Shown here piece by piece: positions 1-64,000 of a stretch of 64,000 bases of DNA. This DNA comes from Aldrovandia affinis (Eukaryota; Chordata; Actinopteri; Notacanthiformes; Halosauridae), in contig JAINUG010000020.1 in NCBI GenBank assembly GCA_029706075.1, forward strand, positions 6,663,860 through 6,727,859. Direction: 5' to 3'. Below the pieces are notes generated by a model. The model had not been told where the DNA came from and searched no databases. It was given only the letters and a program-made list of their open reading frames with translations. Each line of letters opens with the position of its first letter. The first letter of the stretch is position 1. Both the position numbers and the translations under genes were made by a program.

Positions 1-1172
1 ATACGTCTGCGCGGCCGCCATATTAAGGCAGGCAAGATACGTGTCTAAATAAACGTAAGTGTACTGAGAGGTACAGACTTCCCTTGATAAAATCTACTGT
101 TACTCGCTTAATTCTCAACCAATTTTCGTGACATTTGGCTTGTTATAAAAGTGAGACATTTCTGCATAACATGCAGGTTACTTCATTTCCAAATGTCATA
201 ATTGTTGAGTTTCCTTAATGATTTTCCGCAGAACCTGGCTGTGAACACGGTATGAAGAGCAATTAGCCTATGCAAAAAAGGTTTACTAATCGTGAGCGAA
301 TCCTGTTAGAGCTGCTATTTATGTATTCTATACTGCAATTTATGTACCTTACAATATATTATATCAGTACCGTCTCTGTATATTGTCAATATATACTTTA
401 TAGCTGGATATTTATCCCAAAAGTGTCTTGCTCAATGGGCTTTTCCCCTGTTAAGAGAGTTTTGTTGTATGATATATTTGTTGATATATTTAATAAATTA
501 GCCTATATGTTTTAGAAATTTTTGATAAAATACTCATCGTCCAGTTTACGCATGTCATTGGCAATAATGCGATCATTTGTCATTATTAAATGTTTATGTT
601 GTACTGGATGTATTGGATACACTGAATGTTGCTCTCTGTGATGAAGACAGAGAAAGGGCAGGATATGACCGGCACGGGTATAACCTGCAGACGGGAATCA
701 CAAGGCACCTGACCTTCAACTGACAGAGAAAGTCAAACGACGTCACAATGGAATGACATCACAACTTTACGCCAGAGTCGCTACAGCTCATCTATCACCG
801 CGGGTAATTATTTATTATCCTCGCATCCTTTTTTAAATATTGCACAAATATCTCTGTCTGACCACCGAACCTGTTTGACTAGGTAAATAAGTTCCTCCCT
901 GTACACCTTCAGCTAAGGTACAGTGAGCTGTTCCAATACGAAATGGCTGAGCACACAATTATATCGGGAAAAAAAGCGTAAAAATCTTAATATGATGTAT
1001 ATTATCCAGAGAGACTTACTAAAGTATGTAAAAAAGAGGCTCCGTTTCCCAGACAGTAGACAGCTGATAGTACATGACATTACAAAACGTATTGTTAAGT
1101 GACCACAGTAGGAGCAGAGTTTATAAAAATACTGTCTGGATCAGTTATATACATCATAGGAAGAACAGAGGA
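1..1172. other. Intergenic, no gene recognised
   Basis: AT-rich sequence with no convincing coding exon. The only structure I can define is the 166-bp module at 202-367, which recurs inside the minisatellite downstream. The short open frames here have no recognisable family features. Confidence 0.5.
202..367 (+). repeat. 166-bp module, copy outside the array
   Basis: This segment, beginning TTGTTGAGTTTCC and ending ATATTATATCAG, reappears four times inside the 41-bp minisatellite at 3568, 3937, 6315 and 7012. Here it is flanked by unrelated sequence on both sides, so it may be the source locus. At the two variable sites I compared (CTAATC/CGAATC and GTTAGAG/GTTACAG) it matches the 6315 copy. 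Its function is unknown. Confidence 0.85.
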
Positions 1173-2282
1173 TGTTACGATTGATACACGGGCTGGACCC
1201 AAATGCAGGACACTGACACAGAGGATGAGATAAGGTGAGGGTATTTATTATATACAGTATATACACGATGATTGGCACAGGGAACAATGGTGAGGGCAGA
1301 CGAAGGAGGCAGGCAAGGAAGTGGGCAGGCAGACAGGCAAGGAAGCGGGCAGGCCGGGAAGCTGGCTGGCAGGCAGGCAAGCAGGGAAGCTGGCTGGCAG
1401 ACAGGCAAGCAGGAAGCTGGCTGGCAGACAGGCAAGCAGGGAAGCTGGCTTGTAGGCAGGCAAGCAGGAAGCTGGCTTGTAGGCAGGCAAGCAGGAAGCT
1501 GGCTTGTAGGCAGGCAAGCAGGGAAGCTGGCTGGCAGACAGGCAAGCAGGAAGCTGGCTTGTAGGCAGGCAAGCTGGCTTGTAGGCAGGCAAGCAGGGAA
1601 GCTGGCTGGTAGACAGGCAAGCAGGGAAGCTGGCTTGTAGGCAGGCAAGCAGGGAAGCTGGCTTGTAGGCAGGCAAGCAGGGAAGCTGACTTATAGGCAG
1701 GCAAGCTGGCTTGTAGGCAGGCAAGCAGGAAGCTGGCTTGTAGGCAGGCACGCAGGGAAGCTGGCTTGTAGGCAGGCACGCAGGGAAGCTGGCTTGTAGG
1801 AAGGCACGCAGGGAAACTGGCTTGTAGGCAGGCACGCAGGGAAGCTGGCTTGTAGGCAGGCACGCAGGGAAAACGAATAAACGAACAAAACAGACAGGCG
1901 AGAACAAAACCTAAACACGGGGGGAAAAGGAAAACACATATAAACCGATGAAGAAAATAAACATGGAAGAAATCACGGCCAGGAAGAACTGCTGCATGTA
2001 ACTACCACTGAAGCTGAGAGAAAGAACGATCTGACGAGGAATGAAGGAGAAACCGGGGTTGATATACACTGCAGGGCTGATGATAATTGATGGCAGGTGA
2101 GTAGACAGCGCAGGTGTTGCAGATTTGTTGTAATCAAGGAGGGAGCCAGAGAATGCAGAGGAGGAAGCCGCACCCACATCACACACAGACAAACACAACA
2201 GGGAGAACAGGAACAGGGAAAAGGGAAGGGAAAAACACGCGGAAACATAAAAATAAACAAAGTTGCAGCCGTGGCCGTAACA
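1173..2282 (-). mobile_element. LTR-like element, probable solo LTR (fossil)
   Basis: The segment is bounded by TGTTACG and CGTAACA (TG...CA ends with short inverted termini) and flanked by a 5-bp direct repeat GAGGA. Read on the - strand it has an AATAAA signal about 100 bp before its end. TG...CA ends, a 5-bp target duplication and a late poly(A) signal suggest a solo LTR of an unidentified LTR retroelement. A DNA element with short inverted ends remains possible. No internal coding region is attached. It carries the 28-bp minisatellite. Confidence 0.5.
1309..1869. repeat. 28-bp minisatellite inside the LTR-like element
   Basis: About 20 tandem copies of a unit near AAGCTGGCTTGTAGGCAGGC plus AAGCAGGG (28 bp), with variants such as GGCACGCAGGG at the 3' side. 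The unit length is not divisible by three and lacks stops in several frames, which makes long artefactual open frames on both strands. These are not genes. Confidence 0.9.
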
Positions 2283-3567
2283 GAGGAGGGCTTTAGAATC
2301 AGCACCACTGAACACAGGGCCTGTAAACAGGCTTTAGAATCAGCACCACTGAACACAGGGCCTGTAAACTGGTTTCAGAATCAGCAGCACTGAACACAGG
2401 GCCTGTAAACAGGGTTTAGAGTCAGCAGCACTGAACGCAGGGCCTGGAAACTGGTTTCAGAATCAGCAGCATTGAACACAGGGCCTGTGAACAGGCTTTA
2501 GAATCAGCAGCACTGAACACAGGGCCTGTAAACGGGCTTTAGAATCAGCACCACTGAACACAGGGCCTGTAAACGGGCTTTAGAATCAGCACCACTGAAC
2601 GAAGAGCCTATAAAAGGGCTTTAGAATCAGCACCACTGAACACAGGGCCTGTAAACTGGCTTTAGAATCAGCAGCACTGAACACAAGGCCTGTAAACTGG
2701 CTTTAGAATCAGCAGCACTGAACACAGGGCCTGTAAACTGGTTTCAGAATCAGCAGCACTGAACACAGGGCCTGTAAACAGGGTTTAGAGTCAGCACCAC
2801 TGAACACAGGGCCTGTAAACGGGCTTTAGAATCAGCACCACTGAACACAGGGCCTGTAAACGGGCTTCAGAATCAGCAGCACTGAACACAAGGCCTGTAA
2901 ACTGGCTTTCGAATCAGCAGCACTGAACACAGGGCCTGTAAACTGGTTTCAGAATCAGCAGCACTGAACACAGGGCCTGTAAACAGGGTTTAGAGTCAGC
3001 ACCACTGAACACAGGGCCTGTGAACTGGCTTTAGAATCAGCAGCACTGAACACAGGGCCTGTAAACAGGGTTTAGAGTCAGCACCACTGAACACAGGGCC
3101 TGTGAACAGGCTTTAGAATCAGCAGCACTGAACACAGGGCCTGTAAACAGGCTTTAGAATCAGCACCACTGAACACAGGGCCTGTTAACAGGGTTTAGAA
3201 TCAGCAGCACTGAACACAGGGCCTGTAAACAGGCTTTAGAATCAGCACCACTGAACGAAGAGCCTATAAAAGGGCTTTAGAATCAGCACCACTGAACACA
3301 GGGCCTGTAAACAGGCTTTAGAATCAGCACCACTGAATGAAGAGCCTATAAAAGGGCTTTAGAATCAGCACCACTGAACACAGGGCCTGTAAACGGGCTT
3401 CAGAATCAGCAGCACTGAACACAAGGCCTGTAAACTGACTTTAGAATCAGCAGCACTGAACACAGGGCCTGTAAACAGGGTTTAGAGTCAGCACCACTGA
3501 ACACAAGGCCTGTAAACTGGTTTCAGAATCAGCAGCACTGAACACAGGGCCTGTAAACAGGGTTTAG

Positions 3568-3733
3568 TTGTTGAGTTTCCTTAATGATTTTCCGCAGAAC
3601 CTGGCTGTGAACACGGTATGAAGAGCAATTAGCCTATGCAAAAAAGGTTTACGAATCGTGAGCGAATCCTGTTACAGCTGCTATTTATGTATTCTATACT
3701 GCAATTTATGTACCTTACAATATATTATATCAG
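3568..3733 (+). repeat. 166-bp module, array copy 1
   Basis: Matches the 202-367 module in full length. It lies between minisatellite units, joined on the right by an AT-rich linker that runs back into GGCCTGTAAAC. It belongs to a 369-bp block repeated immediately downstream. Confidence 0.9.
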
Positions 3734-3936
3734 GAATTATATATATATTTACGGCCTGTAAACAGGGTTTAGAATCAGCACCACTGAACGAAGAGCCTAT
3801 AAAAGGGCTTTACAATCAGCAGCACTGAACACAGGGCCTGTAAACAGGGTTTAGAGTCAGCACCACTGAACACAAGGCCTGTAAACTGGTTTCAGAATCA
3901 GCAGCACTGAACACAGGGCCTGTAAACAGGGTTTAG

Positions 3937-4102
3937 TTGTTGAGTTTCCTTAATGATTTTCCGCAGAACCTGGCTGTGAACACGGTATGAAGAGCAATTA
4001 GCCTATGCAAAAAAGGTTTACGAATCGTGAGCGAATCCTGTTACAGCTGCTATTTATGTATTCTATACTGCAATTTATGTACCTTACAATATATTATATC
4101 AG
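3937..4102 (+). repeat. 166-bp module, array copy 2
   Basis: Starts exactly 369 bp after copy 1 (369 = 9 x 41) and shares its CGAATC and GTTACAG variants. The pair is best explained by tandem duplication of a module plus its neighbouring minisatellite units. Confidence 0.9.
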
Positions 4103-6314
4103 GAATTATATATATATTTACGGCCTGTAAACAGGGTTTAGAATCAGCACCACTGAACGAAGAGCCTATAAAAGGGCTTTACAATCAGCAGCACTGAACA
4201 CAGGGCCTGTAAACAGGGTTTAGAATCAGCAGCACTGAACACAGGGCCTGTAAATGGGGTTTAGAATCAGCACCACTGAACACAGGGCCTGTAAACAGGG
4301 TTTAGAGTCAGCACCACTGAACACAGGGCCTGTGAACAGGCTTTAGAATCAGCAGCACTGAACACAGGGCGTATAAAAGGGCTTTACAATCAGCACCACT
4401 GAACACAGGGCCTGTAAACAGGGTTTAGAGTCAGCACCACTGAACACAGGGCCTGTAAATGGGCTTTAGAATCAGCACCACTGAACACAGGGCCTGTAAA
4501 CGGGCTTTAGAATCAGCACCACTGAACACAGGGCCTGTAAACAGGCTTTAGAATCAGCACCGCTGAACGAAGAGCCTATAAAAGGGCTTTAGAATCAGCA
4601 CCACTGAACACAGGGCCTGTAAACAGGCTTCAGAATCAGCAGCACTGAACACAAGGCCTGTAAACTGGCTTTAGAATCAGCAGCACTGAACACAGGGCCT
4701 GTAAACTGGTTTCAGAATCAGCAGCACTGAACACAGGGCCTGTAAACAGGGTTTAGAGTCAGCACCACTGAACACAGGGCCTGTGAACTGGTTTTAGAAT
4801 GAGCAGCACTGAACACAGGGCCTGTAAACAGGCTTTAGAATCAGCACCACTGAACGAAGAGCCTATAAAAGGGTTTTAGAATCAGCACCACTGAACACAG
4901 GGCCTGTAAACGGGCTTCAGAATCAGCACCACTGAACACAAGGCCTGTAAACTGGTTTCAGAATCAGCAGCACTGAACACAGGGCCTGTTAACAGGGTTT
5001 AGAATCAGCAGCACTGAACGAAGAGCCTATAAAAGGGCTTTAGAGTCAGCAGCACTGAACACAGGGCCTGTGAACAGGCTTTAGAATCAGCACCACTGAA
5101 CACAGGGCGTATAAAAGGGCTTTACAATCAGCACCACTGAACACAGGGCCTGTAAACTGGCTTTAGAATCAGCAGCACTGAACACAGGGCCTGTAAACAG
5201 GGTTTAGAATCAGCAGCACTGAACACAGGGCCTGTAAACAGGGTTTAGAGTCAGCACCACTGAACACAGGGCCTGTAAACAGGCTTTAGAATCAGCAGCA
5301 CTGAACACAGGGCCTGTGAACAGGGTTTAGAGTCAGCACCACTGAACACAGGGCCTGTAAACTGGCTTTAGAATCAGCAGCACTGAACACAAGGCCTGTA
5401 AACTGGTTTCAGAATCAGCAGCACTGAACACAGGGCCTGTAAACAGGGTTTAGAGTCAGCAGCACTGAACACAGGGCCTGTGAACAGGGTTTAGAATCAG
5501 CAGCACTGAACGAAGAGCCTATAAAAGGGCTTTAGAATCAGCACCACTGAACACAAGGCCTGTAAACTGGCTTTAGAATCAGCAGCACTGAACACAAGGC
5601 CTGTAAACTGGTTTCAGAATCAGCAGCACTGAACACAGGGCCTGTAAACAGGGTTTAGAGTCAGCAGCACTGAACACAGGGCCTGTGAACAGGCTTTAGA
5701 ATTAGCACCACTGAACACAGGGCGTATAAAAGGGCTTTACAATCAGCACCACTGAACACAGGGCCTGTAAACTGGCTTTAGAATCAGCAGCACTGAACAC
5801 AAGGCCTGTAAACTGGTTTCAGAATCAGCAGCACTGAACACAGGGCCTGTAAACAGGGTTTAGAGTCAGCAGCACTGAACACAGGGCCTGTGAACAGGCT
5901 TTAGAATCAGCAGCACTGAACGAAGAGCCTATAAAAGGGCTTTAGAATCAGCACCACTGAACACAGGGCCTGTAAACGGGCTTCAGAATCAGCAGCACTG
6001 AACACAAGGCCTGTAAACTGGCTTTAGAATCAGCAGCACTGAACACAGGGCCTGTAAACTGGTTTCAGAATCAGCAGCACTGAACACAGGGCCTGTAAAC
6101 AGGGTTTAGAGTCAGCACCACTGAACACAGGGCCTGTGAACTGGCTTTAGAATCAGCAGCACTGAACACAGGGCCTGTAAACAGGCTTTAGAATCAGCAC
6201 CACTGAACGAAGAGCCTATAAAAGGGCTTTAGAATCAGCACCACTGAACACAGGGCCTGTAAACGGGCTTCAGAATCAGCAGCACTGAACACAGGGCCTG
6301 TAAACAGGGTTTAG

Positions 6315-6480
6315 TTGTTGAGTTTCCTTAATGATTTTCCGCAGAACCTGGCTGTGAACACGGTATGAAGAGCAATTAGCCTATGCAAAAAAGGTTTACT
6401 AATCGTGAGCGAATCCTGTTAGAGCTGCTATTTATGTATTCTATACTGCAATTTATGTACCTTACAATATATTATATCAG
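6315..6480 (+). repeat. 166-bp module, array copy 3
   Basis: Carries the CTAATC and GTTAGAG variants, like the external copy at 202-367. It is followed by the same AT-rich linker as the other array copies. Confidence 0.9.
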
Positions 6481-7011
6481 GAATTATATATATATTTACG
6501 GCCTGTAAACAGGGTTTAGAATCAGCAGCACTGAACACAGGGCCTGTAAACGGGCTTTAGAATCAGCAACACTGAACACAGGGCCTGTAAACAGGGTTTA
6601 GAATCAGCACCACTGAACACAGGGCCTGTGAACAGGCTTTAGAATCAGCAACATTGAACACAGGGCCTGTAAACGGGCTTCAGAATCAGCACCACTGAAC
6701 ACAAGGCCTGTAAACTGGTTTCAGAATCAGCAGCACTGAACACAGGGCCTGTGAACAGGGTTTAGAGTCAGCACCACTGAACACAGGGCCTGTAAACGGG
6801 CTTTAGAATCAGCACCACTGAACACAGGGCCTGTTAACAGGGTTTAGAATCAGCAGCACTGAACACAGGGCGTATAAAAGGGCTTTACAATCAGCACCAC
6901 TGAACACAGGGCCTGTAAACTGGCTTTAGAATCAGCAGCACTGAACACAAGGCCTGTAAACTGGTTTCAGAATCAGCAGCACTGAACACAGGGCCTGTAA
7001 ACAGGGTTTAG

Positions 7012-7320
7012 TTGTTGAGTTTCCTTAATGATTTTCCGCAGAACCTGGCTGTGAACACGGTATGAAGAGCAATTAGCCTATGCAAAAAAGGTTTACTAAT
7101 CGTGAGCGAATCCTGTTACAGCTGCTATTTATGTATTCTATACTGCAATTTATGTACCATCCATCCATCCATTATCTAAGCCGCTTATTCCTGGTCAGGG
7201 TCGCGGGGGGGTGCTGGGGCCTATCCCATCATGCGTTCCGGGCGAGAGGCAGGAATACACCCTGGACAGGTCGCCAATCCATCGCAGGCAATTTATGTAC
7301 CTTACAATATATTATATCAG
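7012..7320 (+). repeat. 166-bp module, array copy 4, interrupted
   Basis: Starts 697 bp after copy 3 (697 = 17 x 41). It is split by a 130-bp retroposon insertion at 7158-7287 and has the mixed variant CTAATC with GTTACAG. Confidence 0.9.
7158..7287. mobile_element. Short retroposon with (CATC)n end and 13-bp target duplication
   Basis: A 130-bp insertion beginning with CATCCATCCATCC and containing the fish-repeat motif GGGTCGCGGGG. It is flanked by the 13-bp direct repeat GCAATTTATGTAC (7145-7157 and 7288-7300). The (CATC/GATG)n tail resembles RTE-clade (Rex3-type) LINE tails, so it is likely a SINE or LINE tail moved by such an element. The family assignment is from memory. Confidence 0.7.
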
Positions 7321-8074
7321 GAATTATATATATATTTACGGCCTGTAAACAGGGTTTAGAATCAGCACCACTGAACGAAGAGCCTATAAAAGGGCTTTAC
7401 AATCAGCAGCACTGAACACAGGGCCTGTAAACAGGGTTAGAATCAGCAGCACTGAACACAGGGCCTGTAAATGGGGTTTAGAATCAGCACCACTGAACAC
7501 AGGGCCTGTAAACAGGGTTTAGAGTCAGCACCACTGAACACAGGGCCTGTAAACAGGGTTTAGAATCAGCACCACTGAACGAAGAGCCTATAAAAGGGCT
7601 TTACAATCAGCAGCACTGAACACAGGGCCTGTAAACAGGGTTTAGAATCAGCAGCACTGAACACAGGGCCTGTAAATGGGGTTTAGAATCAGCACCACTG
7701 AACACAGGGCCTGTAAACAGGGTTTAGAGTCAGCACCACTGAACACAGGGCCTGTAAACAGGGTTTAGAATCAGCACCACTGAACACAGGGCCTGTAAAT
7801 GGGGTTTAGAGTCAGCACCACTGAACACAGGGCCTGTAAACAGGCTTTAGAATCAGCAGCACTGAACACAGGGCCTGTGAACAGGCTTTACAATCAGCAG
7901 CACTGAACACAAGGCTTGTAAACAGGCTTTAGAATCAGCATCACTGCTTTGGCCTCATGTCCCCCCAGTCTCCTGAGTTCCCCCCGAGCCCCTTCTGAGA
8001 GGCTGAAAGTGAGCATGCTCCATATCTCACCACAACTCCTCAACCATGGAAAGATTTAAAACTGCTCACTCACA

Positions 8075-8345
8075 GAACATTGTGGGGGGTCACACACAGA
8101 ACCCTGGGAGAGCACTGTGGGGGAGGGGGGGTCACACACAGAATACTGGGAGAGCATTGTGGGGGGGTCACACACAGAATAATATATGTTATTTAGCAGA
8201 CGCTTTTTTATCCAAAGCGACTTACAGTAGTGAATGCATCCATTTTTCAGTATATGTGGTCCCAGTGGGAATCGAACCCACAACCTTAGCGTTGTTAGCG
8301 TCGTGCTCTACCTACTGAGCCACACAGAATACTGGGAGAGCATTG
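8075..8345. repeat. About 36-bp tandem repeat split by a SINE
   Basis: Three to four copies of a unit of the form TCACACACAGAATACTGGGA plus GAGCATTGTGGGGGG. A SINE at 8182-8320 separates the last copy from the others. Confidence 0.75.
8182..8320 (-). mobile_element. tRNA-derived SINE with UnaL2-type tail
   Basis: On the - strand it shows a tRNA-like head (A-box-like TGGCTCAGTAGG, B box GGTTCGATTCC) and a tail containing CTTTGGATAAAA then AGCGTCTGCTAAAT. This is the stem-loop tail shared by eel UnaL2-type L2 LINEs and their SINEs. An 11-bp target duplication CACACAGAATA flanks it (8171-8181, 8321-8331). It is a repeat, not a tRNA gene: no full cloverleaf closes. Confidence 0.8.
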
Positions 8346-8617
8346 TGAGGTTCCCCCAGCACACTTGTCTAGCCTACTTCTTCATTTATTTAACCGTGTT
8401 AGACAGCTGTAGGGCCGGGGCGAGATCAGAGGGAAAACTAAACACATCACAAATAAATAAATGTCCGTGAATACAATATCATACTGCAAAATTGATTGAG
8501 TCCTTACTGCAAGCTTTACCATCTTTAGAATCTTTAGAATGAAAACAAGGATATATATATACTGTATGTGGTACCAGTCAAAAGTTTGAGTACACCTTCC
8601 ATCTGGATTACGGCTAA

Positions 8618-8875
8618 TTGCTAATTGAGCACTCCTTCATTCTTCAAGATAACGACCCGAAACACACCTTGAAGTTGTGCAAGAACTATCTGGTGAAGGA
8701 GGAACGTGAAGGACAACTCAAACTAATGATCTGGCCTGCCCAGTGTCCAGACCTCAATCCCATAGAACTTGCATGGGACAAACTGGACAGAAGAGTCAAA
8801 GCAAAGCAACCCACAAGTGTCTCTGGGAATTGCTGCAGGAGAGCTGGGAAGACATGTCGGGTGATTTCTTGCTGA
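8618..8875 (+). pseudogene. Tc1 transposase C-terminal fragment
   Basis: An open frame of 85 codons matching the C-terminal catalytic part of Tc1 transposases: FILQDNDPKHT, WPAQCPDLNPIELAWD. Nothing corresponds to the two helix-turn-helix regions or the first catalytic Asp. The frame is lost near the C-terminus. It is non-functional. Confidence 0.85.
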
Positions 8876-9004
8876 AACGCATTAACCGAATGGCCCGTGT
8901 CTGTTTGTGAGGCTGTTATCAAGGCAAAGGGTGGTTATTCTGAGGAATCCAAGATTTAGACAATTTAAAATTTTCTTGAACATTGCTTTGATGTTCCTTT
9001 TGTT

Positions 9005-9298
9005 TACTGCTCAAAACCCACCTATTCACCATGGTCTACCACTGACACTTCTCCCCTGGTTTCCCACTGTAAACTGTCACCCATTGTACAATGTTTTGTC
9101 GTTCATATGTTGATGTCATCCGTGTGTTGATCTGTTTGCATGTATCCATGTAGTATTTGTATTTATTTTTACTATTTGTTTCTATATTATTATTGTTTTT
9201 TGTATCTTTGCTTTTATTTAATTTTATGTGAGGTGACCTTGGGTGTCCAGAAAGGCGCCATCTAAAATAAGATACATTATTATTATTATTATTATTAC
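9005..9298 (+). mobile_element. LINE 3' end inserted in the Tc1 copy
   Basis: Begins with codons reading LLKTHLFTMVYH and a stop, typical of a LINE ORF2 C-terminus. It ends with GGGTGTCCAGAAAGGCGCCA and an (ATT)n tail. It is 5'-truncated, as LINE insertions commonly are. The clade (CR1/Rex/L2-like) is not resolved. Confidence 0.6.
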
Positions 9299-9424
9299 TG
9301 TTACATGTATTTTTTGGAATTTTCAAGTATTTACACAAATTTATACGGCGTAAAACATTGTTAATTATGAGATAAACCTGGTTTCCAGCAGGTGTACTCA
9401 AACTTTTGACTGGTAGTGTGTATA

Positions 9425-9609
9425 TAATATAATACATAATATAATATAATATAATATAATAGTGCTTTGCTCAGAAGTGGGCACTCTGCAGGTATGTGTC
9501 CTAAAGGAGATGAGCTGGACCTGACATGACCTGGATGTTACACCAGGGGGCAGCATACAGAGAAACTGATGAAGCCCACTTCACAACCCCTCTCTCAGAG
9601 CAACAGGGT

Positions 9610-9649
<40 letters not shown>

Positions 9650-10299
9650 ATTAAAAAAGGAGAAAAAGAGCTTGACTCTACAAGTGAAAGGCTCAACTGA
9701 TTGATCCTTTATGGATGATGCTTAGCAAAGATGGCTAAACAAGTCCATAGTTCTGGCCAGAACAGTGTTGTTTGTGTTGTGAAATTCTGAGAGGGGGAAG
9801 CACAGAAACATATAATTAAATTTAGGCATTGGACTCAATATATTGGACTCAATATAATACAATATATTGAGTCCATAATATGCATCATGCTAACCACTGT
9901 GTTCACCAGGGACATAAAAAGAGTAAATTATCAAAGCTATGTGTTCGCTCGTGGTATTTCTGACAGAAACATAACCTGTGCATGTGCTTTATGTAATTTA
10001 AAAAATCTTGTTGGTTAATAACATTTTACATTTTAAGCATTTAGCAGACGCTCGTATCCAGAGCGACAGGATGTGCATAAATACATGGTAGGAACAATCA
10101 TAGTTCGCGCAAGAGATCAGTGCAGTAATAAATATACCGTTTTCTCTTCTGTGCTGCCAGGGAGGTGGAAAAGAAAACATCAACATTTATGACACATCAT
10201 CATTTGTCCCATAAAATAATTGAGGACTTGGGAGTGGCCTGCTTTTCCTCAGTTTTGTTTGAAAGCAAAACAAAAAAATTAAAAATCCTTGCAACCCCC
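9425..10299. other. Upstream intergenic stretch with simple repeats
   Basis: Holds a (TATAA)n-like run near 9425-9460, a (GA)n run at 9615-9645 and an L2-type tail at 10024-10085. No exon was recognised. Confidence 0.6.
10024..10085 (-). repeat. UnaL2-type LINE/SINE tail fragment
   Basis: On the - strand it reads CGCTCTGGATACGAGCG followed by TCTGCTAAATG. This is the same stem-loop tail as in the 8182-8320 SINE, but with both sides of the stem changed so that pairing is kept (CTC/GAG instead of CTTT/AAAG). Only the tail is present. Confidence 0.65.
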
Positions 10300-10620
10300 C
10301 CTTACCCCCCATGCGCGACAAATCGCGGTGACCCCACGCACGGATAGACGCGGCCGGTCTTTGTCGCCACATGGCTCGCAGTAGCTCCCACGCTCGAGAC
10401 GGCCCTGTGTGAAACTGTGCACTTTGAAAGGGGAGGGACTAAATAGGCCAATACGTATTTCTCTTACCCATTTAAACCGATCGAAGCATGCGCAGTAGAC
10501 GAAAATTGGGACTTAGTCTGTTACACAACTGTTTCCCGTCTCCATTCTGGCTATCTCTCCTTGCCGGCATTTTCTCTTAGACATTTCATACTTTATTTTT
10601 TTAAAATAAGGAACTAGGAA
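10300..10620 (+). promoter_or_regulatory. Probable top1 promoter and 5' UTR
   Basis: A CpG-containing stretch directly upstream of the top1 start codon. It has a CCAAT motif at 10448-10452 and an NRF1-like GCATGCGCAG at 10486-10495. No TATA box stands out, consistent with a housekeeping promoter. The transcription start cannot be fixed from sequence alone; the 5' UTR probably lies in the last 100 bp or so. Confidence 0.55.
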
Positions 10621-32451
<21,831 letters not shown>

Positions 32452-33800
32452 ACCCTGTTTGCGGTTTCCTTTATTTTATTTCTTCTTTTTCCCCCATCTA
32501 TTTTTTTTAATTTTTTTTTAGCATAACTGATTCCAGCGGTGAGTCACCTTGAGGAAGGACAGAGACAGTGGAGTAAAGGTTTTTTTTGTTTGTTTTTATA
32601 AAAAACAAAAACGGGAGGGAGGTTGCCATGACAGTGGAGGGTATCTGGGGGAGGGGGTGGTCTGCAAGACCTGGAGCATGGAGCCCCCCTCCCAAAAAAG
32701 GTATAGCGGTCTCTCTCACCCTGTACAGTGGCTTGGTGTCTTGCCCTAAACTGGCTTACCACCCTGCAGTGGGACCTGACTGTGTCCCCATGACCTTTGA
32801 ACTCTGTGGTCCTGTAGCTACTGTAGTCAACAAAACTGCTTTTAAAAATGTTCATGATTTTATTTCTCTCGGTCTGTTTTTAGCCCCCCTGATTTATTGA
32901 TGAATTCTATATTTTAATAGAAAAGTGGTAAATCAATGAATTCCTGTCCGTAAGCCCGCCCCAGATTCGGGCCCACGTGGTGATGAACTGACCGCAAAAG
33001 CTGTGCGTGTGGGTGAGCGTGTGACGTGTACAAACGAAAAACAAAAAAGAAGAAATGTTCATTTTATCTAAAACTTTGAATTGTGTGGAGTTCAATCCAT
33101 GTTCGACGAGGGTGCTGAGAAAGGAGATGGTAAAACCATGTTTATATTAATTTTAGCAGAAAGAATGTGAATTTTTTCCTTTCTTCACTTTATTTGCTTT
33201 GCAGTTTCTATCAGGGACTTTAATTTTCCTTCATTGTAAATGTGAACCATTGTTTTTATTTTTCAGTGTTTCTCCTCGCATCCCGTGGTTGTCTCTCTGT
33301 ATAGTTCTGAGTAACCATTCACCTTTAGCCTGTTTTTGTATTTTAAAGACTTTTCCAAGAGGAAAAAAAACTCCCGTATCTGTTACTTGAAGAACTGGCT
33401 ATTTTAATGTACTGTTGTGGGTAGGAGTGGAAAAACCTTTTTCTCACGAAAGGTCAGATGAAACCTACTAGAGGGATATCAACTTTTGCCAAAAAAAAAA
33501 ATTAAATGAAATGTTACCTTTTTAGGGCGTTTATTATTTTTTTGTAACTGTAAAGATTGAGGGAAGAAAATTAACAAATTTCAATGTGAATTCTCACGAT
33601 TTCTGTTCTCCACTTTAGTTTTTGGGGGGGGGGGTTTGGAGGAAAGTTAGCATAGGTAGGTCTCGATCCTCCCTGTCATTGACCGTACTTTCACCAGTTT
33701 ATCAACCGCTCCTGCCATAACTTCCGATAATATTTTTATTTTTTGTTTTTCTTTATTGCTCATTGTAGGTTATTTAAGAATAAAACCCTACAAACTTCCC
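32452..33800 (+). other. top1 3' UTR
   Basis: AT-rich non-coding sequence between the stop and the poly(A) signal. No transposon recognised. An A-run and T-run patch lies near 33495-33550 and a (G)n run near 33625. Confidence 0.75.
33779..33784 (+). terminator. top1 poly(A) signal
   Basis: AATAAA followed within about 30 bp by GT-rich sequence TGTGTCGTGTCTTTTGTGT, the usual vertebrate cleavage signal layout. Confidence 0.75.
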
Positions 33801-34859
33801 CTGTGTCGTGTCTTTTGTGTACGAGTTTAGTTTTTCGGTTGCGCGACATTTGCCCACCGAGTCGAAGCCCGTTGAGAATACGAGAGCGTAATGTGGTCCA
33901 CATTGATCGTGGCTTTAGAATCCGTTCCTGTTTTCCTGCGGTTGCTGTTCCCAAACTGTGGGTCGTGAGAGGGGTTGAGTTAGGGGCCCAATCCGTGTGT
34001 GGGGGGGAAAAAATAACTTCACACGTTATCTGTGGTCGAAATAAGGGGGGTCTACGGGGATCCGGGACCAAGCCAAGACCAAGGGACAACCCATAAGCAT
34101 TTTTAAGCTTGGGGGGTGCCATCTTTATTTTAACAAATGCGAGTCAAACAGGACATTATAACTATATAGAACCAACCGATATAAATCGTATTTATGACTG
34201 GGTTCTGTCAGGCCAAAATGTGACCGGGTTGTGTTACTAACATTTGAATGGCAGCTAGCGTCCGTTGCTAAATGATGGTCAACTTACTATAGCCCATCGT
34301 TTAAATTTATTTCGAATTTAGGTTTGTGTTGGAATATTTGTAGTGTAAGAGATACATTCCACAAGTTAAAAAACATAAGCCAACCTGTCAGTATAGAGTA
34401 GACGGTAAAGGACTGTATTGTCAGTACACATCAGACGTATTTTTATATTAATCAAATTAAATAGAAGGTAACCATGCTAAATATAACACAATTTGTCCAT
34501 TTTTTGTAAAGTCAAAGGGCTTAATACTATAATTTGTTACCAGGAAGTATCCAAATATTCAGTGGTCCATGTAGTTGTAAGGTTTTCCATTTTATTATCA
34601 AAAGCGAGGAATATTCATCCTGACAAGGCAAGGGGTGCTCTGACGTCTTCGCTACATTTATTTATAAGCTAGTGAATTGACTAGTGAAGACTCCTCGCCT
34701 CCCTGTATGAAATGTATCCTCTGATCTAATCTAACAGTGAACCGGCGTTGTTGTTTGCAGCTAATTTGCGAATTGAGCCCAGGCTAAACGGTGGAAACAA
34801 ACACCAACAAGCGATACGATCAACCCACTGAGCGCACCAAAAGCGAATGATCAGCATTG

Positions 34860-34990
34860 ACTGCGTCTCTGGGGCTGACGTCATAGCCTGAAGCGGATGT
34901 TAGCTTGCCAACTCGCGTCTCCGAGCTCCGCCACACGTACACACGGGCCCTGTAGGGACGGCATCCATAACGGCACTAAATAGTTGCTTT
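34860..34990. promoter_or_regulatory. Isolated CRE-containing GC-rich patch
   Basis: A perfect palindromic cAMP response element TGACGTCA at 34876-34883, followed by GAAGCGGATG (ETS-like) and CpG-bearing sequence. It resembles a promoter, but no start exon follows on either strand that I can identify. Confidence 0.35.
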
Positions 34991-35734
34991 GGATCCCAAC
35001 AAGAGAGATCTTAGGCTGTCCAATACCAGGCTTGATTTGCCTAGGGGTTCCCTAACTTCATCTCAAGGCCCCCAAAAAGGACCACCCTCTGGCCCCATCT
35101 CAATAAACCGCTTAACTTTAGACAACTTTATTCAACGCCCACTAGTCTGTAGTGCCGCGGCTATTTATCACACTGCCGTGTCTAAATTGTGATGTCATTG
35201 CAACATTGACCCATGCCATATAAAACTATGTACCTATTTATAGAGAATGTTCAGTGAGTAACTACAATGGGCAATATTACCTTGAATGGGTATGGGTGTA
35301 ATATGCTTCTGTTGGTTTATTTTACCTGAAGGTACAGTGTGTAGTTTGAGATATGGAAACATAAACACTGCATTTTTGAAAGGGAAACTATTCCTTTAAG
35401 CTTTGGGCCACCTTTTCGAAATACTGGATTAGCCTTGATTGGACTTTCAGCGGTCACACAGGCTATACGTCGAAAGGAACACGTGCAGTACCGTCTACTT
35501 CCAGCAGATGGTGTTCATTTGAAGTACCCATGTGTTCGCAAATTGCAAATAGAACAGAATGAAAAAGAATTACAGTGTAAAGGTATGTGGCCGAACAACT
35601 GCATAGAAAAAGTGTCATTTTATTACTTTTTTCGGTTTGTTTTATCTTCACAAACAGGAGACCAAGGGTGAATTTGCTTGAGGTTTTAAATTAATAAAAG
35701 GGATTAACAGTGAATTACAAAAATATTTTTCAGG

Positions 35735-36035
35735 TTGAGTTCTGACAGCTGCTAGAGGACTCTAACAAGAGGACACGGGTGGAAATTAGTTAGATATATT
35801 CTGAATGGATATCAGGAAGTATTTTTTATAGAGTTAATTTGTGGAACAGCTTGCTAGGTCATGGAGTGGAGACCAAAACACATTCATTATAAGTATATAA
35901 TGTCTTATTCAAGTCCAGGCTTGACGCAGCACTGGTTATTCTCTAGACTGCAGGTAAATGACAGTGCTGGATATTCTCTCTATGGTAGTTGAGGAGCCTA
36001 AATGGGCTGAACGGCCTGTTCTCATTACGCATAAG
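35735..36035 (+). mobile_element. Decayed LINE 3' end (L2/CR1-like)
   Basis: One frame reads VNLWNSLLGHGVE, then FKSRLDAAL, resembling the C-terminal WNSLP..VVE...FK.RLD block of L2/Jockey-type reverse transcriptases. The motif TGGGCTGAACGGCCTGTTCT near the end is a common fish LINE tail. Heavily mutated. Confidence 0.5.
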
Positions 36036-37202
36036 ATGGTGTTGGGTCCAGGAGAAGACACTAAAATAAAATAAAATTACTACAGAAGAAAACACATTCT
36101 GGCTGAATTCTTGTATTTCATTTATTCTGCAAAGGTCCAGAGGTATAAATTATGATATAACAACATGGCTAGGTATGATAAAACTGGTGTTTGATAAATT
36201 GTCTTATACACTCATAATAATCATAATTCTGCAAGTCCAGGAATACTTGATAATATTGCAAACCAGACAGAAACAGCTAACATTTATAGCGCTTAACAGG
36301 CTACTGAAATTGTTTTTTTTTTTAAGGCCACTCGATGCACGGTGTTGTTGGCAGCAAAGTCCCTTCCTTTACGCTTAGAACAATTTAGCAGCTTTCCAGA
36401 AGGTTCCGTGAGAAATGCAGATTGAATGAATTCGTCTGGCTAAGGACGATTGATAATTTTTTAATGTTAGCTCCTGATTTGCTAGCTGAATACAGACCAT
36501 TGCAATATTATGCAAGCTTGATCACCATTTCCTGTATTTTGTAGCTGAAATGGCTCAATTCCACGCTGTCTATTTCGCGAAGAAATGTTTTTTTTGTTTG
36601 TTTTTTTCTCTTAAATGTAAAATGCTCCTTTTTTAACATTTGTGTTGTTCATTTTGTTTGTGATGGCTGGCAAGCTGGTTAGAACATGATGTGTGTGAGT
36701 GTGGGTAATATTAGTGTTAGTCTGCTACTCGCTCAGCGCTCCCTCTCGTTTATGCAGCTTAAGCAGGTTCGTACTCTGCTCACCGTTTGAGAGATCCAAC
36801 ATTTATATTCATAGTGCAAAAAATTGATCTTGAGTGATCCGCTAAATATTAGCACAAATATATCTGGACTGACAGTAACTGATTAATGAAAGAAAAATAA
36901 AGTTATAAACCTACATTTTTTACAAATCCGAGATAAGAGAAATAGACTTCAAGGCTGTGCTGATGTACTGGTTGCTAAAAAGGTAAGAAATACAACAAAC
37001 AGAGCATTCTCTCTCTGTGCTCCTAAACTCCCCCTGCCTCCCGTCCCTCCGCTCCACTGTGCAGCTCCCATCACACACCCCTGCAGTTTCTAACCACAGC
37101 TCCGCATTCCAAACTCCATTTCCCATGAGCCCCCCCCCGGGTTAGGACTGATGTGATTGGTCGATATCCGTACAACTTCTGTGCGTGTGTTCTCTCTCTT
37201 AC

Positions 37203-37426
37203 GTTGGCTGGCCTGAAAAAAAGGCCACCTCAATCGTCACCAGAGCTCGATCAAGGCCCCGTCTGTACTTTGTTTTTCCTTGTTTTTTGTTTTGGGGGTG
37301 GGGATTTAATTCCATCTCCACCAATCCGGTCACATCCACATCTGCTGTCATACTGTACACCCCGCCTCTCGTTTCCCTGGCAACCAGAGTCACCTGTCCA
37401 CCTTCTGTCCTGGCTTCAAACTCCAC
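37203..37426 (-). other. Possible orphan exon on the - strand
   Basis: On the - strand, a good acceptor (GTGTGTGACTGTGTTTCAG) precedes 224 nt open in one frame (VEFEARTEGGQVTLVARETR, GGVYSMTADVDVTG) and a GTAAGA donor follows. The first half has coding-like codons; the second half is A-rich. No family recognised and no partner exon found. It could be a decayed or chance exon. Confidence 0.25.
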
Positions 37427-37716
37427 CTGAAACACAGTCACACACAAAGTGAGCAACGCAACTTTTTTCTCCACAAAACAATTGAAAGATATAAATAGAA
37501 TGCAAATATTAATGAAACTTACATATATTTAAAAAATAAATTAATATTAAAATTCTAATATTATACTTTGTCTCCCCCTCCCTCCCACTCCCCAGTTCTC
37601 AAACTCAAAATATAATGCAGGACCACAATGTATGCTGGTATTCATTACAAATAATTCCTGATGGGCTGGACTGATCTAATCTGGGGGAGGGGTGGCGGGT
37701 TATGCTCTCTGCCTGA

Positions 37717-38379
37717 TCAGCGTTTACAGATGGATTCAGCTGCTGGTTCTGGTTCTGGCGGACGGGCCTTACCTGGGGAATTGTCCTGTGAAGACCCTCC
37801 CAGGCTGGGTTTGGCCACCTGGACCGTGGGGAGGACAGAGGCCCCTTCTTCCTCCTCCTCCTCCTCCTCCTCTTCTTCTTCTTCTTCCTCCTCCTCCTCC
37901 TCCTCCTCCGAGCCTGGACCGCCCGTGCTCTGCTTCTCCTCTTCCCCCTGCCCCGCCCCCCTGTTCTCCGGCAAATGGGTCGCCTGCGTCCCAAATCCAT
38001 GCCGGACCTCCTCCTCTGCCCCTTGGTCCTTCAACTCTGCAGTGTGGCCCTTCTGCTCCTCCCCTTTCTCCTTCTCCTCGGCAGCGATGGCTAGTTTGTA
38101 GCTCTCCAGCCACTTCAGCTGCCCGTTCTTGTAGACGTAGCGGCTGTCGCCAAACCAGCGCACCACCTCCGGGCGCGGGAGGCCTGTCTGGGAAATGAGC
38201 TGGTCATACTGCAGGCTGCTCGGCCAATGGGTGCGCGCGAACACCTGCCTGAGCAGGTGCAGCTGCTCCGCTGTCTTCTTCCCGCGCCCGGAGGTGAACG
38301 GCATGGGCGGGGCTGGGGATTTGGGGCTGTCGGACTCACGCTCCGACTGGGCCACAGCCTCGGGTTCGGGCTTGGTCAC
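37717..38379 (-). CDS. zhx3: zhx3 coding exon B
   Basis: VTKPEPEAVAQSERE continues directly from exon A (human NLRVTEANG). Homeodomain 4 is GKKTAEQLHLLRQVFARTHW and onward to NGQLKWLESYK. The tail has 21 Glu encoded by a GAG/GAA microsatellite (37846-37908) and ends AAESICKR. Acceptor CTCTCCCTGCTGAAG. Confidence 0.88.
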   Translation of the reverse strand: MTKPEPEAVAQSERESDSPKSPAPPMPFTSGRGKKTAEQLHLLRQVFARTHWPSSLQYDQLISQTGLPRPEVVRWFGDSRYVYKNGQLKWLESYKLAIAAEEKEKGEEQKGHTAELKDQGAEEEVRHGFGTQATHLPENRGAGQGEEEKQSTGGPGSEEEEEEEEEEEEEEEEEEEEEGASVLPTVQVAKPSLGGSSQDNSPGKARPPEPEPAAESICKR

Positions 38380-41300
38380 CTTCAGCAGGGAGAGCAAAGA
38401 CGGAGCTTTAAAACGTGGACGGCAGTGTGTGCACATTGAGAGAGAGAGACAGAGTACATAAGATTTGAGGATTTATTTTGACTTCAGTCAGTGGAAGTCG
38501 AACTCACAACGGCCGAGTCCTAGCCGTTATTGATAGCAATTCTATGAGGCAGTATAGCGAAGAAAACCTGTAACTAACACAAGCTAACGGCACTCACAAA
38601 GAGAGATCTTTACTTCAATTACTTCTTCAACGGTCCCAGTATGTAGTGTAATTATACCCTAATAAGTTTGTCATGAATTTGACCTGCTGGGGCCTTACAT
38701 TTATTATTAATGGAATGTTGGGTAAATATGGAGGAAATAGTGGCAATATTCATTCATTAAATAAAAAGTGAAATGTCAACATAATGAAATGTGAAATATT
38801 TTATTTATTTCTATAATAGTTCATTAATATTGTCACAGTTTGTCTGTGGCGTAATTAAATAATGAAATCTGTCAACATCGTTCATCAAAGCCAGTGGGCG
38901 GGATCTAACATTAGATTGTTTGAATATTGTAAAGCGCCCGAGACACCCAATTTGGTTTGGATCAGCCGTTTCCAGTTGTCGATGCTCACCGTGTGATCAA
39001 ACCTAGCTAGCCAGCTTAGTGTAGAGAGATCAGTAGTGAAGTACCTGAAAAATCTTTGCTACTTAGTGACAGTATTAGTGTGCAAGCATGTCAGAAAGCT
39101 GCCCCAAACTACTATAGTATGGGGGCGGGGGGTGGTCAGAAGACTGAGACAATGGACACTGACTGACATACAATGATGAGTGAAATTATGTTTTTAATGA
39201 TTAATTAACCAAAAAATAAGCCCGCAGCAACATTTACAATCACTTCCATAAAATCCTCTTCTTGATCTAACACAGTCAGGGGTCACAACATTTGCTTCGA
39301 TTAGGTCCGCTAGTACCACCATTTTCTCCCTCTATGGCATTAAAAGTCTCAAACATTCAGCGCCATATTCAAAACACCTCAGTAGGCAAAAGCAATCAAG
39401 CGAAGTTCAACCACCAATCGAACGTTAGATCCCACCCGCTGGCTTTGATGGATGATGTTGACATATTTAATTATGTCCCATTTCACAGCTCAGACGAAAT
39501 GTGACAATATAAATTAATGAAATATATGAATATATAAATTATGAAATGTGAAAATAAATAAATGTAGAAATAAATAACATGTGGAAATAATTTAAAAAAT
39601 TATTACTTATGTTGACATTTCAATTGGCACATTATTACCAATTTACCCTTTAAAAAAAAAAAAATAATAATTTCAAATCACATTATTATTATACATTTTG
39701 TTTCAGATTTTAACCCATTTTCTCCCAATTTGGTAGCCAATTACACCCGCTATTTTCAAGTCAATCCCCCCCTCGTAATGTGAGTTCGCTGCCGTAGCCT
39801 GGTAGTGACGAAGGTGAAGTATCGTCTCCTCCGAGACGGCACTCACCAGGCAGTCGACCGTAACTCTGTACTACAGAGCCACTCCTGTCGGCTTCCCTCC
39901 CCCCTCCCTGGGCGGACAGCCAATCGCCGCCCCCGGTGGCACTCCCGAACAGTGGGATTGAACCCCGGTCGCTTTGGCCAGCGTCGAATATTGTAAACAC
40001 TAGACCACGCGGGAGGCCTTCAAATCACATTAAAACTAAAATGCAAAAGACAATTTCTGTCTGCAGAAAGTTTATTTACAGTAAAAATGTAGTTCTGGTT
40101 ACCGTGCCAACCTTCAGCATCTTCAGGTTGATCTTGATGGGGTTGACCTTGGGGTTGATCTCCTTGCCGCACTGCTGTGCCGACGGCCCTTGCAAGGGAT
40201 CTTCCTCTTCGCTCTTCCCCCCTCCTCCTCGTCCTCCTCCTCCGCCATCGTCCTCGTCCTCCTCGTCCTCTTCCTCCTGCTCCTCTGGCCCCACCCTGCC
40301 CTTGGTCGCCGCCCTCTTGCGGCGCTCAGAGAACCAGGCGTCAATCTCACGCCGGGTCATCTTGGTGTGGGCACGGAGTCGGTCCACCTCCTCGGTGGAG
40401 GGAAGCGGGTCCTGGCTGTAGCTGGCCTCCAGCGCGCGCACCTGCTGGGGGTCGCGCTCACGATACCGCACGGCCGTGAAGTCTGCCGCTTGCGTCTCCG
40501 CTGGGGCCCGTCGCACCGTAACCACGGACGCCGTCGCCGCGGGTGACCTGGGACTCCCGGACGGGGAGGGGCCATCGGCGAGGTCGAGGGACGCCGCCCC
40601 CGCGCCCCGCGGACCCTTCAGGTTGCGATTGTGGTAGCGGCGGTCACTGAACCACTTGCGCACCTCGCGCACCGTCAGGCCGGTGATCCTGGTGAGCCTC
40701 TCCACCTCCTCCTGTCCAGGGAACTCGCAGCACAGGAAGCTCTGCTTCAGTGCCCCCAGCTGCTCCGCCGACTTCTTGCTCTTGTAGAAGCTGGGGTCCA
40801 GGAAGCTGCTGGGGAGGGTCCGAGAGCTGGGCGCCCCCCTGAGGGTGGGAGGAGCCACCGGGACCGCAGACTCCGCCATCCTGCCACAGCTGTCGCCATT
40901 GGGTTTGCCAGCGCTCCCGTTGCCGGGACTACCGTTGCTGGTGATGTTGCTACAGATGCTGGTCAGGCCGCTGGAGCTGTTGGCGCCATTGCTGCTGACG
41001 AAGGTGTTGCCACCGGCTACAGTGACCCGGCTACTGCTCCCCACGGCCCCCACCACCACGCTGACCCCGCCCTTGTCAACCCCGATGCCAACCCCGCCCT
41101 TATCTGCTCCCACGGCGGCAGCTGGCCGGGCTTGGGCATGCAGCCGCTGTTGTGGCCGGGGGGTCACGGCCAGGGTCACGGGGGCACTGCTCACCTGCAG
41201 CCCGTTGGCCATCACGGGCTGCGTGACAATCACCCCCCCGTGCAGGATGTGCGGCAACCCCCCTGGCAGCACCGTGATGGTGTGCTGGCCCAGGCCGTGG

Positions 41301-42508
41301 GGGGTGTGCCGAACCTGCGCCGAGGGAGGGGGCCGGCCCTGGGGCGCCTGGATGATGGTGTTGAACATCTTACGCCGGGAGTCGTCAATCTCCTCCGGCG
41401 ACCAGCTGATGCCCTGCTTGAGCCGCTGCGCCGTGAACCAGATCTTAATCTGCTCCTCGGGGTACTTGGTGACCACGGTCAGATAGCACAGCTCTGCCTT
41501 GGTGGGGTAGGGGAACTTGCTGAAGGACGTCTTTAGGAAGCTGCTGGAGTCCATGGAGGCATTGTAGGTGGGGATGCTGCTGAGGGGGATCATCACCTTG
41601 GGCAAGTTCTTGGAGGAGGAGGAGGAGGAGGAAGAGGAGGAAGAGGAAGAGCAGGACACTGTGATGGGGGCGGACTGCTGGTGGGGGGTGCGGCTCTGCA
41701 CCACTGTCACCACTTGACTGATGGCGGTCTTGAGCAGCGGCAGGGTGCCTGAGCCGTTCACAATCTGTACGGCAGACGGGAGCAGTGTGGGCGGGGGCAG
41801 TGCTTTGGGGGCAGCCCCGTTGTGCACCATGGCAGGTGCGGTGGTGGGCGGAGGCATGGCAGTTTGTGCAGGGTCCTTCCTGTGCCCAGCAGGTTCCTCA
41901 TCTCCGGGTCCCTGGGGGGCCACGGCGATGCGCTTGTGCTCCTTCCCCTTGAGCGTCTTCATGATGGGCGTCTTGGTGATGGAGATCTCACCAGCCACCA
42001 GACTCTGCTCGACCCGGATCCGCCTCTCCCGTCGCCGCACCTGCAGGGTGGTGCCCATCAGACTTCCCGCTGCGCCCAGGCTGGGGTGTGCCCGAGCGTT
42101 GTGTAGCGCCAGCCCCTCAAACTTGGTGGCAGAGACCCCGCAGTCCATGCAGTAGAAGCTGGGGTCGGTGCGGAAGTCCGGGTGACCGCTGTACACGTGG
42201 TCCAGGAACAGGTTGAGGTCCTGGGACTGGAAGCGGCAAGGCTGGCAGGTGTAGGAGTGGCACCCCGGCTGCGGAATGGCACCCTCATCAGGACAGGAGG
42301 ACTTGGGGCCCAGTCCTCTCCCGGTGGCGGTGGGGGTTGTCTCTTCCTCCTCCTCCTCACCTGCTGCACCCCCGTGGATCGTGTTGTCCTTGGCGCTGGG
42401 GGAAGGTGGCAAGGGGGGGTCTGGGGGGGCGGGGTCCCGCTCCTCAAGGGGCCGGGAGTTTTTTGAGGGGATCATACAGGGGATGGTGGATTTTCTCTTG
42501 CTGGCCAT
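37717..42508 (-). CDS. zhx3: Zinc fingers and homeoboxes 3-like protein, two coding exons
   Basis: Nuclear homeodomain repressor of the ZHX family, which acts as homo- or heterodimers. Joined exons 42508-40112 and 38379-37717 give 3060 nt, 1019 residues (human ZHX3 956). It starts MASKRKSTIPCMIPSK as in ZHX3. Two C2H2 fingers (C88/C91/H104/H109 and C120/C123/H136/H141), the TKTPIMKTLKGK motif, four homeodomains at about 304-363, 571-631, 676-736 and 829-890 (WFTAQR, WFSDRR, WFSERR, WFGDSR). The fifth homeodomain of human ZHX3 is absent; an acidic tail with 21 consecutive Glu replaces it. Mammalian ZHX genes are read from one coding exon; here a 1.7-kb intron splits it. Convergent with top1. 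Assignment to ZHX3 rests on the closest matches remembered; the paralogue suffix is open. Confidence 0.92.
38720..39648. mobile_element. Foldback DNA element in the zhx3 intron
   Basis: Long imperfect inverted arms: 38720-38945 and 39405-39648. They share GGGTAAAT at the tips, GAAATGTCAACATAA, and ATCAAAGCCAGYGGGYGGGAT at the inner end. About 930 bp with no coding capacity. A non-autonomous long-TIR element of unknown superfamily. Confidence 0.8.
39712..40018 (-). mobile_element. tRNA-headed SINE in the zhx3 intron
   Basis: On the - strand it begins GGCCTCCCGCGTGGTCTAGT with a B-box-like GGGGTTCAATCCC. The body has CCGTCTCGGAGGAGACG and it ends GGCTACCAAATTGGGAGAAA. Same family as 30852-31182. 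Confidence 0.85.
40071..40078 (-). terminator. Stop/poly(A) signal just inside the zhx3 intron
   Basis: On the - strand the sequence TAAATAAA gives the stop of the unspliced exon A reading frame (40078-40076) overlapping an AATAAA signal (40076-40071). Read-through without splicing would give an 810-residue protein lacking homeodomain 4. Confidence 0.5.
40112..42508 (-). CDS. zhx3: zhx3 coding exon A
   Basis: 799 codons from ATG at 42508 to KINLKMLK. Encodes both zinc fingers, homeodomains 1-3, a Ser run (about residues 287-299) and an acidic/Gly-rich stretch (about 742-765). The donor used here is GTTGGC after AAG, phase 0, which is weak; a GTAACC donor 9 nt further on would add Val-Gly-Thr. 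Confidence 0.93.
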
Positions 42509-43440
42509 GATCCCAGGAGGGTGGTGTGGGTAGGAACACGTGTGGGCAGGGGGAATGTGGGGGAGGGCAGGTTTCTCAGGAGTGCGGGACAGCCGTGGAG
42601 AGGTGGTGGGGTGGACTCATGCTCCTCCCTGGCCTTTTGGGGCCCTCCTCCAGGGGGCGATGTTTTTAGCAGAAAGCTGCAGGTGAGATTTAAAAATATA
42701 AACAAATATTTTGAATGAAACACGGACTCACTGACTTACTTTTCCTTGGATGTTATTCTCCTTGTATTCAACACACACACACACGATCAGATCAGGTTGA
42801 CTCTAATGTGGGCCTGGGATGAAGCCATGCTTGTTGCGGACAGTGGTGATATTATGCTATCGGTTTACATTGTATAAGCTCTGTGATCTCTGTAATGCAT
42901 TTTACTTACTACTGCTGAGTGTGGTGGTGTGTGTGTCTGGTGTGTGTGGTATGATGTGTGTGTGTAGTGTGCCGTGTGGTAACAAGTCTCAAGAGATAGA
43001 AAGATCATCGCTATCATGTGCTACAAGACAACTTAATTCGCTTTTTTTCCCTCTTATACACACACAGACACACACACACACACACACACACACTACAGTT
43101 AAATGATTCACAGCCTTGATAAAGATGAGCAAAAACACTGATAAAAAAAAACAGGTAATGAGCCATTTTGTATGCAAAAAAATTGCTAAAATTATATTAC
43201 TAAATTAATAATACTAGTTTGGTTGCGATTCAATATGCTGTCTAGCTCGCTGAATTTCAATCTGATTAACCTAGCTAGCAAGCGGATTTATAAGCTACCT
43301 TAATTTATAGCAGTTATGAGCCGGTCCTCCAAAGTGCGGAAGGCAAGCTCAAAGTAGACTCGGTTTGAACGTTTTTTTTTAGGTAAGCCTGAGCTTCAAC
43401 GCAAGCAACACCAAGACAACCGCGTAGTAATGTATGTATA
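42509..43440 (-). other. zhx3 upstream / 5' UTR region
   Basis: A plausible - strand acceptor CTCACCTGCAG at about 42687-42677 would begin the exon carrying the start codon. Beyond it lie GT-rich sequence (42922-42975), (CA)n (43060-43093) and unique AT-rich DNA. The first exon of zhx3 was not identified. Confidence 0.4.
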
Positions 43441-44873
43441 TTATTTTTTATACATAGCCCCCACAATTTTAGGGGCTCAAAAAGTAATTGTACAAACTAA
43501 AAATCATAAATTAAATCACCATTTTTGATACTTGGTTGAAAATCCTAGTCAATGACTGTCTGAAGTCTGGAACCCATAGACATCACCAGGCACTAGGTTT
43601 CTTCCCTGGTGATGATCTGCCAGGCCTTTACTGCCTTCAGTTTCTGCTTGTTCTTGGGGCGTTTTGCCTTCAGCAAGTGAAATGCATGCTCAATTGGATT
43701 CAGGTCAGTTGATTGACTTGGCCATTGCAGAACATTCCACTTCTTTGCTTTAAAAAAGTATTGGGTTGCTTTTGCAGTATGCTTCGGGTCATTGTCCATC
43801 TGCACTGTGAAGCGCCGTCCAATGAGTTTTGAAGCATTTGGCTGAATCGGAGCAGATAATATAGCCCTATACACTTCAGAATTCATCCTGCTGCTTTTGT
43901 CAGCAGTCACATCATCAATAAATACAAGGGAACCAGTTCCATTGGAAGCCATACATGCCCACCCCATAACACTACCTCCACCATGCTTCACAGATGAGGT
44001 GGTATGCTTCGGATCATCTTCTCCATACTCTTCTCTTCCCATCATTCTGGTACAAGTTGATCTTTGTCTCATCTGTCCATAGGATGTTGTTCCAGAACTG
44101 TACAGACTTTTTTAGATGTTTTTTGGCAAACTCGAATCTGGTCTTCCTGTTTTTGAGACTTACCAATGGTTTACACCTTGTGGTAAACCCTCTGTATTTA
44201 CTCTGGTGAAGTCTTCTCTTGATTGTTGACTTTGACACAGATACGCCTACCTCCTGGAGGGTGTTCTTGATCTGGCCAACTGTTGTGAAGAGGTTTTTCT
44301 TCACCAGGGAAATAATTATTCGGTCATCCACCACAGTTGTTTTCCGTGGTCTTCCGGGCCTTTTGGTGTTCCTGAGCTCACCAGTGCGTTCTTTCTTTTT
44401 AAGAAAATACCAAATAGTTGATTTGGCCACACCTAATGTTTTTGCTATCTCTCTGATGGGTCTGTTTTGATTTTTCAGCCTAATGATGGCTTGCTTCACT
44501 GGCAGTGACAGCTCTTTGGACTTCATATTGAGAGTTAACAGCAACAGATTCCAAATGCCACACTTGAAATCAACTCTAGACCTTTTATCTGTTTACTTGT
44601 AAATGAAATAATGAGGGAATAACACACACCTGGCTATGGAACACCTGAGCAGCCAATTGTCCAATTACCTTTGGTCCCTTAAAAAGGGGGGACCACATAT
44701 AAAAATTGCTGTAATTCCTACACCGTTCACCCGATGTGAATACCATCAAATTAAAGCTGCAAGTCTGCACTTTGAGCTCATATTCATTATTTAATTTCAA
44801 CTCCAATATGCTGTGGTAGACAGCTAAAATAACAATAACTTTGTCAATGTCCAAATATTTATGGACCTGACTG
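43440..44873 (-). mobile_element. Tc1-like element, one end truncated
   Basis: The right end (44842-44873) matches the fish family ending CCATAAATATTTGGACATTG (read on the - strand) next to TA. At the left only the inner repeat near 43445-43490 is present, so that terminus is lost. Transposase on the - strand. Confidence 0.88.
43593..44544 (-). pseudogene. Tc1 transposase, one frameshift
   Basis: The N-terminal half, from MLLTLNMKSKELSLPVKQAI, has helix-turn-helix motifs, GRPRKTT and WTDETKINLYQNDGK. A frame change near 44030 leads into DPKHTTSSVKHGGGSV, VQMDNDPKHTAKA and STDLNPIEHAF. All three catalytic acids are present (D, D, E) but in two frames. Ends at NKQKLKAVKAWQIITREET. Confidence 0.9.
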
Positions 44874-45387
44874 TATCTAGCTACATGACAAGCTAGATAC
44901 TTTCATATCAGGCAGCTAAATGTTAGCTCTATTCTGTATTCAGACGACAGTAAATGTAGCACTATCAATTTTAAATCTTCCCCTTTGTAAACGTTATATT
45001 TGATTGACAAGTGCCAGGTACACCCCAGAAAGACAGTGTTGCGTTAAACATGACACACATGCATGCACAAACACGCATGTGCGTGGACACGCATGCACGT
45101 ACACAGCACCACTGGCTGCTAAAAGGTTTTTCCAGGAGAAGGTTCATTTATTTTTCCCACTTGCTTTTTTTAACAGTTACATGCACAGCTCCTATGCCTC
45201 TCCTATGTCTCATGCAATGACCATTTCCCTGGGCACCTGTGAGAGAAATCAAATGTGAAGAAATGTTGTTATTTTCTCTCTCTCTCTCTCTCTACTATTA
45301 ATTAAAATGCCAAGACCGGGGGTGGGGGTGCAGTAGAGGGTCAGAGTTACACCCCCTGGGAATAAGATGGTTGCATCAGCACTCTGC

Positions 45388-45430
<43 letters not shown>

Positions 45431-46126
45431 CAGTGAGTGTGAAAGAGAGTGGAGGTGACATTGAATGTAGGGATAGAACGTGTGTATGTCTCTGCTTGTA
45501 TGTGTGTGTGTGTGTGTGTGTGTGCACGCGCATGTGTCGTGCGCAAATTTTTGTTTTTGGGTGGGGGATGGGCGTTTGTTTAAGAACTAACCAGAACAAT
45601 TTGTTGCTTTCTTTTGGGGGGTCAGTATAGAAATACCTCACCCTGCCAAATTTAGCCGAGCTGTGCCAGCCGAACAAAAATGCTGTGACTAAAGACTAAA
45701 ACAGGAATGATGAGTTTTGCTGTTTTATGTGCAGTTTTCTATAACCCCCCTTTGTAAATACATTTGTTTCCTGTATTTATTGGATGTACTTTTTCGAATG
45801 CGTTTCTGCGTGTATCTTGTATTTTTGATACATACTTTTCTTCCTGTCGTTTATTGGGGAGAGGTTGGAAATAAGCCTTTGGCTATAAACACTAAATGCA
45901 ATGCATCTGATGCTTGTTTTTAACATTGTAACAATGCTTTTGCCATGTCCCTGACAAATAAACAAACAAATAAAATAAAACATCTGCGCAGAAACTCTGC
46001 AGCTGGATGCCACCTGGACACCATCAACCACAATGCTTTGCTCTTGAAGGGGTAATAAAGGCATGGAGCCGAAACGCTGAAATGTGGCTTGCAGCTTTGG
46101 CTGTATTTTTAAATTATTGCAATATT

Positions 46127-46162
<36 letters not shown>

Positions 46163-46198
46163 TTATTTTTATATAAATATGTATAGAAGTTTTACATA
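44874..46198. other. Non-coding stretch with microsatellites
   Basis: Contains (CT)n at about 45276-45294, (GT)n at about 45390-45420 and 45500-45525, and (AT)n at about 46132-46157. A short stretch near 46055-46085 (GAGCCGAAACGCTGAAATGT) looks like a common fish retroelement fragment. No gene. Confidence 0.65.
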
Positions 46199-47033
46199 CA
46201 CTACTGATCCAAAGTTTTAGAACACCCCCATTTTCCAGTTTTTACTGAAATGTAGGTTACCAAAAACTGAAAAAGAATGTAAATGTTTTGGCAGTAAGTA
46301 GTTTCCTACACCATCAAAGGGCACTTGGGAACTGGAGGAAACTGACAGGAAGAGGTCTGGCAGACCCAAAGCCACAACAAAATCAGAAGACAAATTTCTG
46401 AGAGTCAACAGCTTGCACGATAGGCGGCTCACAGGACAACAGCTTCAAGCACAGCTTAACACTGGTCGAAGTAAGGAAATCTGTTTCAACTGTGAAGAGA
46501 AGACTTCGAGCTGCAGGTTTGACAGGTCGAGTGGCAGTAAGAAAGCCATTGCTAAGATGGCAAAATAAGAAAAAGAGCCTTGCCTGGGCCATGAAGCACC
46601 GCCAGTGGAGTACTGAAGACTGGAAGGTCTTATGGACTGATGAATCAAAATTAGAAATTTTGAAAGGTTTTTGTAGGCTGTCGAGTAGGCAAAAGGATGG
46701 TTCCTCAGTGTGTGACACCATCTGTCAAACATGGAGGAGGAAGCGTGATGGTCTGGGGCTCTTTTGCTGGATCCAGAGTTGGCGACTTGCACAGAGTGAC
46801 TGTTAACCCATGTTAACCCATTACTTGTTCCCTGAAAAGGGCCTTTTTTTTTATAACTCTGAAATTTGCATTATTTTTCAGTTAATAGTTTTTGGTAACC
46901 TAAACTTTTTTTGTTTAACCTCTGGCAGTTTACCGCTTACCTTTGTATCATTTCAGGTTATTCACTGGACTTGAACTGCTTAAATTTCAGTAAAAAATTG
47001 AAAATGGGGGTGTTCTAAAACCTTTGACCAGTG
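46199..47033 (+). mobile_element. Deleted Tc1 copy (AGTTTTAGAACACCCC family)
   Basis: Ends begin CACTACTGATCCAAAGTTTT and its complement, with TA at both sides. 835 bp. Keeps a middle transposase part (46492-46806: MKRRLRAAGLTGRVAVRKPL and onward to LWTDESKLEI). The same family recurs at 52628, 54255 and 60432. Confidence 0.88.
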
Positions 47034-47039
47034 TATATA

Positions 47040-48212
47040 CACCAATCAGCCACAACATTAAACCACCTGCCTAATATTGTGTAGATCCCCCTCGTGCCAC
47101 CAAAACAGCTCTGACCCGTCGAGGCATGGATTCCACAAGACCTCTGAAGGTGTCCGTGGTATCTGGCACCAAGACGTTAGCAGCAGATCCTTTAAGTCTT
47201 GTAAGTTGCGAGGTGATGCCTCCATGGATCGAACTTGTTGGTCCAGCACATCCCACAGATGCTCGATCGGATTGAGATCTGGGGAATTTGGAGGCTAAGT
47301 CAACACCTTGAACTCTTTGTCATGTTCCTCAAACCATTCCAATTTTTGCAGTGTGGCAGGGCGCATTATCCTGCTGAAAGAGGCCACTGCCATCAGGGAA
47401 TACCGTTGCCATGAAGGGGTGTACTTGGTCTGCAACAATGTTTAGGTAGGTGGTACGTGTCAAAGTAACATCCACATGAATGCCAGGACCCAAGGTTTCC
47501 CAGCAGAACATTGCACAGAGCATCACACTGCCTCCGCCGGCTTGCCTTCTTCCCATAGTGCATCCTGGTGCCACCTCTTCCCCAGGTAAACGACACACAC
47601 GCACCCGGCCATCCATATGATGTAAAAGAAAACGTGATTCATCAGACCAGCCCACCTTCTTCCATTGCTCCATGGTCCAGTTCTGACGCTCACGTGCCCA
47701 TTGTAGGCGCTTTTGGCGGTGGACAGGGGTCAGCATGGGCACTCTGACCGGTCTGCGGCTACACAGACCCATACAAAGCAAGCTGCAATGCACTGTGTGT
47801 TCTGACACCTTTCTATCATAGCCAGCATTAACTTTTTCAGCAATTTGTGCTACAGTAGCTCTTCTGTGGGATCGGACCAGACGGGCTAGCCTTCGCTCCC
47901 CACGCGCATCAATAAGCCAATGAGCCCATGACCCTGTCAACGGTTCACCGGTTGTCCTTCCTTGAACCACTTTTGGTAGGTACCAACTACTGCATACCGG
48001 GAACACCCCACAAGACCTGCCGTTTTCAAGATGCTCTGACCCAGTCGTCTAGCCATCACAATTTGGCCCATGTCAAAGTCGCTCAGATATTTACGCTTGC
48101 CAATTTTTCCTGCTTCCAACACATCAACTTCAAGAACTGACTGTTCATCAATGAGATGATCAATGTTATTCAATTCACCCGTCAGTGGTTTTAATGTTAT
48201 GGCTGATCGGTG
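47040..48212 (-). mobile_element. Tc1/mariner element abutting the previous one
   Basis: Ends CACCAATCAGCCACAACATT and complement (TTAATGTTATGGCTGATCGG), 1173 bp, flanked by TA. Only a TATATA spacer separates it from the element ending at 47033. Transposase on the - strand, nearly complete. Confidence 0.92.
47071..48130 (-). pseudogene. Tc1/mariner-type transposase, frame-shifted
   Basis: The N-terminal part (about 48130-47937) has [20 protein letters not shown], a helix-turn-helix. The middle frame (48006-47329) has WARERQNWTMEQWKKVGWSD with the first Asp and GLFQQDNAPCHTAK with the second. The last part, in another frame, ends PRRVRAVLVARGGSTQY. At least two frame changes (near 47950 and 47335). 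The acidic triad region is otherwise recognisable. Confidence 0.88.
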
Positions 48213-48244
48213 TATATACACACATAAAATATAAGGAGGGGAGG

Positions 48245-48385
48245 GGCATTGCCGTTGTATCCTTGAGCAAGGTACCTAGCCCTGCACTCATTCAGTATAA
48301 TATCCTGCTGTATGAACGGGTGGCATTTAAAAGTCTACGCTGCAGCTGTGGAATTTGCTAAGCAAATAAATCATTCTAAAAGCTT
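48245..48385 (+). repeat. Decayed SINE/L2-type repeat
   Basis: CCTTGAGCAAGGTACCTAGC, then CAGTATAATATCCTGCTGTA and TTTGCTAAGCAAATAAATCA: the typical order of a fish tRNA/L2-tail SINE body, heavily mutated. Confidence 0.4.
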
Positions 48386-49081
48386 GTACCTCTGTTCAGC
48401 CCTGGGTTTCCCATCCTGAGTGTATGTTTTGGAGAGCCAACATACACGGTAAACTTCAGATGATCACTACAATTGGTCCAAATAAGCAGTGAGCCACGTG
48501 GCAGCTTCACACACATTGAGGGGGTTCAATACGCCTCACTCCCCCAACCGGATCTTCCTCCGTGTTTACTTCCTGCACTTTGTGAAGCACTTTTATTGTG
48601 GTTCACTGGACCTTCAGTGCAGTGAATGGGGCAAAGCAAAGCCGCGTGGCAATAACGTTCTAGAGAGTGGAGCCCACGCAGTGCTAACGCTAATGTTCCC
48701 TCTGGATAATGGAGCCCACAAGGAGCTACTGCTAATGTTCCTCCTAGATAATAAAGCCCACACAGTGCCAACACCAGGTTCCCTCTGGATAATATAGCCC
48801 CTGCTACACTCATGCTAATGTTCCTTCTGGAGAGTGGAGCCCACGCAGTGCTAACGCTAATGTTACTTCTGGATAATGGAGTTCACACAGTGCTAATGTT
48901 CCTTCTGGATAATGGAGCCCACGCAGTGCTAACGCTAATGTTCCTTCTGGAGGGTGGAATCCACGCAGTGCTAACGCTAATGTTCCTTCTGGAGGGTGGA
49001 ATCCACGCAGTGCTAACGCTAATGTTCCTTCTAGATAAGAGCCCACACAGTGCTAACACCAGGTTCCCTCTGGATAATATA

Positions 49082-50201
49082 CACTATGGCCAAAAGTCAG
49101 TGGACACCTGACCATCACACCTATATGAGCTTGTTGGACATCCCACTCTAAAACCATGGGCATTAATATGGAGTTGGACCCCCCTTTGCAGCTATGACAG
49201 CTGCCACTCTTCTGGGAAGGCTTTCCACAAGATTTTGGAGTGTGTCTGTGGGAATATGTGTCCATTCAGCCAAAAGAGCATCTGTGAGGTCAGGCACTGA
49301 TGTTGGATGAGAAGGCCTGGTTCGCAATCGGCATTCTAATTCCTCCCAAAGGTGTTCAATGGGGTTGAGGTCAGGGCTCTGTGCAGGCCAATGGAGTTCC
49401 TCCACACCAAACTGTCTTCGTATCCTGTAGCATTGAGAATACCCTTCACTGGAACTAAGGGGCCTATCCCAAACCCGGAGAAACAGACCCAAACCATTAT
49501 CCCTCCTCCACCAAACTTTACAGTAGGCACTATGCATTCCGGAAGGTAGCGTTCTCCTGGCATCCGCCAAACCCAGATTCATCCATCAGACTGCCAGATA
49601 GTGAAGTGTGATTCATCACTCCAAAGAACACGTTTCCACTGCTCCAGAGTCCAGTTGCGGCATGCTTTACACCACTCCAGCCGACGCTTGGCATTGCGCA
49701 TGGTGATGTGAGGCTTGTGTGCAGCTGCTCGGGCATGGAAACCCATTCCATGAAGCTCCCGACGCACAGTTCTTGTGCTGATGGTGCTTCCAGAGGCAGT
49801 TTGGTACTCTGTAGTGAGTGATGCAGCAGATGATAGCCGATTTGTACGCGTTATGCGCTTCAGCACTTGTCGGCCCCGCTCTGAGTTTGCGTGGTCTACC
49901 ACTTCGTGGCCGAGCTGTTGTTGCTCCTAGGCGCTTCCACTTCACAATAATAGCACTTACAGTTGACCGGGGCACATCTAGTAGGGCAGAAATTTCACGA
50001 ACTCACTTGTGGCAAAGGTGGCATCCTATGACAGTTTAAAGTCAATGAGCTCCTTACGAAGCATTCTGAATTCTAAATGTTTGTCTGTGGAGATTGCATG
50101 GCTATGTGCTGGCTTTTATGCACCTGTTGGCAATGGGTGTGGCTGAAACACCTGAACTCAATAATTAGTAGGGGTGTCCACTGACTTTTGGCCATATAGT
50201 G
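49082..50201 (-). mobile_element. Tc1-like element inside the 42-bp minisatellite
   Basis: Ends CACTATGGCCAAAAGTCAGT and complement (GACTTTTGGCCATATAGTG), TA on both sides, 1120 bp. Transposase on the - strand in several frames. Confidence 0.92.
49163..49990 (-). pseudogene. Tc1-type transposase, several frameshifts
   Basis: N-terminal MPRSTVSAIIVKWKRLGATT with ARPRSGRPRKL. The next frame reads TISTRTVRRELHGMGFHARA and onward to VLWSDESHFTIWQSDG (first Asp). The last frame ends [20 protein letters not shown] (catalytic Glu), then PRRVAAVIAAKGGPTPY. The region expected to hold the second Asp is disrupted. Non-functional. Confidence 0.88.
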
Positions 50202-50379
50202 TAGCTCATGCTAATGTTCCTTCTGGAAAGTGGAGCCCACGCAGTGCTAATGTTCTCTCTGGATAAATGAGCCTCCATTTTACCCCAAGCTCCATGCTGC
50301 CTTGTGTAAAACACGCCCCTCTCCCTTTATTCAGCATAACTGTTCTCTTCCCCAAACTATATTTTGGGCGAAATCAGAA

Positions 50380-51060
50380 GTCGGGAAGATTTTAACTGTC
50401 CTCACATTCCTCTGACCAGCCGGCGCCTGCCCCCCGTAGTCACGGTAACTTGAACCGAGGCACTACATTATTTACATGTGCCGATTCCACGGTAATTTAG
50501 GCAGTCCATATTTTGTCCGTTTAATTAACCGTTTGCATACTAGCGGCAGTATTTCAGGAGAAACGCGTTGCTGGTGTTCACCCCGACGAAGGCAAGAGTC
50601 TGATTCATCCTCATTCTCATGAAAAATACACACAGCTTCAGCAGGAGAGAAGAGGGCAACCTTTCTTTTCTCATCTGTATTGTTGTCCGTTAGTCTGCAC
50701 GAAGCTGGTGAATTTGAGCATTCCTTTCATGCTTTAACACACGGCACTGCGAGGGACTGGAACTGAAAACCTACCGGCTATGAGCCGGGTTCCTTGGCCC
50801 AGTTCTGCAGCATACACACGGATATTCATTATGAAAAGGGCAAATTGGGTCAGCCACGTGATCGCCCCGCCCCCTCCCAAACGGCCCGGCCTGTCTCTGC
50901 CAGCCGCCAGCCTCCATCCTGCTCCCCGGGCCAAAAATCTAGGGCACTGCCATTTTACGCCGCTAATCCTGGTGTCCGGGCATGTGTCGCTTGCTTGGGG
51001 GGTTTTGGGGGGATCACCGGGGGCCGTGGCTGGGCGCGGTGAACCCAGGGGGGGGTTCCT
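50380..51060. promoter_or_regulatory. CpG-bearing GC-rich region, possible promoter
   Basis: Contains an E-box CACGTG (50855-50860), a GC box CCCCGCCCC (50865-50873) and many CpGs in an otherwise AT-rich, repeat-filled area. It could be the zhx3 promoter, about 8 kb upstream of its coding exon, but no 5' exon was identified. Low certainty. Confidence 0.3.
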
Positions 51061-51119
51061 GTGTGGTCTGTACAGGGGACCTCCATTCTAACAGGGAAAC
51101 AATCACAGTTCGATTGTTT

Positions 51120-51430
51120 GTGTGTGAGTGTGTGTGTGTGTGTGTGTGTGAGAGAGTGTATGCTTGTTGTGGGTGTGTGTCTGTGAGTGCGTGCATGTTT
51201 GTTGGGTGTGTGAGTGTGTTTGTGCATGTTTGTTGTGTGCGAGTGCATGCTTGTTTTGTGTGTGTGTGTGTGCTTGTTTTTTGTGTGCGAGTGCATGTTT
51301 GTTTTGTGTGTGTGAGCGCATGTTTGTTGTGGGTGTGTGTTTACGTGTGTACGAGTCCTTTTGCACATGTACTGGTGTGTTAATGTTTGTTTGTGTGTGT
51401 GTGTGTGTGTGTGTGAGTATGTGCATGCAT

Positions 51431-51462
<32 letters not shown>

Positions 51463-51470
51463 AGTACTTG
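51120..51470. repeat. (GT)n-rich tract
   Basis: Interrupted TG repeats with recurring GTGCGAGTGCATG and TGTTTGTTGTG motifs. Open frames on both strands are artefacts. Confidence 0.9.
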
Positions 51471-51499
51471 TGAATATGTACCTGTGTGTGTGTGCCCCT

Positions 51500-52385
51500 C
51501 CTAAAGCGAGCATACAGGCCTCGACATTAACGGTAGCCCAGGGCTACCAATCAGTCGCAAATGAGCCGTTCGGGCTACCATTCTTTGCTGCCTGGTTGCC
51601 CGGTCAGGCTACCACTTCCCCTTATTTCCTTCTCTTTTTTTTCCCGTGGTCGTAAATGTCTGAAATGTAAAGAACGGTATTAAAGATTCACATTAGGATC
51701 ACCATTTCCACACGTTTACAGCCATCAACTATCGATAGCTCTGCTGCTGCTGCGTTGGATGTGTCACTCCAGCGCTCCAGGCTGCCGTGGAGGAATGGTC
51801 GACATGCAATGCTTAAATGTAACTTTAATGTAAGCTAACTTAAATGTAACTTTAGGCATATGTCATCTAAAACATAAATAAGGTTACAACTAATGGTGAT
51901 AAAAGCAGCACACCATGGCTAATTTGAGCAATTGATCATCACTACACTATGTTCAAACTCGGAACAACCCAACAAAACCCACCAAAAGTTTGGTGATATC
52001 AGTTTACCACAAACATGATTAAACACCGGTGCTACCTACCTACCACGGAGTTGATCCGTGGATGTTCTCTGTAAATTGGGTCCATTTCAATAAAATCTCT
52101 GATTTAAAATGGGTTTTCTTGTATCGTTATTGGTATCGGTAAAGGTTTAATTTCACGTTCGATGTGTAGTCATTCAGGCTACCAAAAAATAACTAGTCCA
52201 ATCGGGAAACCGTATTTCAAAATAAGCACTGGGCTCTGCGCGCATGTGTGTGTGTCTGCCTCTCCTAAAGCGGGCGTGCGCATGCGTGCGTGTGTGTGTG
52301 TATGCGTGTGCCTCACCTAAAGAACGTGTGTGTTGAGCAGCAATGTGTGATGGACTCTCTACCGGAGGGGCAAGCGAGTTCAACA
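51500..52385. other. Non-coding stretch, repeat-like
   Basis: Begins with AGGCCTCGACATTAACGGTA and ends near CAAAATAAGCACTGGGCTCT; both resemble ends of a common fish repeat, but I could not define termini or a target duplication. CTCCTAAAGCG-like motifs flank it on both sides (51498, 52262, 52312). Confidence 0.35.
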
Positions 52386-52433
52386 CAGTCCCTTACTCAC
52401 ATATATCCAGCAAAATATCAACATGGTCTCATA

Positions 52434-53982
52434 TGGCGTTTTTTCACCGCACAGTACGGTACGGCAACCATCCGTACCCGTAACTATCCCCTTCACCAGT
52501 TGAGTCCCTGTGCCGTTTTTCCACCGCACAACAGAACCGTGAAGATGACACCGAGTTATCTGAAGTGACAAAAAAGAATGCGACCGCAATATATATATGT
52601 ATGTGATTTTTATATATACTGTATATACACTACCAGTCAAAAGTTTTAGAACACCCCAATTTTTCAAGTTTTTACTGAAATTTAAGCAGTTCAAGTCCAG
52701 TGAATAACCCCTTTTCAGGGAACAAGTAATGGGTTAACAGTCACTCTGTGCAAGTCACTGACTCTGGATCCAGCAAAAGAGCCCCAGACCATCACACTTC
52801 ATCCATGTTTGACAGTTTGACCATCCTTTCGCCTACTCGATGGCGTAAAAAAACCTTTAAATTTCAAGATTTCAAGTTTTGATTAATCGGTCGATAAGAC
52901 CTTCTTCCAGTCTTCAGTAGTCCACTGGTGGTGTTTCATGGCCCAGGCAAGCCTCTTTTTCTTATTTTGCCATCTTAGCAATGGCTTTCTTACTGCCACT
53001 CGACCTGTCAAACCTGCAGCTCAAAGTCTTCTCTTCACAGTTGAATCTGAGACTTCCTTACTTCGACCAGAGTTAAGATGTGCTTGAGCCGCCTATCACG
53101 CAAGCTGTTGACTCTCAGAAACTCAGTCTTCTGATTTTGTTGTGGCTTTGGGTCTCCAGTTTCCAAGTGCCTTTTGATGGTGTAGGAAACAAAGAAATGT
53201 ACATTATTTTTCAGTTTTTGGTAACCTAAACCTTTTTTTCTAACCTCTGGCAGTTTACCGCTTACCTTTGTACCATTTCAGGTTATTCACTGGACTTTAA
53301 ACTGCTTAAATTTCAGTGAAAACTGGAAAACGGGGGTGTTCTAAAACTTTTGACCGGTAGTGTATATAGGCAAGTTTCCCCACGGGACAAATAAAGTATA
53401 TCGTATATTTATTATTCGCCATTGGTCCTTCAATGATTTGCAATTTACCAAGACCACATTTATACTTTCCAGTACAATTTCCAAAAATCTATTAATGTGA
53501 CAAATTAAAATGTTGTACTATGAAAATGTGTATTCCAATTGCGTTAATGAAAATGAAAATACTATACTTTGTCCTTTCAAAGAAAACGTGTTAATTTCAG
53601 TTTTCGAAACATAAACCTAACTCATGCAAACCTGGCAAGAATGGTAAACTCTATATAATACTCTTCGAGTAAAACCAATAATCGAAGTGAAGTTGGGGGA
53701 AAGAAAAAACAAAAAAAAAACATGGCGGTTGTGTCTGAGCTGGACTGAGGTTTAGCGTGACGATTCTGCGACGATTGTGCTTGACCAATCAATGGTCTGC
53801 AATATTGCTAGCTCCACCCTTAGGTCCCTGTTCGGCTCGCTAGTGCCCAAACAAAGCAGTAGCTAAATTCAGCACGGGTGCTTAGGTTCGATGCGGTTCG
53901 CTTGGCGGAGAAAAAAGCGACAAAACGTGGGAGCACTAATTTGTTACCATGCTGTACCGTACTGTGCGGTGGAAAAGCGCCA
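52434..53982. mobile_element. Non-autonomous long-TIR DNA element (hAT-like)
   Basis: Inverted ends TGGCGTTTTTTCACCGCACA plus GTACGGTAC at 52434, and its complement at 53953-53982. No transposase frame is recognised. A Tc1 copy is inserted at 52628-53362. No exact target duplication was seen, so the superfamily is tentative. Confidence 0.65.
52628..53362 (-). mobile_element. Deleted Tc1 copy inside the long-TIR element
   Basis: Ends CACTACCAGTCAAAAGTTTT and complement, 735 bp, TA both sides. A remnant - strand transposase region lies at about 52760-53170, many mutations. Same family as 46199-47033. Confidence 0.85.
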
Positions 53983-54254
53983 TTACGCACATATATCCAG
54001 CAAAATATCAACACGGTTCCTTACTCGCATATATCCAGCAATATATCAACACAGTCCCTTACTCGCATATAATCAAGCAAAATATCAACAGTCCCTTAAT
54101 CACATATATCCAGCAATAAATCAACAGGGCCCCTTACACACATATATCCAGCAATATATCAACACGGTCCCATACTCACATATATCCAGCAATAAATCTA
54201 CACGGTCCCTTACACGCATATCCAGTAATAAATCAACACGGCCCCTTACACACA

Positions 54255-55700
54255 CACTACCAGTCAAACGTTTCAGAACACCGCAATTTTTCCAGTTTTT
54301 ATTGAAATTTACGCAGTTTAATGTACTCTGAAATTAAAGCACAGCACAAAAACTCGATGGGTTTTAAGTCTGGAGACTATGCTGGCCACTCCATGATTTG
54401 AAGCCTACAGTCTTGTTATTTTCTTCGAAGGTAGTTCTGACATAGCCTGGGTCATTATCTTGCTGTAGGATGAACCCCGGACCAACTAGGCGTAGACCAG
54501 AGGGTATTGCATGGCGCTGCAAAATGCTGTGGTAGCCCTTTTGGTTCAAAGTGCCAGTCACTCTGTGCAAGTCGCCAACTCTGGATCCAGCAAGAGCCCC
54601 AGACCATCACGCTTCCTCCTCCATGTTTGACAGTTGGTGTCACACACTGAGGAACCATCCTTTCGCCTACTTGATGGTGTACAAAAACCCTGCGTGATGA
54701 ACCAAAGATTTGAAATTTTGATTCATCGGTTCATAAAACCTTCTTCCAGTCTTCAGTAGTCCACTGGCGGTGCTTCATGGCTTCATGTTGACTCTCAGAA
54801 ACTTTTTTTGTTGTGGCTTTGGGTCTGCCAGACCTCTTCCTGTCAGAGTTTCCAAATGCCTTTTGATGGTGTAGGAAACAATTCTACACAGCCATAATTG
54901 AATCAGTCATCACATCCTCCATCTCCGTGTGGTTCGGCTCTGCATCATCCCATTCGAAGCAGAAACTACAGCGCATAGTACGGTATGCAGAGAAAATCAC
55001 TGGCTGCCAGCTCCCCCCCCTCACAGATCTGTACACCTCCAGGGTGAGGAAGAGAGCAGGAAAATCATGGCTGACCCCTCACACCCCGGCCACTCTCTCT
55101 TCCAGCGCTTCCCCTCTCAGCGGAGACCGAGAGTGAGAGCCCTAAAGACTAGGACTAAACGCCACCTGAACAACTTCTTTCTCCAATCCATAATCCTCCT
55201 AAACAAGGACCCTTCCTCTATCCCCCCCCTGTTCACTTGCACACTCCCACTTTAACTGTGCTGCTAACTGTGACTTCTACTCTGCCCTTTTGCACACTCT
55301 TGCACCTTAACTGTGTACATAACCATTATCTGTACTGTATTTGTATATTTGTATTTTAGCACTGTACTGTATTATATTATATTGTATTTTTATCACACTT
55401 TTTTTTTTTTTTTTTTTTTCCTAAGCTCTTGTTATCGTTTTGGTTGTATGTTGACACCCTTGCACTAAGGCAAATTCCTTGTACATCGTACTTGGCGAAT
55501 AAATAATTCTGATTCTGATTCTGATTCTGAACTACTCACTGCCAAAACAATGTACATTCTTTTTCAGTTTTTGGTAACCTAAACTCTGGCAGTTTACCGC
55601 TTACCCATGTACCATTTCAGGTTATTCACTGGACTTTAACTGCTTAAATCTCAGTAAAAACTGGAAAATGGGGGTGTTCTAAAACTTTTGACCAGTAGTG
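54255..55700 (-). mobile_element. Tc1 copy with a LINE inserted in it
   Basis: Ends CACTACCAGTCAAACGTTTC and the complement at 55680-55700, TA both sides. The - strand transposase remnant reads IPSGLRLVGPGFILQQDNDP and [21 protein letters not shown] 3' end (54881-55530) interrupts it. Confidence 0.85.
54881..55530 (+). mobile_element. LINE 3' end (CR1/L2/Rex1-like) in the Tc1 copy
   Basis: Reverse transcriptase C-terminus: VWFGSASSHSKQKLQRIVRY, EKITGCQLPPLTDLYTSRV, with a frame change near 55075, then ALKTRTKRHLNNFF. The 3' UTR ends with AATAAATAATTCTGATTCTG and a (TTCTGA)n tail. 5'-truncated. Confidence 0.8.
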
Positions 55701-55755
55701 TATATCCAGCAATAAATCAACACGGTCCCTTCCTCACACATATTGAGCAATATGC

Positions 55756-57740
55756 AGGGACAGCAATATTGCCTGTGACCGTGAGCACTACAAATAGCTC
55801 TGGAGTGGTTGCTAAGGAAGAACCGATAACAAAAGATAGATACTCAGCTTTAGTGAGTTGGTTCATGTTCCAGAAAACACCTCACACTGTTCCACGTGCC
55901 GGAGATGAGTAAATGAACAACCTTTAGCAACTCATTCCTACGTTAAACAACATTTTAAATTTTGAAATGTATCGACCCCGCAAGTATAAACAGCACTTGA
56001 TTATATTGCAGCAGCTCCAGTCAGCGTTAGCGTGTACTCAATAGGCCGGCTTGTCCCCACATCTCATTTGGAATAACAAGCGTTGATCGTGTCGGGAAGC
56101 AGAACAATGTCACGCGTTGAAAAAAAGGGGCTTTACCCGCACGTGAGACGCGGTTGAACACGAGATGGCGATACTCCGGGGACGAACTGAATGAGGCGGC
56201 GCCTCAACAAGACCTTGCATTTCCGTCCAAGGTTCCGTCCAACAAAAGCCAGTCTCGCTAGCGCTGATACCGCCCTGTCTCTTTCAGCCGAACTAGAAGT
56301 CCCGCTTGAACTCAACGACTGCGGGAGAACTGCGCTCCTGAGCAGCTACAACATGTGAACCCTGCCAAACTGCAAACCCCCTCAACAACCATCTCCGATC
56401 ATCGGACTTAGATGATTTATGCGGTGACAAAACCTCTTCTATCCCCATAATGTATACATACACATTCCAGTTGTGCCAAAATAATCCAACCCCACTCCCC
56501 CCCAAATAATCTAATGTTTGGCCCCATCCCCAATAAATAAATAAATACTTGAAGTGCCTTGTTCGTTCTTTGCGGAATAAATAAATGCATTGTTTTTTGA
56601 AGAGAACAGGGTTGGTTGGTTCGGAACGATCTAGAAGGCGCCAAAATCAACACGTGAAAGACGAGTGCCTGGTGGGCTATGACCGTCCGCCAAAGGCAGA
56701 TGTTTAAAGGGAATCTCTGCGTTGCAGTGACGGTACACCTTTCAGTGTTTTTCCACCAGTATATCGTACCACAGCCCGTAACCGAGGTCCCAGGTTCTAT
56801 TAACACACCGTACCTAGTTCTGGTAACAAAGGTTATTCCCTGCTCTTTGCTTCATACCCCAAGTGAACCCAACTTGAGCCGATGTGTGGAGCTAGCCATA
56901 CTGTCGTCCACCGATTGCTCAAACGCAATTTCGTCACGGAATCGTCTGAATCATAGGTAACTCCTCCCATCTTCAAGGTTCTTAACTTTTTTTTTTTACC
57001 CTGCGTCTCAAGTACCTGATTCAGCAGCTTTTAAGCTTAGGTCAGTCTGATTGGCTTCAACATGGCAGCTCCAACGCCTGTGCCAAAACATACCGTCCAC
57101 CTCCAGCAGCGAGGCACAGACCCATGACTCATTCTGTCCTCGCAAATAATCGCTTCTTGTTATAAACGTATCCTGAATAAAGTTTTGAATTACAGTCCCT
57201 GTGTGCATGAAACACTATGCACGTAAAAACTGGAGGACACACTACACGGCCCTTCCTGGTTGAATTATTTATCTCCTGGAGTGGTGCAAGTTGTTTCCGT
57301 GGAAACTGGACAACTTTGGAACTGAAGCATGCATTCCCCCTGTCCTTAATTTAAGGAGGGTTATTAAAAATGAGCCCTCTCAAAAGCCCAATCTGGTCTG
57401 TCTGGTGAAGAGGAATAAATAGATATTTAAAAAATGTGGTTCAAATAACTGAAGTAAATCAGCTCGCAGTCGGACATTTGAAAAAGTGCCACCCAAAATC
57501 GTGTTTCTCAAGCACGTTCTTGTGAAATACGTTGACCCCTTCAGTGCCCAGGAGGTTAGACCACAGATTCTATGCATTAAACAGATGGTTAGCTCCATGT
57601 TTTTGACCTCGAAAGTTTGGCTTCTCTACAGATTAATATTTATGAAGGGGCATGGCCTAGGACAACACCGGTGCCAATTGGATGATCCGTCATTGGACAC
57701 GCCTCTTCATGAATATTCATACCGGAGTCTTCGAGACCTT
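55756..57740. other. Non-coding stretch
   Basis: No gene recognised. 56700-56970 resembles the internal part of the long-TIR element (GTGGAGCTAGC, then GATTG.TCAA, then GAATCGTC) in opposite orientation. 56120-56340 is CpG-bearing but no exon was defined. Confidence 0.45.
56700..56970. mobile_element. Fragment related to the 52434-53982 element
   Basis: Shares the order GTTTTTCCACC, GTACC, GTGGAGCTAGC, CGTCAC.GAATCGTC with the complement of the 53740-53980 region. Decayed; ends not defined. Confidence 0.45.
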
Positions 57741-57746
57741 AAGTAC

Positions 57747-58459
57747 CACCATGTATGCTGGTTTTCATTCCAAGCATAATTGCAATTGCTGAAGTATAAC
57801 GAGGTGTTAATTGGTTTTTAATAAGACTTTTAATGTCCTATGAGGGTTGATTGAACGTTACCCTCTTAGTGCCACATTATGTCAGAAACAGATATTCATG
57901 TTAAAATAATTCATATTCTATATAGTTTAATTACTTTTAATCAGTCAAATCAGTTGTCAGATAACTAATGCTTTCATTTTCTGTAATGTGCTGTGGCAAA
58001 TGATTCCTTTTGAAAGAGGTTACATTTTTTATTGATAGACCTACAGCGTCCAAAATTGTGGACACCTGGTCATAGAAACGAAAGGTTTTGTGGAAAATGA
58101 CAGGGAAAAGCGAATGGTAATGAGCCTATGTGGTGCTAACGCTAACTGCATTGTGTTGAAATCTGTTACAGCACAAAATTAACCACTTAAGGAACCTAAA
58201 CACGGTTTCAAAAATGAAAAGCATGAATTCTCTAGAGAGTTGTTGAGAATGATATGACTGACTAAAAGTCCTTAAATTATGTAGAATACAACTTATTTTA
58301 ACATGAATATCTGTTTCTGACATAATGTGGCACTAAGAGGGTAACATTAAATCATCCCTCATTAGACATTAGAAGTGTTTTATTAAAAAGCCATTAACAG
58401 CTCGTTGTATTTCAGGAATTGTAATTATGGTTGGAAAGAAAACCAGCGTACACTGTGGT
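57747..58459. mobile_element. Foldback element (about 190-bp arms)
   Basis: Inverted arms 57747-57940 and 58268-58459, sharing GCTGGTTTTC, TTAATAA and a well-conserved inner block TACCCTCTTAGTGCCACATT. About 330 bp of spacer. No coding capacity. Superfamily unknown. Confidence 0.8.
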
Positions 58460-59648
58460 ACACCAGGACCGAGAACCATTCTCTTATGGTAAGGAAGTAA
58501 AGAGGAAAAGGAATAACAGAGCGGACCATCTGGTTGCTGTAGAGCATCTGTGGTTACAGATTGCACATCCAGCCCAAGTAAGTTCATTCATGCTTTCCGT
58601 GTAGAGGAGTGTCACCCCTACCCTCATGTTACTGCAGCAAACAATAACACAGAGGCCGTGGCCATGGCAACTACTTCATTCGATTTTGAAATGCCCACTT
58701 CCAGCTAAAAGGGGCTGGGCCCAGGCCTTCTGAACAGAGGGAATTGTGGGAAACTGGGGTGTGGGGTAAACTGTGTCTGCACCAAAACATGGGGGAGGTC
58801 AGGGCAGATTTTCTTTCACGCACACTCACTCACTTTCTCACACTCACACTATCAAACACTCTGATACAGGATTTAAATGTGAAAAAGTGGCATAAGGCGG
58901 GGGGTATGCACAATGTCTGATGATGAAACAGAAACAAAAAACACGCCTAGTCCCTGGTGCAGTAACCTGAGGTCTGTCAGATGTGTCCATTAAGGAGGAT
59001 CAGCACTACCCTTTTTTGTGCTTTTTCTGCACGTTAGCAGAGACTTTTAACGCACACCGCTTTCCCATTGATAGGAGAAACTGGACACACCGCGCGTCAT
59101 TTGACATGATACGTTTCCTGTAGGCCCGACGACCCTCACATCTGTGTGCCGTGTCCCACAAGGCGTATGCCCAGAGAGCTTACCTTCGTTAAGACCATTT
59201 CTCATTAGCCAACACAGCCGGCCTTTGAAGTAAATCATGTCCTGTCCTGCCCGCCTATCCGTCTGTCCATCTGTCTGTGACCTTAGTGTCTGTGTGTAGG
59301 AGTGTTCATGCATGCGTTTTGTAAGCATGCGCATGTGTGTTTTCTGCATGTGTGATTGTGTGTATGTACATGTGTTGGGTTTATGTTTATGTATGTAGCT
59401 GTATATGAACAAAAGATCAAATTAAATATACCTCATTACTTATAGTTTATGCTAAAAAAATGCAGAAAATTCCAAACCTACAATACTAATACAAAAACAT
59501 TTTGTTTTATTAATATTTTGTTTCCCAGAAAACATCTGGATCACAATTATTCACACATCTAACTATTCTTTTAAATGTAATGCAACAAAAACAAATCTTC
59601 ATAAATATACAACTTATTTGAAGTTCATTCGAAGGTTATGAAACTATA
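58460..59648. other. Non-coding stretch
   Basis: No gene or clear repeat recognised, apart from short GT-rich sequence at about 59280-59400 and AT-rich sequence near 59440-59640 that may belong to the left part of the following Tc1 element. Confidence 0.5.
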
Positions 59649-59734
59649 CAGTGGCCTACAATAGTTTCCTGTTTCCCTCTGGTATAAAAAGGAGGGAACA
59701 CACGTTTGAAATACTGTGGTCAGCCACCATCATG

Positions 59735-61450
59735 ATGAAAGGCGAAGAACTCCCTGAAAGCATCAGACAAAAGGTTATTGACCTCTACAGATCAGGAGAT
59801 GGCTACAAAAACATAACTAAAATGTTAAAGATGCCGCTTTCCACTGTTGTGTCAATTATTAGGAAGTTTAAGGCCACTGGAACAGTGGCTAACCTGCCAG
59901 GTAGAGGACGCAAGTCCATCTTGGCCCCACGTGTAGTGAGATGGATGGTTCGAGGCAAAAATAAGTCCAAGGGGCACAGTTCAGATCTCCAAAACAACCT
60001 GGCATCTTGGGGTTTCAAGGTGTATAAAGCTACCATCCGACGACGCCTACATGACCATGGCCTTTACGGCAGAGTTGCAAGAAGGAAGCCTCTTTTGAAG
60101 ACAATTCACTGAAAAAGGCGTCTTGAATTCACCAAACTACATCTGAACTACAAATAGAACCGTATCTTGTGGTCTTTTCGGACATGCACATCAGCGTTAT
60201 GTTTGGTGTTCAAAGAATGCAAGTATTGTTGAAAAGAACCTCATGCCTACAGTGAAATTGGTGGTAGATCTTTAATGCTTTGGGGTTGTTTTGCATCCAC
60301 ATGCCCTGCGGCCCTTATTAAAATAGAGGAAACCATGTACCAAGACATTTTGTCCAAAAACCTTCCCTCCGCCAGGAAGCTACACCTTGTCCGCAGATGG
60401 ACCTTCCAACAAGACAACAATCCCAAACATACACTACTGGTCAAAAGTTTTATAACACCCCCATTTTCCCGTTTTTACTGAAATTTAAGCAGTTCAAGTC
60501 CAGTGAATAACCAGAAATGGTAGAAATGCTTTTAAAAAAAAGTTTGCAAGTCGCCAACTCTGGATCCATCAAAAGAGCCCCAGACCATCATGCTTCCTCC
60601 TCCATGTTTAACAGTTGGTGTCACACACTGAGGAACCATCCTTTCACCTACTCAGTGTACAAAAACCTTTCAAGATTTCAAAATTTGATTCATCGGTCCA
60701 TAAGACCTTCTTCCAGTCTTCAGTAGTCCACTGGCAGTGCTTCATGGCCCAGGCAAGCCTCTTTTTCTTATTTCGCCATCTTAGCAATGGCTTTCTTACT
60801 GCCACTTGACCTGTCAAACCTGGAGCTCGAAGTCTTCTCTTCACAGTTGAAACCGAATCTTCCTTACTTTGACCTGTGTTAAGCTTGAAGCTGTTGTCCT
60901 GTGAGCCGCCTATCACACAAGCTGTTGACTCTCAGAAACTTGTCTTCTAATTTTGCTGTGGCTTTGGGTCTGCCAGACCTCTTCCTGTCAGTTTCCAAGT
61001 GCCTTTTGATGGTGTAGGAAAGTTCAATTAAGTTCATTTTGTCTTCTTATTTCAAATAAATGTTTTACTTTCTTTTGATCACTGCCAAAAACTGTATTCT
61101 TTTTCAGTTTTTGGTAACCTAAACTTTTTTTAATTTTTTTTTAATAAAACCTCTGGCTGTTTACCACTTACCTTAGTACAATTTCAGGTTACTCACTGGA
61201 CTTAAATTTCAATAAAAACTGGAAAATGGGGGTGTTCTAAATCTTTTGACCGGTAGTGTAAGTACAAAGCAACTAAGAAATGGTTGACAGAGCACAAGAT
61301 CAATGTCCTGACGTGGCCAGCTCAGTCTCCAGACCTGAATCCAATTGAACATTGTGGTTTGAACTCAAAAAAGCAGTCCAGAAATGTCAACCCAAGAATC
61401 TGAAGGAACTAGAACAATTCTACATCGAGGATTGGTTGAGGACAACATTT
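59735..61450 (+). pseudogene. Tc1 transposase, several stops and an insertion
   Basis: MKGEELPESIRQKVIDLYRS with helix-turn-helix motifs, GRGRKS and the SSDLQNNLASWGFKV block is open to 60111. Stops follow in the region that should carry the first catalytic Asp, then LMLWGCFASTCPAALIK and FQQDNNPKHT to about 60430. It resumes after the inserted element at about 61262 (ATKKWLTEHKINVLTWPAQS) and loses frame after DLNPIEH. Non-functional. Confidence 0.85.
60432..61258 (-). mobile_element. Deleted Tc1 copy nested in the Tc1 above
   Basis: Ends CACTACTGGTCAAAAGTTTT and complement (CTTTTGACCGGTAGTG), TA both sides, 827 bp. The - strand remnant reads VKRRLRAPGLTGQVAVRKPL and VLWTDESNFEILKGF. Same family as 46199, 52628 and 54255. 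Confidence 0.88.
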
Positions 61451-61655
61451 TGAGGAAATGAAAGGCAATTTTTGTGCAAACAAAATATGTATAGATATTT
61501 CAATTTCATACCATATGTATTTGTATCGTGTTTTATGACATTCTTGAATAAAAAATACCACGAGTAAAAATTTTAGTTTTTGAAGGACGATGAGAACAAA
61601 CAGATTTTGGTAGTGGACTCTTGGGTGTCCAAAAGTGGACTTTTGGACCCCACTG

Positions 61656-62055
61656 TAAATGTGTGTATATGTGAGTGTGTGAGTATATGCATGTGAGTAT
61701 GTGCGTGTGTGTGTGTGTGTGAGAGAGAGAGAGTGAGAGTATGGGAGTTTGTGAGTATGTGTGAGAGTGTGTGTGTGTATGTTGGAGTGTGAGTGTGTGA
61801 GAGAGAGTGTGTATGTGTTACGACCCTGGCCAAAAATTGTGTTCGTTTGTGTTTGGCCTAACCCATCACAGTGTGTCTATGTGTGTGTGAGTGTGTGTGC
61901 ATTCCTTCTCTTTAAGGCAGTGCCACCCGTATTAACGTGTTAAAGTCCCCATAGTAACAGTTCTTTATTGGCCACACAAAGGAGTCCCCACTACGCCCCC
62001 CCTGCAACAAACTTCCTGCCCCTCCCTCCCATGTCCACTGCACAGCCTCTCCTCT
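61656..62055. other. Non-coding stretch with (GT)n
   Basis: Interrupted GT/GA repeats at about 61660-61820 and 61870-61900. No gene recognised. Confidence 0.6.
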
Positions 62056-62312
62056 TACTCTTTCTCACTGTAGAGCTGGAACCAGGCTGGCTCATTATAG
62101 CCCTTTCCCACTGTAGAGCTGAACCAGGCCGGCTCATTAAAGCCCTTTCCCACTGTAGAGCTGAACGAGACTGGCTCATTATAGCCCTTTCCCATTGTAG
62201 AGCTGGAACCAGGCTGGCTCATTATAGCCCTTTCCCACTGTAAAGCTGAACCAGGCTGGCTCATTATAGCCCTTTCCCACTGTAGAGCTGGAAACAGGCT
62301 GGGTCATAAGCT
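62056..62312. repeat. 42-43-bp minisatellite
   Basis: Six copies of CTCATTATAGCCCTTTCCCA plus CTGTAGAGCTGGAACCAGGCTGG. A partial inverted copy (GGTTCCAGCTCTACAGTGGG) lies at 62681-62700. Confidence 0.88.
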
Positions 62313-62494
62313 TCAGCCAAAGCTGGTTGAACTGGTACTTAAGAATACAAGAACATTGTACTGACAAGCCATTATGTGTTTTATAATATGATTCTTCGGC
62401 TACTTCATGTTTACTTTATATCATCGTTTTAGCTCTGGCATGGTCAGGGCTCCCAGACCATGACCTAACACTAAAGACTCTAAACATGTGGATA

Positions 62495-62680
62495 CATGCA
62501 TCACACTGCCTGCTGACATCACACGACATTACTCTGCCTGCTGACATCACACGACATCCACTGCCTGCTGACATCACACGACATCACACTGCCTTCTGAC
62601 ATCACACTGCCTGCTTACATCACAAGACATCGCACTGGCTGATGAAATCACATGATATGCACTGCTGGCTGACATCACAT
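62495..62680. repeat. 26-bp minisatellite
   Basis: About seven copies of CACTGCCTGCTGACATCACA plus CGACAT, with variants. Confidence 0.85.
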
Positions 62681-62700
62681 GGTTCCAGCTCTACAGTGGG

Positions 62701-64000
62701 ACTGTAGTAGCGCTGTTTACACACATCTCCTAGGTGTGGTCACTGCTGGAATATTCCACTCTCCTGGGCTCCAGGGCGAAGGCCCTAAGGGTGGGCCACG
62801 TCTGCTCTTCCTCTCTGGCCCCCACCCAGCCTTTTCACCCCCCCACACCTTTGAGAAGGCATTATCATCTGGCCTCCCAGTTTGAATATTCATTTGCTCA
62901 AAGCCTTCGTCTTTTTAAATTTTTTATTCTTCATCCGACCGGCTGAAACCTGAGGTACAAAATCCATGTCTGTGTGTTAAATCAGCGTCTGATGAGAGAA
63001 GAAAAGGCTGCATGCCAGGCCTTTAACTCAGTTGTTAAAATAAGATGGAAGAAAAAAGAAAGAAAGAGAGAAAGAAAAACGGCAAAGCACCATGCATTGT
63101 GCTGCCCAACCTAAAATGGCTGCCATCACAGCCTCTTTAACCAGTGAAGCACCGTGATGCCAAATCCTGCAGGGCCACAGGAGCCTTTTGTGCTACTTCA
63201 GTGAAGGGTTTTGCACTGGAATTACAACTTCGGGGGGGGACGGGACAGGACGAAGACCAAAACACTGTCTAAGAACAGCATCCGTCATTTTGTTTGTAGA
63301 TTCCAATTAAAGAGGAAACAAACTGGGAAAAGAACATCAAACTAAAACAACAACAATGCCTTCCTGCTGTTGCCAAGTGTTGCCATTCAAGGGCCCGGGA
63401 CTCTGAATGTGTCTGCTTCGGCCGAAGCGAAGGCTTCCTACCTCCTGAACCCACACGCAGGCAGCAAAGTACAGGGCCCGGCTTTCTCGCTGTGAACTCT
63501 GCTGAAAATACAGAATGCCCTCAAAACATTTTTTTGGTGTGTTTCACGCACCCTTGGCCTCTCTGGCGTGTTTCCGTCCACACAAATGCATTGGCACGAA
63601 CTGCGCTGTGCATCGGTCATATTTTCAGGGGGATGGAGTTGACCGGCAGGCATTTGGAAGAGGCGCAGGGAGGAACGCTCTTTGAAATCCACCACGGGAA
63701 ACGAGGTTCAAAGCCCAGTGGAGGAACTCAGTGTTCCTTATTGTATCTACCTTTGATCCCCCTGTGCACTGGAGATCAAGTGAAGATTAAGTCCAGTCCT
63801 CCATGAGAGGGAGTGGTTAGTAAGCTCAGAGTGCAGAGGTGCGCAGTGGTGGATACATCACGATTGACTGGGCGACGCTTAGATTTTCCTTAATCGATTT
63901 GGCACGTTCCTCCAAACTAAGGTCCATACTCTCAAAACAGTTAACACAGCCATCTAAACACACTTGAATTTTGCAAAAACAGTCCAATCCCACTGCAAAA
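62701..64000. other. Non-coding stretch to the window end
   Basis: No recognisable exon, repeat family or element. The open frames (for example 63438-63695 - and 63492-63806 +) have no family features. Confidence 0.5.

Follow-up and report, generated by a model that had tools for sequence, protein, structure and literature searches.

The interrupted zhx3 gene and its uninterrupted counterpart

The stretch of DNA analysed here (hereafter the window) comprises 64,000 nucleotides from Aldrovandia affinis and carries on its minus strand a gene, which we take to be zhx3, whose reading frame is open from the ATG at 42508 to 40112, is broken by 1,732 bases at LK|VT and resumes at 38379, just as an initial annotation of this sequence had claimed. 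Mammalian ZHX genes have a single coding exon, and human ZHX3 presumably reads NLR-VTEANG at the corresponding site; a literature search on ZHX gene structure retrieved no paper. Retention of the insert brings in a stop after 11 codons and yields an 810-aa product, and joining 40112 to 38379 yields an open zhx3 protein of 1,004 aa that reads ...INLKMLKVTKPE... across the junction. The coding features are as follows:

40112..42508, minus strand: zhx3 exon A, coding, 799 codons from ATG, ending ...NLKMLK
38380..40111, minus strand: predicted zhx3 intron, 1,732 nt, phase 0
37773..38379, minus strand: zhx3 exon B, starting VTKPE... and containing a homeodomain
donor at 37772, next exon from 37426, minus strand: further GT-AG intron after exon B

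The exon B product matches the solved homeodomains of ZHX1 (3nar, E 7.5e-22) and HOMEZ (2ecc, E 2.2e-16), and the assignment to the gene family is therefore sound.

When exons A and B were used as queries against the window's own 1.22-Gb genome, a second zhx3-like gene was recovered on contig C1867 (L034, G000:C1867:2732693-2735651), in which AACCTGAAGATGCTGAAGGTGACC is continuous at the site of the insert; this homologue thus provides an empty site, lying within one stop-to-stop frame of 833 codons that reads PIKINLKMLKVTESNGK. The copy carries two frame changes in its 5' half, attributable either to sequence or assembly errors or to a decaying gene, both of them upstream of the site, which is itself intact. 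The genome also holds, by eye, two homez-like genes and four zhx1/zhx2-like genes, and the latter four cross the corresponding region in single frames, the exact position not being alignable there. The two zhx3 copies are separated by a synonymous distance of 0.86-1.56 (NG86, three stretches), so that their duplication is old and may be that of the teleost genome; for the exon B homeodomain, comparison with the C1867 copy gives a dN of 0.21 and a dS of 1.56. As a separate observation made by eye, the zhx3 copy seems to lack, at 37773-38101, the fifth homeodomain that the C1867 copy retains, and the same region holds a glutamate-rich stretch whose longest run is 21.

Termini, target copies and nested elements at the insert

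The features in and around the insert are as follows:

40110..40119, minus strand: upstream copy of the apparent 10-bp repeat TGCTGAAGGT
38378..38387, minus strand: downstream copy of the same 10-bp repeat
40111..40117, minus strand: probable target-site duplication CTGAAGG, upstream copy
38379..38385, minus strand: probable target-site duplication CTGAAGG, downstream copy
38386..40110, minus strand: putative intron-making transposon, 1,725 bases including later nested insertions, starting TTGGCACGGTAACC and ending CTCTCCCTG
38386..38678, minus strand: recognisable 3' part of the transposon, with family matches
38727..39650, minus strand: later foldback element with inverted arms, upstream end approximate
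39672..40032, minus strand: later SINE with 14-bp target copies of its own, which read TTCAAATCACATTA on the plus strand and lie at 39672-39685 and 40019-40032

That the same 10 bases stand at both edges, as originally annotated, is borne out: TGCTGAAGGT occurs on the minus strand at 40119-40110 and 38387-38378, two matches where a mean of 0.31 is expected and where 2 of 100 shuffles gave at least two, and the whole window contains no third match. Direct repeats are reported near the borders of all 213 introns examined in one survey, most of them imperfect (PMC11782384); a short repeat by itself thus proves little, and it is the transposon termini that carry the argument.

The insert had been described as largely a foldback element and a SINE. 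Both are indeed present, and the genome holds many copies of each (of the SINE matching 40026-39682, of the foldback matching 39625-38727), but as read from the sequence they are younger insertions nested inside an older transposon that this description had missed and whose two termini are the two edges of the intron. The foldback has AT-rich inverted arms, its termini being taken from other copies, which end ...TTGGCACATTATTTCCTCCATA. Without these two elements the insert comes down to approximately 110 bases on the left and 340 on the right. No tRNA gene was detected in the insert by ARAGORN with the bacterial code. Two side observations concern the repeats of the region, namely that the foldback family is present at 19 of the 19 other loci fetched for 38727-39650, and that broken frames resembling Tc1/mariner transposases can be seen by eye in the window at 20128-21243, 21950-22842, 28992-30234, 43593-44592, 47329-48048 and 59642-60112.

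A genome search with the right piece gave 7 non-self matches and showed it to be part of an interspersed family; near 38631 it lacks about 76 bases relative to copy L065. Its 3' terminus, CCCTA, is sharp: seven copies end ...TAAA(A/G)(A/C)T(C/T)(A/C)AT...(C/G)CC(C/T)A, stopping at CCCTA or at one-letter variants of it (CCCCA, GCCTA), and their flanks beyond this point differ. In one family search the terminus lies at query 121 and all 6 non-self matches stop between 111 and 125; in another, 6 of 14 non-self matches reach the terminus (at 114), ending at 114-124. The last 300 or so bases of the insert match the family up to this terminus, which in the window reads CCCTG at 38386; the insert ends ...TTTTAAAGCTCCGTCTTTGCTCTCCCTG, and there the gene resumes.

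The left part by itself (92 bases) found no second match in a genome search, its link to the family coming from direct comparison. The 5' terminus of the family, TAGGCAGGGTAACC, is likewise sharp, since the 7 non-self matches that extend over this part of the family all begin at query 47-62; eight other copies, two of which share common flanks (L077, L082), read T(A/G/T)GGCAGGGTAA(C/T), as does a ninth (C1934). The insert begins TTGGCACGGTAACCAGA at 40110, and its start, TTGGCACGGTAACC, matches the terminus at 12 of 14 bases; of 127,972 window positions, 2 show this degree of identity, and 40110 itself is one of the two. Moreover, the first 91 transposon bases score 22.5 against copy L062, the maximum in 500 shuffles being 20. 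The 5' end had at first been placed inside L064 and L065, but the family extends further. Since both termini are matched, and both ends are found together at two other loci, the edges of the insert are taken to be the ends of a single transposon. Counting against this assignment are the last base of the window copy, G where the family has A, and a K2P distance above that of 12 other copies.

The initial annotation had taken all 10 bases as duplicated. Other copies of the transposon lead us to regard only 7 of them, CTGAAGG, as the probable target duplication; of the remaining bases, the transposon ends in TG (TA in the family) and the gene has TG at the corresponding place, just as the first T of the transposon has its equal in a T of the gene, and these three extra bases are probably transposon bases that match the gene by chance. 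The target copies agree at 7 of 7 bases at zhx3. Both ends were sought at 18 other loci and imperfect target copies were found at two, CTATACA/CCATACA (6/7) and CTCTAAT/CTCTTAA (5/7); at the other 16 one end is lost, uncovered or unrecognised. More particularly, target copies were sought and not found in L061-L067 and in four upstream pieces (C1795, C236, C2433, C1557), and the second terminus is absent from the up- or downstream pieces of C236, C2389, C2000, C1591, C2311 and one C2122 copy. Across nine 5' target sites, among them that of the window but not that of L077, which duplicates the site of L082, the commonest letters are C T... A G (6, 6, 6 and 5 of 9 at positions 1, 2, 6 and 7), a symmetric motif that fits a target of 7 bp.

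Members of the hAT superfamily make 8-bp target duplications and have short inverted termini of the YARNG type. Read as inverted repeats, the 3' end of the present family gives TAGGG and the 5' end TAGGC; by eye, 8 of the first 12 bases of the two termini agree, and the score of the window's 5' start against the inverted 3' end is attained at 0.22% of positions. A target of 7 bp is the best fit at three loci, an 8-bp copy being possible if the terminal A belongs to the target. An 8-bp hAT target copy (GCTGAAGG) had been considered and was dropped for 7 bp once the other copies with both ends were read, and with it fell CCCTA+G as the first acceptor. For comparison, target sizes are given as about 8 bp for hAT and P and as 6-7 bp for Dada in the part of the source used here (PMC3706591). 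The element itself would be non-autonomous.

Some of the copies appear to have spread along with their surroundings. Three lie on contig C2122 (G000:C2122, near 3352860-3353537, 3375471 and 3424441-3425357), and those of their flanks that were read agree in pairs, so that local segmental duplication of one insertion is likely; two further copies on C469 (G000:C469, near 849600 and 904300; L063 and L067), some 55 kb apart and with long further similarity, are another local duplication.

The edges bear on two other ways in which the intron could have been made. The initial annotation had offered tandem duplication of an AGGT-bearing exon segment as one option, mobile elements filling the intron later, and AGGT is present in both edge repeats; however, the ends of the intron do not resemble the exons. 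When its first 92 bases are compared with the beginning of exon B, 213 of 500 shuffles do as well; the comparison of its last 340 bases with the end of exon A brings up a single 11-base match, which is unrelated and away from the expected place (19 of 500 shuffles as good). With transposon termini at both edges instead, we give this option next to no credence; a literature search on AGGT tandem duplication found no paper. The second possibility, that double-strand-break repair put in filler DNA and left short direct repeats, is highly improbable. Gained introns have reportedly been found in Daphnia (PMC4202315), and a short perfect direct repeat around an insert may also be a product of repair, but with random filler the two ends would not fall precisely on the termini of a single repeat family.

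Splicing, exon B and age

The origin that we consider very probable is that a non-autonomous cut-and-paste DNA transposon entered a zhx3 exon and, with its target duplication, made an intron that would be spliced out exactly. Insertion with target duplication was the other option of the initial annotation, and it is this one that is strongly supported by the empty site, the transposon termini at both edges, the target duplication and the open joined frame, all as legible in the DNA. A transposon with the ends TAGGCAGGGTAACC...CCCTA would have entered the coding exon at ...GATG-CTGAAGG-TGACC and duplicated the 7 bp CTGAAGG. With AGG at the end of the duplicated target and T as the first base of the transposon, the upstream junction would become a donor, AAG|GT; with CTGAAG|G in the second target copy, preceded by the pyrimidine-rich 3' end of the transposon, the downstream junction would become an acceptor. 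Splicing at both junctions would then remove the whole transposon together with one target copy, thereby restoring the original codons and message exactly and leaving the protein unchanged. The SINE and the foldback would have entered the transposon afterwards and lengthened the intron. The predicted splice sites are:

40110..40111, minus strand: predicted donor GT, AAG|GTTGGC, weak
40101..40102, minus strand: alternative in-frame donor within the transposon, ACG|GTAACC, which would add V-G-T
38380..38381, minus strand: predicted acceptor AG, inside the downstream target copy

It had been proposed that both splice sites derive from duplicated sequence. This holds for the acceptor AG, which lies in a target copy and is preceded by 14 pyrimidines in 16 bases, mostly from the transposon's end, but for only half of the donor, whose G closes the target copy and whose T opens the transposon. 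By matrix scoring, the junction donor reaches 0.41, a value attained by 9% of the 8,017 GT sites in the window, against 1.31 for the in-frame donor 9 nt downstream, and the real donor is therefore unsure; we infer use of the junction donor rather than of the downstream site. By the same matrix, a junction with the family's usual start TAGGC, AAG|GTAGGC, would be a good donor with a score of 4.70 (attained by 0.7% of the 8,017 GT sites), and the junction donor presumably weakened after the insertion.

That the insert is spliced out, and that exon B is still in use, is suggested by exon B being open and constrained. The weak donor, and the complete 810-aa frame obtained on retention, would suit a gene that ends after LKVGTVTRTTFLL with its insert unspliced, exon B being a relic or a separate transcript. 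In neutral simulations without indels, the 202 codons of exon B remained open in 630, 216, 42 and 3 of 2000 runs at 0.05, 0.1, 0.2 and 0.35 substitutions per site, respectively. The first of these figures means that openness says little if the insertion is young, and to this extent favours an unspliced insert; the other three speak against it, as the insertion does not look young and 202 codons would rarely stay open for long without selection. The constraint on the exon B homeodomain argues in the same direction, though it is measured over the whole time since the gene duplication. All in all, we regard an unspliced insert as very unlikely.

The window copy lies at a K2P distance of 0.35 from the family consensus, compared with 0.09-0.20 for 12 other copies (229 sites in the window copy, with an alignment that is partly uncertain, and searches that favour well-kept copies), and the insertion therefore looks old. 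It is presumably younger than the zhx3 gene duplication. Such an age, set against a synonymous distance of 0.86-1.56 between the gene copies, leaves room for an intron that is older still, which the other zhx3 copy and the mammalian genes would have lost and into which a transposon later landed. Against this stand the transposon and its target copies, which adjoin the exons with no leftover intron sequence, and the uninterrupted passage of the four zhx1- and zhx2-like genes through the corresponding region; we consider it extremely improbable.

Known systems and significance

Intron gain in vertebrates has been called very rare and its mechanism largely unknown (PMC2746811, PMC3151243), and the comparisons that follow hold for the parts of the sources cited. 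The closest case to the insertion of the transposon into zhx3 is intron 3 of notothenioid slc26a2 (NTE-1), which arose when a transposon-like element bearing inverted termini entered an exon (PMC12357937). Both involve a fish gene, an exonic insertion and a second element that later lengthened the intron, and the gt-ag of slc26a2 lies in the direct and inverted repeats much as the predicted splice signals of zhx3 fall in the target copies and at the transposon end; NTE-1, however, has a 4-nt direct repeat and tgt...aca termini, whereas zhx3 has a target copy of probably 7 bp and TAGG...CCCTA termini, and the empty site of zhx3 is a second gene copy in the same genome. Introners, too, are inserted transposons, and one splice site or both may come from the duplicated target or its vicinity, but they form families of many introns (PMC9860276), whereas one intron is known here. 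Melanocortin (MC) receptors and other GPCRs of ray-finned fish resemble zhx3 in having gained introns in otherwise intronless genes, several of them with repeats, although in the portion of that work cited no causal element is named and genome compaction and repair are argued for (PMC3151243).

A further parallel is offered by maize, in which an exonic Ds or Ds1 is removed from the message in the manner of an intron (PMC3260210, PMC5432752), a subject that Dennis 1988 and Wessler 1991 reportedly treat. Like the zhx3 element, these are short non-autonomous DNA transposons beginning with TAG, exonic and spliced from the message (as predicted for zhx3); they differ in being plant mutant alleles with 8-bp target copies, Ds1 having its own donors and acceptors, whereas the zhx3 intron is part of a genome assembly and is old. 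Transposon-made introns are already known in fish, maize and algae, and zhx3 adds a case of unusually complete anatomy, in which the empty site, both transposon ends, the target duplication and the predicted splice sites are all legible.

These findings also suggest a rule that can be searched for genome-wide, namely an AGG target joined to a transposon whose first base is T, ...AGG|TAGGCAGGGTAAC. It is unlikely, in our estimation, that the family is built so that AGG-ending 7-bp targets in exons become exact introns and that, much like an introner, it has seeded several of them in this lineage; were this so, the first T of the element would complete AG|GT and its 3' end would supply the pyrimidine tract. 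In either case, the zhx3 intron illustrates a route by which a transposon may enter a coding exon and leave the protein unchanged.
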